Shown one piece after another: positions 1 through 64,000 of a DNA stretch of 64,000 bases. The stretch is from an uncultured Eubacteriales bacterium (GTDB taxonomy: Bacteria; Bacillota; Clostridia; Christensenellales; Aristaeellaceae), in the NCBI GenBank assembly GCA_900315315.1, contig OMYT01000001.1:124001-188000 (forward strand). Reading direction: 5' to 3'. A program made the position numbers and the translations under genes. The stretch's first letter is position 1. Each line of letters opens with the position of its first letter. The notes beneath the pieces were generated by a model. That model searched no databases, had not been told where the DNA came from, and saw nothing but the letters and a program-made list of their open reading frames with translations.

Positions 1-47
1 AGAACGGAAGGCCGGACGCAACAAAATAATCGAGGAGGAATTATCCA

Positions 48-2687
48 ATGGCCAAAAAGTATCTGTACCTCTTCAGCGAAGGCAATGCGAGCATGCGCGA
101 ACTGCTCGGCGGAAAAGGAGCCAATCTTGCTGAAATGACCAACATCGGTCTGCCGGTACCTCAGGGATTTACGATTTCCACCGAGGCTTGTACCCAGTAC
201 TATGAAGACGGCCGTCAGATCAACGATGAGATCCAGGCGCAGATCATGGAATATATTGCCAAGATGGAAGAAATCAACGGCAAGAAGTTCGGCGATCTGA
301 AGAACCCGCTGCTGGTTTCCGTCCGTTCCGGCGCCCGTGCTTCCATGCCCGGCATGATGGACACAATCCTGAACCTCGGCCTGAACGACGAAGTTGTTGC
401 CGCCATGATCGCTGGAAACGACGATCCGCGGTTTGCCCGGTTCGTTTACGACAGCTATCGTCGGTTCATCCAGATGTATTCCGACGTCGTAATGGAAGTC
501 GGAAAGAAGTACTTCGAGCAGCTGATCGACGAAATGAAGGCCAAGAAGGGCGTCACCTTTGACATCGACCTGACCGCCAACGACCTGAAGGAACTGGCAA
601 GCCAGTTCAAAGCCGAATACAAGAGCAAGATCGGCTCTGATTTCCCCTCCGACCCCAAAGAGCAGCTGATGGGCGCCATCAAGGCTGTGTTCCGCAGCTG
701 GGACAACCCGAGGGCCAATGTGTACCGCCGGGACAACGATATCCCTTACAGCTGGGGCACTGCCGTGAACGTGATGCCGATGGTTTTCGGCAACCTGAAC
801 AATAACTCCGGCACCGGCGTCGCCTTCACGCGCGACCCCGCGACGGGCGAGAACAAGCTGATGGGTGAATTCCTGGTGAACGCCCAGGGCGAAGACGTGG
901 TGGCCGGCGTGCGGACTCCCATGCCCATTGTCCAGATGAAGGATAAGTTCCCGGAAGCCTATGCCGAGTTTGAAGCGGTTTGTGAAAAGCTTGAAAAGCA
1001 CTACCGTGACATGCAGGACATGGAATTCACGGTTGAAAACGGAAAGCTGTATATGCTGCAGTGCCGCAGCGGCAAGCGCACGGCACAGGCTGCGCTGAAG
1101 ATTGCCTGCGACCTGGTGGACGAAGGCATGCGGACCGAGGAAGAAGCGGTAGCGATGATCGAGCCGCGCAACCTGGATACCCTGCTGCATCCGCAGTTTG
1201 ACACAAATGCACTGAAAAAAGCAATTCCGATCGGCCGCGGCCTTGGCGCTTCCCCCGGAGCAGCGTGCGGTAAAGCTGTATTCACGGCTGAAGATGCCGA
1301 AGCATGGGCCGCGAGAGGTGAAAAGGTGGTTCTGGTCCGGCTGGAGACTTCTCCAGAAGACATTACCGGCATGAAGAGCGCTCAGGGCATCCTGACCGTA
1401 CGCGGCGGCATGACCAGCCATGCGGCGGTTGTTGCACGCGGCATGGGAGCCTGCTGTGTTTCCGGCTGCGGAGACATCATCATGGATGAAGAAAACAAGG
1501 AATTCAAGCTGGCCGGGAAGACCTTCCATGAAGGCGATTTCATCAGCATCGACGGAACGACCGGGTGCATCTACGACGGTATTATTCCCACGGTTGACGC
1601 CAAGATCGCCGGTGAATTCGGGCGGATTATGGAGTGGGCGGACAAGTATCGCCGGCTGAAGGTTCGCACGAATGCCGACACCCCAAGAGACGCGAAGAAA
1701 GCGCGCGAACTGGGTGCCGAAGGTATCGGCCTGTGCCGTACAGAGCATATGTTCTTCGAAGCGGAGCGCATTGCCGCCTTCCGTGAGATGATCTGCTCCG
1801 ACACGGTAGAAGAGCGTAAAGCAGCGCTGGACAAGATCCTGCCTTATCAGCAGGGAGACTTTGAGCAGCTGTTCGAAGCACTCGAAGGATATCCGGTATG
1901 CATCCGGTTCCTGGATCCGCCGCTGCATGAATTTGTTCCCACGACAGAAGAAGAAATCGAACTGTTGGCCAAGGCTCAGAACAAGAGCGTCGAAACCATC
2001 AAGAATATCATTTCTTCCCTGCATGAGTTCAACCCGATGATGGGACACCGCGGCTGCCGTCTGGCAGTTACATATCCCGAAATCGCCGAAATGCAGACCA
2101 AAGCTGTGATCCGTGCAGCCATCAAGGTCCAAAAAGCACATCCCGACTGGACAGTACGTCCCGAGATCATGATTCCGCTGGTTTGCGAAGATAAGGAACT
2201 GAAGTACGTCAAGAAGATCGTGGCTGAGACGGCTGACGCCGAGATCGCAGCTTCCGACGTGAAGATCAAGTATGAAGTCGGAACAATGATCGAAATTCCG
2301 AGGGCCGCGTTGACAGCTGACGAGATTGCCAAGGATGCTGACTTCTTCTGCTTTGGTACCAACGACCTGACCCAGATGACGTTCGGCTTCAGCCGCGACG
2401 ACAGCGGCAAGTTCCTGAGCGCTTACTACGACGCGAAGATCTTTGAGGGCGATCCCTTTGCCAAACTGGATCAGATCGGCGTCGGTAAGCTGATGGAAAT
2501 GGCGATTAAACTCGGCCGGCCGGCAAATCCGAAGCTGCATGTCGGTATCTGCGGCGAGCACGGCGGCGACCCGACCAGCGTTGCGTTCTGCCATAAGATC
2601 GGGCTGGACTATGTGAGCTGCTCTCCTTTCCGTGTGCCGATCGCAAGGCTGGCGGCAGCACAGGCTGCTATTGCCGAGAAGAAATAA
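48..2687 (+). CDS. ppdK: Pyruvate, phosphate dikinase
   Basis: Cytosolic enzyme interconverting pyruvate, ATP and phosphate with phosphoenolpyruvate, AMP and pyrophosphate; in anaerobes it often runs in glycolysis as a PPi-dependent alternative to pyruvate kinase. The 879-residue length is normal for the family. Visible in order are the N-terminal nucleotide-binding domain (GGKGANLAEM near residue 22), the swivelling phosphohistidine domain with the motif GGMTSHAAVVARGMG near residue 455, and the C-terminal PEP/pyruvate barrel with FGTNDLTQMTFGFSRDD and the catalytic-cysteine motif GICGEHGGDP. The ATG has a GAGGAGG ribosome-binding site. Codon use is GC-rich and strongly biased compared with most of the window, as expected for an abundant protein. 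Its 3' end lies 16 bases from a group II intron, which separates it from the hairpin at 4641-4670 that probably was its terminator. Confidence 0.97.
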   Translation: MAKKYLYLFSEGNASMRELLGGKGANLAEMTNIGLPVPQGFTISTEACTQYYEDGRQINDEIQAQIMEYIAKMEEINGKKFGDLKNPLLVSVRSGARASMPGMMDTILNLGLNDEVVAAMIAGNDDPRFARFVYDSYRRFIQMYSDVVMEVGKKYFEQLIDEMKAKKGVTFDIDLTANDLKELASQFKAEYKSKIGSDFPSDPKEQLMGAIKAVFRSWDNPRANVYRRDNDIPYSWGTAVNVMPMVFGNLNNNSGTGVAFTRDPATGENKLMGEFLVNAQGEDVVAGVRTPMPIVQMKDKFPEAYAEFEAVCEKLEKHYRDMQDMEFTVENGKLYMLQCRSGKRTAQAALKIACDLVDEGMRTEEEAVAMIEPRNLDTLLHPQFDTNALKKAIPIGRGLGASPGAACGKAVFTAEDAEAWAARGEKVVLVRLETSPEDITGMKSAQGILTVRGGMTSHAAVVARGMGACCVSGCGDIIMDEENKEFKLAGKTFHEGDFISIDGTTGCIYDGIIPTVDAKIAGEFGRIMEWADKYRRLKVRTNADTPRDAKKARELGAEGIGLCRTEHMFFEAERIAAFREMICSDTVEERKAALDKILPYQQGDFEQLFEALEGYPVCIRFLDPPLHEFVPTTEEEIELLAKAQNKSVETIKNIISSLHEFNPMMGHRGCRLAVTYPEIAEMQTKAVIRAAIKVQKAHPDWTVRPEIMIPLVCEDKELKYVKKIVAETADAEIAASDVKIKYEVGTMIEIPRAALTADEIAKDADFFCFGTNDLTQMTFGFSRDDSGKFLSAYYDAKIFEGDPFAKLDQIGVGKLMEMAIKLGRPANPKLHVGICGEHGGDPTSVAFCHKIGLDYVSCSPFRVPIARLAAAQAAIAEKK

Positions 2688-2741
2688 AAGTCCTTTGAAT
2701 GCAATAGGGTAGAGGGAGGGCGTTAACCCTCGCCCCTCCCA

Positions 2742-2776
2742 TTGCACCGTACGTACCGGTCTGGTATACGGCGCTA
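2742..2776 (-). ncRNA. Group II intron domain V catalytic hairpin
   Basis: On the minus strand the segment reads as a long hairpin with arms CGCCGTATACC and GGTACGTACGG and a short AGAC-type loop, preceded by an AGC-like triad. This is the most conserved catalytic element of group II introns. It lies between the maturase stop codon and the domain VI branch-point helix at about 2704-2740, so the ribozyme core looks intact by eye although the maturase frame is broken. Confidence 0.85.
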
Positions 2777-2791
2777 CATCGAAACATGGTT

Positions 2792-4170
2792 TCAAGTATT
2801 TCTCAGGTAGTAAGCAAGAGGATCGACCAATCCCGGTCGGTTCTCTTTCTTATTGGGCAAGGATAGCACTTTCTGGCTCAGCAAGTAGTTGACTACATAC
2901 ATACCGCATCTGCGATACAATCCCAGTCTGGAGTAGGCCACTTTGTAAACGTCCTCGTCCGTCATGTTGCAGCCAAAGGCAACGTTCAGCCTCATCAGGT
3001 TTGTGTAAACCGTCTTCGGCTTCTTCCACTGTTTGAGTATTACTACTCGCACTTTGTGCCGCAGCCATGGACTGAAATCATTCTTCAGCCACGTCTTCAT
3101 GCTGCCGATCCGGAAATAGTTTATCCATCCCCGCAGCACTTGATTCAGCTTAGTAAATGTATAGCCCAGTGGCAGCGCTGCTGCCCGTTTCCTGCACAGG
3201 ATTTCCTTCACTTTCTTGCACAGCTTTGCCTTGCGGTCATCTGCCGGCCTTGCCATCCATCCGTCTCTTTCGACTTCCAGAATGTAAAGCCAAGAAAGGT
3301 ACTTCCCGTCGGCCTGACGACTTTCGTCTTGCTTGCGCTCACCTTCAGCCGCAGCTTTCGCTCCAGCCAACTGCTCACGCTCGCCATCACCCGGTCCGCA
3401 GCCATCTCGCTTCTCACGAAGATATTGCAATCATCCGCATACCGAACGAACTTCAGGCCCCTTGCCTCCAGTTCCTTGTCGAACTTGTCAAGATACACAT
3501 TGCTCAGGATCGGCGAAAGCGGTCCGCCCTGGGGCACACCCTCTTCCGTCGCACTGACCAGCCCGTCCTCCATGACGCCTGCCCGCAGGTAACTCCGGAT
3601 CAGGTGGAGCACGGCCGCATCCTTGATTCGTTCCCTGAGAATGGAAATCAGCTTGTCATGATTCACCGTGTCGAAATACTTCTCAATGTCCAGATCAATG
3701 ACCCAGTCATATCCGTCATTCAGGTATTCCAGCACCTTTTCCATCGCCGTATGACAGCTCCGGTTCGGCCTGAATCCGTGACTGTATTCGCTGAAATAGT
3801 GCTCGTATCCCCGGCTCAATACCTGTGCGACTGCCTGCTGAATCACTCTGTCCACCACCGTCGGGATCCCCAACGGCCGCATCTTTCCGTTTGCTTTCGG
3901 GATGTATACCCTCCGTACCGGCTGCGGCTGATACTTCTTCGCTCGGATTTGCTCCTTGATTTCCTCTCCGTGCTCCGCAAAGTATGATCTCAGCATCCCC
4001 ACCGGCATCTTGTCGATTCCCGGCGCACCCTGGTTCCGCTGTACCGCTCGGATTGCTGCTTCGATGTTTTCGTCATCCAGAATCCTGTCAATCAGTTCCA
4101 CTTGTTGCTCCTCTTTCTGCTTGTAGAGCTGCATGAAATCTTCCCGCCGCCCTTCGGCCTCCGCAGACAT
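2792..4170 (-). pseudogene. Group IIC intron reverse transcriptase/maturase, frameshifted
   Basis: Intron-encoded protein that would assist splicing and retrotransposition. The N-terminal part (4170 to about 3208) carries the RT domains: RRVYIPKANGKMRPLGIPTV, HGFRPNRSCHTA, EEGVPQGGPLSPILSN and the active site RYADD. The C-terminal part (from about 3265 to 2792), in another frame, carries the maturase X domain (LRGWINYFRIGSMKTWL) and ends without an HNH endonuclease. The two frames join within about 3241-3262: one reads GFTFWKSKETDGW and the other continues as ARPADDRKAKLCKKVKEIL. A single-base change would restore one frame of about 459 residues, close to class C proteins such as that of the Geobacillus GsI-IIC intron. 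The protein is probably inactive unless rescued by frameshifting or supplied in trans; a sequencing error cannot be excluded. Confidence 0.88.
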
Positions 4171-4640
4171 ACGTTTCTGCTTGCTGGCCTATCCTCGGTT
4201 TCGGAATGTTCTTGCCTTGCTTACAGCGATTCGCATTGTTACGACATTAGGCCCTTCCCGGTTCGGTGCTCCCGGTACTATGGCCTCAGCTGACTCCCGG
4301 TCATTACGCTTTTTGTCGCACTCGGTTTCTCTCCGCTTCCGCTTCGTTCTTCGCCTCGCTGACCGGGCCTCCCGGGGTAAGACACAATTCTTTCGCCGCA
4401 CAACCTCCGGATTTACTGCTTCGGTCTTACGTTTACCTTTCGGGCTTCGGTTTGCTCTGCAACCTTGCCCACCGTTTAGCCTTGTATCCGGTTCCTGTTC
4501 GTAGGCTCCTCGGCTTTGCTACACCGCTTCCTCCCCTCCTGTCATTGCTGACAGCAGCTTGCGGTTCGCTACACTTGGCGGTAAATACCCGTGGCGGGAC
4601 TTTCACCCGCTAGAATTGTGCCATGCCCGGCACACAGTAT

Positions 4641-4670
4641 AAAACCGCACAGCAAAAGCTGTGCGGTTTT
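4641..4670. terminator. Bidirectional intrinsic terminator of recX (and originally ppdK)
   Basis: A perfect 13-bp inverted repeat (AAAACCGCACAGC at 4641-4653 and GCTGTGCGGTTTT at 4658-4670) with a 4-base loop and T-tracts on both strands. It overlaps the recX stop codon. It is also the insertion target of the intron, whose 5' end lies five bases beyond it. With the intron removed it would sit roughly 20 bases after the ppdK stop, so it probably served both convergent genes. Confidence 0.88.
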
Positions 4671-5286
4671 ATGATGAATGCATTGCATCATCTGCAGCCT
4701 GTGCTGCGATATCCCAGCTATAGCCCTTTCGGACAAGAGAAGCAATGATTTTCTGACGGGATTTACGGGGATCCTCTCCTGATTTGGCTTTTGACCATGC
4801 TTTTACGGCAAAGGCTGTGGCATTTTCGAGTTGCTGCTCATCGCTTATCCGGGAGAGTGCCTCATCAGCGGTCTCTTCTGGGATCCCTTTATAACGCAGT
4901 TCCTGACGGATTCTGCGAACACCATATTTCCCAATCCGATTCTGTATCCAAAGTTCACTGAAATCCTGATCATCCAACAGTTTTTCCTTTTCGAGCTTAT
5001 AAATAACCAGTTCAATCACTTCATCAGTATAATGATGCTGATTCAGATTCCGACTGATTTCACCTTTGCTGCAGGGACGGCGGGCAAGCATAGATACCGC
5101 CTGATTCAATGCTCGGGGATACTGATGAAGCTGAATAAAGCGATCAAAGGCCTCTTTCTCAACGGACAAACCTTCCACCCATCCGCTTTCCAGAAAATCA
5201 GAATACGTGAGCCATATTTTTCGATTATCATCGAGCGTCATGCAGGCTGATGAACGAAAAAATTCAACGGTTTCGATTAGTACCAT
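4669..5286 (-). CDS. recX: Regulatory protein RecX
   Basis: Cytosolic modulator that binds RecA filaments and limits RecA activity in recombination and the SOS response. The 205-residue product has the RecX three-helix repeats, with GKYGVRRIRQELRYKGIPEETADEAL as the most typical stretch and a closing helix RQKIIASLVRKGYSWDIAAQAADDA. The chosen ATG (MVLIETVEFF) has AAAGGAG eight bases upstream and overlaps the stop of the preceding hydrolase gene, so the two are translationally coupled; the longer frame starting at 5313 lacks such a site. It is the last gene of an lgt-hydrolase-recX transcript and ends in the hairpin at 4641-4670. No SOS box was recognised near it. RecX is usually next to recA, which is not in this window. 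Confidence 0.9.
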   Translation of the reverse strand: MVLIETVEFFRSSACMTLDDNRKIWLTYSDFLESGWVEGLSVEKEAFDRFIQLHQYPRALNQAVSMLARRPCSKGEISRNLNQHHYTDEVIELVIYKLEKEKLLDDQDFSELWIQNRIGKYGVRRIRQELRYKGIPEETADEALSRISDEQQLENATAFAVKAWSKAKSGEDPRKSRQKIIASLVRKGYSWDIAAQAADDAMHSS

Positions 5287-6434
5287 GAAGGCAGCTCCTT
5301 TCGAAAAGCCCAAAAAGTGAAATCACGGTTGGCCGAACCAAGACGGCCTGTTCTTGCTTCGCTGCAGCCGCCATTCAGAAAAATCAGCAGATGACCGGAA
5401 TCTTCCTCCCAAAAAGCACCATCACCGCAGCCGTAAGCGAAACCCTGATGCCCGAGAACACGACATCCGGAGATGTGAGCATCATTGATCTGAAGAAGAC
5501 CCAGGCCGTAGGAAAGCGTCGGAGACAGGGATCCATAAGACGCATGCTTTTTTTTCATCTCTTCAACGGAAGCAGGGGACAGATAACCGGAATTACCGCA
5601 GATCAAAACCTTCATCAGTTTCAGAAGCGATTCAACCGTCGTATACATACTGCCGGCTGTATGACCGAAATGATGAAGCGGATCCGGTTCATTCAACGGA
5701 ATCCTGCCCAGGGGAGTCATGATCAGATCTTCACCTTCATGATAAGGCAGGATCCTGGTGACAGGCATGATCTTTTCAGACGGGAGCGTACAGGCAGAGA
5801 GGGTAGCTTTCATCCCGAGGATTGAAAAGAGATCGGAATCAAACAGAACATCCAGAGGCCGATTTTTGACGGCTTCCATCACACAACCAAGAATTCCGTA
5901 ACCCAGATTGGAATAGCGGAAGAATTTCCCTGGAGAAGCGACGCGCATTCCTCTGACGACTTCAGAAATTGATTTACCTGCTTCAAGATCTTTTTCGAGG
6001 GTGGGCGGATCCATCAAACCTGATGTGTGAGAAAGAAGATGGCGAAGCGTTACCCCTGCAAGTTCATCCGGTACGGGATCAAGCGGCAGATAAGAAACAA
6101 CCGGTTCATCAAGACCAAGCAACCCCTGGTCAACCAAACGCATTGTCAGCATGGCGGTTGCGATTTTGGTTATGGATGCCACCCGAAAATATGTATCCGG
6201 ATCCGGATAGTGAGGCGGCTTATCCGAATGGGTAAAGACAAGCGACTGTTCACGACCGTTCGAAAGCAAAACCGCTGATCCGAGAACATGATGTTTTCTG
6301 ATCAGCCTGACAAAAGTCTCCGGTGCTGACAGCGGTTGACCGGTCACGGAAGAAACGGGATTCTTTCCACAGGATGGGGCACAAAAGGGAAGCATCAGAC
6401 GATAAACTATATTTTTAAACTTTGTTGTCGGCAT
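5277..6434 (-). CDS. Serine hydrolase, beta-lactamase/penicillin-binding-protein family (class C-like)
   Basis: A 385-residue member of the serine beta-lactamase-like superfamily, which includes class C beta-lactamases, D-aminopeptidases, EstB-type esterases and penicillin-binding-protein-like hydrolases; the substrate is not predictable. Visible motifs are the nucleophile SxxK as SITK, the YxN motif as YSN in FRYSNLGYGILG, LRHLLSHTSGL just after SxxK, and a C-terminal GHQGFAYG in the position of the KTG/HxG motif. The N-terminus (MPTTKFKNIVYRLMLPFC) is hydrophobic but not a convincing signal peptide. The start is set by AGGAGG seven bases upstream of the ATG at 6434, and the gene overlaps lgt by 20 bases and recX by 10. 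Its place between lgt and recX is unusual and gives no functional clue. Confidence 0.85.
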   Translation of the reverse strand: MPTTKFKNIVYRLMLPFCAPSCGKNPVSSVTGQPLSAPETFVRLIRKHHVLGSAVLLSNGREQSLVFTHSDKPPHYPDPDTYFRVASITKIATAMLTMRLVDQGLLGLDEPVVSYLPLDPVPDELAGVTLRHLLSHTSGLMDPPTLEKDLEAGKSISEVVRGMRVASPGKFFRYSNLGYGILGCVMEAVKNRPLDVLFDSDLFSILGMKATLSACTLPSEKIMPVTRILPYHEGEDLIMTPLGRIPLNEPDPLHHFGHTAGSMYTTVESLLKLMKVLICGNSGYLSPASVEEMKKKHASYGSLSPTLSYGLGLLQINDAHISGCRVLGHQGFAYGCGDGAFWEEDSGHLLIFLNGGCSEARTGRLGSANRDFTFWAFRKELPSWY

Positions 6435-7398
6435 GGCAAACCTCCTGCGAAAAAGGAATATACACAAGAAAAAGGGAAAAGATCAGCAGAAAAGAGCTTC
6501 CGACCAAAAGCAAAAGACAAAGAGAGAGGGATGTTTGATCAAGAAAAGACGGAGATAACGAATAAAAAAGCTGAAAGCAGGAACTGATGAAAGCTACAGC
6601 GGCCACAGGGCCATGCAGATTACCTTTGAAAGCACCGGAATTCCATAGCAGAACAAAATACCAGATCAGAAGAAGGAGACAGAGTAACGCGCTAAGAAGC
6701 TGGCTGACGCGGACAACTGAAGAAGCATAAAGAGAATCCATTCTCAGATCCTCGATCACGAAGCGTCCCGCAGCATACAGATATAAATAGAAGAAAAAGA
6801 CATCTCCTCGGCGGCACAGCATCCGATGGCGGGCAAGCATCAAAAAGACGAAAACAGAAAAATCCCAAAAAGATTCGTAGAAAAAAGTGGCCATATGCCA
6901 GACCCAGAAACCGTTTTCCGGAATCTGAACCGCAAGGGGAAAAAAGCAGAGGGCAGGCTGAGTGACAGGCAAGCCATAGGCCTCCATATTAAAATAATTC
7001 CCCCAGCGCCCGATTGCCTGCGCCAGAGCGAGACCGGGAGCAATCAGATCACAGAGAAGAAGAGGGGGAAGATTCCGGCAGCGGGCAAAAACAAAGACTG
7101 TCAGGAGTCCGGCAATTACAGCGCCGTAAATGGCGATGCCGCCTTCCCATATTTTCAGAACGGAAAGAGGATCGGACCGGAACTGGTCCCATGAAAAGAA
7201 AACATAATACACACGGGCGCCGATAATGCCGAAAGGCAGCACCCACAGGGCCAGATCAATCACTGTATCCTTCTTCAGGCCGAGCCTTCTTTCTTCCCTG
7301 CAAGCGAGGAAAACAGCCAGAGCAACGCCCAGAACAATCAGAAAACTGTACCAGGGGATCGGAGCGAAAATATATCGTGAATAAGGAACAGAAAACAT
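6415..7398 (-). CDS. lgt: Prolipoprotein diacylglyceryl transferase
   Basis: Integral membrane enzyme that transfers diacylglycerol from phosphatidylglycerol to the lipobox cysteine of prolipoproteins. The 327-residue protein has about seven hydrophobic segments, the WEGGIAIYGAVIAG segment (family HGG region, here with Tyr in place of His), the signature QAIGRWGNYFNMEAYG, and the late RFVIEDLRMDSLY motif. The start at 7398 (MFSVPYSRYIF) has GGGAG six bases upstream and lies about 22 bases downstream of the predicted start of the promoter at 7427-7455, which rules out the longer frame. It is the first gene of the lgt-hydrolase-recX operon and is transcribed divergently from upp. Confidence 0.93.
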   Translation of the reverse strand: MFSVPYSRYIFAPIPWYSFLIVLGVALAVFLACREERRLGLKKDTVIDLALWVLPFGIIGARVYYVFFSWDQFRSDPLSVLKIWEGGIAIYGAVIAGLLTVFVFARCRNLPPLLLCDLIAPGLALAQAIGRWGNYFNMEAYGLPVTQPALCFFPLAVQIPENGFWVWHMATFFYESFWDFSVFVFLMLARHRMLCRRGDVFFFYLYLYAAGRFVIEDLRMDSLYASSVVRVSQLLSALLCLLLLIWYFVLLWNSGAFKGNLHGPVAAVAFISSCFQLFYSLSPSFLDQTSLSLCLLLLVGSSFLLIFSLFLVYIPFSQEVCHADNKV

Positions 7399-7426
7399 AC
7401 ACATCTCCCGTTTCAAAGCTGAAAAC

Positions 7427-7455
7427 ATTATAGGTTTCATCCTTTAAGGTGTCAA
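7427..7455 (-). promoter_or_regulatory. Sigma-A promoter of the lgt operon
   Basis: On the minus strand, TTGACA (7455-7450), a 17-base spacer and TATAAT (7432-7427): a perfect consensus promoter. The predicted start of transcription near 7420 gives a short leader to the lgt ATG at 7398. Confidence 0.85.
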
Positions 7456-7512
7456 CCGAATGCAAAGTTGGAAAGATATAAAAATGCAAACGTTTACCGA
7501 CGTTCACATTGG

Positions 7513-7541
7513 TTGCGAAGGAGAGCGGTTTCTGATAAAAT
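7513..7541 (+). promoter_or_regulatory. Probable sigma-A promoter of upp
   Basis: TTGCGA (7513-7518), 17-base spacer, TAAAAT (7536-7541). It sits about 55 bases before the upp start and diverges from the lgt promoter. No PyrR-type or other leader structure was recognised between it and upp. Confidence 0.6.
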
Positions 7542-7553
7542 AATAAGAAGTAA

Positions 7554-8225
<672 letters not shown>

Positions 8226-8231
8226 GGATTT

Positions 8232-9914
8232 ATGCCGCAGAAAAGTATTTTTACAAAATATCCGCTTCTGACAGTGCCGCACAGTTTTCTGAGCAACGGG
8301 CTGATCCGAACGGATGATTTGAATATCAGAAAATTGTATCAGAATGCACAGGCATTTCTGAACGCTCCTTCTGTGTGGGAAGGTTTGTTCAGACTTGCTG
8401 CTCTTCTTTCTGATCATCCGCTGACAGAACCTGTTACGGGGCTGATTACAGCAGCTCTTACCGAAACGGAAGACGGCGCTTTCATAGGCTGCATCGAAGA
8501 ACAGATTGCGGTTGCGAGGGCCGGAATGGCTCTGTTTGAATACAATACCGATCGAAAAATCCTGAAGCGCATCGCATCCTGGTGCAGATATCTTGAAATC
8601 GAATGGGATCAACTTTTTGCTGCCGGCAAAACCTTGTTTATCCCGGCTGATCTGATGGAACTGCTGGTCAATTACTACAAGGTGAGCGGTATCAAATCAG
8701 TGCTCAGACTATGCACAAAGCTTCGCTCTGCTGCGTTTGACTGGACAACAGCGCTACATACGATCCAACAGGTGATTCCGCTCGAATCAACGGAAGAGGA
8801 GCAAATCTCCTTCATTGACAGGATCGGTATTAACGAACTGGATTATGACCAAAAGCAAATATTGCTCAATCATGCCGAAACGCTTGCTGACGGCATTCGA
8901 TACACTCTCTACTCAGGCATATTCAGCGGAAACAGGCAGGATCTTACTGCCGGAAAAACCGCGTGGAAAATCCTGCAGAAACATTACAGAGCCATATGCG
9001 GAGGGACAACGGCAGGGCCGTTTCTAAGCGGTTCAGCCTCCAACGCCGAAATCGGTACAGCCGCACTGGCGGCATGGACAGAAGCCTTTGCGTCTCAGTT
9101 GTTGCTGTCAGGTTCTGAATGGGCAGCAGACGAGATGATCCGGATTGTTTTCAACGGACTGAGCTATTGCCTTCATTCCGACAAGCTCCCGGAATATCAG
9201 ATGGTTAATTGCATCGGGCAAAGCATGGGACAGAACAATACAGCAAAGTTATACGCAAAAGTTTCCAGAGCTGCTGCTGCCGCCTTCAGGGGCGGGATCA
9301 CAGTAACAGAAAACGGAATCATGATCAACTATCTGATGCCGGCAAGATACCTGACAATGATACGAAAAGAAGCTGTTATTCTATACAGCGACGGCGGTAC
9401 TATTCGATTTGGTGGCAAAAAAGAAAAGGCTATAATCGTTGATTTATTCCGGGCGAGGACTGAAACGGCCGATCTGTCTGTCCATCGCGGCGACGAAGAA
9501 GCCAGGACAATCCCGGTACAAACAGAAAACAGCAGGAACGGACAGTATATCCGCCTGGAAGATGTGAATTTTGCAACAGACTCCATTCACTTTGAACAGA
9601 ATAAGAAAATATACTGCGAAAACACGCATCATCAAGGAATCTGCTGGTTTGTGAGAAATCGACTGATGGTTTATGAAAGCGACGAACAAAACTATCACGT
9701 TGCGGTCGAAAAAGAACCGGAAGCAGAAGAAAAAGAAGTAAATGTGACGCTTTTTAACATTGACGGATGGCATCTGCAACAAAATGAACCGGAAGATATT
9801 CCCGTCCTTCCCAGTCACTGTTCCGAGGCGAAGACAGTCAGACTGGTTCCGTATGATCAATCATCCACAAAAGTATCGATGTTCCCGAGGATCAATCCTT
9901 TATGTTTGAAGTAA
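8232..9914 (+). CDS. Unrecognised 560-residue protein, possibly a divergent GH127/DUF1680-like alpha/alpha-barrel
   Basis: Not confidently assigned. The N-terminal two thirds is helical, and a segment near residues 265-315 (SNAEIGTAALAAWTEAFASQ, then WAADEMIRIVFNGLSYCL) resembles the ETCASIG...YNGVL region of GH127 beta-L-arabinofuranosidases. The C-terminal third, starting with YLMPARYLTMI, appears beta-rich. There is no signal peptide, so a cytosolic location is likely. The catalytic Cys/Glu cluster of GH127 was not identified, so enzymatic function should not be assumed. The start has AAGTAAGGA upstream, six bases after the upp stop, and the 3' end overlaps dus by 13 bases, implying co-translation with a tRNA-modifying enzyme, an unexplained pairing. 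A fold-level search is needed to place it. Confidence 0.6.
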   Translation: MPQKSIFTKYPLLTVPHSFLSNGLIRTDDLNIRKLYQNAQAFLNAPSVWEGLFRLAALLSDHPLTEPVTGLITAALTETEDGAFIGCIEEQIAVARAGMALFEYNTDRKILKRIASWCRYLEIEWDQLFAAGKTLFIPADLMELLVNYYKVSGIKSVLRLCTKLRSAAFDWTTALHTIQQVIPLESTEEEQISFIDRIGINELDYDQKQILLNHAETLADGIRYTLYSGIFSGNRQDLTAGKTAWKILQKHYRAICGGTTAGPFLSGSASNAEIGTAALAAWTEAFASQLLLSGSEWAADEMIRIVFNGLSYCLHSDKLPEYQMVNCIGQSMGQNNTAKLYAKVSRAAAAAFRGGITVTENGIMINYLMPARYLTMIRKEAVILYSDGGTIRFGGKKEKAIIVDLFRARTETADLSVHRGDEEARTIPVQTENSRNGQYIRLEDVNFATDSIHFEQNKKIYCENTHHQGICWFVRNRLMVYESDEQNYHVAVEKEPEAEEKEVNVTLFNIDGWHLQQNEPEDIPVLPSHCSEAKTVRLVPYDQSSTKVSMFPRINPLCLK

Positions 9915-10891
9915 GACTTGCCCCTATGTGCGGTATAACGGATCATATTTACAGAACCATATGCTACGAACAGGGGTGCGACCTGGCTTACACAGAAATG
10001 ATCAGCGCAATGGGATATCTATGCGCACCGGAACAACGGGCCACGAAAGAACTGATGATCCGCGGCAAAAGGGAACCAAAGCTGATTCTGCAGTTGTTCG
10101 GACGGGATCCGGACACAGTTGCTGAGGCGGCCAAAAGAATATCTGCATTCGGGATATATGACGGAATCGATCTGAACATGGGGTGCCCAGCCAAAAAGAT
10201 CGCTCCATCGGGAGAAGGCTGCGGGCTGATGCGGACACCTGAAAAAGCGAGCGAGATGATGCGCAAAACCGTGGCTGCATCCAACGTTCCCGTAACTGTA
10301 AAGATGCGACTCGGGTATGACAAATACCATATCAATGCGATTGAACTGGCGCGAATGGCTGAAGACAACGGGATTGCCTCTGTCACCGTACACGGAAGAA
10401 CGAGGGAGCAGCAATACAGCGGAGAGGCAGACTGGAATATGATTGCCGAGATAAAAAAGGCGGTTAAGATTCCCGTATATGGAAACGGTGATATTTTTAC
10501 GGCAGAGGAGGCAATACGGTTTCAGCAAAAAAGTGAAACCGACGGGGTGATGATCGGAAGGGGCGCCATGGGGAACCCCTGGATTTTCAGAGAAATCAAG
10601 GCGATGATGAACGGCGTGACAGTCGGGCCTGTAACAGCAGATGAAAGATATCATATGATTTTACGGCATTATCAGACAATGCTCGCTTTTAAGCCGGAAC
10701 GGATTGCGGTGAACGAAATGCGAAAGCATATCGGCTGGTATATTAAAGGACTCAACGGTGCGGCAACTTTCAGGGCAAAAATAAACCACGCTGAAAAGCC
10801 AGAAGAAGCCTTTGACCTGATCCGGTCGTTCTTTGAGAAAGCTGAAGGCAGCAGCGATGAACGGAGGAGAGCCCATGAGCAGAACAACTGA
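9902..10891 (+). CDS. dus: tRNA-dihydrouridine synthase
   Basis: FMN-dependent enzyme reducing specific uridines in tRNA to dihydrouridine. The 329-residue protein begins APMCGITDHIYRTIC and has LQLFGRDPDTV, the signature GIDLNMGCPAKKI with the catalytic cysteine, VKMRLGYD, VTVHGRTREQQYSG, PVYGNGDI and MIGRGAMGNPWIF, followed by the C-terminal helical domain. It is of the DusB-like bacterial type; the uridine position modified cannot be read from sequence. The ATG is inside the last codons of the upstream gene, and the gene in turn overlaps the start of the next secreted protein, so expression appears coupled across three genes. Confidence 0.93.
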   Translation: MFEVRLAPMCGITDHIYRTICYEQGCDLAYTEMISAMGYLCAPEQRATKELMIRGKREPKLILQLFGRDPDTVAEAAKRISAFGIYDGIDLNMGCPAKKIAPSGEGCGLMRTPEKASEMMRKTVAASNVPVTVKMRLGYDKYHINAIELARMAEDNGIASVTVHGRTREQQYSGEADWNMIAEIKKAVKIPVYGNGDIFTAEEAIRFQQKSETDGVMIGRGAMGNPWIFREIKAMMNGVTVGPVTADERYHMILRHYQTMLAFKPERIAVNEMRKHIGWYIKGLNGAATFRAKINHAEKPEEAFDLIRSFFEKAEGSSDERRRAHEQNN

Positions 10892-12236
10892 ACGGAAGAC
10901 GATCGTATTGATCCTGATCATGATGCTGCTCCTTCCGTCTGCAGCATCAGCTGCGATTCCGATACCTGTGACCCTGCTGACAGGAGAAACAAATGAACCA
11001 CTGAGAATCGTTCTTTCAGAGCCGGAATTCAAAAAACTATCACAATTTGATGAAAACAGGACGGAGCAACTGAACCGATTGATCCGGCATGCGGGGATCG
11101 ACCTGAACATAGACAGAAACTGCAGCAAGACCAAAATTCTGATCGACAATGACGAAGTTTTTTCTTATCTGCAAAACGATGATGCAGAACGGATCTACTC
11201 CTTTGAACCGGCAGTTATTTATCAAGAAAAAACGAATGGAGAAGAAACCGACAGTGATGACTTCGTTTTATTTCTGGAACAGTTTCTGGTCAAAGCAAAC
11301 GGGTATATAAATGATTTCTATATGTTGTTTGCCGCGGCACCGGAAGCTTTTGCGGAACGAACCAGAAATGAAGGAACCGAACTGCGCCTATCCGGTTTCG
11401 GAAAGGCTGTACAAAGAATGACGATTACTTTCCCGGCAGATTATGTGAAAGAAAACTTCCCCAAAGTGCTAAGTGATCTTACCAAATCGGAAGAATGCCG
11501 AGAAATTATCAGCGGACTGATATTTTCCGGAGCCCAGAAAATCAGCCTGCTTTATGACGCGGAGGGAAAGCTTGTCCGCATCAACTATGACGGAACAGTT
11601 GGAGAATCAGAAGAAACGCTTCGAAAGGTATCGCTGGTCTGGAAAGTTCTGCGCGAAGATGAACATCAGAAAGACAGTATCTCCCTGAAAACACCGGCTA
11701 TCAAAGGAGCGGACAAAGACAATATCGCATTGGAAAGGGAGATTGACTCATCAGACAGCGCTTTGGGCAAATACATGTGGGATATTCAAATTGACCACAG
11801 AGCCGGAAAAGAAGACAAAAAGCAGACTCATTTTTCCGCACAACTGACAGATGCCGACTCAGTGATCAGTGGAAATATGGAGTATAATATCAAGCGGGAC
11901 GGAAAAAACCCGAAAACCAAGGTGTACATGGAGGTCAGAGAAGAAAAAGCGGGAGAATACAAAGGAACTATTGAAATTGCTGATTATTCAGGTAAAATAG
12001 AAAAGAACAGGATTCTGATTCATTCACTGCTTCAGAAGGGTGAGGCCGTGAAATGGCCGGAGGCAGGATTAACGAAGGCTGAAACGGCGCGAAACAATGA
12101 AATTGATCCGAAAAATGAACCGGAAGATACCATTGCAGGCATCATTATTCAGAAACTGTTCGAGTTGCCGGAAGAAGATCTTACATATTTCAGTAACGAA
12201 ATCCCGGCATCGATGTGGCTTGAGTTAGTTCATTAA
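10875..12236 (+). CDS. Unrecognised secreted protein 1 of a three-gene cassette
   Basis: No known family recognised. The start at 10875 follows GGAGGAGAGCCC and gives a clear signal peptide (basic n-region, hydrophobic IVLILIMMLLL, cleavage near ASAA); there is no lipobox, so the 453-residue product is probably exported and released or wall-associated. It starts inside the dus gene (17-base overlap). The mature part alternates helical stretches with short beta-rich ones and is rich in Glu, Lys and Asp. A central stretch (TFPADYVKENFPKVLSDLTK, then SEECREIISGL, near residues 180-210) resembles in pattern VIPIDEMKNKLIAMFAEF in the next gene, suggesting distant relationship. No catalytic motif, repeat or sorting signal was seen. 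Confidence 0.75.
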   Translation: MSRTTERKTIVLILIMMLLLPSAASAAIPIPVTLLTGETNEPLRIVLSEPEFKKLSQFDENRTEQLNRLIRHAGIDLNIDRNCSKTKILIDNDEVFSYLQNDDAERIYSFEPAVIYQEKTNGEETDSDDFVLFLEQFLVKANGYINDFYMLFAAAPEAFAERTRNEGTELRLSGFGKAVQRMTITFPADYVKENFPKVLSDLTKSEECREIISGLIFSGAQKISLLYDAEGKLVRINYDGTVGESEETLRKVSLVWKVLREDEHQKDSISLKTPAIKGADKDNIALEREIDSSDSALGKYMWDIQIDHRAGKEDKKQTHFSAQLTDADSVISGNMEYNIKRDGKNPKTKVYMEVREEKAGEYKGTIEIADYSGKIEKNRILIHSLLQKGEAVKWPEAGLTKAETARNNEIDPKNEPEDTIAGIIIQKLFELPEEDLTYFSNEIPASMWLELVH

Positions 12237-12255
12237 CAGAATAGGGGAGACAGCC

Positions 12256-13854
12256 ATGAAGAAAAGGATTATTTGTATCATCGCAGGAATCATGATGCTT
12301 TTGTCCGGGGTTGCAAATGCTGCGACCTATACGCTTCCTGAGAAAATGCAGAATCAGCTTGCCATCGGAAGCGGACTGAAGGGATCCTTTACCGTGACGG
12401 CAGACGGAGAGCTTTCCAAGACTCCTTTCCTGAATGCCTTTTGTGACGCTACGTACGACCTGCGCGGCATGTCTTCTGGGCACGATTTGCACTATTATCT
12501 TTTTCAGGAAAACAACGGAAGTCAGACTATTATCGCAGAGTTATACAAAAAAGACGGACAATATTACCTCAGAAGTGATATTGTTCAGGGAAAGATCCTC
12601 GAGCTTTCCGGTTTTTCCATTTTCCTTGATGCGTTGTTTTCACAACAGGGAGAGAATCCGACCATTTCTTCCGCATTCATGAACTACCTCGCCCTGCCTG
12701 AGGATGTAAAGGAAAAACAATGGAAAACCGAAATCAACAAATATCAGAACGAACTGGAAATGTGGCTGCATGATTTTACGGCACAGGCTGATGTCGTGAA
12801 GCAGGAAAATGGAAGTTCGGCTTTTGATTTTTCCTATGTGATTCCGATTGATGAGATGAAAAACAAACTGATAGCCATGTTTGCGGAGTTTGCGGCAGAT
12901 GCAGAACTGCAAGCACTGATGGATACCATCATGACAGCAGAACAGAAAGAACTATATATGAACGCTGCTCTGGGTTATTTCTATGAAGAAGCAGTCAATT
13001 CGCTCGATATACATAGCGATATCAAACTCAGCAAACGCGTATCAGCACTCGGCGATCTGATCAATTCTAAACTGGTTCTTCCGCTTGACCCGAATATTAC
13101 CGGATATGATAAACTTATAATCGAAAGCAGCAATGGATATTCAATCTATCAATTTGAGGGAAAAGAGAAAGCTTTTGTGATCGGTCTTCCTTCCATTGAT
13201 CTGTTGAATGAACAGGAATACGAAAAATCCATCTGGGTTTCGAGCATCGACAACACAAACCCGAAAGAGAACAAGAATTTTTCTATCCGCGCCGACATCA
13301 AAAAGACTTTCAGTCAATACAACGATGAAGAAGATAAAAGTCACCAGGAGGAGCATTATTCCGCAGCAATTTGCCAGGATATCACCTGGCTGCCGGAGGC
13401 TTTTAAAGGCGAGGAATTAGCCGAATGGCACGACGTTGAAGCATCACTGGACCTGCACTATCACAGCAAATATTCACAAAACAGTGCGACAACCCTGGAA
13501 ATAAAGTTTAATTACAAGCAAAACGGCTCTTCCCTGACGATCGACGGAAAAGTCAAAACTGCAGCTCCCTGGCTGTTTATGCCATTTGAAGTGACGGATC
13601 CGACCCAAATCGGTCCTGATCATCCAGAAATCACAGAAAACTACCTGATTGACTGGATCAGCAATGCTGCTTCTATCATTCATCATGATGACGAGCCGGA
13701 TGAAACGGAAACAACAACGGAAAATCAACCTGAAGCGCAGGAAGAGACAGGGGAAAAGACAGAAACAAACGCAGAAAACGACAGCGATGTTTCCGACACG
13801 GCAGAAGCAGCGCCCCTGCCGGAAGATCCTGAAACCGGAGATGGCGCCGAATGA
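12256..13854 (+). CDS. Unrecognised secreted protein 2 of a three-gene cassette
   Basis: A 532-residue protein with a signal peptide (MKKRIICIIAGIMMLLSG, then a cleavage site near ANA-ATY). The start follows GGGGAGACAGCC, 19 bases after the previous gene. The mature protein has a central domain of amphipathic helices and beta strands and ends in an acidic, low-complexity tail of about 55 residues rich in Glu, Thr, Asp and Pro (from about residue 478, DDEPDETETTTENQPEAQ onward). Such a tail could be a flexible spacer or a cation- or wall-interacting segment, but there is no LPXTG or membrane anchor after it. Distant similarity in pattern to the preceding protein suggests duplication. Function unknown. 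Confidence 0.75.
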   Translation: MKKRIICIIAGIMMLLSGVANAATYTLPEKMQNQLAIGSGLKGSFTVTADGELSKTPFLNAFCDATYDLRGMSSGHDLHYYLFQENNGSQTIIAELYKKDGQYYLRSDIVQGKILELSGFSIFLDALFSQQGENPTISSAFMNYLALPEDVKEKQWKTEINKYQNELEMWLHDFTAQADVVKQENGSSAFDFSYVIPIDEMKNKLIAMFAEFAADAELQALMDTIMTAEQKELYMNAALGYFYEEAVNSLDIHSDIKLSKRVSALGDLINSKLVLPLDPNITGYDKLIIESSNGYSIYQFEGKEKAFVIGLPSIDLLNEQEYEKSIWVSSIDNTNPKENKNFSIRADIKKTFSQYNDEEDKSHQEEHYSAAICQDITWLPEAFKGEELAEWHDVEASLDLHYHSKYSQNSATTLEIKFNYKQNGSSLTIDGKVKTAAPWLFMPFEVTDPTQIGPDHPEITENYLIDWISNAASIIHHDDEPDETETTTENQPEAQEETGEKTETNAENDSDVSDTAEAAPLPEDPETGDGAE

Positions 13855-14804
13855 AGATCCGAAAAATCATTTCTATCCTGATCATTTTCAGTCTATTACC
13901 CGTTTCGCTCGCGCAGGCCGAGACAGCTCAAAACCGAATCGGTTTTACCCTGTCTGATGAGCATGGCGAGATACATCTGACAACTTCCATGATTCCGGAT
14001 CAACCTTTTTTGATCAGTCTTCCTGAGGGTATTGAGTCACGGGATCTGTTCAATCTGATCAGACCGAATATGATACCGATGGTGATTGACAACTTCGCAA
14101 AAGCAATCAGTGAACAAAACAATGAGATCAAAGGGAAAATTCAGAAGGGCTTCTTTTCCGGCGATGTATTTGAACAGGCATATGAAAAGAAAACCATTGA
14201 TTTTAATAAAGATGATATTCAATTGCTGATCACGGATCTGATCGGTCGACTTCAGGGAATAGATGCTGAGGCAAAAAACAGTCTTGAGCGAATCATGCAA
14301 TTCTTTATCAGACAGATATACGAAAATGAAAAAAAAATCAGTATCAGCTCTTTTGATCAGGGACGTTATGTGACGGTCAATATCGGCGGGAAACAGGAGA
14401 CTATACTGATTGTTTCAGCAGATTTGTCAGAGAAAGATACATATCGGATTGTCATCGGACAAGGAACCGGCAGCGCGGTATATTACGATGAAATCAGCTG
14501 CAAAATAAGCGGTACCGAAATCGATTATATATTCAGCCTGTACAGAACAACAGTTCCGACGTTCAGAATGGTCAGTGAACAGGATTGCGTGCAGTTTGCT
14601 GAGATCAGAATAACCGATCAGGGTGACAAAGCCTTTGAATTTATGGGGGAAATCCATTCCGTACTGCTTCCTGAAACCGCCGTAATCACCGGGAACAGAC
14701 CGGCAGAAGAAGAAAAGATCAATATTGAGATGAATATCGGAGAGCGTGAAGAGGGAATAACTGATGTATTAATGCCAATCCTGTTCCAATTGATGACGCG
14801 TTAA
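13851..14804 (+). CDS. Unrecognised secreted protein 3 of a three-gene cassette
   Basis: A 317-residue protein whose ATG overlaps the previous stop by four bases (ATGA), with GGAG upstream. The N-terminus MKIRKIISILIIFSLLPVSL, ending in AQA, is a standard signal peptide without lipobox. The mature part begins with a short beta-rich segment (IGFTLSDEHGEIHLTTS), then helices (residues about 55-150), then a beta-rich half. No motif of a known family was recognised. It ends four bases before the convergent ispDF gene and no hairpin terminator was seen between them. Translation coupling with the other two exported proteins suggests they act together outside the cytoplasm. Confidence 0.75.
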   Translation: MKIRKIISILIIFSLLPVSLAQAETAQNRIGFTLSDEHGEIHLTTSMIPDQPFLISLPEGIESRDLFNLIRPNMIPMVIDNFAKAISEQNNEIKGKIQKGFFSGDVFEQAYEKKTIDFNKDDIQLLITDLIGRLQGIDAEAKNSLERIMQFFIRQIYENEKKISISSFDQGRYVTVNIGGKQETILIVSADLSEKDTYRIVIGQGTGSAVYYDEISCKISGTEIDYIFSLYRTTVPTFRMVSEQDCVQFAEIRITDQGDKAFEFMGEIHSVLLPETAVITGNRPAEEEKINIEMNIGEREEGITDVLMPILFQLMTR

Positions 14805-14808
14805 CGTT

Positions 14809-15963
14809 TTATTTCAACAAACAAACCGCGTATGCGGAAATGCCTTCTTCCCGTCCTTCAAATCCAAGTTTTTCGGTTGTTGTTGCTTTCACATTCACAG
14901 CGCTTTCGTTTATAACAAGTGCTTCGGCAACAGAATGGACCATCTGCGGGATAAAAGGCAATAACTTCGGTTTCTGGGCGACAATGGTGATATCTGTATT
15001 GTGAACAGCGAATCCGGCGGCATTGATGAGCCGGTTTGTTTCTTTCAACAGGAGAAGAGAGGAGATGTCTTTGAAGCGATCGTCCGTATCCGGGAAATGC
15101 CGGCCGATATCTCCCAAACCGCCGGCCCCAAGCATTGCATCCATCAGGGCATGAAGTGCTACATCGGCATCGCTGTGGCCCAAAAGCCCGTGAGACCATG
15201 GAATCTCAACACCGCAAAGAATCAGTTTTCGCCCTTCCACCAGTCGATGTACATCGTAGCCCATACCAACTCTCATGGATTTACAGTCTCCTTTCAGGAT
15301 CATACTTGCTGTGATCAGATCGTCCTGCGTGGTCAACTTCAGATTATTTCCTGAACCGGGAACAATCCGAACGGGATGACCATAATATTCCATCAGACTG
15401 GCATCATCTGTTCCCGAAAAGTTGTCTTTTGATGCTTGCAATGAAACATTGAGCAAATCCGCTGCAATAAATCCCTGAGGAGTCTGGATCTCAAAAAGAG
15501 TTGCTCTGTCGAGCGTGCCCGTTACAAAGCGCTGTTCATTACTGAGTTTATAAGTACTTGTAACCGGAATACCCGGTACTGCAGAACCAAAGTTTTTTAT
15601 ACCGTTGATCACATTCATAATAATCTCGGGAGACACGAGGCAACGAGCTGCGTCATGAATGAGAACGATGTCATCCGGCTTGAACTCAAAAGCAAGAAGA
15701 CCATTCTGAACAGATTGCTGGCGAGTATCTCCGCCTGTTATATAGCGAACATGGAAAGGAAGTGACAACCCTTCAATTTCATGAATCAGGTCATGCATTA
15801 CATCCGGATGACAAACGACAACCATTTCATCCGTAAGCCCTGAAAAAGCCTCGACGCTTCTGCAGATTACCGTTTTACCACAAAGCGGTATAAGCGTTTT
15901 ATTGATGGAAGAGTTCATTCTGGTTCCGGATCCGCCGGCCAGCATTACAGTAAAAACTTTCAT
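14809..15963 (-). CDS. ispDF: Bifunctional IspD/IspF (MEP pathway)
   Basis: Fusion of two non-consecutive enzymes of the methylerythritol phosphate route to isoprenoids. The N-terminal IspD half (about residues 1-228) makes CDP-methylerythritol, with [20 protein letters not shown] and [11 protein letters not shown]. The C-terminal IspF half (from [17 protein letters not shown]) makes the 2,4-cyclodiphosphate, with the zinc ligands in GYDVHRL and [20 protein letters not shown], plus FPDTDDRFK. Both halves look complete, so both activities are expected; the 384-residue length equals the sum of the two. The start follows GGGAGAAATC and overlaps the rqcP stop by four bases. The fusion is known in some proteobacteria and Clostridia; separate ispD and ispF genes are commoner in Firmicutes. 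Confidence 0.93.
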
Positions 15964-16238
15964 GATTTCTCCCGTACGGCTTCCAGATATGAATCTTCAT
16001 CTAGGATTCTGTACATATCTGATGCCAGATCTTTACTGACAGTGTCTTTGACTGCAAGGACTTCATAATGACCGATATGCTCACCGAAGCGAATACTGAT
16101 GATGTCACCCGGTTTAACTTCCGAAGAGGGTTTCGACATTTTTTCGTTAACTGAAACACGGCCGCTTGAACAGGCCTCATTTGCTACAGTGCGCCTTTTG
16201 ATAATCCTTGAAACTTTTAAAAATTTATCGATTCGCAT
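15960..16238 (-). CDS. rqcP: RqcP, S4-domain ribosome-associated quality-control factor (YabO/Hsp15-like)
   Basis: Small 92-residue S4-domain RNA-binding protein. Homologues bind 50S subunits carrying peptidyl-tRNA and help RqcH add alanine tails in bacterial ribosome quality control. The S4 motif is [20 protein letters not shown], followed by [20 protein letters not shown]. The start at 16238 has GAGGG six bases upstream; the longer frame begins inside the hup terminator and is rejected. The gene lies in the spoVB/mazG/hup/rqcP neighbourhood familiar from Bacillus (yabM-yabN-yabO), which supports the name, and overlaps ispDF by four bases. It lies behind the hup terminator, so it depends on read-through or an unseen promoter. 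Confidence 0.9.
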
Positions 16239-16249
16239 AAATCCCTCAC

Positions 16250-16283
16250 AAATAAAACCCGCAGGAAACAAAGTTCCTGCGGG
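16250..16283 (-). terminator. Intrinsic terminator after hup
   Basis: Perfect 10-bp hairpin on the minus strand (CCCGCAGGAA at 16258-16267 and TTCCTGCGGG at 16274-16283, forward coordinates) followed by TTTTATTT. It separates highly expressed hup from the rqcP-ispDF pair. Confidence 0.85.
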
Positions 16284-16296
16284 CATAATCAGATGA

Positions 16297-16596
16297 TTAT
16301 TTCTTGCCCTTTTTCTTGACCGGAGTATTCACTTTATCCTTCAGCGCTTTACCTGCTTTGAAAGATGGGGATTTGGAAGCTTTGATCTCAATCTCAGCAC
16401 CGGTACGAGGGTTACGCGCAGTACGCGCAGGGCGATTTTTTACATCAAAGGTACCGAAGCCAATGATTTGAACCTTCTCACCTTTGGAAAGAGCGCCGGA
16501 CACAGAAGAAACAAATGTATCCAGAACTTTCTCAGCATCTTTTTTGGACAATTTGGTCTTGACAGACAATGCAGCAACCAGTTCACTCTTGTTCAC
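16297..16596 (-). CDS. hup: HU-family nucleoid protein
   Basis: DNA-bending histone-like protein of 99 residues. The HU signature is present: MNKSELVAALSVKTKLSKKD, GFGTFDVKNRPARTARNPRT with the DNA-intercalating RNP arm, and FKAGKALKDKVN, then a basic lysine-rich tail. The start is a GTG at 16596: AGGAGG lies eight bases upstream of it, whereas the upstream TTG is only two bases from the AGGAGG. It has its own promoter (16682-16709) and terminator (16250-16283), so it is probably transcribed as a strong monocistron inside the larger minus-strand gene row. Confidence 0.96.
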   Translation of the reverse strand: MNKSELVAALSVKTKLSKKDAEKVLDTFVSSVSGALSKGEKVQIIGFGTFDVKNRPARTARNPRTGAEIEIKASKSPSFKAGKALKDKVNTPVKKKGKK

Positions 16597-16681
16597 AGAC
16601 AATTCCTCCTTACTATTAGTACAAAAACAAAATATATGTCAAAGACAGAAACTTATTCACTTTCGCCTTTAACATGATTTT

Positions 16682-16709
16682 AGTATACACGTTGTTGTTG
16701 GAAAGTCAA
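16682..16709 (-). promoter_or_regulatory. Probable sigma-A promoter of hup
   Basis: On the minus strand, TTGACT (16709-16704), a 16-base spacer and TATACT (16687-16682), giving a leader of about 80 bases before the GTG at 16596. A second TTGACA at 16642-16637 would place the start site in the ribosome-binding site and is less likely. Confidence 0.6.
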
Positions 16710-16722
16710 GTATTCCATAATA

Positions 16723-18099
16723 TCAATCAACAGAAACCGAATTGTTTTTTACGTTTTCCGAAAGTTGAATTCGTTTTTTATAGCTTGTTACGGCATTATG
16801 CAGAAGAATCTCACCATCAAGATTCAGAGAGAAGCAAAGTTCCGCATAAAGAAGCAGCGCGCTTCCCATAAAGATTTCATTTGTAAGGGTAGAGGGGTCA
16901 TCAAGGCTTTTATTCAGCTGACGAATATCAGAAAGGATTTCCGCAGAACTACGGCCAGATGGTGAGAGTATAGAAGTTTTTTTAAAGATTTTTGCAGCAT
17001 ATATCAGAGCAGGAACCGCCGGAGAAACATCATCGAGGCTTTCCTGAACCGATTTACTGCCGGTTTCGGAGCGTTTCAGTTTTTCCCATTCCTCAACCGA
17101 AGGAGCAGCAGCTGGGGAGGAAGCGTTATCGACAAAGACGTGCGGATGGCGATGGATCATTTTTCGGCAAATTGAGTTGATTACATCTGTCATGGTGAAT
17201 TCATCAAAGTCCGAACCGATTGAAGAATGAAAAACAATCTGGAAAAGAAGATCTCCCAGTTCATCAGCGAGATGATCAGGATCATTCTGTTCGATGGCGG
17301 CGACACATTCCCATGCTTCTTCTATCATATAGGGTCGAAGGGAAAAATGTGTCTGGGCTTTGTCCCACGGGCAGCCGTCCGGCGCACGGAGCCTGTCCAT
17401 AATACTTATAAGATCATGAAAAACAAAATGATTACGATTCAGATATGCAGATCCCGGAATCAGAACGGCAGACAAATGATCAATATGCGCCTGTCGATCA
17501 AGTTCATACAACTGAATCATTTCAGGCGGATTCTGATGATGGAGATAAACCACTTTGCTTTCATCATCCAGACAGGTGGAAAGACGAAGTTTCACCTCAC
17601 CGGCAAGGATCGGATTATCCAGTTCGGTAATCAGAACAGAAGAATTCGGCTCATATGGTCTGGAAAGAAAAGCAGTGGCAGAAACTGTTCGAAGATCAGA
17701 TTCTGATAAAACAGAACGAACTGCAGATTGAAACAGATCAGACAAGCCAACACCAGGAACTACAGTGAGCTGACCATCAGCCGGCCTGGAATGAAAGAGA
17801 GAACTGACAGTACTGTCAGTCATGCAATCGGCTACCGCATAGACAACCGGCGAAAGATCTGCCGCAGACCACAGATAATCAACGATTGTAGACGACAACT
17901 CATCAAAATCTTCAACCTTATCGTAAAGATCATCGAGTGATGAATAAGCAATCTTTTCCTGCTCAAGCCAGGAAACAAGCGGCGTGCGGGATGTACGAAG
18001 AATCAGACGGCCGCCTTCTTTTATCGAATGTACAGTTTTTGCGTTCAGTATTTCCGGATCCCCGGAAGCGATATTGACAATAACAATTGATGGACTCAT
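16723..18099 (-). CDS. mazG: MazG/YabN-type nucleoside triphosphate pyrophosphohydrolase with N-terminal methylase-like domain
   Basis: A 458-residue protein with the two-part layout of Bacillus YabN. Residues about 1-200 resemble a tetrapyrrole methylase-type fold (SPSIVIVNIASGDPEIL, VVPGVGLSDLF) with little conservation, and residues about 225-335 form the MazG domain (RLRAPDGCPWDKAQTHFSLR, EEAWECVAAIEQ, LADELGDLLFQIVFHS). The EExxE plus ExxD pattern that binds magnesium is present. MazG removes pyrophosphate from non-canonical or excess NTPs. Its place between the spoVB-like gene and hup matches the conserved yabM-yabN-hup/yabO neighbourhood. The start follows AGAGGATAG. Confidence 0.9.
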   Translation of the reverse strand: MSPSIVIVNIASGDPEILNAKTVHSIKEGGRLILRTSRTPLVSWLEQEKIAYSSLDDLYDKVEDFDELSSTIVDYLWSAADLSPVVYAVADCMTDSTVSSLFHSRPADGQLTVVPGVGLSDLFQSAVRSVLSESDLRTVSATAFLSRPYEPNSSVLITELDNPILAGEVKLRLSTCLDDESKVVYLHHQNPPEMIQLYELDRQAHIDHLSAVLIPGSAYLNRNHFVFHDLISIMDRLRAPDGCPWDKAQTHFSLRPYMIEEAWECVAAIEQNDPDHLADELGDLLFQIVFHSSIGSDFDEFTMTDVINSICRKMIHRHPHVFVDNASSPAAAPSVEEWEKLKRSETGSKSVQESLDDVSPAVPALIYAAKIFKKTSILSPSGRSSAEILSDIRQLNKSLDDPSTLTNEIFMGSALLLYAELCFSLNLDGEILLHNAVTSYKKRIQLSENVKNNSVSVD

Positions 18100-18136
18100 A
18101 TTCTATCCTCTTAGTCTTTCAAAGCGATTTGCAATG

Positions 18137-19741
18137 TCAGGCTTTCTTTCTGCGGAAACGTGCAGGAAGGTCATCAATCCGTATGGCCCTGACCAGGAAG
18201 GCGGCGGCGATATAAACCATGATGCCCACAATCATTGTAACAGCAACCGGAACCAGCCTTGAAAGCATACCGGAGTTATGAAGACAACGCTCGCCACCGA
18301 AGACAAACATATAAACAGTCCATACGGCTGCACCCATCAGAGCGGAAGCCCCAAGCGGACGAAGGATTACATCACCAACAGAAAAATGATATCCGGAATA
18401 CTTACAGGAATAATAAAGATTCGGGATCATGGAAACGGTATAGCAGGTCAGAGAAGCAATGGGAGCACCGTGTATATTGATATCCGTCTGCCTGACAAGC
18501 AAAGTATTTAAGGCAATCTTACAAACAACACCAGCCGCAAGTGTAATCATCGGAATCTTTTGTTTTCCTGCGCCCTGCAAGATTCCGGATGTTGCCTGGA
18601 CCATGGTGAAAAGAATGATCGTCATTGCTGAGAATTCAAGGAGATTTCCGCCAAGTATCAGTTGATCAAAGGTATATTTCGGACTGTCGCCATAACAGAG
18701 GAATATGATCGGTTTGCTCAGGAGACTCATGCCGATCGAGCAGGGGAACCCGATGACTGACGCAATGCGCAAGCCAGTACCTGCTTCTTTTGCAACATAA
18801 ACCATATCCTTGCGTGCCATACCGGAGGCGATAGATGGAACAAGATTTGTTGACATAGCCATCGCAAGGGCTGTCGGAACATTAATCATCGTAATGACCA
18901 TGCCGCTATAGATTCCATAACGAATGGTTGCATCATCAGCGGGAATTCCAGCTCCTATCATAAGGTTTTTCAGCATGGCGGAGTCAATGGTGGAAGCAAG
19001 CGGAACAATACAGGCTCCCAACGTGATGGGAATTGAAATCATGACAATCCGCTTTGCGAGAGAACGTCCGGAAACAGCTTTTTCATTCAGAGACGCAGGC
19101 TGAGGCTTGACAAATCTGCACTGGATAATCATATACAGCATAGCAACGCATTCAGCAAGCGATGTGCCAAGCAATGCACCGGCGCTGCCCATGGTCCATC
19201 CGCCGCGGGCAAACCCGATCGAGGCAAAAGGCAGCGCAACAGCAACTTTTCCAACCTGCTCAATCAGTTGACTGATTGCTGTTGGCATCATTCGACGCAT
19301 TCCCTGCATATATCCTCTATATGCGCTCATGACACAAACAAAGAAAAGGGAAGGAGCAATGCACATATAACTGAGATAACCTTCCGGCGTTCCGACTTGT
19401 TTCGCGATTACTTTGGAAAGAGAAAGAAGCAGTACGGTTGTGACAATACCAAGGACAGTGAGTAATTTCAACGCTGTATGAAATACCCGACGTGCATTAC
19501 CATGTTCACCCAACGTAATATAATGAGAAACCATTCTGGAGATTGCTACAGGAATACCGGCGGAAGTCACAGCAAGAAGAAGATTATACGCAGGCATAAC
19601 CTGTTGATACAATCCAAGCCCCTGGCCTCCGATCATATTTGCGAGCGGTATACGGTAAAGCACGCCGACCAATTTGCAAATCAAGCCGGCTATTCCTAAA
19701 ACTGAAATACCGCCAATCAGGCTTCGCTGTCTATCCGTCAT
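18137..19741 (-). CDS. SpoVB-like polysaccharide/lipid flippase (MOP superfamily)
   Basis: Integral membrane protein of 534 residues with about 14 hydrophobic segments, typical of the SpoVB/YabM/MurJ branch of the MOP flippases that move lipid-linked sugars across the membrane. The N-terminus GLICKLVGVLYRIPLANMIG, then GLYQQVMPAYNLLLAVTSAG, is the family hallmark; ISRMVSHYITLGE and YRGYMQGMRRMMPTAISQ follow. It could serve spore cortex or vegetative peptidoglycan or polysaccharide export; the gene order (next to mazG) favours YabM over true SpoVB, so no symbol is given. It starts 38 bases after trkH and may be in the same transcript. Confidence 0.88.
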   Translation of the reverse strand: MTDRQRSLIGGISVLGIAGLICKLVGVLYRIPLANMIGGQGLGLYQQVMPAYNLLLAVTSAGIPVAISRMVSHYITLGEHGNARRVFHTALKLLTVLGIVTTVLLLSLSKVIAKQVGTPEGYLSYMCIAPSLFFVCVMSAYRGYMQGMRRMMPTAISQLIEQVGKVAVALPFASIGFARGGWTMGSAGALLGTSLAECVAMLYMIIQCRFVKPQPASLNEKAVSGRSLAKRIVMISIPITLGACIVPLASTIDSAMLKNLMIGAGIPADDATIRYGIYSGMVITMINVPTALAMAMSTNLVPSIASGMARKDMVYVAKEAGTGLRIASVIGFPCSIGMSLLSKPIIFLCYGDSPKYTFDQLILGGNLLEFSAMTIILFTMVQATSGILQGAGKQKIPMITLAAGVVCKIALNTLLVRQTDINIHGAPIASLTCYTVSMIPNLYYSCKYSGYHFSVGDVILRPLGASALMGAAVWTVYMFVFGGERCLHNSGMLSRLVPVAVTMIVGIMVYIAAAFLVRAIRIDDLPARFRRKKA

Positions 19742-19779
19742 ACTATATCCTTTCTATACAGGAAATTATAAATATAGGA

Positions 19780-21237
19780 TTAATGCTTCTGCCAGGCAGA
19801 ACGAGTAAAAAGAATGAACATCGGAAGTAATTCGAGGCGGCCGAACAGCATCAGGAACGATAAAGTAATTTTTCCGACAATTCCATAACCGGCAAAATTC
19901 TCCACAGGACCGACAGCACCGAGACCCGGACCGACATTGCTGACACAGGTCAGGGAAGCGCTCAGATTAGTTAGCAGATCATAATGACTGAAAAGAGAAA
20001 GAATGAAGCCGCCGATCAGCACTAAAGCGATATACATAAAAGCAAACTGTGCAACCTGGGAGAGAATATGCTCATCAACTGCTTTACCATCAATCCGTAC
20101 CACCTCCATCTTTTTGGGCTGTCCTGTGGCACGGATATTTCTTCTGGAAAGTTTGCAGAGCATATTGATCCGAACAACTTTAATTCCCCCGGCAGTGGAT
20201 CCAGCACAAGAACCGATCAGCATCGCCAGGATAATAATCACATGAGAAGCGGCAGGCCATTGATTAAAATCTGCAGTGACAAAACCGGTTGTTGACATGA
20301 CAGAACTGATCTGGAAAGTTCCGTAACGAAGAGAAGTCCAGAAATCTCCATTATAATATGGAAGGTTGATCAAAGAAATAAGCAGCATGAATGATATGCC
20401 GATCACAAAATACCAACGAAACTCTTCATCCTTCCAGAAAGCTTTGAAACGCTCACCAATCAGGAATTTATAATACAGAGCAAAATTTACACCGAACATA
20501 AACATGAAGATGGTAATTACAATATCAACCGGAACGCTTTGGAAGGCAGCAATGCTTTTTCCGTAGTTGCTGAAACCGCCTGTACCCGCAGTGGCAAAAG
20601 CATGAACAGCAGCATCATATGGATTCAGCCCACAAAGTAAAAGACAAACAAACTCCAGCAGCGTTAAGAGGATATAGATCTTATAGAGAATTTTAGCTGT
20701 GGTGCCTGTTTTAGGGACCAGTTTACTCAGAGACGGACCGGGACTTTCTGCACGGACCAAATGAGATGTTCTTCCGGTGAGTTTCGGCAACAATGCAAGC
20801 GTCAGTACCAAGACTCCCATTCCGCCAATCCAGTGCGTTGTAGCACGCCAGAACATGATACCCCGGGGAAAGTCCTCAAAATTTGTAGTCACGGAAGCCC
20901 CTGTGGTAGTTAAACCTGAAACGGTTTCAAAAAAAGCATCTTCAAAACGAGTGAATACACCCGAAAAAAGAAAGGGAAGTGAACCACACACTCCGAGCAG
21001 AATCCACCCAAGGGCAGTGATGATATAGCCTTCTTTCAGACGAAGATGAGAATTTGGTGCGGCTTTCGGAAGGAAGCACAGTATTGATCCGAGAGATGCA
21101 ATCAGCAAAATACTGTAACAAAGCGCCTTTGAATCTCCGTCCCGAAAAATAAACGATATGATCAAGGCAGGAATCATTGCTGCAGATTCGATCAGCAATA
21201 AAGCTCCAAGCATACGGACAATCAGTTTCCGATTCAT
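19780..21237 (-). CDS. trkH: Trk/Ktr potassium uptake channel subunit
   Basis: Membrane pore subunit of a TrkAH potassium transporter; 485 residues with four M1-P-M2 repeats. The pore selectivity segments are seen as TVSGLTTTGASV, TAGTGGFSNYG, VMSTTGFVTADF and CVSNVGPGLGAVG, spaced as in TrkH. The ATG overlaps the trkA stop by four bases (ATGA) and follows GAGGTGCTC. The partner TrkA directly upstream would gate it by nucleotide binding. Potassium uptake is a common target of cyclic-di-AMP in Firmicutes, and a cyclic-di-AMP receptor gene (darA) is present at 29380, but no direct link is visible here. Confidence 0.95.
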   Translation of the reverse strand: MNRKLIVRMLGALLLIESAAMIPALIISFIFRDGDSKALCYSILLIASLGSILCFLPKAAPNSHLRLKEGYIITALGWILLGVCGSLPFLFSGVFTRFEDAFFETVSGLTTTGASVTTNFEDFPRGIMFWRATTHWIGGMGVLVLTLALLPKLTGRTSHLVRAESPGPSLSKLVPKTGTTAKILYKIYILLTLLEFVCLLLCGLNPYDAAVHAFATAGTGGFSNYGKSIAAFQSVPVDIVITIFMFMFGVNFALYYKFLIGERFKAFWKDEEFRWYFVIGISFMLLISLINLPYYNGDFWTSLRYGTFQISSVMSTTGFVTADFNQWPAASHVIIILAMLIGSCAGSTAGGIKVVRINMLCKLSRRNIRATGQPKKMEVVRIDGKAVDEHILSQVAQFAFMYIALVLIGGFILSLFSHYDLLTNLSASLTCVSNVGPGLGAVGPVENFAGYGIVGKITLSFLMLFGRLELLPMFILFTRSAWQKH

Positions 21238-22598
21238 TGATAGAGCACCTCGTTTAAATCGGATATGCCGGAAATGACTGAAATGACAACCACATGATCT
21301 TTTTCCTCAATATGGTCATTTCCGAAAGGAACAATGATCTTCCCCTGTCTGACAATAACAGAAACAAGTGTACCAGTACGTGTTTTCAGTTTCTTGAGTG
21401 GGATGCCGATATACGAATCACCATTACGGGCTATAAATTCGATGGCTTCAGCTTTACCGCCCACTAAGCGATATAACCTTTGGATTTTTGTTCCTTTACT
21501 GTTTTCACGCGCACGAACGTAACGAAGGATAGTCGAACTGGTGATGAACTGAGGACTGATCACAGAATCCAACCCAAGATCATTCAGAATGTCACGGTAA
21601 GCCATACGACTGTTTTTTGCTATGACTTTTGGCACACCGCATCTGGAAGCATGCAGTCCACTCATAAGATTTTCTTCATCACGATTGCTTAACGCAACAA
21701 ATGCATCCATTTGAGAAAGCCCTTGCTCTTCAAGAAGATCCTGATCAGTTCCGTCACCAACGATCACATCTATTTTGGGAAGGAGTTCACTTAGAGAACG
21801 TGCTTTTTCCGGCTTGATTTCAAAAAGTGTGACATGTATTCCCATCGGAACGATCAATCTTGACAGATAATAAGATATCCTTCCTCCGCCAAGCAACATG
21901 ACGCTGCGTATTTTTTGTTTGTTTCTGCCAAGAAAACGAAAATACTCAGTAATTGTGAGCATATCGCCGGAAACAAAAACTTTATCACCCGGAAGTATTT
22001 TAAAATCACCGCCGGGGATCATCACTGTATTGTTGCGTTCAACCATGGCATAAAGGATCCGTGGAAGCTTTGGTACTTTATTCGAAAGGTCTTTCATTTC
22101 TATACCAATGAAACAATCGCCTTCAATCGCACGAAACTCAACCATTTCAACCAAACCTTTTGCAAAAGATTCTATACTGCCGGCAAAGGGATAACGAAGA
22201 AGACGGCTGATTTCCAGAGCAGTAGCACGTTCCGGATTAATAGCAACGTCAATTCCGAGCTCGTTCTGTAAAAATGTCTGACTTTCATTAAACTCAGGAT
22301 CCCTTATCCTTGCAATTGTATATTGAGCACCAAGACGCTTGGAAATAAGACAGGAAAGCATGTTACTTTCGTCATTTTCCGTGGAAGCAATCACTATATT
22401 GGCTTTATCAACTCCAGCTTCAAGAAGCGTTTTTGCATTGGCGCCATTTCCCTTTATACATAGTGCATCAAGAGAACTGGTGCATCGTTCAACAACTTCT
22501 TCATTTCTATCGATGATGACGACATCATGTTCTTCAGCGATCAGATGTTCGGCAATCGTAAAACCGACTTTTCCTGCACCGATAACAATGATTCTCAT
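21234..22598 (-). CDS. trkA: TrkA, nucleotide-binding regulator of potassium uptake
   Basis: Peripheral membrane subunit of 454 residues with two tandem RCK units, each an N domain (Rossmann) plus a C domain. The first Rossmann motif is MRIIVIGAGKVGFTIAEHL with the acidic VVIIDRNEE; the second is SVMLLGGGRISYYLSRL. The TrkA-C domains (RAIEGDCFIGIEMKDLSNK and IEFIARNGDSYIGIPLKKLK) follow. The start at 22598 has GGAGGCTTATTC upstream; the longer frame is rejected. The second site (GGGRIS) departs from GxGxxG slightly. It forms a two-gene operon with trkH. Confidence 0.95.
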   Translation of the reverse strand: MRIIVIGAGKVGFTIAEHLIAEEHDVVIIDRNEEVVERCTSSLDALCIKGNGANAKTLLEAGVDKANIVIASTENDESNMLSCLISKRLGAQYTIARIRDPEFNESQTFLQNELGIDVAINPERATALEISRLLRYPFAGSIESFAKGLVEMVEFRAIEGDCFIGIEMKDLSNKVPKLPRILYAMVERNNTVMIPGGDFKILPGDKVFVSGDMLTITEYFRFLGRNKQKIRSVMLLGGGRISYYLSRLIVPMGIHVTLFEIKPEKARSLSELLPKIDVIVGDGTDQDLLEEQGLSQMDAFVALSNRDEENLMSGLHASRCGVPKVIAKNSRMAYRDILNDLGLDSVISPQFITSSTILRYVRARENSKGTKIQRLYRLVGGKAEAIEFIARNGDSYIGIPLKKLKTRTGTLVSVIVRQGKIIVPFGNDHIEEKDHVVVISVISGISDLNEVLYQ

Positions 22599-22653
22599 GA
22601 ATAAGCCTCCGAAAATAGAAATCATAATATTATATCACTTTTCAGTCAAAAGG

Positions 22654-22679
22654 AAAAGCACAGCCGAAGCTGTGCTTTT
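22654..22679 (-). terminator. Terminator of tRNA-Ser
   Basis: Perfect 11-bp hairpin AAAAGCACAGC / GCTGTGCTTTT with a TTCG tetraloop on the minus strand, followed by CCTTTTGA. The first base of the stem is the last base of the encoded CCA end of the tRNA. Confidence 0.85.
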
Positions 22680-22769
22680 GGCGGAGAGTTAGGGATTTGA
22701 ACCCTAGGTGAGGTATCACCCCACACACGATTTCCAGTCGTGCGCCTTAGACCACTCAGCCAACTCTCC
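22679..22769 (-). tRNA. tRNA-Ser (anticodon GGA)
   Basis: Minus-strand cloverleaf beginning GGAGAGTTGGCTGAGTGG, with anticodon loop CTGGAAA (anticodon GGA, reading UCC/UCU), a long variable arm as in serine tRNAs, the T-loop GGTTCAAATCC and the acceptor end ACTCTCC. The discriminator G is followed directly by an encoded CCA, unlike the two other tRNAs in the window. Confidence 0.96.
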
Positions 22770-22795
22770 ACATCAGTGAATGCTCACAAGAAAAA

Positions 22796-22823
22796 ATTAT
22801 ATAGGCTTTTTACATTTTGTCAA
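22796..22823 (-). promoter_or_regulatory. Promoter of tRNA-Ser
   Basis: On the minus strand, TTGACA (22823-22818), a 16-base spacer and TATAAT (22801-22796), with the tRNA 5' end about 27 bases further on. It starts just after the rluB stop codon. Confidence 0.75.
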
Positions 22824-22827
22824 GCTT

Positions 22828-23538
22828 TCAATTATATGAAGTCAGTTTTCTGACTTCTTCATCGGTCAGCTTTCTCCACATACCTGCAGGAAGATCTCCA
22901 AGCAAAATCGGACCAAACTGAACTCTTTTAAGTTGGACAACCTGGTGACCGATTGCATCGATCATTTTCCGAACCTGACGATTCCTGCCTTCGTGAATTG
23001 TGATCAGCAAGTCTGTTGAAAACGTTTCTCTGCGAATTAATCGGACTTCAGCCGGAGAAGTCATCCTTCCGTCAATCATTACACCCTTTCGGAGTCTGAC
23101 GATCTCATCATCTGAAACCTGATTGGAAACTCTGACAAGATAAGCTTTTTTGATTTCAAAGCTGGGGTGCAGAACCCGATTCATCATATCGCCATCATTG
23201 GATAAAAGCAGGATTCCTTCACTGTCATAATCCAGACGGCCAACAGGGAAGAGCCTCACGGGATAATCTCTGAACTTATCCATAACCGTTGCACGACCTT
23301 CAGGATCGCTGACAGTTGTCACTTCACCGACAGGCTTGTTGTACACAATATAATGCTTTTCACATTCAGGGATAACCTGCTGACCGTCTACACAAACTAC
23401 ATCAGCGGATTCATCTACCTGAATACCCATGGTTGTGACAAGAATTCCGTTTACAGTTACATGTCCATCAATGATAAGCTTTTCTGCGTTTCTTCTGGAG
23501 GCTACCCCACATAAAGCAAGATATTTCTGAAGGCGCAA
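22828..23538 (-). CDS. rluB: 23S rRNA pseudouridine synthase, RluB/RsuA family
   Basis: A 236-residue enzyme isomerising uridine in ribosomal RNA. An N-terminal S4 domain (MRLQKYLALCGVASRRNAEK) is followed by the RsuA-family catalytic motif RLFPVGRLDYDSEGILLLSNDG, whose aspartate is the nucleophile, and by EGRNRQVRKMIDAIGHQVVQLKRV. Length and motifs fit RluB better than RluE or RsuA, although the exact uridine is inferred. The start is TTG with AAAGGG upstream. It follows proA with a 19-base gap and may share its transcript. Confidence 0.92.
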   Translation of the reverse strand: MRLQKYLALCGVASRRNAEKLIIDGHVTVNGILVTTMGIQVDESADVVCVDGQQVIPECEKHYIVYNKPVGEVTTVSDPEGRATVMDKFRDYPVRLFPVGRLDYDSEGILLLSNDGDMMNRVLHPSFEIKKAYLVRVSNQVSDDEIVRLRKGVMIDGRMTSPAEVRLIRRETFSTDLLITIHEGRNRQVRKMIDAIGHQVVQLKRVQFGPILLGDLPAGMWRKLTDEEVRKLTSYN

Positions 23539-23557
23539 CGTTTTTCACCCTTTCCGA

Positions 23558-24856
23558 TCAGACGGGACAGTCTTCATCAAGTCTGATATGAGTATAGGAG
23601 CGAATCCCTTTTTTCATGTCGTCCATTGTCTGTCCGGAACCCAGAAGCATATATTTATATGTAGTAAGACCTTCCAGACCCATCGGCCCACGCGCATGAA
23701 GTTTACCGGTGGCAATCCCTACTTCAGCACCAAGACCATACACAAAGCCATCAGCGAAACGTGTGGATACATTCCAGTAAACACCGGCACTGTCAACCAT
23801 TTTTAAAAAAACGGAAGCATTCTGCTGATTATCTGTGACGATACAGTCTGTATGATGTGATCCGTATCGATTAATATGATCGATAGCCTCCTGAAGCGAT
23901 GAAACAACTTTGACAGAGAGAATATAGTCAAGGTACTCGGTTGACCAATCAATATCAGAAGCAGGTTTGCATGGAATGATTCTGCAGGCAGCAGCATCTC
24001 CGCGAACCTCAACGTTCCTGTCGCTAAGCTCAGTGAAAAACCGGGGAAGAAACAGGGGGGCCATATGTTCATGAACAAGAAGCGTTTCCATCGCGTTGCA
24101 TACGGAAACATTTTGAACTTTGCTGTCGACAGCCACTTTCAGTGCCATATCGGGATTAGCATATTCATCTATAAAGACATGACATATTCCGTCCGAATGA
24201 CCCAAAACAGGAATACGGCTGTGATCCATAATATATCGTACAAAACTGTTACTTCCACGAGGAATAATCAAATCAATCAAAGCATCTTCCTTTAACATTT
24301 CTGTAACATCTTCGCGGGTTTCAAGGAGTTGCGCAGAATCGGCAGGAAGTCCTGAATCAGAAAGAGCCTGACGGACAAGAGCAGCAAGAGCATGATTGGT
24401 ACCCAGTGCTTCTCTGCCACCTTTAAGCAGCACTGAATTCCCGCTTTTTATACAGAGAGAAGCGATTTGAATGAGCGCATCCGGCCGGCTTTCAAAAATA
24501 ACACCTATTACTCCGATAGGAGACGTGACTTTATAAAGATTTAATCCTTCCGTTATTTCAGTAGAGACAAGGGTGTGATTCAGAGGATCTTCAATTGAAG
24601 CAAGTGCTTTCAGTCCGAGAACAACCTGCTGAAGCTTTTCTTCTCCAAAGGTAAGCCGATGAAGAAGAGGCAAGGAAAGTTGTTCAGTTTCTGCCAAAGC
24701 ATAATCTTTTTGGTTTTCCTCAAAAATCAAGCTTTTTTCTTGCACAAGCAGTTCAGCCAGACGAAGAAGTGCAGCATTCCTGGAATTTATATCGGAAACC
24801 GAGATCTGATAAAACGACTGTCTTGAACGCCCGGCAATCTCATGTAAGTCTTTCAA
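23558..24856 (-). CDS. proA: Gamma-glutamyl phosphate reductase
   Basis: Second enzyme of proline synthesis, reducing gamma-glutamyl phosphate to glutamate semialdehyde with NADPH. The 432-residue aldehyde-dehydrogenase-fold protein shows [50 protein letters not shown], the catalytic-cysteine stretch [17 protein letters not shown] and the C-terminal [20 protein letters not shown]. The start is taken as TTG at 24856, six bases after GGGAGGG; the longer frame starts within the ribosome-binding site. proB, normally adjacent, is not in the window. It is divergent from smpB. Confidence 0.94.
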
Positions 24857-24874
24857 GTCAATCCCTCCCAAATC

Positions 24875-24903
24875 ATTATACCAGACAAGACTAAGATTGA
24901 AAA
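24875..24903 (-). promoter_or_regulatory. Probable promoter of proA
   Basis: On the minus strand, TTTTCA (24903-24898), 17-base spacer and TATAAT (24880-24875). Its -35 box occupies the same bases as that of the divergent smpB promoter, so the two cannot be bound at once. Confidence 0.55.
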
Positions 24904-24925
24904 GAGAAATACCTTGTGCTATAAT
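24897..24925 (+). promoter_or_regulatory. Promoter of smpB
   Basis: TTGAAA (24897-24902), 17-base spacer, TATAAT (24920-24925). The start at 24948 is about 16 bases below the predicted transcription start, which rules out the upstream in-frame ATG at 24897. Confidence 0.75.
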
Positions 24926-24947
24926 CTCTACGGAAGGAGTTGTCAGG

Positions 24948-25415
24948 ATGCCGCATCAACAGGGAATCAAAGTAATTGCGCAGAACAGAAAGGCATACCA
25001 CGATTATTTTGTTGATGAAAAATTTGAATGCGGCATTGCCTTGTTTGGAACGGAAGTCAAAAGTATTCGTCTCGGCAAGGTTAACCTGAAAGAGAGCTGG
25101 GCGCAGATCAGGAAATCTGAAGTATGGATTGAGGGCATGCATGTAAGCCCTTATGAACAAGGAAATATTTTTAACCGAGACCCTCTGCGTTCCCGAAAAC
25201 TGCTGCTTCATAAAAATGAAATCCGCAAGCTTGACGGGCTTGTGATGCGGCAAGGGTACACATTGATCCCTCTTGAATTATATTTCCATGATGGAAGGGT
25301 AAAAGTACAGCTCGGCCTTTGCAAGGGAAAGCAACTGCATGATAAACGTGACAGCCTTGCCAAACGAGACTCGGATCGGGAGATCCGCCGCGCCTTGCGC
25401 GAAAGACAAAAGTAA
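24948..25415 (+). CDS. smpB: SsrA-binding protein SmpB
   Basis: tmRNA-binding protein of trans-translation, which rescues stalled ribosomes. The 155-residue protein has [56 protein letters not shown] and the basic C-terminal tail [20 protein letters not shown] that enters the mRNA channel. The ATG at 24948 follows AAGGAG. The tmRNA gene begins 26 bases after its stop, the common Firmicute arrangement, so the two partners of the system are adjacent. Confidence 0.97.
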
Positions 25416-25441
25416 AGTGTATATTGTCAGGCAGACTGTAA

Positions 25442-25786
25442 GGGGATGATCCGGTTTCGACGGGAATGACGGAGGCAGGATAAGCGAGCCGCAGACCCTG
25501 AACTGCGTACCAACGGGGAAAAACAATAACTGACAATACCAATTACGCTTTCGCGGCTTAATGCCGCGCGTCGGCCCTGACCACCTGCAGATCAGGTTAC
25601 CGGCGTCATTAATGCAGGGAACGAGTTTCGCCTAAGCTTTGCAGCGAAATCCGTAATCATGAAGCTACACTGTCAGCAGTCTTTCCGCGGACGGCTGATC
25701 AGTGAAAAATAAATCGCGGAATGCGCTCGGAGAAAGTCCTGCTGAAGTATTTTCGGACAGGGGTTCAACTCCCCTCATCTCCACCA
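25442..25786 (+). ncRNA. ssrA: Transfer-messenger RNA (tmRNA)
   Basis: A 345-base tmRNA. The 5' end GGGGATGATCCGGTTTCGACGGG and the 3' end GGGGTTCAACTCCCCTCATCTCC plus ACCA form the tRNA-like domain, with acceptor GGGGAUG pairing to CAUCUCC. The tag reading frame ends ...DNTNYAFAA at a TAA at 25559-25561; the exact resume codon was not settled. The tag end NYAFAA replaces the commoner ALAA. The rest folds into pseudoknot-like GC-rich segments. CCA is encoded. Confidence 0.95.
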
Positions 25787-25789
25787 CAC

Positions 25790-25820
25790 GCCGGCAGCAA
25801 ATCACGCTGACCGGCTTTCT
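25790..25820 (+). terminator. Terminator of tmRNA
   Basis: Hairpin GCCGGCAGC / GCTGACCGGC with a small bulge, followed by TTTCTGTT, four bases after the tmRNA CCA end. Confidence 0.7.
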
Positions 25821-25823
25821 GTT

Positions 25824-25856
25824 AAAAAAGCCCTGACCCATGATAGGACAGGACTT
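25824..25856 (-). terminator. Terminator of tRNA-Leu
   Basis: On the minus strand, AAGTCCTG ... CAGGGCTT closes a hairpin (one G-U pair) followed by six T residues. It faces the tmRNA terminator. Confidence 0.75.
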
Positions 25857-25860
25857 TCAG

Positions 25861-25942
25861 TGCGGCCGACGGGACTTGAACCCGTACCCATTGCTGGACA
25901 CGCCCCTCAAACGTGCGCGTATGCCTATTCCGCCACGACCGC
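25861..25942 (-). tRNA. tRNA-Leu (anticodon GAG)
   Basis: Minus-strand cloverleaf starting GCGGTCGTGGCGGAATAGG, anticodon loop TTTGAGG (GAG, reading CUC/CUU), long variable arm as in leucine tRNAs, T-loop GGTTCAAGTCC and acceptor CGGCCGC with discriminator A. CCA is not encoded. Confidence 0.95.
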
Positions 25943-25995
25943 AAGGAAGCAATGGGATTATAAAACGATGAAGATACTTTGTCAAGTTAGAAAAC

Positions 25996-26024
25996 TTGCA
26001 GAATCCAAGTTCATTGAGTAATAT
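25996..26024 (+). promoter_or_regulatory. Probable promoter of the L,D-transpeptidase gene
   Basis: TTGCAG (25996-26001), 17-base spacer, TAATAT (26019-26024), about 50 bases before the TTG start at 26078. Confidence 0.55.
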
Positions 26025-26077
26025 ATGATAAAATAAAAATTGCCGTTTCTGAACAGCATCAGGAGGGAGGGAGTGGA

Positions 26078-28117
26078 TTGCGACGGTTTTTCAGAATATG
26101 CATAACGGTACCTCTTCTTGGGATTTTTTGTTTTTCTTTGTTCATTCCGGCATCTGCAAATGATTTCTCTGTTAAGCGAATCGGGAATCTGATCCCGTTC
26201 AATGATAATGAATTTGTTATAAGCGCCCCAGAAGAAGGCGTATTGAAGATCAGCGTCCATGATGATGTTTCTGTATACCGAACCATCGAACAAGTTGTTA
26301 GTAAAGGAGAAACGTCTATACACTGGGATGGATGTGCTTATAACCACGAAAAACTGTCAGCCAAAGATTATGTCATTTCCGCCTTACTTATTGGCAATTC
26401 CGGAGAAGAGTACAGCATCAGTTTCAATACACCTGTCGAATATACAGGGCAATGCCTCCAGTATCTTCTTCCTTCTTCTGATCATGTTTCATATGCAACT
26501 CCTGATGAATGGTTTGTAGAATTCAGAACCGTTCAGAAAGGGACTGTCATTTTTTATTTTAAAAACGAAGCATCGGACAACAATGAATATTTATTCAGCA
26601 TTAATACAACGGGAGGGAAGATATGCAGATTATCATTCAGTGAACTTACAGGAAAAACCCATCTTGCTGAAGGAGATTATCACGTCATTTCATATGAAAA
26701 GACCAAACCGGAAGAAACCTTTGAATTTTCTTTATCGGTTCTGGAAAACGCCTTTGAAAAAAAAGAAGTGTTCCTGACCGGCGAGATCATGCCTGAAAAA
26801 GGAATGACAGAAAATGAAATATGGCATATTATGCAGCAATCCTCTGTTGTAGTCGATATCGATCCATTTAAACATCAAAAAGTTTTTTCTGAAAAAAGCA
26901 AAGAAAGCACGATCCTGGGAACCCTTCATGGACAAACACAAGCACTTAAGGTAATGCAATTGGAAGAAGAGTGGGCCTATATCGGAGCCTGGAATCACGA
27001 AGAAGCTGAATATATTGAGGGGTGGATTCCAGTTTCCGTTTTGAAAGTCGCAGAACCGAATCCGGATTATGGCATTTTGATCAATAAGCAGGAACAGAAA
27101 ATGGATATATATTATAAAGGGAAGCGGATTGATACACTAGATGTTTCCACAGGACGCCCTGAAGAAAAACATCCTGAACAGGAAACAGCAGCAGGAAGCT
27201 TTCTGACCGGCTTTCACAGGGTGGATTTCTCAATGAATGGAAAAAAATATGATTATGTGATCCAATATGACGGTGGTAATCTTCTCCATCAGATTCCATA
27301 TGAATGGGGAAAAGGAAAAAAGGATTTTTCAGCAGGCAGAAGCTTTCTTGGAGCAAAAGCGTCTCATGCCTGTGTCAGAATTCAATCAGAACCTGGAGAA
27401 AACGGTATCAATGCATATTGGATCTGGACACATGTACCATATCATACGAGAGTAATAATTTTGGATGATCCTGCAGAAAGAAGACCTGTTCATGAAAGAC
27501 CGATGGTAACGACACACATACCTGAAGCAGAAAACTGCATCAGTCTTTTGTTTGGAGTAGAAAAAACAGACATATTTGAAAGCGAACCTATTTATACAGA
27601 GGAAATCAACGGGCATGTTTTAGGGTTTATTGTCTGCAGTGAGAAAGATTTTATCAAAGATCCCACTGTTATTTCTACGAGGATAAGCGCATTACAGAAA
27701 GAAAAATGTGATAAAATTATTCTGAAATGCTTATGGAATGATCATAATACAAAAAAACATACAGCTGTTCAGGAAGCTATGGCCAGAAAAGGAGTAAAAG
27801 CCGGAGCAGATCTTGTGATCGGATACGGAAACAATTCTTTTCTAGGATGCGAATGGAAAGGGAACAATTTGATTCTTTATGGATTAGGAAAAACAAATGC
27901 AAACAGAACAGGGAAAAATCAAAAAAGCAATGCATTAACAGCTGAAATTATTTTTGATCCGGATCATTTTGATAGTAAACCCTTAGTTATCATGAAACCG
28001 GCTCCACTCGGGGCTGAAACAGATTTGCAGCAAATTATAGAACGATTTATCAGCGATTCAACCGGAGAAGGGATCAGTCAAATTTGTTTCTATCAGGAAG
28101 ATCAGTCAAAACAATAG
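26078..28117 (+). CDS. Secreted L,D-transpeptidase (YkuD) with SH3-like domain and degenerate CapA-like C-terminus
   Basis: A 679-residue exported protein. The signal peptide is residues 1 to about 27 (ending IPASA). A beta-rich N-terminal part follows, then an SH3-like domain (about 255-325, with STILGTLHG and EGWIPVSVLKV). The YkuD L,D-transpeptidase domain (about 330-465) has His404 and the active-site motif SHACVRI (Cys432), which would form 3-3 cross-links or other D-amino-acid transfers in peptidoglycan. Residues about 485-640 resemble the CapA/PgsA poly-gamma-glutamate metallophosphatase: KIILKCLWND in place of the HWG segment, then KAGADLVIGYGNNSFLGCEW and LILYGLGK in place of YSLGNF. 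The HPH metal ligands are replaced by GNNS, so this part is probably not a phosphatase. The start is TTG, seven bases after AGGAGGGAGG. Confidence 0.85.
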   Translation: MRRFFRICITVPLLGIFCFSLFIPASANDFSVKRIGNLIPFNDNEFVISAPEEGVLKISVHDDVSVYRTIEQVVSKGETSIHWDGCAYNHEKLSAKDYVISALLIGNSGEEYSISFNTPVEYTGQCLQYLLPSSDHVSYATPDEWFVEFRTVQKGTVIFYFKNEASDNNEYLFSINTTGGKICRLSFSELTGKTHLAEGDYHVISYEKTKPEETFEFSLSVLENAFEKKEVFLTGEIMPEKGMTENEIWHIMQQSSVVVDIDPFKHQKVFSEKSKESTILGTLHGQTQALKVMQLEEEWAYIGAWNHEEAEYIEGWIPVSVLKVAEPNPDYGILINKQEQKMDIYYKGKRIDTLDVSTGRPEEKHPEQETAAGSFLTGFHRVDFSMNGKKYDYVIQYDGGNLLHQIPYEWGKGKKDFSAGRSFLGAKASHACVRIQSEPGENGINAYWIWTHVPYHTRVIILDDPAERRPVHERPMVTTHIPEAENCISLLFGVEKTDIFESEPIYTEEINGHVLGFIVCSEKDFIKDPTVISTRISALQKEKCDKIILKCLWNDHNTKKHTAVQEAMARKGVKAGADLVIGYGNNSFLGCEWKGNNLILYGLGKTNANRTGKNQKSNALTAEIIFDPDHFDSKPLVIMKPAPLGAETDLQQIIERFISDSTGEGISQICFYQEDQSKQ

Positions 28118-29223
28118 AATACACATTCAAGCCGACCGTTATACAATCGCCTTTTCCGATCAGCCTTTTTTCCATAACTGCGTTCAAATGCAGGATCAGA
28201 CGAGATAGCGCAAAGACGCCAACCCGGATGCCTGTCTTTTAATTCATGGAGATTGCGATAAAGGCGTCGACAACTGTTTTGATCACTCAAACGTTCCCCA
28301 TAAGGCGGATTGCATAAAAACACACCATCAACACCTTCAAGATGCAGGTTCTGAAGAGGTACACAAGCAAGCGGTATAGCATTCTTATTTAAACCAGCCT
28401 GAACAATATGACGGCGAGACAGTTCGAGCGCTTCAGGAGCAATATCAGAGCCACTGATCTCGGTTATTTTTTCCAGTGTGACTTCTGACAAAACTTTTTG
28501 TTTTATGTTGTGTATTTTATCACTGTCAGAAAACCGCAGATCTTCTATTGCAAAATGCCTGTAAAGTCCGGGAGAACGATGGGAAGCGAAGAAAGATGCT
28601 TCGATCAGAAGTGTTCCAGTACCGCAGCATGGATCATGCAACGGAATTCCAGGCTTCCAGGGGGAAAGTTCCACAAGCGCAGAGGCCAGTGTTTCACGAA
28701 GGGGAGCTTCACCATTCCAGGTACGATATCCCCTTCGGGATAATGCATCGCCCGATGTATTCAGCATAATACGAGTTTGATTATTCCGTATAGTAACATG
28801 AATTGAAAGAGCTGTACCTGATTCCGGGAAGAATTTTTGTTTTGTTGAATTTTTAAGTTTCTCAATAATTGCTTTCTTTGTGACTGCCTGGCAGTCTCTG
28901 ACACTCATGAGGGTGCTTCTTGTGCATTTACAAGTGACATTAATTGCTTCTTTTTCTGTAAAGCAAAAACACCAGTCAATTCTGAAAGCAGCTTGATAAA
29001 GATCCTCAAAAGAAGTACAGACAGAGTCAGAAAGAATAATAAAAATCCTGTCACTGAAATGCATGCGAAGATTATATTCATATAATTCTGTAACGCAGGC
29101 ATTAAATTGAACTCCGCCATTTTCAGTAATTACTCCGGAAGCGCCAAGCTGCTTTAGCTCAGAAGAAACGAGGCTTTCCATTCCGAATGCAGCACTTGCA
29201 TAGCAGTGAAATATTTGATCCAT
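28102..29223 (-). CDS. THUMP-domain class I RNA methyltransferase (YpsC/RlmL-N type)
   Basis: A 373-residue SAM-dependent N2-guanine RNA methyltransferase of the YpsC/RlmL family. The N-terminal ferredoxin-like and THUMP part (about 1-160) recognises RNA. The catalytic part has RGYRTWNGEAPLRETLASALVE, the SAM motif LHDPCCGTGTLLIEASFFA, and the methylated-base motif NPPY in FLCNPPYGERL. The ATG follows GGGAGGG. It overlaps the convergent transpeptidase gene at the 3' end by 16 bases. The target is probably 23S rRNA (the G2445 type), but this is by family only. Confidence 0.88.
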   Translation of the reverse strand: MDQIFHCYASAAFGMESLVSSELKQLGASGVITENGGVQFNACVTELYEYNLRMHFSDRIFIILSDSVCTSFEDLYQAAFRIDWCFCFTEKEAINVTCKCTRSTLMSVRDCQAVTKKAIIEKLKNSTKQKFFPESGTALSIHVTIRNNQTRIMLNTSGDALSRRGYRTWNGEAPLRETLASALVELSPWKPGIPLHDPCCGTGTLLIEASFFASHRSPGLYRHFAIEDLRFSDSDKIHNIKQKVLSEVTLEKITEISGSDIAPEALELSRRHIVQAGLNKNAIPLACVPLQNLHLEGVDGVFLCNPPYGERLSDQNSCRRLYRNLHELKDRHPGWRLCAISSDPAFERSYGKKADRKRRLYNGRLECVFYCFD

Positions 29224-29316
29224 AAATACCCTCCCTAAAACAGTTTACAGGATTTATATGTGCCTGTAAAGAAGAAACAGTTATTTGTCAAAAGGCCATC
29301 GATATTGTTGTGTGAC

Positions 29317-29345
29317 TTGCTTTTCAAAACAATGTATCGTATAAT
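29317..29345 (+). promoter_or_regulatory. Promoter of darA-holB-yaaT
   Basis: TTGCTT (29317-29322), 17-base spacer, TATAAT (29340-29345); the darA ATG follows after about 28 bases. Confidence 0.75.
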
Positions 29346-29379
29346 TTTCGGGTAAATGAGAGGAGGATCCGGGAATTAA

Positions 29380-29712
29380 ATGAAATTGCTTATTGCTATT
29401 GTTCAAGACGAAGATTCCTCAAAACTCGTATCAAAAATGATGCAACAAGGCTTTGGTGTAACAAAGCTTGCAACAACAGGCGGATTTCTCAAAGCTGGAA
29501 ACACCACTCTGTTACTTGGAGTTGATGATTCCCGAGTTGAGGAAGCAATACATGTTGTAGAATCCGTGTGCAAAAGCCGTAAACAGATTTCTACTGCCAC
29601 TACAACAATTACGGGGATTTCACATGGCGAATACCCGACTTATCCTATTGAGGTGACTGTAGGTGGGGCTACTGTTTTTATTCTGACAGTTGACCAATTT
29701 ATAAAGGTATAA
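29380..29712 (+). CDS. darA: Cyclic-di-AMP receptor DarA (PstA/YaaQ)
   Basis: PII-like cytosolic protein of 110 residues that binds cyclic-di-AMP. The family pattern is complete: MKLLIAIVQDEDSSKLVSKM, GFGVTKLATTGGFLKAGNTT, LLLGVDDSRVEEAIHVVESV and the C-terminal VEVGGATVF-like strand (VTVGGATVFILTVDQF). It is followed by holB and yaaT, the order found around yaaQ in Bacillus and Clostridia, except that yaaR is missing. The downstream effector of DarA is unknown in general. Confidence 0.93.
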   Translation: MKLLIAIVQDEDSSKLVSKMMQQGFGVTKLATTGGFLKAGNTTLLLGVDDSRVEEAIHVVESVCKSRKQISTATTTITGISHGEYPTYPIEVTVGGATVFILTVDQFIKV

Positions 29713-29719
29713 TCAACAA

Positions 29720-30733
29720 ATGATAAATCCAACATTTTATGATTTTTTGCCTCAGGGAGAAGAAATACAAAATCTTCAGACGCAGATCCGTAATAACAGA
29801 ATGTCTCACGCTCTGCTGATTACCGGAGAAAATGGCACAGGAAAAAAAACTTTGGCAAGGCTTATTGCTGCCACTCTGCTTTGTTCTGATGATGGCAACC
29901 AACCATGCGGAACATGCAGCAACTGCATCAGGGTTTATGATAACGAACACCCAGATATGATTTGTATCGAAAAAGGAATTCCATTGTCTGCTGATGCAAA
30001 AAAGAGCAAAAATTCGATTCCAATCGACGATATCCGGGAGATGATCAGATTAAGCAGTGCTTATCCGTTTGAAGGAGGAAACAGAGTTGTTTTAATCTTC
30101 AATGCTGAGGATATGACTATTCAAGCACAGAATTCTTTACTTAAGATTCTGGAAGAGCCGCCATTAAACACCTATTTTGTTCTTACTTCGGATCATCCTG
30201 AACAACTTCTTGTTACAATCAAAAGCAGATGTCGTTTTTTGAAAATGAAACCATGGGAAGAACAGGCAATCATACATATTCTTTCAGAAAACGGGATCAA
30301 TAATGAAAAAGCTCAACTTGCAGCATATTCATGCAACGGATCAATCGGATATGCTATAGAACTTGCTGACGATGAAAACTACTGGAAATTAAGAAACGAA
30401 ATCATCACGTCATTTTTTGGAACACAGGAACGGAGCAATATTATGTCTGTTTCCTCTCATTGGAAAGAAAACAAATCTGATGCAGATTTGTTATTCAATA
30501 TCCTTGAAGAAAACATACAGATCATGTTAGAATATCGTATTACAAAAAGAAAAGACAACAAATTACAGCATTTTTCATCGAAATGGAGATCTTTTGCAGC
30601 AACAGCTGATATTGAACGATTTATTTATCTTCTGAACAGAGTCAGCGAAAGCAGAAAACAATGCGGGTTTAATGTAAGTATCCAGGCAATTGTTGAGCAA
30701 TTACTTTTAAGTTTTATGGGAGAGGTTCAATAA
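29720..30733 (+). CDS. holB: DNA polymerase III subunit delta'
   Basis: Clamp-loader subunit of 337 residues with an AAA+ fold. It has the P-loop-like GENGTGKKTLARLIA, a zinc-binding cysteine set CGTCSNC preceded by another Cys, the sensor region NSLLKILEEPPLNTYFVLTSD and the arginine-finger SRC motif in TIKSRC. The C-terminal collar domain is shorter and diverged. The ATG lies seven bases after darA with AAAGGT upstream, and the stop is directly adjacent to the yaaT start, so the three genes are probably co-expressed. Confidence 0.92.
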   Translation: MINPTFYDFLPQGEEIQNLQTQIRNNRMSHALLITGENGTGKKTLARLIAATLLCSDDGNQPCGTCSNCIRVYDNEHPDMICIEKGIPLSADAKKSKNSIPIDDIREMIRLSSAYPFEGGNRVVLIFNAEDMTIQAQNSLLKILEEPPLNTYFVLTSDHPEQLLVTIKSRCRFLKMKPWEEQAIIHILSENGINNEKAQLAAYSCNGSIGYAIELADDENYWKLRNEIITSFFGTQERSNIMSVSSHWKENKSDADLLFNILEENIQIMLEYRITKRKDNKLQHFSSKWRSFAATADIERFIYLLNRVSESRKQCGFNVSIQAIVEQLLLSFMGEVQ

Positions 30734-31915
30734 ATGAGCAAGATCATTGGTATTCAGTTTCAGAAAAACGGAAAGATGTACTATTTTGACGCCAACGGTA
30801 TAGAAGCAGAAGCCGGCAGTTTTGTGATTGTCGATACAGCCAGAGGTCTTGATTTGGGTGAAGTTGTATTAGCGCCACGAGAAATGGCTGAAATCCCTGA
30901 TGCAGAATCCTTAAAGAAAGTAATACGTGCTGCTACAGAGCAGGATATTCAACATGGAAGAGAAAACAGAATAAAGGAAAAAGAAGCTTTTGCAATCTGT
31001 CAGAAAAAGATTGCGGAACACAAGCTAGAGATGAAGCTTGTATCCGTAGAATACTCTTTTGACGGAAGCAAAATTATTTTCTATTTTACCGCAAACGGAA
31101 GAGTCGATTTTCGTTCACTCGTCAAAGATCTTGCCTCTGTTTTTAAGATGAGAATTGAACTCAGACAGATTGGAGTTAGAGACGAAGCTAAAATGCTCGG
31201 AGGACTCGGACCTTGCGGGAGACCAATATGTTGCGGATCTTTTCTTTCACAATTCCAGCCTGTTTCTATCAAGATGGCTAAGGAACAGAATCTGTCGCTT
31301 AACCCGACCAAGATCAGCGGTGTTTGCGGACGCCTAATGTGCTGTCTCAAATACGAACAGGATCATTATGAGCAAACAAGGAAAAAAATGCCAAAGGTCG
31401 GAAAAACAGTCAATACACCTGACGGAAACGGTCCTGTAACGGAATTGAATATTGTCAAGGAAACTGTTTTTGTCAGACTGACAAACGGCGACACCAGTGA
31501 AATCAAAGAATATCCACTGGAAAGTATCATAAGACCGGCAGAGAATTTAACTGCAGAAAACAGAGAATGTATTGAAGTTTCTGAAAAGAACCTCATTGAG
31601 CATCAGGTTTTCCAACAAGAAGAAAAGAAGGAGAAGAACTATTCGGGAAACGAGAAAGATGAGAAACGAAATCAAGGCAGAAATCGAAACCGCGGAAAAA
31701 ACCAACAGCTTGGTCAACCGGTAAAACGCGAGAATCCGAATCGAAATACTCATCCGGAAGCAATAAAGACAGAAGCAGAACCGAAAAATGTTTTTCCTGC
31801 TGAAAAACCCGAAGCAGATAAAGAAACTCCAAAAATAGATTTGAAGAAAAACGAAGGTGCCTCTTCCTGGGCTGATGCTGTGCAAAACGCAATGCTTGCT
31901 ATTGACAAAGAATAA
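30734..31915 (+). CDS. yaaT: YaaT/RicT-like PSP1-domain protein with long charged tail
   Basis: Homologue of Bacillus YaaT (RicT), part of the RicAFT complex that assists RNase Y and affects sporulation and competence. Residues about 1-270 are the PSP1-containing core: VDTARGLDLGEVVLAPREM, FYFTANGRVDFRSLVKDLAS, LRQIGVRDEAKMLGGLGPCG and the cysteine clusters CGRPICCGSF and CGRLMCCLKYEQ that carry the Fe-S ligands in RicT. The last 110 residues or so are a lysine-, glutamate-, asparagine- and arginine-rich low-complexity extension (KRNQGRNRNRGKNQQ), well beyond the 275-residue Bacillus protein, and look like an unstructured RNA- or membrane-interacting tail. The start has GAGAGG. Confidence 0.88.
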   Translation: MSKIIGIQFQKNGKMYYFDANGIEAEAGSFVIVDTARGLDLGEVVLAPREMAEIPDAESLKKVIRAATEQDIQHGRENRIKEKEAFAICQKKIAEHKLEMKLVSVEYSFDGSKIIFYFTANGRVDFRSLVKDLASVFKMRIELRQIGVRDEAKMLGGLGPCGRPICCGSFLSQFQPVSIKMAKEQNLSLNPTKISGVCGRLMCCLKYEQDHYEQTRKKMPKVGKTVNTPDGNGPVTELNIVKETVFVRLTNGDTSEIKEYPLESIIRPAENLTAENRECIEVSEKNLIEHQVFQQEEKKEKNYSGNEKDEKRNQGRNRNRGKNQQLGQPVKRENPNRNTHPEAIKTEAEPKNVFPAEKPEADKETPKIDLKKNEGASSWADAVQNAMLAIDKE

Positions 31916-32004
31916 GGAAAGCTTGCTTTTGAACTTATTCGATGTTATATTGTTAATATAAACACGTATTATATTACGTGCAAAAAAATTTGGAGGTATG
32001 TTTT

Positions 32005-32175
32005 ATGGCTTACAAAATTTCCAATGAATGCATCAGCTGCGGCGCTTGCGCCGCCGAGTGCCCCGTTTCCGCAATCAGCGAAGGTGACGGGAAGTACGAG
32101 ATTAATCCTGAGACGTGCATCGAATGCGGTGCATGCGCTGAAACTTGCCCAGTCGGCGCACCTGCGCAGGGCTGA
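32005..32175 (+). CDS. 2[4Fe-4S] ferredoxin
   Basis: A 56-residue clostridial-type ferredoxin with two complete cluster motifs, CISCGACAAECPVSAI and CIECGACAETCPVGAP, preceded by the usual AYKISNE. It is a low-potential electron carrier for anaerobic oxidoreductases. The ATG follows GGAGG by eight bases and the gene ends in a strong terminator at 32192-32227, so it is a monocistron. GC content and codon bias rise sharply compared with its neighbours, as expected for a very abundant protein. Confidence 0.97.
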   Translation: MAYKISNECISCGACAAECPVSAISEGDGKYEINPETCIECGACAETCPVGAPAQG

Positions 32176-32191
32176 TCTGATCATTCACTGA

Positions 32192-32227
32192 AAAAAAGCC
32201 GTCTCTAATATATGAGATGGCTTTTTT
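32192..32227 (+). terminator. Terminator of the ferredoxin gene
   Basis: Hairpin of 14 bp with one G-U pair (AAAAAAGCCGTCTC at 32192-32205 and GAGATGGCTTTTTT at 32214-32227), ending in a six-T tract. Confidence 0.9.
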
Positions 32228-32238
32228 CATATAAATAT

Positions 32239-32262
32239 CCTGCAGTACAAATATACTGCAGG
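32239..32262 (-). terminator. Probable terminator of tRNA-Lys
   Basis: Inverted repeat CCTGCAGTA / TACTGCAGG just below the tRNA 3' end, followed on the minus strand by ATATTTATAT. The weak T-tract lowers confidence. Confidence 0.5.
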
Positions 32263-32267
32263 AAAAG

Positions 32268-32340
32268 TACACCATTAGGGACTCGAACCCTAGACACCCT
32301 GATTAAGAGTCAGGTGCTCTACCAACTGAGCTAATGGTGC
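32268..32340 (-). tRNA. tRNA-Lys (anticodon CUU)
   Basis: Minus-strand cloverleaf beginning GCACCATTAGCTCAGTTGG, anticodon loop ACTCTTAAT (CTT, reading AAG), T-loop GGTTCGAGTCC and acceptor ATGGTGT with discriminator A; CCA is not encoded. The tRNA and its terminator fill most of the 326-base gap between the ferredoxin and mrnC genes; the rest is AT-rich and holds a TATAAT for mrnC near 32470. Confidence 0.95.
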
Positions 32341-32501
32341 TCAACAAGAAATTATTATACTCATATTCAATCGATTGTCAAGAAGCGTTTTTGTGGTTTT
32401 TACATTGATTTTTTAGAATTTTTATCAGATTTTTGAAACCATCTCTGCTTTTTTATTGATAATATGTTATAATATATACAATAAAGCAAGTTGGAGGATT
32501 C

Positions 32502-32924
32502 ATGGGATTGAGTCTGCGGTTTAATAAAGAAATGGATGAACAGGAAGCCTTCCAGATGAGTGCACTGCAACTTGCATATCTCGGCGATTCGGTATGGGAA
32601 TTGATTGTTCGTTATAACCTGGTTTTGCAAAAGTATAATGTACATCATTTACATACAGAAAGCATAAAACGAGTCAATGCGTGTGCCCAAGCCAAAACAT
32701 TGGCTTGCATATCAGGTTTTTTAACCGAAAAAGAAACTGAAATTGTCAGAAGAGGTAGAAATGCCCATCCGAAACATACTGTTCCGAAAAACCAACAACC
32801 TGAAGACTATGCAGCATCTACCGGTCTTGAAGCTTTATTCGGATATCTTTACCTGACCGGACAGGATGAACGAATCGGTACCATAATTGAAATCATAAAT
32901 ATACAGGAGAATCAACATGGCTGA
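32502..32924 (+). CDS. mrnC: Mini-ribonuclease III
   Basis: Small RNase III-fold nuclease of 140 residues lacking the double-strand-binding domain; in Bacillus it matures 23S rRNA ends. The catalytic motif is QLAYLGDSVWELIVR with the acidic residue of the family and, near the C-terminus, GLEALFGYLYL with the second acidic residue. The ATG follows TTGGAGGATTC. It overlaps thyX by eight bases. Gene order mrnC-(thyX)-rlmB-sigH corresponds to the cysS-mrnC-rlmB-yacP-sigH group of Bacillus. Confidence 0.92.
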   Translation: MGLSLRFNKEMDEQEAFQMSALQLAYLGDSVWELIVRYNLVLQKYNVHHLHTESIKRVNACAQAKTLACISGFLTEKETEIVRRGRNAHPKHTVPKNQQPEDYAASTGLEALFGYLYLTGQDERIGTIIEIINIQENQHG

Positions 32925-33663
32925 GCAAAAGAAACTAAAAGTTATACTGATCCGTCACACTCTTTGTCCAGAGGAAACAGTTGCATTAGCAGCTAAACTT
33001 TGTTATTCAAAATCCACAATAGAGAATCTGAATGAAAAAATCTCTCAAAAAGATCAGTCAGAGTTTATTGAAAAACTGATGAACATGGGACACGAGTCTG
33101 TTTTAGAACACACAAGTTTCACCTTTGGGATCGAAGGGGTAAGCAGAGTTTTACTTGCTCAGCTGACACGACACAGGATTGCTAGTTTTTCAGTACAAAG
33201 CCAGCGTTATGTATCATATGAAAACGGTTTCGGATATATTATTCCCGAAAGTATAAAAGAACTTGGGAATGATGCTGTCGATAAATATAAAAATCAGATG
33301 GAAACCATTGAAACCTGGTATAAAGAATGGCAGAAATCACTTGGAGGCAAGGGTGAAAAATCAAATGAGGATGCTCGATTTGTCCTTCCAAACGCCTGTG
33401 AGACACGTATTATGGTCACAATGAATACACGTGAACTTATGCATTTTTTTGCATTAAGAATGTGTAATCGTGCACAATGGGAGATCCGGGAAATGGCTGA
33501 ACAGATGTTCCGTCTTTGCCTTAAAACAGCACCGGCTCTTTTTATTAATGCAGGTCCCGCATGTATTCGAGGTACTTGTCCGGAAGGAGAAAAGAGCTGC
33601 GGAAAAGCTTTACAAATCCGTGAAGCCAGAAAACAACTTTTGAAATCAATATCGGAGGAGTAA
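32917..33663 (+). CDS. thyX: Flavin-dependent thymidylate synthase
   Basis: FAD-dependent enzyme methylating dUMP to dTMP with methylenetetrahydrofolate and NADPH, leaving tetrahydrofolate, so it does not need dihydrofolate reductase for the cycle. The 248-residue protein shows GHESVLEHTSFTFGIEG, the ThyX signature RHRIASFSVQSQRY and the substrate region NACETRIMVTMNTRELMHFF. The start follows CAGGAGAATCAAC and overlaps mrnC. Four bases separate it from rlmB. It replaces thyA in this lineage, at least locally. Confidence 0.96.
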   Translation: MAEQKKLKVILIRHTLCPEETVALAAKLCYSKSTIENLNEKISQKDQSEFIEKLMNMGHESVLEHTSFTFGIEGVSRVLLAQLTRHRIASFSVQSQRYVSYENGFGYIIPESIKELGNDAVDKYKNQMETIETWYKEWQKSLGGKGEKSNEDARFVLPNACETRIMVTMNTRELMHFFALRMCNRAQWEIREMAEQMFRLCLKTAPALFINAGPACIRGTCPEGEKSCGKALQIREARKQLLKSISEE

Positions 33664-33666
33664 GAA

Positions 33667-34563
33667 ATGCCAAATAACCGTACAGACCAAAGTTCTCCAA
33701 AGACATTTCATAAAAGACAGGATATCACCGTTCAAAAAAGAGATAAAGAGCAAAGCGACTATAGGAAATATGAATATCAAATTTCGTCTTACAATAACAG
33801 AAATGCTGCAGAAAACAAATCTAAACCTTATTCAGATCAGAATCAATATATTTTAACCGGAAGAAATCCGATAAGAGAGGCGCTCAAGAATCACCATGAT
33901 CTTGAGAAACTTCTCGTTCAGAAAGGCGAACTAAGCGGTTCCGCCAAAGAGATCGTTCAAAAAGCAAAGGAACAAAAAGTTCAGATTCAGATCGTAGAAA
34001 AGAACAGACTTGATGAAATTACACCCCATCATCAAGGTTTGATTGCATTTGCATCTGCCTATCAATACTCTTCTGTTGAAGAAATCATACAAACAGCAGA
34101 GGAAAAAGGAGAAGAACCTTTTCTTATTCTTCTGGACGGTATTACTGATCCTCATAATCTTGGAGCTATTATTCGTACAGCTGAATGTGCCGGTGTTCAC
34201 GGAATCATTGTACCGCAGCATCACAGTGTCGGATTATCACCTGCTGCAGTGAAAGCTTCTGCCGGAGCAATCGAATATATTAAAGTTGCAAGAGTAACAA
34301 ACCTCAGCAGAACCATTGAAAACCTTAAAAAGCATAATATCTGGGTTTATGCAGTAACAATGAACGGTACTGATTATCGAAAAACAGATTTCAGGGGAGG
34401 CGTTGCCCTTGTAATCGGATCAGAAGAAGACGGAATCAGTCGCCTTGTTGGTGAAAAATGCGATTACTCTGTTTCCTTACCAATGGTCGGAAAAATCGAG
34501 AGCCTTAATGCTTCTGTCGCAGCCGGTATTATGATGTATCAGGTTTTCAGCTGCAGGCAATAA
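33667..34563 (+). CDS. rlmB: 23S rRNA 2'-O-ribose methyltransferase, TrmH/RlmB (SpoU) family
   Basis: SPOUT-class methyltransferase of 298 residues, probably modifying a guanosine in 23S rRNA. The N-terminal 60 residues are a low-complexity, Lys/Gln/Asn-rich extension unlike the usual compact start. Then come the L30e-like recognition domain (YILTGRNPIREALKN) and the knotted catalytic domain with LILLDGITDPHNLGAIIRTA, VPQHHSVGLSPAAVKASAGA, ALVIGSEEDGISRLV and SLPMVGKIESLNASVAAGIM. The ATG follows GGAGG. It is coupled to thyX and precedes sigH; the yacP gene that usually lies between is absent. Confidence 0.93.
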   Translation: MPNNRTDQSSPKTFHKRQDITVQKRDKEQSDYRKYEYQISSYNNRNAAENKSKPYSDQNQYILTGRNPIREALKNHHDLEKLLVQKGELSGSAKEIVQKAKEQKVQIQIVEKNRLDEITPHHQGLIAFASAYQYSSVEEIIQTAEEKGEEPFLILLDGITDPHNLGAIIRTAECAGVHGIIVPQHHSVGLSPAAVKASAGAIEYIKVARVTNLSRTIENLKKHNIWVYAVTMNGTDYRKTDFRGGVALVIGSEEDGISRLVGEKCDYSVSLPMVGKIESLNASVAAGIMMYQVFSCRQ

Positions 34564-34598
34564 TTTTTTTCTTCTTTAGGAATAACAGATATACGGAG

Positions 34599-35321
34599 AT
34601 GAAAACCATCGTGTATAATGATCAGCAGGAAGAAAACAACAAATATGAATATGAATGTGATCCTCTTGATCAGGAAGAAAATTCTTTTCCCAGCTGTTAT
34701 AAAGAATTAACAGACGAGGAAATAGTGCAATTATGCCATAACGGGGACTCAATGGCAGAAGAATTTCTGCTGAATAAGTACAAAAATTTTGTCAGATCAA
34801 AAGCAAGAAGTTATTTTTTGATCGGTGCCGATCATGAAGATATCGTTCAGGAAGGAATGATTGGATTGTATAAAGCCATCCGAGATTTTAAGCAGGAAAA
34901 GTTAAGTTCTTTCCGTGCGTTTGCCGAACTTTGTATTACAAGACAAATTATTACTGCTATTAAGACAGCAACCAGACAAAAGCATATCCCATTGAACAGT
35001 TATGTCTCGCTTAACAAACCTTTATATGACGAAGAAAGCGACAGGACTTTGCTTGATATCCTGATGGAAGGTACAACAAGCAATCCCGAGGAAATGATTA
35101 TTAACCAGGAAAATCTCGGAACAATTCACCAAAAGATCAATGAAGTTCTTTCAGGACTTGAACAAGAAGTGCTAACCGCATATCTTGACGGAAAGAGTTA
35201 TCAGGAAATCGCTGAAGCATTGGGAAGGCATGTCAAAAGCATCGATAATGCGCTGCAAAGGGTCAAACGTAAACTTGAAAAATATCTTGAAGAAACGGCT
35301 GGATATAAACCGATGGATTAG
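34599..35321 (+). CDS. sigH: RNA polymerase sigma-H factor
   Basis: Alternative sigma factor of the SigH type (early sporulation and stationary-phase genes in Bacillus). The 240-residue protein has region 2 (YFLIGADHEDIVQEGMIGLY, then KAIRDFKQEKLSSFRAFAEL, FITRQIITAIK-like) and a region 4 helix-turn-helix (AYLDGKSYQEIAEALGRHVK, SIDNALQRVKRKL). The N-terminal 35 residues are acidic and less conserved. The ATG at 34599 has GGAG directly adjacent, so a GTG four codons later may be the true start. It ends in a 4-base overlap with a convergent anti-sigma candidate. Confidence 0.94.
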   Translation: MKTIVYNDQQEENNKYEYECDPLDQEENSFPSCYKELTDEEIVQLCHNGDSMAEEFLLNKYKNFVRSKARSYFLIGADHEDIVQEGMIGLYKAIRDFKQEKLSSFRAFAELCITRQIITAIKTATRQKHIPLNSYVSLNKPLYDEESDRTLLDILMEGTTSNPEEMIINQENLGTIHQKINEVLSGLEQEVLTAYLDGKSYQEIAEALGRHVKSIDNALQRVKRKLEKYLEETAGYKPMD

Positions 35322-35872
35322 TCTTTTGTATTCTCAAACAGTTCAAAGAACAAATCACATCTTCGTATACCATCAGCCCATCCAATATACGGAGGTTGTA
35401 CAGGAACAACGAAACATATCCCATCTGAGCAATAGATATTTAAATTATCATTCATAGAAATATGATCATCAGAAACATTAGACGAATCAGACCGTATAGC
35501 ATTAATTAATGGTTCAAGCTGATCATTTTCGATTTTTTTGCCATCGGAGCAGCGAACAATGGATTTGACGGGTAATGAAACAATATCTGTATATGAAACA
35601 GGAACAGTTTCACTGTTTCCGGCAGTAAAGGAATGAATTAAATGTTGTTCTTCCATAGGTATCGGTTTTTTCCCATTCAGGAGAAAAACACAAAAAATCA
35701 TCACCGCAACAGACGAAATAAGAAGCGGAACCAAGCGACGTAATTGTATATGAGAGTTAGATTTTTCTTCCTGAACAGCAGCTTTCAGTATTTTTGATTT
35801 AAGAGATTCATTTGCTTTAAGACCGTCAAGAGCCCGATTGGTAACCTCAGGCAGGTTTTCGAGCTTGATCAA
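35318..35872 (-). CDS. Probable membrane-anchored anti-sigma factor
   Basis: Unrecognised 184-residue protein coded in a 4-base overlap directly after an ECF sigma gene, which is the standard place for its cognate anti-sigma factor. The first 45 residues are cytosolic-type and charged, a single membrane helix lies at about 46-67 (RRLVPLLISSVAVMIFCVFL), and about 115 residues are outside, with two cysteines (YCSDGICF region). No zinc-binding HxxxCxxC motif is seen in the N-terminal part, so it is not of the ZAS class. The name rests on context and topology, not on sequence similarity. Confidence 0.6.
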   Translation of the reverse strand: MIKLENLPEVTNRALDGLKANESLKSKILKAAVQEEKSNSHIQLRRLVPLLISSVAVMIFCVFLLNGKKPIPMEEQHLIHSFTAGNSETVPVSYTDIVSLPVKSIVRCSDGKKIENDQLEPLINAIRSDSSNVSDDHISMNDNLNIYCSDGICFVVPVQPPYIGWADGIRRCDLFFELFENTKD

Positions 35873-36387
35873 CGACTTTCATCTCCTTCCAGTTCTTTCT
35901 GCAATTTATTTCTTGCACGGCTCAGTCTTGAAGAAACAGTACCTTCTGCAATTCCGAGCATACCGGAAATTTCCGTTACGCTGAAGCCCTGGTAATAAAA
36001 CAGAAGAACAACTTCCTTGAATTCAGGACGCAGATGGTTTACAGCTTCCGCAAGGGCGTATTTATCAGCTGTCGTACCGATTTCATCAGGAGCCGGAAAC
36101 AGTTCAAAAGCAGGATGACCAAGAACAATTTTTTTAAACCACGAGCCACGCCAGATGTCTCGACATCTGTTTAAGGCTACTTTGAATAACCAGGCTTTTT
36201 CCCGACCTTGCTCAAGTTCCGGTTGATTCGTAATTAATTTAACAAAAACATCCTGCATCACATCTTCAGCCTGTTCCCGATTCCCCAGATAATAATATGA
36301 AACACGGAGTACATCAGTTGCATATAGTCTGTACAACTCATCAAATGACAGCGGCATTGAATTGACCGGTTCATCTATTTCTTTCAA
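35869..36387 (-). CDS. ECF-family RNA polymerase sigma factor
   Basis: A 172-residue extracytoplasmic-function sigma factor with only regions 2 and 4: LYRLYATDVLRVSYYYLGN, EQAEDVMQDVFVKLI, and the helix-turn-helix FSVTEISGMLGIAEGTVSSRLSRARNKLQ. It would direct transcription in response to an envelope signal released by the partner protein. The start is TTG at 36387 with AAAGGTG upstream; a TATAAA-like box lies further up. The target promoters were not identified. The gene is divergent from the glycogen operon. Confidence 0.88.
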   Translation of the reverse strand: MKEIDEPVNSMPLSFDELYRLYATDVLRVSYYYLGNREQAEDVMQDVFVKLITNQPELEQGREKAWLFKVALNRCRDIWRGSWFKKIVLGHPAFELFPAPDEIGTTADKYALAEAVNHLRPEFKEVVLLFYYQGFSVTEISGMLGIAEGTVSSRLSRARNKLQKELEGDESR

Positions 36388-36743
36388 TCAATACACACCT
36401 TTCCATATTTATAACGATATAAAATCATATTTACTTCCGCAGATTTATAAATTTCATTTGAACTTACATTTTCCAATTGGAGAAGATGCCGAAACAATCA
36501 TTTTTTTCAGATTCTATCTCTCAATGTTCTCAACTCCTCCCGAAACTGAATAATACTATTTTTACTGCCCGGAAGCAAGAAAAGTTGAGATAAATACAGA
36601 TTTTTATGCAATTTCATTGAATTATACTTGACGAATACAACCTGAAAAAGGTAAAATACAATAAACTAAAAACAGTTCATTATACCTTACGAAATAATGT
36701 ATCTGTTGGCATTGAGACAAAATTAAAAGGAGTGTGTAAATTC
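36388..36743. other. Intergenic region between the ECF sigma gene and glgC
   Basis: About 356 bases with no gene. It is AT-rich with several T- and A-tracts. The glgC promoter lies at 36628-36657 and the ECF gene's own upstream signals near 36400-36425. No hairpin terminator, riboswitch or repeat was recognised in the middle part. Confidence 0.7.
36628..36657 (+). promoter_or_regulatory. Promoter of the glgC-glgD-glgA operon
   Basis: TTGACG (36628-36633), 18-base spacer, TAAAAT (36652-36657). It gives a leader of about 80 bases before the GTG at 36744. Confidence 0.65.
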
Positions 36744-37928
36744 GTGTTAAGAAAAAAAACATGTATTGCAATGCTTTTGGCAGGTGGGCAGGGAAGCCGG
36801 CTCGGTATCCTGACGAAAAATGTAGCCAAGCCGGCAATTCCGTTCGGCGGCAAATATCGGATTATCGATTTTCCGCTTAGTAACTGTACCAACAGCGGTA
36901 TTGACACTGTAGGCGTTCTAACCCAGTATCAACCTCTTGAACTAAATGCATATATTGGCAGCGGTGCTCCCTGGGATCTGGATATCTCAAACGGTGGTGT
37001 TTTTGTTTTGCCCCCATATCAAAAAGCCACCAGCCTTGAATGGTATAAAGGAACTGCGAACGCCATATACCAGAATATGGCATTTATTGAACAGTATAAT
37101 CCCGATTATGTATTGATCCTCAGTGGTGACCACATTTATAAGATGGATTATAATGCGATGCTGGATTTCCATATCCGCAATGGTGCTGACGCAACAATTG
37201 CCGTACGGGAAGTTCCATGGGATGAAGCTTCTCGCTTCGGCATCATGAATACCGATTCAGAAGGTAAAGTCGTTGAGTTTGAAGAAAAACCCAAAAATCC
37301 AAAAAGCAATAAGGCATCAATGGGAGTTTATATTTTCACTTGGGAAAAGCTTCGTCATTATCTGACAGAAGACGAGGCCGACAAGAAGAGTTCAAACGAT
37401 TTCGGTAAAAACATTATACCGAACATGCTTAAAGACAAACAAATTCTGTATGCTTATGATTTTGTCGGTTACTGGAAAGATGTCGGAACAATCGAAAGTT
37501 TATGGGAAGCAAATATGGATCTGCTAGAAAATCCAATGCCAATTGATATGCACGATAAAAAGTGGCGGATTTTCGCCAGAAATCCCGGTATGGCACCACA
37601 TTATATCGCTGAAGGGGCTACTGTTTCGGACTCCCTGATTACAGAAGGATGTGAAGTATACGGTAAAGTCAATCATTCCATTCTTTTTGCAGGCGTTATC
37701 ATTGAAGAAGGTGCAGATGTTGAATACAGTGTTATTATGCCCGGCAGCATCATTCGTCGCGGTGCAGTTGTACGAAGAACAATCGTTGCAGAAAATGCAA
37801 TTGTCAGCGCAGGTGCTATTGTAGGCGAGGAAAAAGGGAATATTGCTGTTGTTGGACAAGGCATCAACGTTCCTGCAGGAGCTTCTGTCAGTGCTGGTCA
37901 ACAAGTTGATGAGAACACGGAATTTTAA
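36744..37928 (+). CDS. glgC: Glucose-1-phosphate adenylyltransferase, catalytic subunit
   Basis: Makes ADP-glucose from ATP and glucose-1-phosphate, the committed step of glycogen synthesis. The 394-residue protein starts [20 protein letters not shown], then [20 protein letters not shown], has the glucose-1-phosphate region [20 protein letters not shown] and [15 protein letters not shown], and ends in a left-handed beta-helix (residues about 290-390). The GTG at 36744 ([10 protein letters not shown]) is preferred over the GTG at 36732, which overlaps AAGGAG. In Firmicutes GlgC pairs with GlgD, encoded next, in a heterotetramer. Confidence 0.95.
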
Positions 37929-37965
37929 AAAAATCCAGAAGAATATGAAAGGATGAGTTTATAAT

Positions 37966-39087
37966 ATGAAGGACGTAATGGGAATCATTTATACCGGAGA
38001 AAACGATGCCCTGCTTCGTGAACTGACTATTGTCAGAGCCATCGCAGCGCTTCCCGTCGCCGGTCGTTTCCGCGTGATCGACTTTCTGGTTTCCAGTATG
38101 GTGAATGCCGGAATCAGAAATATAGGCATTATCATGCAAAAAAACTATCACAGCCTGATGGATCACCTCGGATCCGGAAAGGAATGGGATCTGCACGGAA
38201 AGATTAATGGCCTGCATATTCTTCCGCCGTTCCTGACGAGAGAAAATGTTGGTTTATATCCCGGATTTCTTGATGCTCTTCGTTCAAATAATGATTATTT
38301 ATCCAGAAGTAAACAAGAACTGATTGTTCTCAGCAACAGTAGTATCATATACAACGCTCATCTGGATGAAATGATATCCTTCTATCAAAGTACAGGAGCT
38401 GATATTACTCTTTTATATACAAAAGATCCATCTCTGAGAAGAGATGAGTATGGTACATATCTTTCAGTTGACGAGGTCGGAAATGTTCTGGATCTGGAGG
38501 TTCAACCAACGCACCCGACATATGAAAATACTTTTATGCAAGTGCTTGTTATGAAACGTGAATTCCTTCGTGACATGGTAGATAAAGCTGTTGCTCATGG
38601 TCTTCACAGCCTTGACAGGGATCTTCTTCTTCGCCTGGTGCAAGAAAAACAGGCAAAAGTAAATGCATACGAATATAAAGGAATGTGCTGGAATATTGAT
38701 TCTGTTCAAAGCTATTTCAGGTTCAATCTTGATGTGCTGGATCCGATTAAAAGAAAAGGACTTTTCAGAGAGGATTTACCTGTCTATACGAAAGTCCGTG
38801 ATGAAATGCCCACCTACTACGGAGATCATTGTAAGACAATTAATTCAATGCTTGCTGATGGCTGCCAAATTGAAGGAACAGTAGAAAACAGCGTCCTTTT
38901 CCGTGGCGTAAAGATTTCTCCCAATGCCTATGTAAAAAATTGTATTATTATGCAGGACGGACAGGTTCAGGAAGGCGCTTATCTCGAAAACTGCATTCTG
39001 GACAAACAGGCAGTGATCAAACGGAATGCCCGTCTTATTGGCCCGGAAGCATATCCGATTGTAATTGCTAAAAACGTTGTTATCTGA
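37966..39087 (+). CDS. glgD: Glucose-1-phosphate adenylyltransferase regulatory subunit GlgD
   Basis: Non-catalytic partner of GlgC that modifies its activity in Firmicutes; 373 residues. It keeps the fold (LPVAGRFRVIDFLVSSMVNA, GIRNIGIIMQKNY) but the N-terminal pyrophosphorylase loop GGxGxRL is absent, replaced by MGIIYTGENDALLRELT, which is diagnostic for GlgD. The C-terminal left-handed helix is present (NSVLFRGVKISPNAYVKNCI). The start follows AAAGGATGAG, 37 bases after glgC. Confidence 0.93.
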   Translation: MKDVMGIIYTGENDALLRELTIVRAIAALPVAGRFRVIDFLVSSMVNAGIRNIGIIMQKNYHSLMDHLGSGKEWDLHGKINGLHILPPFLTRENVGLYPGFLDALRSNNDYLSRSKQELIVLSNSSIIYNAHLDEMISFYQSTGADITLLYTKDPSLRRDEYGTYLSVDEVGNVLDLEVQPTHPTYENTFMQVLVMKREFLRDMVDKAVAHGLHSLDRDLLLRLVQEKQAKVNAYEYKGMCWNIDSVQSYFRFNLDVLDPIKRKGLFREDLPVYTKVRDEMPTYYGDHCKTINSMLADGCQIEGTVENSVLFRGVKISPNAYVKNCIIMQDGQVQEGAYLENCILDKQAVIKRNARLIGPEAYPIVIAKNVVI

Positions 39088-39111
39088 AAATCAGAGGAGG
39101 CCTGCAAACAA

Positions 39112-40605
39112 ATGAAGATTCTTTTTGCCGCCAGCGAATCCGTTCCATTTGTTAAAACAGGAGGTCTAGGCGATGTCGTCGGAGCGCTTGCTCCGGTACT
39201 TGCCAAAGAAGGCCATGATGTTCGTGTCGTTATACCAGAATTCAATACGATACCGCAGGAATATTTACAAAAACTTAATCACATATGTGATTTTGAAGTT
39301 CAACTCGGCTGGAGACGGCAATACTGTGGTGTTGAAATGTTGGAAAAAGACGGTGTAAAATGGTATTTTATTGACAATAAATACTATTTCGGCCGCCCAT
39401 ATATATACGGTATGGGCGGAGATGAATATGAACGCTTCGGATTCTTCTGCAGAGGCGTTTTAAATATGCTTCCATTGATAGATTTCCAGCCGGATGTGAT
39501 TCATGCACATGATTGGCAGAGCGGTATGATCCCTGCACTGCTGAAGATTCAATACGCTCATTTGCCTTTCTATGCTAATATCAAAACAGTTTTTACGATA
39601 CACAATCTTCAGTATCAGGGGATTTTTGGAATTCGTGAGGTTCAGGATATTCTGGGTCTTGGAGACAGCCTTTGGACTGAAGACAAACTGGAATGCTTCG
39701 GATGTGCTAATTTTTTGAAAGCAGCATTGGTTTACACAGATCTGATAACAACCGTAAGCCCTTCGTATGCAGAAGAAATTCAGACTGCCTATTATGGTGA
39801 AAGGCTGGATGGCTTGCTTCGTGCAAGAAGCAAAGATTTATTCGGTGTTTTAAACGGTATCGATATAAATGAGTATAATCCTGAAACTGATAAAAAAATT
39901 GCTCAGAATTATTCATTCGAACATCTTGATGGAAAAGCAGTATGTAAAAGAGCTCTTCAGGAAGAACTTGGTCTTGATATTAAAGAAGATACACCGCTCA
40001 TTGGTATGGTTGGCCGTCTGAGTAATCAAAAAGGTCTTGATCTTGTTGACTACGTAATCGCAGATATTATGCGGCAGGATGTTCAGCTGGTAGTACTCGG
40101 AATGGGAGAAGGCAGATATTTTAATCTTTTCAGCTGGGCGGAATCCGAATACAAAGGAAGAGTTGCTGCTCGGTTTACCATGGATCATGCAATTGCACAT
40201 AAAATATACGCCGGATCTGATTTATTCCTTATGCCCAGTCAGTTCGAACCTTGCGGATTGAGTCAAATGATTGCCATGAGATACGGTACGATTCCGATTG
40301 TTCGCGAAACCGGAGGACTTCGCGATACAGTGCTGAGTTACAATGAATTCAACGGCGACGGAAACGGATTTACATTCTTTAACTATAACGCACATGATAT
40401 GCTTCATACAATTGAAAGGGCAACCGAATATTTTCATAATCAACGCAGCATTTGGCAAAATCTTCAGGACAGAGGAATGCATGGTGATTACAGCTGGAAT
40501 CGTTCTGCTCAGGAATATCTTAAGCTTTACGAATCACTCTTTTCATCAAAAACCCCGGAAGAAGAAAAAGAAACAGAACCGAATCCGGTGGTTGTCGACA
40601 TTTAA
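39112..40605 (+). CDS. glgA: Glycogen synthase (ADP-glucose type)
   Basis: GT5-family enzyme adding glucose from ADP-glucose to the growing alpha-1,4-glucan. The 497-residue protein begins with the KTGGL motif (ASESVPFVKTGGLGDVVGAL) and has HAHDWQSGMIPALLK, TIHNLQYQGIFG, GMVGRLSNQKGLDLVDYV and the donor-site FEPCGLSQMIAMRYGTIPIV, followed by ETGGLRDTV. Length is normal for the family. It follows glgD by 24 bases with GAGGAGG, and ends at a strong hairpin (40623-40657). A branching enzyme and phosphorylase are not in the window. Confidence 0.97.
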   Translation: MKILFAASESVPFVKTGGLGDVVGALAPVLAKEGHDVRVVIPEFNTIPQEYLQKLNHICDFEVQLGWRRQYCGVEMLEKDGVKWYFIDNKYYFGRPYIYGMGGDEYERFGFFCRGVLNMLPLIDFQPDVIHAHDWQSGMIPALLKIQYAHLPFYANIKTVFTIHNLQYQGIFGIREVQDILGLGDSLWTEDKLECFGCANFLKAALVYTDLITTVSPSYAEEIQTAYYGERLDGLLRARSKDLFGVLNGIDINEYNPETDKKIAQNYSFEHLDGKAVCKRALQEELGLDIKEDTPLIGMVGRLSNQKGLDLVDYVIADIMRQDVQLVVLGMGEGRYFNLFSWAESEYKGRVAARFTMDHAIAHKIYAGSDLFLMPSQFEPCGLSQMIAMRYGTIPIVRETGGLRDTVLSYNEFNGDGNGFTFFNYNAHDMLHTIERATEYFHNQRSIWQNLQDRGMHGDYSWNRSAQEYLKLYESLFSSKTPEEEKETEPNPVVVDI

Positions 40606-40622
40606 CTTATCAGCAGAAAGGC

Positions 40623-40657
40623 AAAATAAGGATGTGTCTATGGCACATCCTTATTTT
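40623..40657 (+). terminator. Terminator of the glycogen operon
   Basis: Perfect 14-bp inverted repeat AAAATAAGGATGTG / CACATCCTTATTTT with a 7-base loop, its right arm ending in TTATTTT. It ends 11 bases before the next gene's start codon, so that gene either depends on read-through or has its leader inside the hairpin. Confidence 0.75.
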
Positions 40658-40668
40658 GAAAGAATTCA

Positions 40669-41418
40669 TTGCGAGAATCAATATATCTACAGGAAGATGA
40701 AACAATCGAAGATCTGCAGCTTGGCGGTCTTTTGCTGATGCAAAAGAAAAAAGCTTTTCGATATGGTATGGATTCGGTACTGCTTGCAGATTTTGCCAAC
40801 ATACATCCGAAAGATATTACTTGTGATTTCGGTACAGGAAACGGGATACTTCCACTTCTCCTTATCGGAAGAGGAAAAGGACATTTTTTTCATGCTTTTG
40901 AAATTATTGACGATTCAGCTGAACTGGCACAGAGAAATGTTAAATTGAATCATTTGGAAGACCGAATCAAAATAATAAACGATGACGTTTCTGAGGCTTT
41001 CAAATATCTGGATTCCTGTAGTATTGACTCAATTATATGCAATCCACCATACAGTCAGGCAGCTTCTGCGATTATCAGTCCAAATGCCAATAAAGCAACA
41101 GCCAGAAATCAGAAAACCGATACACTTGATATTATGTTCAAGTCTGCATTCAATCTGTTAAAAGGGAAAGGCAAGTTTTTTCTTGTATATCCGGCTCCTC
41201 AAATGCTTTTTGTTATGAAAAAACTTCAAAAATATCATCTTGAGCCAAAAAGATTTCGTCTCGTTTATCCTTCTTTGCATAAACCAGCCAATCTTGTTCT
41301 GATTGAATCAGTAAAGGATGCAAAACAGACGCTTCATCCCATGCCTCCGCTGATTGTTTATGAAGGAAACGGGCTCTTGACAAGTGAATTGAAGTCTGTT
41401 TATCATATTAAGGATTAG
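40669..41418 (+). CDS. trmN6: tRNA1(Val) (adenine-37-N6)-methyltransferase-like protein
   Basis: SAM-dependent methyltransferase of 249 residues resembling the YfiC/TrmN6 family. The substrate-side N-terminus is LQLGGLLLMQKKKAFRYGMD, then SVLLADF; the SAM-binding motif is CDFGTGNGILPLLLIGRGKG, and the base-binding NPPY is in IICNPPYSQAAS. The C-terminal strands FFLVYPAPQM and RLVYPSLHKPANLVLIE match the family. The start is a TTG at 40669 with only a weak ribosome-binding site (GAAAG), so the start is uncertain. It is separated from glgA by the terminator and is followed by the flavoprotein after 39 bases. Confidence 0.85.
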   Translation: MRESIYLQEDETIEDLQLGGLLLMQKKKAFRYGMDSVLLADFANIHPKDITCDFGTGNGILPLLLIGRGKGHFFHAFEIIDDSAELAQRNVKLNHLEDRIKIINDDVSEAFKYLDSCSIDSIICNPPYSQAASAIISPNANKATARNQKTDTLDIMFKSAFNLLKGKGKFFLVYPAPQMLFVMKKLQKYHLEPKRFRLVYPSLHKPANLVLIESVKDAKQTLHPMPPLIVYEGNGLLTSELKSVYHIKD

Positions 41419-41457
41419 ACCGTGTTCTGTTTTTTTGGATCGAATGGAGGTATAAGT

Positions 41458-42702
41458 TTGAAATTGTATTATGATACAATTGTCATTGGTGGCGGTGCTG
41501 CCGGCATGGCAGCGGCCATTTCATCAGCAGAACACGGTAAAAAAACACTATTGCTGGAAAAAAGCGATCGTCTCGGAAGAAAGATATCAGCTTCAGGAAA
41601 TGGCCGCTGTAATTTAATGAATACAAACCCTCCCAAATATTACGGTGATACCATATTTGCAAATAAAGTTGTCCGCTATTGCAATTACAAAGACCTGATA
41701 TCATTTTTCAACAGATATGGTCTGTTGGTAAAAGAAAAAAATGAAGGACGAGTCTATCCGGTCACGATGCGTTCCGTCTCAGTACTCAACACGCTGCAGA
41801 ATGCTTTGAAAATGAATCATGTAGATGTGTTGTATAAAATTTATATTACAGAAATAACAAAAGCAGAGCATTTTTTTTGCTGCAAATCATATTCCGGTGA
41901 TGAATATGTTTCAGACGCACTCATTATATGTACGGGTGGAGCTGCTCAGAAAAAGCTGGGCGGTTCTATAGATGGATATCATTATCTTCAATCCTTGCAT
42001 CATCATCTAGAACCTGTTTTTCCATCGCTTGTTCCCGTCATTACAGATCCTAAAAGCATTTCAGGTCTAGCCGGTATACGTATATATTGCAAAATATCTT
42101 TAAAAGACGGATTTAAAACAATCCATCAGGAAGAGGGAGAGGTACTTTTCACAGAATATGGTCTCAGCGGCATTTGTGTAATGCAATGTTCCCGCTTTGT
42201 CAATAAAACCAAGCTCTATTTTGAACTTGATTTTTTATCATCAATTTTCGAAACACAAAATAAAGCCTTTAGAGAAATCACAGACAGAAGAGATCGATTC
42301 GGCAGCCTGTCACCAATAATGCTTCTGGAAGGTATTTTACTTCCAAAACTTGCTTTTGCTGTTTTGAAGCAGGCCAGTATTCCATTACGGGGAGAAACAG
42401 CGAACTCACTCAATGATGAAGATCTTCAAAAGATTATCAGCACAGCATATCATTATAAAGTTGAAGCTATTGATACAAAAAGTCTTGAGGATGCTCAGGT
42501 AACAGCAGGGGGGATCAGATGTGACGAATTCAATCCTCAAACACTTGAATCAAAAAAGATCAATGGTTTATTTGCTGCCGGTGAAATTCTGAATGTTGAC
42601 GGTGACTGCGGGGGGTTTAACCTTATGTTTGCTTTTGCATCCGGTATTATTGCAGGCGGTTTTCGAAAAGAAGAGACAAACATTGCGGAGGATGCGGAAT
42701 GA
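41458..42702 (+). CDS. NAD(P)/FAD-dependent oxidoreductase, HI0933/BaiN-like family
   Basis: Flavoprotein of 414 residues. The N-terminal dinucleotide-binding motif YYDTIVIGGGAAGMAAAISS is followed by the family signature LEKSDRLGRKISASGNGRCN, LMN, and the C-terminal VTAGGIRCDEFNPQTLESKK, INGLFAAGEILNVDGDCGGF. Related proteins are of unclear function; one (BaiN) reduces bile-acid intermediates in gut Clostridia, but that activity cannot be assumed. The start is TTG at 41458, seven bases after GGAGG; the longer frame lacks a site. The TetR gene starts within its last codons. Confidence 0.85.
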   Translation: MKLYYDTIVIGGGAAGMAAAISSAEHGKKTLLLEKSDRLGRKISASGNGRCNLMNTNPPKYYGDTIFANKVVRYCNYKDLISFFNRYGLLVKEKNEGRVYPVTMRSVSVLNTLQNALKMNHVDVLYKIYITEITKAEHFFCCKSYSGDEYVSDALIICTGGAAQKKLGGSIDGYHYLQSLHHHLEPVFPSLVPVITDPKSISGLAGIRIYCKISLKDGFKTIHQEEGEVLFTEYGLSGICVMQCSRFVNKTKLYFELDFLSSIFETQNKAFREITDRRDRFGSLSPIMLLEGILLPKLAFAVLKQASIPLRGETANSLNDEDLQKIISTAYHYKVEAIDTKSLEDAQVTAGGIRCDEFNPQTLESKKINGLFAAGEILNVDGDCGGFNLMFAFASGIIAGGFRKEETNIAEDAE

Positions 42703-43424
42703 AAAAAGGAGATATCAAAAAGCAGGAGATTATTCAAACTGCAGAATCGCTTTTCTGCCGTAATGGATATGAACAAACCAGTATCCAGGATATTCTGAAT
42801 CAACTACATACAAGCAAAGGCAGTTTTTACCATCATTTTGTCAGCAAAGAAGCCTTGCTTGAAACAATTTGTCTGAAAAGAGCAGAACAAAGTCTTGATA
42901 ATATATTGAAAAAATCTGAAGAAAGTCAAAGTGCCACGGAAAAACTAGATATTCTTCTGACAGCTATGATTCCACTTCATGATGAAAAACTTTCCTTTAT
43001 CATGATGCTTTTACCGATATTCATTTTACCTGATGGAAAGAGCTTTAAATCATCTTATTGTGATTCACTGAGAATTATCTTCCATTCTGTTATAAGAGAT
43101 ACAATTGATGAAGGAATCAATGCCCATGAAATGATTTGTGAAAATTCAGATGTATTATCTGACATTATTATTTCATTAACAAATCAGCTTTGGGTATCTA
43201 TGTGTGATATAATTATCAAAAATGAAACCGAATCAAAAGAAACAGATTTGTCCGTACTTCTTCACATCACAGAACAATACAGAAATTCTGTCGAAAGATT
43301 GCTCTCTGTTCCTTACGGAAGTATCATCCTGATTGACATTCCGTTACTTAAGGGGTTAATGGATCAAATCCATATTCACTGGAATACAAAAAACACAAAA
43401 TTATTAAAGGAGGAAAAAACATGA
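42699..43424 (+). CDS. TetR/AcrR-family transcriptional regulator
   Basis: A 241-residue repressor-type protein. The N-terminal helix-turn-helix is IIQTAESLFCRNGYEQTSIQ, DILNQLHTSKGSFYHHFVSK. The rest is a helical ligand-binding domain with no recognised effector. It is longer than the usual 190-220 residues. It overlaps the flavoprotein gene (ATGA) and the deoD gene (ATGA), so it is translated from the same message as both; the target and inducer are unknown. A weak ribosome-binding site (GCGGAGGATGCGGA) lies before the ATG. Confidence 0.88.
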   Translation: MKKGDIKKQEIIQTAESLFCRNGYEQTSIQDILNQLHTSKGSFYHHFVSKEALLETICLKRAEQSLDNILKKSEESQSATEKLDILLTAMIPLHDEKLSFIMMLLPIFILPDGKSFKSSYCDSLRIIFHSVIRDTIDEGINAHEMICENSDVLSDIIISLTNQLWVSMCDIIIKNETESKETDLSVLLHITEQYRNSVERLLSVPYGSIILIDIPLLKGLMDQIHIHWNTKNTKLLKEEKT

Positions 43425-44134
43425 GTCATTCACCCATTCCAACACCTCACATCAATGCACCTGCCGGAGCATTTGCTGAAACAGTTCTTATGCCCGGAGA
43501 TCCTCTGCGCGCAAAGTTTATCGCAGAAAATTACCTGGAGAATCCCGAACTTGTCAATAATCTTCGTGGAGTTCAAGGTTATACCGGAAACTGGAACGGA
43601 AAAAGCGTTTCTGTTATGGCCAGCGGAATGGGATGTCCGTCTATCGGAATCTATTCCTATGAACTGTTTCATTTTTATAATGTAAAAAACATCATACGAA
43701 TTGGTTCTGCAGGAGCAATTTCTCCGGAACTGAAACTGAAGGACATTGTGATCGGGATGAGTGCGTATACAGATTCCGGATATATAAACAGCTTTGACTT
43801 TAAAGGCAACCTTGCGCCCTGCTGCAGCTATGAATTACTGATAAAAGCAGTTGAGGCTGGAAAGAAACTTGATTGTAATGTTGTCTGCGGTCCAATCTTC
43901 TCTTCGGATATCTTCTATACCGGGAAAAACATACAGCCGGAACTATGGGAACTCGGGATTCTGGCTGTGGAAATGGAGGCTGCAGCTTTATATCTGAATG
44001 CTGCAAGAGCCAAGAAAAACGCTCTGGTTATTTGTACCATTTCTGACAGCCTGGTAACCGGTGAAGAACTTTCAGGAGAAGAAAGGCAAGTCGGTTTCCG
44101 CAATATGATGGAAATGGCACTTTCTATCGCATAA
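43421..44134 (+). CDS. deoD: Purine nucleoside phosphorylase DeoD
   Basis: Trimeric/hexameric-type phosphorylase of 237 residues that cleaves purine (deoxy)ribonucleosides with phosphate for salvage. The family motifs are HINAPAGAFAETVLMPGDPL, RAKFIAENYLENPELVNNLR, GCPSIGIYSYELFHFY, IRIGSAGAISPELKLKDIVI and EMEAAALYLNAARAKKNALV. The ATG follows AAAGGAGG and overlaps the TetR stop. It ends before a bidirectional terminator at 44158-44190. Its coupling to a TetR gene and a flavoprotein is unusual. Confidence 0.96.
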   Translation: MSHSPIPTPHINAPAGAFAETVLMPGDPLRAKFIAENYLENPELVNNLRGVQGYTGNWNGKSVSVMASGMGCPSIGIYSYELFHFYNVKNIIRIGSAGAISPELKLKDIVIGMSAYTDSGYINSFDFKGNLAPCCSYELLIKAVEAGKKLDCNVVCGPIFSSDIFYTGKNIQPELWELGILAVEMEAAALYLNAARAKKNALVICTISDSLVTGEELSGEERQVGFRNMMEMALSIA

Positions 44135-44157
44135 CAGCAAGATATCCCCAGAAGAAA

Positions 44158-44190
44158 AAGAACACGATGAAATTGTTTCATCGCGTTCTT
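44158..44190. terminator. Bidirectional terminator between deoD and yigZ
   Basis: Inverted repeat AAGAACACGATGAAA / TTTCATCGCGTTCTT (15 bp, one G-U pair) with a 3-base loop. A-tracts on the left and T-tracts on the right (TTTTC) serve both converging transcripts. Confidence 0.8.
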
Positions 44191-44195
44191 TTTCA

Positions 44196-44828
44196 TCAAA
44201 GCTTCCATGGAAGATAAGATTCTTCTTCAGAAATCATATTGAGCTTCCTTCCGGTAACATCCAAAAGACTGTTTATAACCTTTTCCTGATCAGAAGAACG
44301 TATAAGCAGATGAAAAGATATCATGCTTCCGTATACAACATCTTCTATCCGTACAGGAAGTTGCTCACATGAGTATCGAAATCGATCCCAGCCGGAATAG
44401 GGGAGTTCGCAGTATGTATTCGTTGTCATTTCCATTTGTGAAATGCCGGCAGATTCAACAGCAGCCTGACTGCTCTGTGTATACGCACGGACAAGCCCAC
44501 CTGTTCCGAGAAGCACTCCTCCGAAATATCGAACAACGACAATGCTGCAGTTCACGATGTTTTTTTTTCGCATCACATCTAAAATCGGCAAGCCTGCTGT
44601 ACCTGCGGGTTCACCATTGTCACTGTAACGCATAACATTTGCATTTTCTCCAATAATGTATGCATAACAATGATGTGTGGCATTTTTATGTTCTTCCCGG
44701 ATCTCTTGCAAAAATGATATCGCCATATCTTCAGTCTCACATGGAGACGCGTAACCGATAAACCTGCTTTTGTTGATGACTAGCTCTTCACAAGAACGCC
44801 CGGCAATCGTGATATATGACTGTATCAT
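44196..44828 (-). CDS. yigZ: YigZ/IMPACT-family protein (UPF0029)
   Basis: Conserved cytosolic protein of 210 residues of unclear function, related to yeast/human IMPACT. The N-terminal domain has the signature VVRYFGGVLLGTGGLVRAYT, preceded by KNATHHCYAYIIG and YSDNGEPAGTAGLPIL. The C-terminal ferredoxin-like domain (about 135-205) is less conserved. The ATG overlaps the tyrS stop by four bases, so it is the third gene of the T-box operon; why it accompanies tyrS is not known. Confidence 0.9.
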   Translation of the reverse strand: MIQSYITIAGRSCEELVINKSRFIGYASPCETEDMAISFLQEIREEHKNATHHCYAYIIGENANVMRYSDNGEPAGTAGLPILDVMRKKNIVNCSIVVVRYFGGVLLGTGGLVRAYTQSSQAAVESAGISQMEMTTNTYCELPYSGWDRFRYSCEQLPVRIEDVVYGSMISFHLLIRSSDQEKVINSLLDVTGRKLNMISEEESYLPWKL

Positions 44829-46054
44829 TTTAAAATGATCCTGCAGAAGCCTTTTTTTCCTTTTTTCAGAAGTATGCTGTCTTTCAACTGATCAATTGAA
44901 AGAGTAGCGGAGGTATCCGTAATCTTCTGGTCGTAAATAGAGACGGCATTCTGCTCGATTTGTTTTCTAGCATCGCTCTGGCTTTTACACAAGCCTGATC
45001 TGACAAGCATTGTCGATATTCTGGCGTCCTGCTCAAGTTCAGTAACAGAGAGTTCAATTGTTGGCATATTTTCAGCAGAAGTGCCTCTTCCAAATACAGA
45101 GGCAGAAGCTTCAGCTGCTTTAGTTGCTTCTTCTTCACCATGAACAAGCTTGGTTACCTCAAAAGCAAGTACTTTTTTTGCCTCATTTAATTCCGCATCC
45201 TTCAGTGCGCCCAGACGATGTACTTCATCCATCGGAAGGAATGTCAACAATGCAAGACATTTCTCAACATCTTTATCGTCTATATTTCTCCAGTATTGAT
45301 AGAAGTGGTATGGGCTTGTTTTTTCCGGATCAAGCCAAAGCGCCCCTGCTTCGGTTTTTCCCATCTTTCTGCCGTCATGAGTCAAAAGAAGTTGGAAAGT
45401 ACACGCAAAAGCTTTTTCATTTTCTTTTTTACGCACAAGGTCTGCACCACCGAGCATATTGCTCCATTGATCATTTCCGCCCATTTCAAGCCGGCATCCA
45501 TAGCGACGGAACAATTCAAGAAAATCATAGCTTTGCATGAGCATATATGTAAACTCAAGAAAACTGAGACCATTTTCTGTGGCCATCCTGGCTTTATAGC
45601 ACTCTGCTGTAAGCATTCGATTGACAGAAAACAGCGAACCGATCTCACGCATAAAATCTATGAAATTTAAAGGGCGAAGCCAATCTCCGTTATTCACAAT
45701 CAATGCTTTCCCATCATCAAAATCAAGGAAATGAGACATCTGACGCTTAATGCATTCAACATTGTGGTCAATTGTTTCAACGGTCATGATCTTACGCATA
45801 TCCGTTTTACCAGAAGGATCACCAATCATTGCAGTACCGCCGCCCATCAATGCAATCGGTTTATGACCTGCTCGCTGCATATGAGCCATAGCCATGATCG
45901 GGATATAATGACCAATATGAAGACTGTCAGCCGTAGGATCAAATCCCACATAAAAAGTAGTAGGATTCTTCAGTTGTTCATATAGTTCATCCTCAAAAGT
46001 CATTTGAGCAATGAATCCTCTTTCTTTTAAGATATCCAGAATGTGTTCCATCAT
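44825..46054 (-). CDS. tyrS: Tyrosyl-tRNA synthetase
   Basis: Class I aminoacyl-tRNA synthetase of 409 residues charging tRNA-Tyr. Seen are the start GFIAQMTFEDELYEQLKNPT, the TYVGFDPTADSLHIGHYIPI segment with the HIGH motif, MGGNDQWSNMLGGADLVRKK, the KMSKS-like KMGKTEAGALWLD, and a C-terminal S4-type tail (VRSGLCKSQSDARKQIEQNA). The length and TyrS2-like features fit the shorter class. The ATG at 46054 lies five bases after AAGGAG; a GTG at 46060 overlaps it. It follows the aminotransferase by nine bases and is controlled by the T-box at 47264-47497. Confidence 0.97.
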   Translation of the reverse strand: MMEHILDILKERGFIAQMTFEDELYEQLKNPTTFYVGFDPTADSLHIGHYIPIMAMAHMQRAGHKPIALMGGGTAMIGDPSGKTDMRKIMTVETIDHNVECIKRQMSHFLDFDDGKALIVNNGDWLRPLNFIDFMREIGSLFSVNRMLTAECYKARMATENGLSFLEFTYMLMQSYDFLELFRRYGCRLEMGGNDQWSNMLGGADLVRKKENEKAFACTFQLLLTHDGRKMGKTEAGALWLDPEKTSPYHFYQYWRNIDDKDVEKCLALLTFLPMDEVHRLGALKDAELNEAKKVLAFEVTKLVHGEEEATKAAEASASVFGRGTSAENMPTIELSVTELEQDARISTMLVRSGLCKSQSDARKQIEQNAVSIYDQKITDTSATLSIDQLKDSILLKKGKKGFCRIILK

Positions 46055-46063
46055 ATTCACTCC

Positions 46064-47248
46064 TTATTTGATTTCATTGGTCACAATTTCTCTGAGTATA
46101 CTCATTCCGGTTTCGATCTGTTCCTCCGTGCTGTTGGAAAAATTCAGGCGTAAAGTATTCGTATGTCCTCCGTCTGAACAAAAATAAGTACCAGGAACAT
46201 ATGCAACCTTTCGTTCAACAGCTTTTTGCAGCATAAGGACTGCATCAATACCGGCCGGCATTTCCGCCCAGATAAACAATCCGCCCTGCGGACGAGTATA
46301 TACGACATCATCCGGGAACAACTCGAGGCATTTCAGCATTTGACGCATTTTTGCTCCGTATCCCTTACAAATCGCCTGAATATGGTCAGGAAGAAGATTC
46401 CGGCGAATAAACTGATCTACGATCGCCTGGTTCAGATTTGCGGTATGTACATCTGTTGACTGTTTTCCAATTGTACATTTGCGGATTACAGAAGCATCGC
46501 CGGCAATATATCCGACGCGAAGTCCGGGAGAAATAATCTTGCTGAAGCTGCCGAGAAACATAACCCAGCCGCCTTCATCATAATACTTTATTGAACGAAG
46601 CGGTTCACCCTCATATCGGAGGTCACGATAAGGATCGTCTTCCGCGACAATTACGCCGTACTGATTTGCAAGTTTTGCAATCTTTCTCCTTCGATCATCC
46701 GGAAGTGTTTTTCCGGAAGGATTCTGAAAAGTCGGTATTGTATATAGCATTTTAGGATGATATTGTTTGATTTTCTCTTCAAGGTCCTCGGTTATCAGAC
46801 CATTTTCATCACTCTGTACAGTCACCAGATTAGCCTGATAAAGTTTCATACATTGAAGATTTCCAAGAAATGACGGGTTTTCAACCAGAACAGTGTCGCC
46901 TGGATCAATCAGAGCTTTACAGAGCAGATCCATCGCCTGTGTCGACCCGGTTACCGGCAGAACAGCGGGAATACTGATACCAAGCATAGCCTCAACATAT
47001 GTTTTCAAACTTTCCACAAATGGCGCATAGCCTTCTGTAGCGCCATACTGAAGGATACGCTTGCCATCATTTCTGATAACGAACTCTGTTAATTCGGCAA
47101 CAGTCCGATCAGGAAGAGCATCCGGAGAAGGATTCCCCCCGGCAAAAGAGATCATCCCCGGCTGTGCAATCACTTTGAAAATTTCGCGGATTGCACTTCC
47201 GGTTACCTGATCAAAGCGATGTGCAAATCTGACGTCCGAGATATTCAT
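46064..47248 (-). CDS. PLP-dependent aminotransferase (MocR-like/2-aminoadipate type), probably aromatic
   Basis: Fold-type I aminotransferase of 394 residues, resembling LysN/2-aminoadipate aminotransferases and the catalytic half of MocR regulators. It has MISFAGGNPSPDALPDRTVA, LPVTGSTQAMDLLCKALIDP, IVAEDDPYRDLRYEG, the PLP-lysine motif FLGSFSKIISPGLRVGYIAG and NTLRLNFSNSTEEQIETGMS. There is no GntR domain. The start at 47248 (MNISDVRF) is seven bases after GGAGG; the longer frame covers the T-box terminator and is impossible. Position behind a tyrosine-specific T-box and before tyrS suggests a role in tyrosine or other aromatic amino acid transamination; this is an inference from context. 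Confidence 0.88.
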   Translation of the reverse strand: MNISDVRFAHRFDQVTGSAIREIFKVIAQPGMISFAGGNPSPDALPDRTVAELTEFVIRNDGKRILQYGATEGYAPFVESLKTYVEAMLGISIPAVLPVTGSTQAMDLLCKALIDPGDTVLVENPSFLGNLQCMKLYQANLVTVQSDENGLITEDLEEKIKQYHPKMLYTIPTFQNPSGKTLPDDRRRKIAKLANQYGVIVAEDDPYRDLRYEGEPLRSIKYYDEGGWVMFLGSFSKIISPGLRVGYIAGDASVIRKCTIGKQSTDVHTANLNQAIVDQFIRRNLLPDHIQAICKGYGAKMRQMLKCLELFPDDVVYTRPQGGLFIWAEMPAGIDAVLMLQKAVERKVAYVPGTYFCSDGGHTNTLRLNFSNSTEEQIETGMSILREIVTNEIK

Positions 47249-47263
47249 TGCCATTCCTCCATC

Positions 47264-47497
47264 AAAATAATAAAAATACGGTTTCGCCGGAAGGCGAAGA
47301 CCGCGGTACCACTTCCATTCAGCAGAATAAATCATGCTCTCTATAACGCTGTAACCGGCGAACCGGGTCAACCCTAATGATGCAGTACATGTTCAGGTGA
47401 CTGCTCCGGGAGGTATTTCAACGGAGCAGGCTGCATTTTTACACCATCCAAATGCTCTCTGAAAGCCTTGATCCATTTACTCTTCCCATCATGGCAT
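47264..47497 (-). promoter_or_regulatory. T-box riboswitch of the aminotransferase-tyrS-yigZ operon (tyrosine)
   Basis: On the minus strand the leader carries the T-box core (AAGTGGTACCGCG, 47301-47315) and then a terminator (arms GGTCTTCGCC / GGCGAAACC, TTCC loop, followed by TATTTTTATTATTTT). Upstream, Stem I can be paired by eye: GGGA...TCCC below and AATGGA...TCCGTT above an internal loop, with a distal AGAGAGCATTT...AAATG hairpin. The internal loop's 3' strand reads GAAATACC, with TAC at 47413-47415 as the specifier codon for tyrosine, matching tyrS downstream. Uncharged tRNA-Tyr would stabilise the antiterminator and allow expression. Confidence 0.9.
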
Positions 47498-47503
47498 AAA
47501 GAT

Positions 47504-47532
47504 ATTATGTTCGATATCGAACATATTGTCAA
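47504..47532 (-). promoter_or_regulatory. Promoter of the tyrosine T-box operon
   Basis: On the minus strand, TTGACA (47532-47527), 17-base spacer, CATAAT (47509-47504). The spacer is filled by a 20-base perfect palindrome (47506-47525) that also covers most of the -10 box, a likely operator. Confidence 0.8.
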
Positions 47533-47543
47533 GGGCCTGATGC

Positions 47544-47572
47544 TTGATAAAATACAGATAATAATGTATAAT
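47544..47572 (+). promoter_or_regulatory. Promoter of the asp23-fakA-recG genes
   Basis: TTGATA (47544-47549), 17-base spacer, TATAAT (47567-47572). It diverges from the tyrosine T-box promoter and leaves a leader of about 70 bases before the ATG at 47647. Confidence 0.75.
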
Positions 47573-47646
47573 TAAATGTCCTTTATTCAGAATTTTGCAA
47601 GGGACATCCGGTATATGTCGCTGCGCATCATGCGGGAGGGGATTAT

Positions 47647-47997
47647 ATGGAATGTAAAGTCAAGAATGAATATGGTACAATTTATATTGCTGAAGACGTC
47701 ATGCTAAAGGTGGTCGGATATGCTGCACTTGAATGTTATGGCATAGTGGCTATGTCTGCCAAAAAAGCGACTGACGGCATCGTTGAGTGGCTTGGCCGCG
47801 AAAATCTGACAAAAGGCGTTCAGATCAGAAATGTCGGAGATATGCTTGACGTCGATCTTTATATTATTGTTGAATACGGTATTTCTATTTCCGAAGTCTG
47901 TAAAACAATCGTCGAAACCGTGCGCTACAAACTCGAGAGCACGACCGGTGTCAAAGTTCGCAAGGTCAGTATCTCAGTCGAGGGGATCAGGATCTGA
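47647..47997 (+). CDS. Asp23/Gls24 (YloU)-family protein
   Basis: Small cytosolic protein of 116 residues, family of Asp23/Gls24/YloU, associated with cell-envelope stress but with no known enzymatic role. Typical segments are YGTIYIAEDVMLKVVGYAAL, ECYGIVAMSAKKATDGIVEW, and the C-terminal VKVRKVSISVEGIRI. The ATG follows GGGAGGGG. The gene precedes a fatty-acid-kinase-like gene and recG, the order yloU-yloV-recG (with sdaA elsewhere) found in Bacillus, which supports the identification. Confidence 0.93.
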   Translation: MECKVKNEYGTIYIAEDVMLKVVGYAALECYGIVAMSAKKATDGIVEWLGRENLTKGVQIRNVGDMLDVDLYIIVEYGISISEVCKTIVETVRYKLESTTGVKVRKVSISVEGIRI

Positions 47998-48036
47998 TCC
48001 TTAATCAAATCCAAAATGATGACGGAGGAAGTTCCT

Positions 48037-49704
48037 TTGATACAGTTCAAAACGATTGACGGTCTTTTACTGCGTGATATGGTGATGGCCGGAACAGCAA
48101 TCCTTGAAAAAAACAGGGAAGCAGTTGATGCGTTGAATGTTTTTCCTGTTCCCGACGGAGATACCGGAACCAACATGTCTCTGACTATGCAGTCCGCAAC
48201 AAGGGAGATAAACAGTAAAGAGTTCCTCAGAGCCGATGAGGCCGCTAATGCTTTGGCAAAAGGCGCATTGAAGGGTGCTCGCGGCAATTCCGGAGTAATT
48301 ACCAGTCAGCTGTTACGCGGTTTCGCAAAGGCGTTAAACGGAGTTGAAAAAATCACTCCCGTTCAGTTTGCCGAAGCGTTGATGAAAGGCTCCGAAATGG
48401 CTTATAAAGCTGTTATGAAGCCAAAAGAAGGTACCATTCTCACTGTTGCCCGCGTGGTTGCTGAGGATGCCCTGAAGCAAGTGCAGAAAACACCCGATGA
48501 CTACGATCAGCTGATCAACGTCATGTTAAAAAGCGGCGAATCCATACTGAAGAAAACTCCCGACATGCTTCCCGCGTTGAAGCAAGCCGGTGTTGTTGAT
48601 TCCGGCGGGCGTGGATTGATGCTGATTTATCAGGGATATGCTGCTGTCCTTCGCGGTGAAGATATTAATTCTACCGATTCTTTCATAGAAGATGATGTTC
48701 AGGCAGTTGAAGATGATTGCCATGATCTCACTAAAGATTTGTCTTATACATACTGCGTTTCTTTCACATTGAATTATTTCCGGGAGGACTGTGATGAGCA
48801 TGATCTGGATTCATTCCGTCGAAGACTGAACCGTATCGGAGACTGTGTATCTGTAAATGGCGACCTGACAGAAGCAAAAGTTCATCTCCATACGGATAAT
48901 CCAGGTTTTGCCCTTGATTACGGCGTTGAACTGGCAGAGATTAACAATATTGTTATTGACAATCTTGCTGCCAAGAAAAGGGAACTGGAGAAAAAGGAGA
49001 TGCCAGTCGACGAAGAATCGAAAGAAGAGATTCCAGCAGAGCCTGAAAAACAATATGGATTTGTTGCTGTATCTCTCGGAAACGGTTTTTCCAAATTTTT
49101 CCAGGATTTGAATGTTGATCAGATCGTAGAAGGCGGTCAAACGATGAATCCTTCTGTTGATGATCTGTTAAATGCAATTAATCATGTTAATGCTCAATGT
49201 GTATTTATTCTGCCCAATAACGGCAATGTAATCTTTGCTGCCAATCAGGCAGCTGAGCTTTCAAAGAAAGAAGTACGTGTAATCCCTACTAAAAATGTTG
49301 CAATGGGAATTGCCGCTGCAATTGCATTCCAATCCGAACTGAATGCAGATGACAATATGCAGCGGATGAATGAAGCGGCACAACATGTTAAAACCGCTAT
49401 GGTTACATATGCCATCCGTGACAGTGAATATAACGGAATTGCTATCAAACAGGGAGATATCATCGGTTTGCATAACGGCCAGATTGAATTCTCCGGGAAA
49501 TCCGTACATGATGTAGTTCTCGAAATGATGAAAAAAATCATTACCGATGAAGACGAACTCATCACAATTTATTATGGTGCCGACATCCAGGAAAGCGATG
49601 CCCAATCTATCACCAGTGAAATTGAGAATCAGTATGATTACTGTGATGTTGAATGCCATAACGGCGGTCAACCATTATATTATTATCTGATTTCTGTGGA
49701 GTAA
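48037..49704 (+). CDS. DAK2/DegV-like kinase (YloV, FakA-like fatty acid kinase)
   Basis: A 555-residue protein resembling FakA, the ATP-dependent kinase that phosphorylates exogenous fatty acids carried by a FakB (DegV) protein. The N-terminal DAK2 domain has VDALNVFPVPDGDTGTNMSL and KGARGNSGVITSQLLRGFAK; the middle is DSGGRGLMLIYQGYAAVLRG; the C-terminal half is the DAK1/DegV-like domain with VFILPNNGNVIFAANQAAEL and the ending IIYYGADIQE-like ITIYYGADIQESDAQ. The start is TTG at 48037, eight bases after GGAGG. Bacillus homologue YloV is in the same order. No fakB is visible here. Confidence 0.92.
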   Translation: MIQFKTIDGLLLRDMVMAGTAILEKNREAVDALNVFPVPDGDTGTNMSLTMQSATREINSKEFLRADEAANALAKGALKGARGNSGVITSQLLRGFAKALNGVEKITPVQFAEALMKGSEMAYKAVMKPKEGTILTVARVVAEDALKQVQKTPDDYDQLINVMLKSGESILKKTPDMLPALKQAGVVDSGGRGLMLIYQGYAAVLRGEDINSTDSFIEDDVQAVEDDCHDLTKDLSYTYCVSFTLNYFREDCDEHDLDSFRRRLNRIGDCVSVNGDLTEAKVHLHTDNPGFALDYGVELAEINNIVIDNLAAKKRELEKKEMPVDEESKEEIPAEPEKQYGFVAVSLGNGFSKFFQDLNVDQIVEGGQTMNPSVDDLLNAINHVNAQCVFILPNNGNVIFAANQAAELSKKEVRVIPTKNVAMGIAAAIAFQSELNADDNMQRMNEAAQHVKTAMVTYAIRDSEYNGIAIKQGDIIGLHNGQIEFSGKSVHDVVLEMMKKIITDEDELITIYYGADIQESDAQSITSEIENQYDYCDVECHNGGQPLYYYLISVE

Positions 49705-49707
49705 TGG

Positions 49708-51714
49708 ATGGATTTGACACAGATTGAAGGAATCGGTCCTGTCCGAGCAGAGTCATTACGCGCAATGGGGATATTCTCATTGCGCGATTTGCTGTTTATG
49801 CTTCCGGCCCGTTATGATGATTATACCAGGCTTTTTCCCTGCAACACACGACAGGAAGGCAATATCCTTGTTTCCGGCACAGTGACGTCACCTCCAAAGC
49901 TCTCTGTGTTTCATGGAATAAAAAAAGTTACAGCCACAATCTCAGACAATTTCGGTAAGATGCCGGTATGCTGGTATAATAAACCATGGATGGTTAACCA
50001 GATTCATGAAGGAGACCACCTTCGTCTCTTCGGCCGTTTATCAATCAAAAATAACCGAAGAACATTACAGAATCCCCGTATTGTTTCAGATGACGAGCAT
50101 CTTTGCCCTGTTTACAGATCAATCAAAGGCTTTCCATCAAAATCATTCCGAAAACTGATACGTTCTGCGCTGGCAATGACAGATGAATGCTGCATTGAAA
50201 CACTTCCGGCTGATTTCCGGGTTCGCTACCAATTGTGTGAATTGAATTATGCGATAAGTCAAGCTCATTTCCCGGATGACATGAACGCCCTGAGAATAGC
50301 CAGAAGGCGCTTGTCCTTTGAACAGATTCTGTTATATCTGATATATGTAAGTATAACAAAATCAGGAAAGCACTTAGCTGTACCATTTATCTTTCACAAT
50401 GAATTGATGGATGAGTATTGGAACTCACTGGCCTTCTCTCCCACAAATGCCCAAAGACGTGTCCTGAGCGATATCGCTTCTGATCTAAAGAAAGATACTG
50501 CGATGAGCAGACTCTTGCAGGGAGATGTGGGGTCTGGTAAGACAGCGGTTGCCTTTGGAGCCATTTTCCTGACTGTACAATCAGGTTTTCAGGCAGCTAT
50601 GATGGCACCAACCGAAATTCTTGCCAGACAGCACTATGAAAACGCCAGAAAGGTTCTGGAACCACTCGGTATCAGATGCAGATTACTTACCGGAAGTACA
50701 AAAACAAAAGAAAGAAAGGAAATTCTAAAAGAACTGTCAAACAATACTTGTCAGGTTGTTTTCGGCACGCATGCACTGATAAGCAAAGATGTCAGTTATT
50801 CACGTCTTGGTTTGGCCATCACTGACGAACAACATCGCTTTGGAGTAAATCAAAGAAGTTTATTGCAGGAAAAAGGAACAGATAACCAACGTTCCCCCCA
50901 TGTATTGGTCATGTCAGCCACTCCAATACCCAGATCCCTTGCTCTGATTTTATACGGTGATCTTGATATATCCATAATTGATGAACTTCCTGCCGGTCGG
51001 ATCCCGGTAAAAACCAGGCTTGTTCCGGAACACAAACGGCAAGACATGTATTTATTTGTTCGCGAACAAGTATCAAAGGGAAAACAGGCCTATATTGTCT
51101 GTCCGCTTGTCGATGAATCAGATTCCGATAATGATCTTCATAGTGCAAAATCTCTATTTGAGAATTTAAAAAACAATGAGCTGAAAGATTTACGAATCGG
51201 GCTCACATGGGGAGCACAGAGACCGGATGAAAAAGAAAAAACACTTGAAGATTTCTCTGCCGGGAAATATGATGTTCTGGTTTCCACCACTGTGATCGAA
51301 GTCGGTGTAAACAATCCCAATGCAACAATTATGATTATAGAAAATGCTGAAAGATATGGCTTAAGCCAACTGCATCAATTGCGCGGAAGAGTAGGTCGAG
51401 GCGATCTGGAAAGCTGGTGCTTTCTGCTCTCTGATGCTTCAGACAAACTGAAGGTGTTGTGCTCAACAAATGACGGTTTCATTATTTCTCAAAAAGATCT
51501 TGAACTCCGAGGTCCGGGTGATCTGATTGGAACGAGGCAATCAGGTGAACCAGGCGCAGCTTTTCTCTATGGAGATATTCGTCTTCTTGATGAGGTTACA
51601 AGATGCGTTCAGGATTTGCACAGGGATCCGAGCCTGAAAAAAGCTCTTGAAATTATTGAAAAGTCAGCTTCAGCATATTTTGCCGAAAGCGGACATTCTG
51701 TGGCACTGAATTGA
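49708..51714 (+). CDS. recG: ATP-dependent DNA helicase RecG
   Basis: Branch-migrating helicase of 668 residues acting at stalled forks and Holliday junctions. The N-terminal wedge domain (OB fold, about 60-150) starts with IEGIGPVRAESLRAMGIFSL; the helicase motifs are LLQGDVGSGKTAVAFGAIFL, MAPTEILARQHYENARKVLE, TDEQHRFGVNQR (DEQH in place of DEAH, usual for RecG), VMSATPIPRSLALILYGDLD, TTVIEVGVNNPNATIMIIEN and HQLRGRVGRGDLESWCFLLS. The 3' end is four bases from hemW on the other strand and no terminator hairpin was seen. Confidence 0.97.
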   Translation: MDLTQIEGIGPVRAESLRAMGIFSLRDLLFMLPARYDDYTRLFPCNTRQEGNILVSGTVTSPPKLSVFHGIKKVTATISDNFGKMPVCWYNKPWMVNQIHEGDHLRLFGRLSIKNNRRTLQNPRIVSDDEHLCPVYRSIKGFPSKSFRKLIRSALAMTDECCIETLPADFRVRYQLCELNYAISQAHFPDDMNALRIARRRLSFEQILLYLIYVSITKSGKHLAVPFIFHNELMDEYWNSLAFSPTNAQRRVLSDIASDLKKDTAMSRLLQGDVGSGKTAVAFGAIFLTVQSGFQAAMMAPTEILARQHYENARKVLEPLGIRCRLLTGSTKTKERKEILKELSNNTCQVVFGTHALISKDVSYSRLGLAITDEQHRFGVNQRSLLQEKGTDNQRSPHVLVMSATPIPRSLALILYGDLDISIIDELPAGRIPVKTRLVPEHKRQDMYLFVREQVSKGKQAYIVCPLVDESDSDNDLHSAKSLFENLKNNELKDLRIGLTWGAQRPDEKEKTLEDFSAGKYDVLVSTTVIEVGVNNPNATIMIIENAERYGLSQLHQLRGRVGRGDLESWCFLLSDASDKLKVLCSTNDGFIISQKDLELRGPGDLIGTRQSGEPGAAFLYGDIRLLDEVTRCVQDLHRDPSLKKALEIIEKSASAYFAESGHSVALN

Positions 51715-51718
51715 TTTT

Positions 51719-52870
51719 TCAGTCATCCATCAGCTCAACAAGAATGCTGTTTTGTATATCGAAGCCCCGGCGTGTCAATTTCCAGGCATGACCAGAATGA
51801 ATAAGAAATCCTTGCGATTCAAGATTTCTGAGCTTTTCACCGTAGACGTTTTCAAGTTGTATACCATGAAGTTTCACAAATTCGGTTTCGTCAACCCCTT
51901 CGTTCATTCTTAATGCCAGCATCAGCGTTTCAAAGCGGGATTCAGCAGGCAGAACCAATGTTTCTTCATCCGGCTTATCATTACTGTTTATCATTTTTTC
52001 ATAGACTGAAAAATCGTTGGGATTTGTACAGCGTCTGCAGATCATTCCTTCATTCCCGCATTGAATGATTTCCATAGAAGCCGCCGATATGCCGAAACCT
52101 ACATAAGGAACTTGTTTCCAGTAACCGATGTTATGAAGACATTCAAAACCGGGTCTGGCAAAGTTGGACACTTCATACTGCATTATTCCATGTCTTGTTA
52201 ATTCAGATATAGCTGTATCGTACATCTCTCTTTCAAGATCCGGATCAGGAAGCATCAAAACACCGGATTTCAGGTCTCTGTTCAACGGTGTATTTTCTTC
52301 GGGAATCAAGCCGTATGTGCTGATATGAACCGGATCAAGTTCCATTGCAGCTTTTAGTGTTTCTTTCCACATATTCATGGTCTGTCCGGGAATACCGAAA
52401 ATCAGATCAATATTAATGTTCTTTATACCAAATTGACGGGCAAGTTTTACAGAAGCAACAACATCATTATATTTGTGAATTCTTCCGAGCATTCCAAGAA
52501 TTTCAGGTTGATATGCCTGCATTCCAAGTGATAAACGATTCATGCCGGAATTAACCGCTGCTGACAACCATTGTTTTGTAACGGTTCCCGGATTTGCCTC
52601 AATCGTGAATTCTTTCACTTTCTCAGCCGGCAATCTGCTGAACAGGCCGCCGGTAAGATGTGTCAGTTGTTCAGGTGTCAGAAGGGAAGGTGTACCTCCA
52701 CCGATGAATATCGTCCGAATATCATCTTTAAACTCTTTTTTCCTGTTATCGGCTTCTTTCAAAAGGAGCTCGACGTATTTTTCTTTTTCAAATTCCTGTC
52801 CTGCAAAAGAAACAAATGCGCAATATCGGCATTTTTGTTTGCAGAATGGGATATGAACATAGAGTTCCAT
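51719..52870 (-). CDS. hemW: Heme chaperone HemW (radical SAM, coproporphyrinogen oxidase-like)
   Basis: Radical SAM protein of 383 residues. The cluster motif is [15 protein letters not shown] (CxxxCxYC), followed by IFIGGGTPSLLTPEQLTHL, EFTIEANPGTV, RLSLGMQAYQPEILGMLGR and the HemN C-terminal domain (VLPAESRFETLMLALRMNEG). HemW delivers heme rather than oxidising coproporphyrinogen, and HemN proper keeps extra N-terminal residues absent here. The ATG follows GAGGG. Its first 112 bases overlap the end of the SLOG gene in another frame. Its place after lepA corresponds to the lepA-hemW(-hrcA) order of Firmicutes. Confidence 0.94.
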   Translation of the reverse strand: MELYVHIPFCKQKCRYCAFVSFAGQEFEKEKYVELLLKEADNRKKEFKDDIRTIFIGGGTPSLLTPEQLTHLTGGLFSRLPAEKVKEFTIEANPGTVTKQWLSAAVNSGMNRLSLGMQAYQPEILGMLGRIHKYNDVVASVKLARQFGIKNINIDLIFGIPGQTMNMWKETLKAAMELDPVHISTYGLIPEENTPLNRDLKSGVLMLPDPDLEREMYDTAISELTRHGIMQYEVSNFARPGFECLHNIGYWKQVPYVGFGISAASMEIIQCGNEGMICRRCTNPNDFSVYEKMINSNDKPDEETLVLPAESRFETLMLALRMNEGVDETEFVKLHGIQLENVYGEKLRNLESQGFLIHSGHAWKLTRRGFDIQNSILVELMDD

Positions 52871-53376
52871 TGATTTTCCCTCAAAGTCATTTCAGTCTGA
52901 GAATGCTCCATGGCAAGATTGACTATTTCTATATTTCGAAAAACAGCATATCTGACGGTATAAGCCGTACCTCCGCGAAGAGAAAAAAGATAGCAAATAC
53001 ATAATGAAGAATGATCTATCATATATCTGTTTCGAGTCTGCATACATCCCTGATAATATGCAGGAGATAATACGATTACATCATCAGCCTGCCCCCTGAT
53101 TTTCCGATATAATATCTGGTCCTCCTTGTTCCAGTGTAAATCCTGGTTTTCGCAGGGAATAACCAGAACAAGCCGCATGTCAGGATATTTGTTTCGAAAA
53201 AACAATATCCGGCTCGCTGCCAAAGTATCAAATCCGAGTGCGCCGCCGCAAAGGAATTGCCGATAACCATGCTTATATGCTTCAACGACCGCCTGATCAA
53301 TCAATTGTGAAAGTTCATCCACTTTATGCTGTAATAAATGACGATGACCGGTAAAGCAAGCCGTTTTTATGCTCAT
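52759..53376 (-). CDS. SLOG-superfamily protein (YpsA/DUF1273-like)
   Basis: A 205-residue protein with the DUF1273/YpsA-type SLOG Rossmannoid fold: [94 protein letters not shown] proteins bind nucleotide-derived or sugar ligands; YpsA affects cell division in Bacillus, but the function here is unknown. Unusually, it continues past the end of the domain into hemW by 112 bases with a tail ([20 protein letters not shown], then [14 protein letters not shown]-like) that reads hemW in another frame. The start overlaps the lepA stop (ATGA) with a weak ribosome-binding site. Confidence 0.85.
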
Positions 53377-55175
53377 GAATCCATTTTAAGCACAGCCAGA
53401 AAAGCTTCGCTTGGAACCTGAACAGTGCCAAACTGGCGCATGCGCTTTTTCCCTTCCTTTTGTTTTTCCAGCAGTTTTTTCTTTCTTGTAATATCACCGC
53501 CGTAACATTTGGCAAGAACATCCTTGCGCATTGCTTTTACAGTCTCCCGCGCGATCACTTTTCCTCCGATTGCTGCCTGAATCGGGATTTCGAACATCTG
53601 GCGAGGAATCACATCTTTCAATTTTTCGGCAATACCACGTCCACGAGCATATGCTTTCTCACGATGAACAATAATAGAGAATGCATCGCATATATCGCCG
53701 TTAAGAAGAATATCCATTTTCACAAGATCGCTTGGACGATAGTCCTTAAGTTCATAATCAAAGGAAGCATAACCGCGGCTGCGGCTTTTTATTTGATCGA
53801 AGAAATCGTAGATAATTTCGTTCAGTGGCATATCGTAATTCAGTTTCACACGATTTCCTTCATACTGCATATCTATAAATACTCCGCGTTTATCCTGACA
53901 TAATTCCATCAGAGTACCCACGTATTCCTGCGGTGAATAAATTGTTGCGTGAACAAAAGGTTCCTCCATTGAAGCGATCTCGCCGACAGGGGGCAAATTA
54001 GTAGGATTGTCAATCATCAACTCCGTACCGTTTGTTTTATGGACTTTATAGATAACGCTTGGCGCAGTCGTAACCAAATTAAGATCAAATTCTCGCTCCA
54101 GTCTGGTTGTCATGATATCCATATGAAGCAACCCTAAAAAACCGCAGCGGAATCCATATCCCAAAGCAACCGAAGTCTCGGGTTCAAAAGAGAGTGAAGC
54201 ATCATTCATACGCAGCTTTTCAAGAGCATCTTTCAGTGCAGGATAATCAGCACCATCAGCGGGATAAATCCCGCAGTAAACCATTGGTGTAACATGACGA
54301 TATCCAGGCAGCGGTTCTGAAGCCGGGTTTTCAGCATTTGTAATTGTATCACCGACACGTGTATCCCGTACGTCCTTGATAGATGCAGAAACGTATCCTA
54401 CGTCGCCTGCTTTTAATTCATTACAGGGTTTATATCCCGGATCAAAAATACCGACCTCAACAACATCAAATTCACTTCCGGTGGCCATCAGTTTCATTTT
54501 CATGCCGGCACGAATGGTTCCTTCCTTGACACGAATGAAACAGATAGCTCCCCGATAATTATCGTAAAATGCATCAAAAATCAACGCCTGCAGAGGCGCT
54601 TCGGGATCTCCTTCCGGAGCAGGAATATGCTGAACAATCGCTTCAAGCACGTCATCGACATTTAAGCCCGTTTTTGCAGATATACAGGGTGCGAAGCTTG
54701 CATCCAGTCCAATCACATCTTCGATCTCCTTCCGCACTTCTTCAGGACGCGCAGAAGGAAGATCTATCTTGTTGATAACCGGTATGGTCTCGAGATTGTG
54801 CTCAAGCGCCATATAAACGTTTGCAAGTGTCTGTGCTTCAATTCCCTGTGTCGCATCAACGACCAGCAGTGCACCTTCACAAGCTGCAAGCGCACGGCTG
54901 ACTTCATATGTAAAATCAACATGACCTGGTGTATCTATCAGATTCAATGTATAATCGTTTCCATCTTTAGCCCGATAGATCATATGAACTGCTTTACTTT
55001 TGATTGTTATTCCTCTTTCACGTTCAAGCTCCATACTGTCCAGAATCTGGTCTACCATTTCCCGATGTTCAAAAACACCTGTTCTTTCCAGAATTCTGTC
55101 CGCCAGTGTGCTTTTTCCGTGATCGATATGTGCCACAATGCAAAAATTGCGGATCCTGTTCATTTCATTGCTCAT
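53373..55175 (-). CDS. lepA: Elongation factor 4 (LepA)
   Basis: Ribosome back-translocase GTPase of 600 residues. The G1 motif [21 protein letters not shown]3 [21 protein letters not shown]4 NKIDLPSA and the switch [16 protein letters not shown] are typical; further domains show [20 protein letters not shown] and the C-terminal LepA-specific tail ([20 protein letters not shown]). Length equals the family norm. The ATG follows GGAGG by five bases. It lies 12 bases after plsY and overlaps the SLOG gene by four. Confidence 0.98.
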
Positions 55176-55187
55176 GAGTTCCTCCGG

Positions 55188-55796
55188 TTATTTGGAATGA
55201 CTTCCCAGTTTATTTTCTGTTCCATTCAGTAATCTGCTGATATTGGCATGATGGCGTAAAAAGCACATAATCATAAGCATACATGCCCACAGGATGATCC
55301 ACAGATTTCCATTGCTGAAAAAGACTGAAGCAATTGCAAAAGAAACGACCATGAAAAGGCTGCCAAGTGAGATATAGCGAAAAGCAGCTATTAATGCGAC
55401 CGTACCGGCTATGCAAAAAAGAGCAGGAATCGGGAAGCAGTACAACATGACACCCGCCGTCGTTGCCACACCTTTTCCGCCTTTAAAGCCAAAGAAAACA
55501 GGCCAGTTATGTCCGACGACACAACATAAGCCGGCCGGAAGTGCCGCCATATGGTCGCCTGTCAGCAATTCAGCGATCAGGCATGAGAACACTCCTTTAA
55601 GTGCATCTGCAAAAAAAGTGATCAGGCCGTATTTCCAGCCCATTGTGCGCTGTACATTGCTCGCTCCCGTATTTTTACTGCCAACAGTTCTCAGGTCAGG
55701 TCCTTTTGCGATCTTTGACACAAGAATTCCGGAAGAGACAGAACCCAAAAGATACGAAATAATACAGGAAAAAACAAGCATAGGAATATTGTTCAT
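55188..55796 (-). CDS. plsY: Glycerol-3-phosphate acyltransferase PlsY
   Basis: Membrane enzyme of 202 residues using acyl-phosphate to make lysophosphatidic acid, the first step of phospholipid synthesis. It has about five hydrophobic segments and the three family motifs: GSVSSGILVSKIAKGPDLRT with VGSKNTGASNVQRTMGWKYG (motif 1), GHNWPVFFGFKGGKGVATTA (motif 2) and LGSLFMVVSFAIAS (motif 3). The start follows AAGGAGG. It is placed between der and lepA in one operon-like run. Confidence 0.94.
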   Translation of the reverse strand: MNNIPMLVFSCIISYLLGSVSSGILVSKIAKGPDLRTVGSKNTGASNVQRTMGWKYGLITFFADALKGVFSCLIAELLTGDHMAALPAGLCCVVGHNWPVFFGFKGGKGVATTAGVMLYCFPIPALFCIAGTVALIAAFRYISLGSLFMVVSFAIASVFFSNGNLWIILWACMLMIMCFLRHHANISRLLNGTENKLGSHSK

Positions 55797-55801
55797 GCAA
55801 A

Positions 55802-57133
55802 TCAGACCTCCTTCTTCTTTTCACGGAGAATAAAACGAATCGGTGTCCCTGTAAAATCAAATGATTTACGGAAATAATTTTCCAGATAACGCTGATAGGA
55901 AAACTGCATAAGCTTTTCTTCATTGACAAAAAGAACAAATGACGGGGGTCTGATACCGCCCTGTGTAACATAATAAATTTTGAGCCGTTTGCCACCCTGT
56001 ATCGGAGGCTGCAGGTCTGTGACTGCATCATTGACGATATCGTTCAGAATACCTGTTGTGATCCTCTTTCCGGCGGTTTCATATACTTCTTTTACCTTGG
56101 AAAGTACATTGTCCACTCGCTGACCTGATTTTGCAGAAATGAAAAGAATCGGTGCATAGGTCATAAATTTCAGATCGTCAAGGATTTTCTTTTTATATTT
56201 TTCGTAGGTACCAGTTTCTTTTTCAAGCATATCCCACTTATTCACAATCACGATTGCCGCTTTTCCTTCATCATGGATCAAACCGGCAATTTTCGTATCC
56301 TGCTCGGTCACACCGTCATTTGCATCAATCAGCAACAGTGCAACATCGCAGCGGCGAATCGCCGCGATTGAACGCAGTACGCTGTATCTTTCAAGAGATT
56401 CTTCTTCGATGGCTCTTTTTCTTCTGATCCCTGCTGTATCAATGATATTGTAAGCATTCCCGTCTGAATCTGTATAGAGAGAGTCAATCGCATCTCTTGT
56501 TGTACCGGCAATGTCAGATACCATTGTCCGCTTTTCACCAAGAAGCCTGTTTGTCAATGAGCTCTTTCCGACATTCGGCCGGCCGACAATCGCAAGCTGA
56601 ATCGGCTGAATTACAGGTTTGTCCGACTCATTTTCATCAGGAAGCAAACTGATAATTTTATCGAGAAGATCTCCAAATCCAAGCATATTTACACTACTGA
56701 TCCCAATCGGATCACCAAGGCCAAGCTCGTAAAATTCATATAGACTGTCATCCAATCCCATATAATCAACTTTGTTAACAACCAGCAGCACAGGTTTTTT
56801 TGTTTTACGAAGTAAATTGGCGACATCCTTGTCGTCTTCTGTCAGACCATCTCTTGCGTCGGTAAAAAAGCAAATAACATCTGCCAGTTCCATAGCAATT
56901 TCAGCTTGTTCTCTCATTTGACTCAGCAGTTCGTCATCACTATTCGGATCGATTCCGCCGGTGTCGATCAGGGTAAATTCACGCCCAAGCCATTCAGCAT
57001 CAGCCGTGATTCTGTCCCTTGTAACGCCGGGTGTATCTTCAACAATGCTGATCCGTTTTCCTGATATCTTGTTAAAGAAGGTAGATTTTCCTACATTCGG
57101 ACGCCCCACGACAGCAACAAACGGTTTAGCCAT
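55802..57133 (-). CDS. der: Ribosome-biogenesis GTPase Der (EngA)
   Basis: Double-GTPase of 443 residues needed for 50S assembly. The first G domain starts KPFVAVVGRPNVGKSTFFNK and has DTGGIDPNSDDELLSQMREQ; the second starts IQLAIVGRPNVGKSSLTNRL and has DTAGIRRKRAIEEESLERYS, NKWDML; a KH-like domain ends the protein (KRLKIYYVTQGGIRPPSFVL). The start at 57133 (MAKPFVAVVG) is six bases after GGAGG; the ATG six bases upstream abuts it. It overlaps the preceding gene by eight bases. plsY follows five bases after its stop. Confidence 0.97.
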   Translation of the reverse strand: MAKPFVAVVGRPNVGKSTFFNKISGKRISIVEDTPGVTRDRITADAEWLGREFTLIDTGGIDPNSDDELLSQMREQAEIAMELADVICFFTDARDGLTEDDKDVANLLRKTKKPVLLVVNKVDYMGLDDSLYEFYELGLGDPIGISSVNMLGFGDLLDKIISLLPDENESDKPVIQPIQLAIVGRPNVGKSSLTNRLLGEKRTMVSDIAGTTRDAIDSLYTDSDGNAYNIIDTAGIRRKRAIEEESLERYSVLRSIAAIRRCDVALLLIDANDGVTEQDTKIAGLIHDEGKAAIVIVNKWDMLEKETGTYEKYKKKILDDLKFMTYAPILFISAKSGQRVDNVLSKVKEVYETAGKRITTGILNDIVNDAVTDLQPPIQGGKRLKIYYVTQGGIRPPSFVLFVNEEKLMQFSYQRYLENYFRKSFDFTGTPIRFILREKKKEV

Positions 57134-58448
57134 TTTCATCCTCCAGTTTCCATAATGCTCGGATCAGGGATTCACCATTGTTTGGGATAACTCTGACAGG
57201 ACATCCGAGTGCATTACAAACCTCCTCCAGTGTCATGTCATCCAGAAAACGGTTGGTATTCTCACGAAGCATTGTATCACAGATCAGGATTTCGTCGCAT
57301 TTTATGCCTTGCAACGCACTGATCAGATCCCTGCCAACTATCAATCCGGTAACGGTGATTGTCTCGCCGAAAAAATTGTTTTTTACTGCAATTACCTGAA
57401 TATCCGTTCCTTCCGGTGCATAACGATTTACGAGATTCAGGATGAAAGGTCTGGCGGAAACACCGGTTGGAATCAGAATTCTACGTCCGGAAGGCTTCTT
57501 TGAAATATTTTCAAGAATAAGATCTTCCGCAGCATCCCGGCATTCCTGATCCAGCAGACGAAGCATCCCGACCCCATTTTCAATCTGAGGATAATCTTCA
57601 TATTCATTTGCTTCCGGAAGCGGCTGGTGGCAGATACAGTAAAATTCATCGGAAGGAAAAACGAATCTAGTACCCAGTTCTTTCAGGAAACGTTCCTGAC
57701 AGGAATGAATCATTTCAAGCATTGAAGCGGCTGATACAGCATTAAAACGTCTTAATTTCGTCAAGCCTTCCCGATGCATTGTCAACCCTACGGGAACAAT
57801 CGCAAGCGATCTTGCAGCAGGCCAAAGCGAGGCAAGGTCATCAATGGATCGACTGAGAATATCCCCATCATTGATATCGGGACATAACACGATCTGACAG
57901 TGAAACTCCAGGCCGTTATCTTTCAGCTTCTTCAGCCTATCCATTAAATTTCCGGCTTTCGGGTTTCTCAGCATCCTGCATCGGACTTCAGGATCTGTCG
58001 CATGAACCGAAATATAAAGAGGGGATGCTTTTCTGCGGAGAATTCTCTGAAACTCTTGCTCGGTAACGTTGGTCAGCGTAACATAATTACCCATCATCAG
58101 ACTATGTCGCCAATCATCATCCTTGACATAGAGCGAGCTTCGCATTCCCTGCGGCAGCTGATCAACAAAGCAGAACAGGCAGTGATTGCAACAATGGCGT
58201 GGTTTCATAATCTGTGTTTCATCAAGGCAAAGACCAAGCGGCTCCCATTCTTCCTTGATAATATGCAGTTCACGTATCATTGTTCCGTTGTCCACCGAAA
58301 CCGAAAGATTTTCATTTGCTGTCAAGGCCTGATAATCAATCTCGTCGTAAATTTCTTCACCATTGATCGAAAGGATCCGTTCTTCTTTCCTGATCCCGGC
58401 CAGATCGGCAGGGGAACCGGACGTAACAGACAGGATCCTGACAGCCAA
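57126..58448 (-). CDS. PDZ/DUF512 radical SAM-like Fe-S protein
   Basis: A 440-residue protein of the DUF512 family, conserved next to der in Clostridia and of unknown function. An N-terminal PDZ-like part (AVRILSVTSGSPADLAGIRK, ILSINGEEIYDEIDY) is followed by a radical SAM-like barrel with the cysteine motif CCNHCLFCFVDQLPQGMRSS and LYISVHATDPEVRCRMLRNP, and a C-terminal DUF512 region ending PVRVIPNNGESLIRALWKLE. It probably binds a 4Fe-4S cluster; SAM cleavage has not been established for the family. The start is TTG at 58448, eight bases after GAGGAGG; the much longer frame runs through the promoter and is rejected. Confidence 0.85.
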   Translation of the reverse strand: MAVRILSVTSGSPADLAGIRKEERILSINGEEIYDEIDYQALTANENLSVSVDNGTMIRELHIIKEEWEPLGLCLDETQIMKPRHCCNHCLFCFVDQLPQGMRSSLYVKDDDWRHSLMMGNYVTLTNVTEQEFQRILRRKASPLYISVHATDPEVRCRMLRNPKAGNLMDRLKKLKDNGLEFHCQIVLCPDINDGDILSRSIDDLASLWPAARSLAIVPVGLTMHREGLTKLRRFNAVSAASMLEMIHSCQERFLKELGTRFVFPSDEFYCICHQPLPEANEYEDYPQIENGVGMLRLLDQECRDAAEDLILENISKKPSGRRILIPTGVSARPFILNLVNRYAPEGTDIQVIAVKNNFFGETITVTGLIVGRDLISALQGIKCDEILICDTMLRENTNRFLDDMTLEEVCNALGCPVRVIPNNGESLIRALWKLEDENG

Positions 58449-58479
58449 TGTAAACACCTCCTCAACAATATCCCAGTTT

Positions 58480-58508
58480 ATTATGCTTTCTGAATGCTCC
58501 GTTGTCAA
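58480..58508 (-). promoter_or_regulatory. Promoter of the DUF512-der-plsY-lepA run
   Basis: On the minus strand, TTGACA (58508-58503), 17-base spacer, CATAAT (58485-58480), about 25 bases before the TTG start at 58448. Confidence 0.7.
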
Positions 58509-58526
58509 GAAAACATGGATACATGC

Positions 58527-58555
58527 TTGTATTTTACCTATGATAATGTTATGAT
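58527..58555 (+). promoter_or_regulatory. Probable promoter of mreB
   Basis: TTGTAT (58527-58532), 17-base spacer, TATGAT (58550-58555); the ATG at 58594 has AAAGGG seven bases upstream. Confidence 0.6.
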
Positions 58556-58593
58556 TTCCAAGTAGAAAAGGGATAGGATGAAAGGGTTTCATC

Positions 58594-59598
58594 ATGGCTC
58601 AAGCGAATGATATCGGAATCGATCTCGGCACGTCAAATGTTGTAATCTACATGAAAGGAAGCGGAATTGTTTTCCGTGAGCCCGCAGTTGTCGCTATCGA
58701 CAGAGAAACCAGAAGCATCATCGCGTTCGGGCTGGAGGCATACCGAATGATTGGCAGAACCCCCGCCAATGTCAATGTGATTCGTCCACTGGCTCAAGGT
58801 GAGATGTTTGATTTTGATCTGGCGAGTGCTATGCTTCGTTTTTTTGTTTCCTCTGTTATCGGCAAACGTCTGATTTCTAGGCCAAGGGCTGTAATGGCAG
58901 TTCCTTCCGGAGTTAAAGATATTGAAAAAAAGGCTCTTATAAGCGCAATGTTCGATGCTGGTGTACGGCGGACGCAGCTGCTTGATAAAAATATTGCCGC
59001 AGCTCTCGGCGCGCAGCTTAATTTTCTCGGACCTTACGGAAGCATGGTTGTAGATATCAGCGCAGGCTGTACAGATCTCGCGGTCCTATATAACGGATCA
59101 ATTTCCGTGATCAGTTCCGTTCATATCGGCGGCGATCATTTTGATGAAGCAATTATCCGCTATCTTAGGAAAAAGTATAATATGCTTATTGGAGAGCGGA
59201 CTGCCGAGCAGATCAAGATCACGCTGGGCGGAGCAATCCGTCGTGATCCGCGGGTTGAGATGGATATTACAGGCAGAAATCTGATTTCCGGTCTCCCGAA
59301 GACTATGTCCGTTGAATCTGATGAGATTTATGAAGCGATTCTTGACCAAGTGAATGACTTGATCGAAGCCGTCCAGGTTGTAATCGAAAAAACGCCCCCC
59401 CAGCTTGCATCCGACATATTTGACGGAGGTGTTACGCTGACAGGAGGCGGTGCTGCATTGTATGGTCTTGCCGAAGCAATCGGATCTGTTCTGAATATTC
59501 CATGCCGGGTAGCCGAAGATGCTAAGGATTGTGTTGTCTTAGGCTGTGCAAAAATCCTGACCGATCCTTCGGGAATGCGTCATCTTCTTACTGTTTAA
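58594..59598 (+). CDS. mreB: Rod shape-determining protein of the MreB/Mbl actin family
   Basis: Bacterial actin homologue of 334 residues that polymerises at the membrane and positions cell-wall synthesis. The phosphate-1 motif NDIGIDLGTSNVVIYMKGSG, phosphate-2 MVVDISAGCTDLAVLYNG, SVHIGGDHFDEAIIRYLRKK, and adenosine motif GVTLTGGGAALYGLAEAI are present. The N-terminus lacks a long amphipathic helix. It stands alone, not next to mreC/mreD, which favours an Mbl/MreBH-type extra copy. Its 3' end overlaps the converging fusion gene by 11 bases. Confidence 0.93.
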   Translation: MAQANDIGIDLGTSNVVIYMKGSGIVFREPAVVAIDRETRSIIAFGLEAYRMIGRTPANVNVIRPLAQGEMFDFDLASAMLRFFVSSVIGKRLISRPRAVMAVPSGVKDIEKKALISAMFDAGVRRTQLLDKNIAAALGAQLNFLGPYGSMVVDISAGCTDLAVLYNGSISVISSVHIGGDHFDEAIIRYLRKKYNMLIGERTAEQIKITLGGAIRRDPRVEMDITGRNLISGLPKTMSVESDEIYEAILDQVNDLIEAVQVVIEKTPPQLASDIFDGGVTLTGGGAALYGLAEAIGSVLNIPCRVAEDAKDCVVLGCAKILTDPSGMRHLLTV

Positions 59599-62104
59599 CA
59601 CCTCCCGCAGTGTCAATTCCGGCTGCACCAATCAGTCCAAGCCGCTGAGCAGCTTCTTCACGCATACGGTATTTCAGTATTTTTCCTGCAGCATTCATCG
59701 GGAATGAATCAACAAATTCAATATACTGCGGTACCTTATGCCGGGCCATATGTGATTTGATATATTCGGTCATCTCTTCTTTTGTTGCCTGCATGTCTTT
59801 CTTCAGGATAATACAGGCCATAACCGCTTCTCCGTATTTGGCATCAGGCACACCGATTACCTGAACATCTGCAACCGACGGATGCGTATAAATGAATTCT
59901 TCTATCTCCTTCGGATAGATATTTTCGCCTCCACGTATAATCATATCTTTCAGTCTGCCTGTGATCAGATAAGTTCCGTCAGTATTTCTACGTGCAAGGT
60001 CACCTGAATGCAGCCACCCATCTCCGTCTATAGCTGAATTGGTGGCGTCCGGCATTTTATAATATCCTTTCATAATATTATAACCACGGGAGCAGAATTC
60101 ACCATCCTGGCCGTCCGGAAGATCTTTACCCGTTTCCGGGTCAATTATTTTTGTTTGAACATGCGGGAATGAATATCCCACAGTTTCCGTTCTAAGTTCA
60201 AGAGAATCTGTCCAGGCAGACATTGTGCTTCCGGGAGATGATTCTGTCTGACCATATACACTTACGATTCCCCGCATGTTCATTTCATCAGGCTGTGCTG
60301 CGCGCTTCATCAGTTCCGGCGGACATCCTGAACCAGCCATGATCCCTGTTCTCATGTAAGAAAAATCTGTTTTTCTGTAATCTTCATGATTAAACATGGC
60401 GATGAACATTGTCGGGACACCATTGAAACAGGTAATCCTTTCCTGGTTGATACATGCGAGTGAGTTTTTTGCAGAAAAGTATGGAAGGGGACAAAGTGTC
60501 GTTCCGTGTGTTATGGATGCTGTCATTGAAAGAACCATCCCGAAGCAATGGAACATCGGTACCTGAATCATCATTCGATCTGCAGTTGAAAGTCCCATTC
60601 TGTCACCGATACATTTTCCGTCGTTGATCACGTTGTAATGTGTCAACATAACTCCTTTGGGGAAACCTGTCGTGCCGGAAGTATACTGCATATTGCAGAC
60701 ATCATCAGGCTGAACATGCTGTGCCATACTCTCAAGTTTTTCCCGAGAAACGGAATCAGCGCGTTTCATAGCTTCTTCAAATGTCAGACAGCCTTGCTGA
60801 ACATATCCGACAGTGATCACATTACGAAGAAAAGGCAGTTTTTTGCAATGAAGCGGTTCACCTGCCCTGGAAGCAGCTATTTCCGGACACAGTTCATTAA
60901 TAATGGAACGGTAATTACTGTCAAGCGCACTTTCGATCATAACAAGTGTATGGGTATCACTCTGACGCAGAAGATATTCCGCTTCATGGATTTTATATGC
61001 CGTGTTGACTGTAACAAGAACCGCTCCGATTTTTGTGGTAGCCCAGAAAGTGATATACCACGCCGGAACATTTGTCGCCCATATTGCTACCTTATTTCCG
61101 GCCCGGACGCCCATCGAGATCAGAGCCCTTGCAAAGCGGTCCACATCTTCCCTGAATTCTTCATATGTACGTGTATAATCCAAAGTTGTGTATTTGAATG
61201 CATACTGATCAGGGAATTCTTCAACAAGTTTGTCAAGAACATTTCCAAAAGTCATGTCAATCAGTTCATCTTTTTTCCATATATATTTTCCTGTACCATC
61301 ATGATTGAAGTAAAGACTTTTCTTTTTACCTCTGGGATTTTCAAAACGGTTCATATAGTTGATAAAATGGGAAAAAATGATTTCTCTGTCCGGAATATCC
61401 GGCATCCATTCCGGTTTCCATTCCAGGGAGATATAACCGTTATAATCTATAGATGAAAGTGCATTCATCATTTCGAGAACAGGAAGCGTTCCTTCACCAA
61501 TCAGATTGTAAGAAAGATCATCATTGGAATCCCGCAGATGAACATGCCGGACATAACCTCCGAGATTCCGGATCGTCTGATCAGGCGTCTCAGAAAAATC
61601 TCTTACGGGGTGATGCATATCCCACAATGCAGCCAGTTCGTCGCATGCATAATCATCCATGAGTTTTCTCAGGCGATTCGTATCCGCATAAATCCCGACG
61701 GTTTTGATCAGGATGCAGACATTCTCTTCAGCCGCTGTTTCCAGAAGCCTGTTCAGATTATTTCTAACCACGTTTTCCCTGTCTCTCAACGAGCAAAAAG
61801 CAACATAAGGGACCTTCATGGCAGCAGCTGTCTTTATGACCAGAAGTGCTTTGTCCAACGGTTCATTCTCAAAGGAAAGATCAATATATGTATCAAAACA
61901 CGGAATGGTCAGACCGGATTTCCTGAGTGCACGCATCGTTTCATTCTGCATGAAAGGATGAAAAGCACCGCCTTTTCCTGACAGGGAAGGATAATCCTGA
62001 ATATTGTATGGTTCAATCCCGAGGAAGCCCATCTCTTCCGCATCCCGAACCTGTTCTTCCCAGCTTAGACTGTTCCAGCCTCGCGTTGAAAAAGAGAGAT
62101 TCAT
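59588..62104 (-). CDS. Fusion: sugar phosphate isomerase/epimerase-type TIM barrel + acyl-CoA synthetase
   Basis: An 838-residue protein joining two complete-looking domains. Residues 1 to about 255 are a xylose-isomerase-like TIM barrel (MNLSFSTRGWNSLSWEEQVR, WDMHHP, RHVHLRDSNDD, GYISLEWKPEW); the usual metal-binding Glu near residue 134 is Lys (ILIKTVG), the other ligands (D162, H164, H187/H189, E228) are kept. Residues about 280-838 are an AMP-forming acyl-CoA ligase: YTSGTTGFPKGVMLTHYN (P-loop), VYGQTESSPG, GWLHSGDLARRNTDGTYLIT, GRLKDMIIRGGENIYPKEIE and NAAGKILKYRMR with the catalytic lysine. It starts in a 4-base overlap with the LeuA-like gene. The acid substrate and why a TIM barrel is attached are unknown. 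Confidence 0.85.
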   Translation of the reverse strand: MNLSFSTRGWNSLSWEEQVRDAEEMGFLGIEPYNIQDYPSLSGKGGAFHPFMQNETMRALRKSGLTIPCFDTYIDLSFENEPLDKALLVIKTAAAMKVPYVAFCSLRDRENVVRNNLNRLLETAAEENVCILIKTVGIYADTNRLRKLMDDYACDELAALWDMHHPVRDFSETPDQTIRNLGGYVRHVHLRDSNDDLSYNLIGEGTLPVLEMMNALSSIDYNGYISLEWKPEWMPDIPDREIIFSHFINYMNRFENPRGKKKSLYFNHDGTGKYIWKKDELIDMTFGNVLDKLVEEFPDQYAFKYTTLDYTRTYEEFREDVDRFARALISMGVRAGNKVAIWATNVPAWYITFWATTKIGAVLVTVNTAYKIHEAEYLLRQSDTHTLVMIESALDSNYRSIINELCPEIAASRAGEPLHCKKLPFLRNVITVGYVQQGCLTFEEAMKRADSVSREKLESMAQHVQPDDVCNMQYTSGTTGFPKGVMLTHYNVINDGKCIGDRMGLSTADRMMIQVPMFHCFGMVLSMTASITHGTTLCPLPYFSAKNSLACINQERITCFNGVPTMFIAMFNHEDYRKTDFSYMRTGIMAGSGCPPELMKRAAQPDEMNMRGIVSVYGQTESSPGSTMSAWTDSLELRTETVGYSFPHVQTKIIDPETGKDLPDGQDGEFCSRGYNIMKGYYKMPDATNSAIDGDGWLHSGDLARRNTDGTYLITGRLKDMIIRGGENIYPKEIEEFIYTHPSVADVQVIGVPDAKYGEAVMACIILKKDMQATKEEMTEYIKSHMARHKVPQYIEFVDSFPMNAAGKILKYRMREEAAQRLGLIGAAGIDTAGGVKQ

Positions 62105-63525
62105 GCTTCTTCCTCCTCATATACAATCTTGTTAACAGCATTAATATATGCCATAATGCCTGCACCAACAATGTCCGTTGAAATACCTCTGCCGGAATAA
62201 AGTTTCCCCTCGTGGCGAAGTTTTACAATGGTTTCACCCATTGCTTCACGTCCTTCAGTTACGGACTGAATCTGGAAATCATCCAATTCATAGTGGCGAC
62301 CCGTTGCCATTTCGATCGAATTGAAAGCAGCATCAATCGCACCATCACCAGAAGCAATACCCACAATTTCCTGATTGTGATACATCAGTTTCATATGAGA
62401 CATGGCTCCGATCGTATTGCCTGTGTTAATTACATATTGAATGCTGTGATAAGCGGGAGGTACCTGCATTGCTTCAGCCGCAATAATCGCATCAAGTTCT
62501 TTCAATGAAATGGTTTCCTTTTTTTCAACCGTACGGATGAAAACATTCCAGACTTTCTGCTGATCTTCAGCCCCAAGGTCAAATCCCAATTTTTCTGCCG
62601 CCATGATGACAGTTTCAAATGAATCATGAATACTTAAAACGATATCCGAATCATGGGCCGAAAGTGAATCTGAAAAAACAATAGAACGGTTCTTTTCAGC
62701 GCTGCAAATCTGATCAACCTGACTTGTAATCCGGTTGATTTGTTCGTTTTCAACCGTACATTTTGCTTTTGCCAACGCACCTTTGATATTCAGGATCCTG
62801 ACAATATCAGCCAACGATATAGCGTTACCCCGGTATGCCGTTGTCTTCAGCATCCCGATGCCAACTGACACAGCAGCAAAAGCGCATGCATCTGCAAGAT
62901 TCAACTCTCCAGAGCAATGAAATCCAACTGTCAGACTTCTCAATTCTGGTACATCCTTAAATAAATCTGTCAGGAATATGGTTGCCTCATCCGGTGTAAG
63001 CACACCGGCAGTATCACAAAGCGTAATCGTTTTCGCACCGGCTTTAACAGCAACCAAAATAATTTTACGGAGAAATTCAGGATCGCTTCTTGTCGCATCT
63101 GCGGCAATAAACTCAACATCATCCGTCAACGCTCTGCACTCGCTTATACGGTTTTCCACAGCGGCTGTCAATCCTGCCGCTTTCAAATGAAGCATATATT
63201 CCATCTGAACAGAACTGACCGGCGCTACTACCTGCAGACGCGCCTTTTGTGCTTCTTTCAACGCTTCCCAAGTCAGTTGTACGGAATCCGCATCCGTCAG
63301 ACTCACAGGAACAGCAACAACTGCCCGCTGAACAGCCGAGCAAATGGACTTAATTAATAGCCTGTCAATCTTTTTTTGTCTGATTTCACATAAATCAATT
63401 GCTGACACACCAAGCCTGTCAATTAACCTGCATAATTCTATTTTTTCTCTGAAGCTCAGCTCAATATGATTTGCTGCGTCAAGCAGCGTACAATCGCAGA
63501 TCATAATTTCTTTTTGCCGGTCCAT
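62101..63525 (-). CDS. LeuA-family (isopropylmalate synthase-like) protein with altered active site
   Basis: A 474-residue member of the DRE-TIM metallolyases with a C-terminal LeuA dimerisation/leucine-binding domain (residues about 355-470: GDGAIDAAFNSIEMATGRHY, YSGRGISTDIVGAGIMAYIN). The barrel keeps DATRSDPEFLRK, CDTAGVLTPDEA and RGNAISLADIV, but key residues are changed: the DxTLRDG motif reads DCTLLDA, so the catalytic Arg is Leu15 (metal ligand Asp16 kept); the metal-binding HxH reads FHCSGE, so the second His is Ser205; the acid in the FxxEDA strand is Ala (FIAADA). Normal isopropylmalate synthase activity is therefore doubtful. The start at 63525 (MDRQKEIM) follows GGAGG; the longer TTG frame overlaps it. 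It is controlled by a T-box. Confidence 0.85.
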   Translation of the reverse strand: MDRQKEIMICDCTLLDAANHIELSFREKIELCRLIDRLGVSAIDLCEIRQKKIDRLLIKSICSAVQRAVVAVPVSLTDADSVQLTWEALKEAQKARLQVVAPVSSVQMEYMLHLKAAGLTAAVENRISECRALTDDVEFIAADATRSDPEFLRKIILVAVKAGAKTITLCDTAGVLTPDEATIFLTDLFKDVPELRSLTVGFHCSGELNLADACAFAAVSVGIGMLKTTAYRGNAISLADIVRILNIKGALAKAKCTVENEQINRITSQVDQICSAEKNRSIVFSDSLSAHDSDIVLSIHDSFETVIMAAEKLGFDLGAEDQQKVWNVFIRTVEKKETISLKELDAIIAAEAMQVPPAYHSIQYVINTGNTIGAMSHMKLMYHNQEIVGIASGDGAIDAAFNSIEMATGRHYELDDFQIQSVTEGREAMGETIVKLRHEGKLYSGRGISTDIVGAGIMAYINAVNKIVYEEEEA

Positions 63526-63545
63526 AGCGTTTGTTTCCTCCTTCA

Positions 63546-63811
63546 ATTAAAAACCCTGAAGCCGAAGCCTCAGGGACGAAATCTTTCCGCGGTACCACCC
63601 TAATTACTCTGATCACAAAGTCTCTCTCGAACTCAAACAAGTTCACAGCCGGTTACGGGGCACCCGTATTCCATTACTGACTCTTCGCGTTCATGGAATC
63701 AACTCCGGAAGCAGTAGCCTTTTACTCCGCACTACCTTGCAGCAACCGGCAGCTCTCTGCAGCTTCTGTAAAAGGGTTATCGACCATCATCGTCTTTCAC
63801 AGTATGAAATT
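63546..63811 (-). promoter_or_regulatory. T-box riboswitch of the LeuA-like/fusion operon (probably leucine)
   Basis: On the minus strand the core TTAGGGTGGTACCGCGG (63587-63603) precedes a terminator (CCCTGAGGC TTCG GCTTCAGGG then TTTTTAA, 63546-63575). Stem I is readable: an 8-bp helix CCTTTTAC...GTAAAAGG encloses the distal AGAGAGCTGCC...GGTAG hairpin. Directly 3' of it the strand reads CTACTGCTT (63709-63717), three leucine codons in a row, so a leucine specifier is likely whichever triplet is used. The exact specifier register was not resolved. Confidence 0.88.
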
Positions 63812-63817
63812 ATGTGG

Positions 63818-63846
63818 ATATTATCATATTAATCCTTGTGTGTCAA
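63818..63846 (-). promoter_or_regulatory. Promoter of the leucine T-box operon
   Basis: On the minus strand, TTGACA (63846-63841), 17-base spacer, TAATAT (63823-63818). Its -35 box overlaps the divergent promoter of the PhoH-like gene. Confidence 0.8.
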
Positions 63847-63864
63847 CGGTAATTATAGTAAAAT
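63836..63864 (+). promoter_or_regulatory. Probable promoter of the PhoH-like gene
   Basis: TTGTGT (63836-63841), 17-base spacer, TAAAAT (63859-63864); the TTG start at 63908 lies about 37 bases below the predicted transcription start. Confidence 0.5.
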
Positions 63865-63907
63865 ACGAGGAGTATACAGTACCCGGAAAGGAAGGAAGCA
63901 GGAAATT

Positions 63908-64000
63908 TTGACGGAAGATCTTGATCTGGAATTATCAGCTGATTCTATGGAGGCTTATGTTTCCCTTTTCGGTCTGAACGACCGAAATATCGCTCTGATT
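63908..64000 (+). CDS. phoH: PhoH-like protein, N-terminal fragment (runs off the window)
   Basis: Only 31 codons are visible: MTEDLDLELSADSMEAYVSL, FGLNDRNIALI. The FGLNDRNIALI stretch matches the N-terminus of PhoH-family ATPases (FGxxDxNLxxIE). The start is TTG with AGGAAGGAAGCAGGAAATT upstream. PhoH proteins are P-loop ATPases linked to RNA metabolism and often precede ybeY in Firmicutes. The identification rests on a short stretch and is tentative. Confidence 0.6.
   Translation, partial: MTEDLDLELSADSMEAYVSLFGLNDRNIALI

Follow-up and report, generated by a model that had tools for sequence, protein, structure and literature searches.

A LeuA-derived protein without the LeuA catalytic residues as a candidate leucine sensor for isovalerate activation in gut Clostridia

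Sequence comparison confirms that the minus-strand gene at 62101..63525 of the window (the whole 64,000-nucleotide stretch analysed here, from an uncultured Eubacteriales bacterium) descends from LeuA, 2-isopropylmalate synthase, and lacks the catalytic apparatus of that enzyme. The product is probably a leucine-sensing pseudoenzyme which gates the activation of isovalerate in an isovalerate-to-leucine route. The catalytic loss and the placement in the pathway are well supported; the binding of leucine, the complex and the regulation are what we infer from them. The features are as follows.

62101..63525, minus strand: LeuA-like protein, 474 aa from the ATG at 63525 or 481 aa from a TTG at 63546 (ORF list)
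62125..62505, minus strand: LeuA_dimer allosteric domain, residues 348-474, conserved (Pfam 95.1 bits and kept columns)
62677..63507, minus strand: degenerate HMGL/LeuA barrel, residues 14-290 (column conservation against canonical LeuA)
59588..62104, minus strand: partner gene, 838 aa, a xylose-isomerase-like barrel (residues 1-261) fused to an AMP-forming acyl-CoA ligase
60059..61228, minus strand: AMP-binding domain of the partner, motif YTSGTTGFPKG intact
61322..62104, minus strand: xylose-isomerase-like barrel of the partner, with Lys134 where solo relatives have their first metal Glu
63569..63799, minus strand: T-box riboswitch leader RF00230, 104.5 bits against a gathering score of 93
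63712..63714, minus strand: T-box specifier triplet CTG (Leu), read by eye; CUN at this place in relatives
63549..63575, minus strand: terminator-like hairpin and T run past the antiterminator, read by eye

LeuA ancestry and loss of the active site

The open reading frame spans 62101-63546 on the minus strand when the upstream TTG is included. A ribosome-binding site, AAGGAGG (63543-63537), lies just 5′ of the ATG at 63525 and beside the TTG, and on account of this placement the ATG, which the original prediction had taken as the start, is the likely one. Residue numbers below refer to the 481-residue form and are therefore seven higher than those first given.

The protein has the two-domain layout of LeuA, an HMGL-like barrel (93.5 bits) followed by a LeuA_dimer domain (95.1 bits). 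The solved structures closest in sequence are the LeuA barrels 3rmj and 3ewb, and an AlphaFold2 model (pLDDT 91.2, pTM 0.63) retrieved LeuA (3hps/3fig/1sr9) with Foldseek, the barrel matching 3ewb with a TMt of 0.91. The regulatory domain alone gave no match to PDB chains with phmmer, and its profile matched a single one, 3f6g (E 0.0005). Barrel and C-terminal LeuA_dimer fold are shared with LeuA (TIGR00973/NF002086), and descent from it is clear, but the protein scores well under the equivalog thresholds for that enzyme (256 bits where 532 are required, and 223 where 599 are) and has lost the catalytic Arg, the second His and the GER loop.

These losses were mapped by aligning 23 canonical LeuA proteins from other Clostridia with 111 family members. 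The latter comprise 96 rows plus 15 from loci L176-L190; L151 was excluded from this conservation set, and the LeuA-like genes of L126, L128 and L135 are in no alignment because the ORF caller chose antisense frames. The columns concerned, which we take to have the catalytic and metal-binding roles of their M. tuberculosis counterparts, hold R, D, E, H and H in 23/23 canonical enzymes. In the window protein the Arg of DxTLRDG is Leu22, the metal Asp is retained as Asp23, the Glu of FxxEDA is Ala149, the metal pair HxH has become His210/Ser212, with the first His kept and the second gone, and the NGxGER loop carries a four-residue deletion. All three substitutions claimed from the letters alone (Arg to Leu, second His to Ser, and the FxxEDA acid to Ala) are thus borne out. 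A rescue of the motif from a shifted position is ruled out by the same alignment, in which neither the Arg nor the second His is supplied from elsewhere.

The loss is general in the family. The catalytic Arg is present in 13 of the 111 members and the second metal His in none; the metal Asp and the first His are each lost in 110, the window protein being the sole keeper of both, so that, as judged from the alignment, it is unusually conservative for its family. The GER loop is absent from 96/96 members, with G, E and R retained in 0/111 in the larger alignment. The segment HESGIHQ, which includes a catalytic His, is gone in all members of the 96-row alignment; the 111-member alignment places some residues there, with H, I, H and Q kept in 0-9%.

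Conservation and selection in the family

Among 108 barrel columns that are fixed in LeuA, 35 are kept in at least half of the 111 members and 54 in fewer than a tenth. The C-terminal allosteric domain, described from the outset as well kept, has indeed retained 19 of 23 canonical columns (111 members) besides its LeuA_dimer score; 44 of its 128 columns are conserved at ≥95% (96 members), and GDG and GxGxSTD are among the most strictly conserved positions. In trees built from 41 of the 111 LeuA-like rows and from 44 ligases, the 41 rows form a single branch nested within LeuA (support 100/100). Nine close orthologue pairs of the genus gave dN/dS values of 0.02-0.07; by domain, omega was 0.029-0.084 for the barrel and at most 0.022 for the regulatory domain. 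A viral scan returned one partial relative.

Alignment, tree and dN/dS thus reveal descent from an enzyme, loss of catalytic residues and purifying selection. Because the loss is shared by relatives, belongs to one branch within LeuA and is accompanied by low dN/dS, it exceeds what decay or chance would give. The missing active-site residues might in themselves suggest a decaying leuA pseudogene, but the frames are intact within the genus and beyond it, and together with the conservation and the low dN/dS this refutes such a reading, to which we give practically no credence.

It is unlikely, but deserves more weight than that, that the barrel is an active, metal-independent enzyme which uses Lys and Gln in place of Arg and Asp, takes an acyl-CoA or a 2-oxoacid from the branched-chain route as its substrate and remains under leucine feedback. 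The barrel omega quoted above is low, and the barrel has conserved residues of its own, Q105, Q114, K122, D150 and R153 being nearly invariant or invariant, for which a mere relic would have no need. Many relatives also agree on what has replaced the former active-site residues: K22 in 77 and Q23 in 80 of 111 members, or, in the 96-member alignment, K22 in 67, Q23 in 79, S210 in 56 and S212 in 62. Against this, 110 of the 111 members lack the metal Asp, 110 the first His and all 111 the second, with the GER loop missing as well; depending on lineage, position 22 holds K, R, P, C, L or Q and position 210 holds S, Q, R, A, G or C, and the window protein itself possesses neither K22 nor Q23. The original prediction of a leucine-sensing pseudoenzyme remains the best-supported reading, given the family-wide catalytic loss, a regulatory domain that is the most constrained part of the protein and a leucine T-box upstream; the protein would bind leucine through that domain.

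The partner ligase and the T-box leader

The partner gene, with Pfam domains AP_endonuc_2, AMP-binding and AMP-binding_C, overlaps the stop of the LeuA-like gene by 4 nt. Among the best 80 of 572 relatives plus the window's own locus, 72 of the 81 loci were indexed for neighbours (L017, L018, L019, L031, L032, L037, L041, L050 and L057 being left out); the partner is the next gene in 63 of these 72, the window's own included, with an identical 4-nt overlap in 46. The two genes are likewise adjacent in 26/26 class-sample genomes having the family, where orthologues were accepted above a chosen cut-off of 200 bits. A single branch of the ligase tree (support 100/97) separates the 24 paired from the 20 solo ligases, which also speaks for constant pairing with one enzyme. 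The metal-site residues of the partner barrel are lost in several paired lineages and in none of the 20 solo ligases aligned. The AlphaFold2 model of the partner was poor (pLDDT 71).

The close pairing, the 4-nt coupling and this loss of the partner's metal site would suit a structural subunit or scaffold that keeps the ligase, and perhaps also VOR, together, and in which the regulatory domain serves dimerisation only. We consider this rather improbable, since solo ligases manage without a LeuA-like protein, and it is the ligand-type domain, with its GDG and GxGxSTD motifs, that is conserved most strictly.

Upstream of the LeuA-like gene the score, the antiterminator and a specifier codon (by eye) identify a T-box. 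With a score above gathering, an antiterminator and a terminator, the leader is an ordinary one; it is the downstream gene that is unusual. Rfam places a T-box ahead of the pair at 16 of the 23 loci scanned, and ahead of the solo ligase at 12 of 20. By pattern search the antiterminator motif precedes the LeuA-like gene in 71 of 112 loci, with a CUN specifier in 69 of the 71 by a rule whose second branch accepts CTN only; in 41 loci the motif was not found within 700 nt, and three of these (L071, L127 and L182) nonetheless carry an Rfam T-box. When the CTN-only branch was dropped, 80 LeuA-like leaders gave 72 Leu specifiers, one Ser (by eye a register shift) and 7 unread, and 12 barrel-ligase leaders gave one Leu and 11 unread, CTC being seen by eye in 11 of the 12.

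In some relatives two further ligases, of an XRE-cupin type, carry Ile- and Val-type T-boxes. Leaders of the first read GTA or GTC in 17 of 29 cases and ATC in 2, the remainder being unread. The Ile specifier of the second depends on the register, the other register giving TCA/TCC (Ser); Ile is favoured by the constant ATC and by the codon-plus-one-base layout common to the Val and Leu leaders. At locus L020 both XRE-cupin ligases match the MbcS model best (424 and 433 bits; cut-off 850). MbcS, as the paired ligase would be, is a ligase for branched short-chain acids; it is described as a methylbutyryl-CoA synthetase that serves fatty acid synthesis and is poor with isovalerate (PMC10026030). 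The paired ligase differs in being nearest to PRK12583, below the cut-off (670 of 832).

Pathway context and proposed role

It was originally proposed that the protein is not a leucine-pathway enzyme. This holds for the classical LeuA pathway, but the gene sits in an apparent isovalerate-to-leucine route. In its own genome PF08502 matches the window ORF only, so the suggested search for a second, canonical leuA found none; the genome is 89% complete, and this absence is therefore not proof. Two other HMGL matches there (C168:15635 and C187:381) were rejected as leuA, resembling by eye pyruvate/oxaloacetate carboxyltransferase barrels. No leuB/C/D-like neighbours were seen by eye among the genes viewed near the locus. 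The LeuC model TIGR00170 passed its cut-off in 0 of 61 genomes, including those with canonical LeuA, because its matches are fragmented. IlvC was found in none of the 37 genomes of the genus, the bacterium's own included, and is absent from 22 of 26 paired class genomes compared with 102 of 267 others. Of the other genomes holding the pair, 50 were queried (from 80 loci) and 19 do carry IlvC, which argues against a simple replacement of the classical route.

VorB scores above cut-off in 29/29 paired genomes tested, and type II BCAT is found in 38/40, a count over paired genomes alone. VorB is unspecific, however: in the genus-and-order set it exceeds the cut-off in 49 of the 61 genomes, including 4 of the 10 that bear IlvC. 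Within 15 kb of the pair, VorB occurs in 8 and BCAT in 9 of 29 genomes; at locus L179 the LeuA-like gene, barrel-ligase, BCAT, a ParA-like gene, VorB and a beta subunit are consecutive and share a strand. The bacterium's own genome has VorB and BCAT on contigs other than that of the pair.

We propose that the LeuA-like barrel has ceased to condense acetyl-CoA and 2-oxoisovalerate, and that the protein, its leucine-type allosteric domain retained, would be co-translated with, and is probably bound to, the barrel-acyl-CoA-ligase fusion. The ligase would activate an acid drawn from the gut, most plausibly isovalerate (3-methylbutyrate); VOR would carboxylate isovaleryl-CoA reductively to 2-oxoisocaproate, and BCAT would aminate this to leucine. 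Rumen bacteria do form leucine from isovalerate (PMC7356843). With leucine in ample supply, the LeuA-like subunit may bind it and presumably lower the activity of the ligase; uncharged leucyl-tRNA would act through the T-box to permit reading of the operon.

VOR, BCAT and a CoA ligase would equally fit the conversion of leucine to isovalerate, and VorB is common in the order as noted above, so that the module might serve fermentative breakdown of branched-chain amino acids. A leucine T-box, however, opens on leucine shortage, when leucyl-tRNA is uncharged, and thus argues for synthesis; an AMP-forming ligase spends ATP, and IlvC is rarer in the paired class genomes. We regard breakdown as very improbable.

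Leucine feedback on isovalerate activation would have a parallel in HisZ, a non-catalytic partner derived from an enzyme, through which an amino acid feeds back on the first enzyme of its pathway. HisZ is described as a paralogue of histidyl-tRNA synthetase with a regulatory role, the control of short HisG (PMC9734150). The LeuA-like protein would likewise carry end-product feedback, presumably within a complex, but it has another fold and belongs to another pathway. More tentatively, gut and rumen Clostridia may possess a dedicated isovalerate-to-leucine operon in which a LeuA-derived pseudoenzyme has carried the leucine feedback of the old pathway over to another committed step, together with separate ligases for the three branched-chain acids, each under a T-box for the matching amino acid (Leu in the case of the barrel-ligase, Ile and Val in that of the two XRE-cupin ligases).

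Searches of the open-licence literature turned up no paper in which the isovalerate activation step is given its genes and its control, none combining LeuA with pseudoenzyme, and, among the papers listed, nothing on the LeuA-like family. That rumen bacteria synthesise leucine from isovalerate was shown decades ago; for this route the locus supplies candidate genes, a possible leucine sensor and an operon that can be tested directly. It is also a warning for annotation: the best-match name, isopropylmalate synthase, would predict a classical leucine pathway that is apparently missing from the bacterium's own, 89% complete genome, which has no other LeuA_dimer protein and no IlvC. If the proposal is true, the family would offer a clear-cut example of how a feedback domain has outlived its own enzyme and been re-used on another route to the same product.

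The LeuA-like gene and its T-box leader

The LeuA-like protein is encoded on the minus strand between a T-box leader and the gene of a barrel-ligase:

63546-62101, minus strand: LeuA-like ORF, from TTG (63546) to stop (62101); ORF calling
59588-62104: partner gene, a xylose-isomerase-like barrel fused to an AMP-forming acyl-CoA ligase, overlapping the LeuA-like gene by 4 nt; ORF calling and Pfam
63569-63799, minus strand: T-box leader, directly upstream of the LeuA-like gene; Rfam, 104.5 bits
63575-63549, minus strand: T-box terminator; sequence reading
63714-63712, minus strand: T-box specifier CTG (leucine); sequence reading

A ribosome-binding site at 63543-63537 favours ATG 63525 as the start of the LeuA-like gene, as in the original prediction. 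Residues follow the 481-residue numbering, which exceeds that of the prediction by seven.

Rfam places a T-box upstream of the pair (LeuA-like and barrel-ligase genes) in 16/23 loci and upstream of the solo ligase, the fusion without a LeuA-like gene, in 12/20. A T-box motif lies within 700 nt of the LeuA-like gene in 71 of 112 loci; the specifier reads CUN by rule in 69 of these and, by eye, CTC in the remaining two. Among solo loci, 13 of 20 carry the motif, always with specifier CTC. A rule without CTN bias, applied to 80 leaders, gave 72 Leu, one Ser and seven unread. As a control for the leucine reading, other T-boxes in the same loci, read alike, are not always leucine. XRE-cupin-AMP-ligase fusions also occur near the pair (loci L007, L020, L024, L135 and others). 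Leaders of XRE ligase 2 read ATC in 34/40 cases (isoleucine if the layout is the same), and those of XRE ligase 1 read GTA or GTC (valine) in 17/29. Because these specifiers read Ile and Val, they suggest a separate ligase for each branched-chain acid, each putatively controlled by its own amino acid. A leucine T-box opens its operon when leucine is short, and its presence at the pair fits a role in synthesis.

Catalytic residues and the regulatory domain

The protein comprises HMGL-like and LeuA_dimer domains (Pfam). It scores 178-256 bits against four PRK00915-type LeuA models (cut-offs 532-748) and 223 bits against TIGR00973 (cut-off 599). Alignment to solved LeuA confirmed the predicted loss of the Arg of DxTLRD (here DCTLLD), the Glu of FxxEDA (Ala149) and the second His of HxH (His210-Cys-Ser212); the NGxGER loop is short by four residues. 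The predicted structure (pLDDT 91.2, pTM 0.63) matches full LeuA 3hps, 3fig and 1sr9, and the 3ewb barrel with a TMt of 0.91.

From 572 relatives found in public genomes the best 80 loci were taken, and the nearest of these 80 is 54% identical to the window protein. In the window's genus the gene is present in 27/37 genomes (identity up to 66%); the ten genomes lacking it are at most 85% complete. At position 22, the place of the catalytic Arg, 67 of 96 members have K; at position 23, that of the metal Asp, 79 have Q; and S replaces the first His of HxH in 56 and the second in 62. In an alignment against 23 canonical LeuA of other Clostridia, one of 111 members, the window protein, has the metal Asp, and it is also the only one with the first His; the second metal His occurs in none, and the GER loop is deleted. 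One alignment shows a gap in place of the HESGIHQ segment in 96/96 members; the 111-member alignment puts some residues there, with H, I, H and Q kept in 0-9%.

Of the 108 columns that are invariant in the LeuA barrel, 35 are retained by half or more of the 111 members and 54 by less than a tenth. The linking subdomain keeps 4/35 LeuA columns and the regulatory domain 19/23, in line with the well-kept C-terminal allosteric domain originally predicted. Columns fixed at ≥95% in the 96 members make up 13.7% of the barrel and 34.4% of the regulatory domain. Nine close pairs of genes gave dN/dS values of 0.021-0.068 overall, 0.029-0.084 for the barrel and at most 0.022 for the regulatory domain. 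Judged by these comparisons, the family has lost the catalytic set and retained the protein, the leucine-type domain being the part most guarded by selection. In a tree of 41 members, 23 LeuA and three CimA-like proteins, the family is a single branch (100/100) within LeuA. Three genus genomes (loci L148, L149 and L150 in G018, G019 and G003) also encode a separate protein of 535-553 aa in which DTTLRDG and HCHND are both intact and which by eye resembles CimA.

On the features tested, the window protein falls outside the LeuA enzymes. The original reading of a pseudoenzyme or an enzyme of changed chemistry stands to that extent; its exclusion from the leucine pathway holds for the classical LeuA route, but we would place the protein in another, an isovalerate-to-leucine route. 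The barrel residues Q105, Q114 and K122 are newly conserved and so leave room for a refitted pocket with changed chemistry, which we consider unlikely.

The partner barrel-ligase

The barrel-ligase directly adjoins the LeuA-like gene in 63/72 indexed loci (a count that takes in the window's own), 46 of them sharing the 4-nt overlap, and in 26/26 class-sample genomes with the family at >200 bits. The LeuA-like gene is absent from all 20 fetched solo barrel-ligase stretches. Solo barrels retain the metal residues Glu/Asp/His/Glu. Paired barrels vary: nearly all those of the window's wider clade have Lys for the first metal Glu, those in the clade of genome G277 have lost most of the site, and those at loci L177, L178 and L183 retain much of it. 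All 44 aligned ligases have an intact YTSGTTGFPKG motif, and one branch of their tree (100/97) separates 24 paired from 20 solo ligases. At loci L156-L175 the fusion stands alone in other Clostridia, its metal site apparently intact and a Leu T-box often present.

Neighbouring genes and a proposed leucine route

Neighbours in relatives include VorB of VOR (535 bits against a cut-off of 399), the beta and gamma subunits, a branched-chain aminotransferase (483 bits against 307) and pyruvate:ferredoxin oxidoreductase. Two XRE-cupin-AMP-ligases also occur there; MbcS is the model they match best, at scores under its cut-off. VorB was found in 29/29 and the aminotransferase in 38/40 paired genomes tested. 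VorB exceeds its cut-off in 49/61 genus-and-order genomes, including four of ten with IlvC, so its presence by itself says little; position near the pair says more. VorB lies within 15 kb of the pair in 8/29 and the aminotransferase in 9/29. At locus L179 the pair, aminotransferase, ParA-like ATPase, VorB and beta subunit follow one another on one strand, and L180, L181 and L182 are arranged similarly (labels by eye). In the window's genus the pair stands by itself, mostly flanked by an MreB-like gene (Pfam) and a PhoH/YbeY/Era-looking group (by eye); in the own genome VorB and the aminotransferase lie on contigs other than the pair's. That genome has a second, more distant VorB-like gene (G000:C111:72721-73746; 355 bits, below cut-off). 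An Amidohydro_2 protein with a DAHCHIYP-like start occurs near the pair at L047 (Pfam) and at L059, L073, L177, L178, L180, L182 and L190 (by eye), and a ParA/CbiA-like P-loop ATPase, present at L020:1666-2337 (Pfam) and at L059, L175 and L179 (similarity or eye), accompanies VorB in several loci.

IlvC was not found in any of the 37 genus genomes. It is missing from 22/26 paired vs 102/267 unpaired class-sample genomes (Fisher p 5e-6, related genomes being counted as independent). IlvC is present in 19/50 genomes behind the best-80 loci, and thus the pair is not limited to genomes that lack the classical route.

LeuA gives the classical route its leucine feedback. The catalytic loss, domain retention, pairing, T-box and co-occurrence are direct observations; from them we propose that the barrel-ligase would convert isovalerate, its presumed substrate, with ATP and CoA to isovaleryl-CoA, which VOR would carboxylate to 2-oxoisocaproate, the aminotransferase then yielding leucine. 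Isovalerate carboxylation to leucine is long known in rumen physiology, according to PMC7356843. No description of the LeuA-like family was found in open-licence literature. HisZ is a non-catalytic paralogue controlling HisG (PMC9734150), and the LeuA-like protein would work in the same manner: by binding leucine and presumably forming an inhibitory complex, it would confer leucine feedback of the LeuA type on the isovalerate route.
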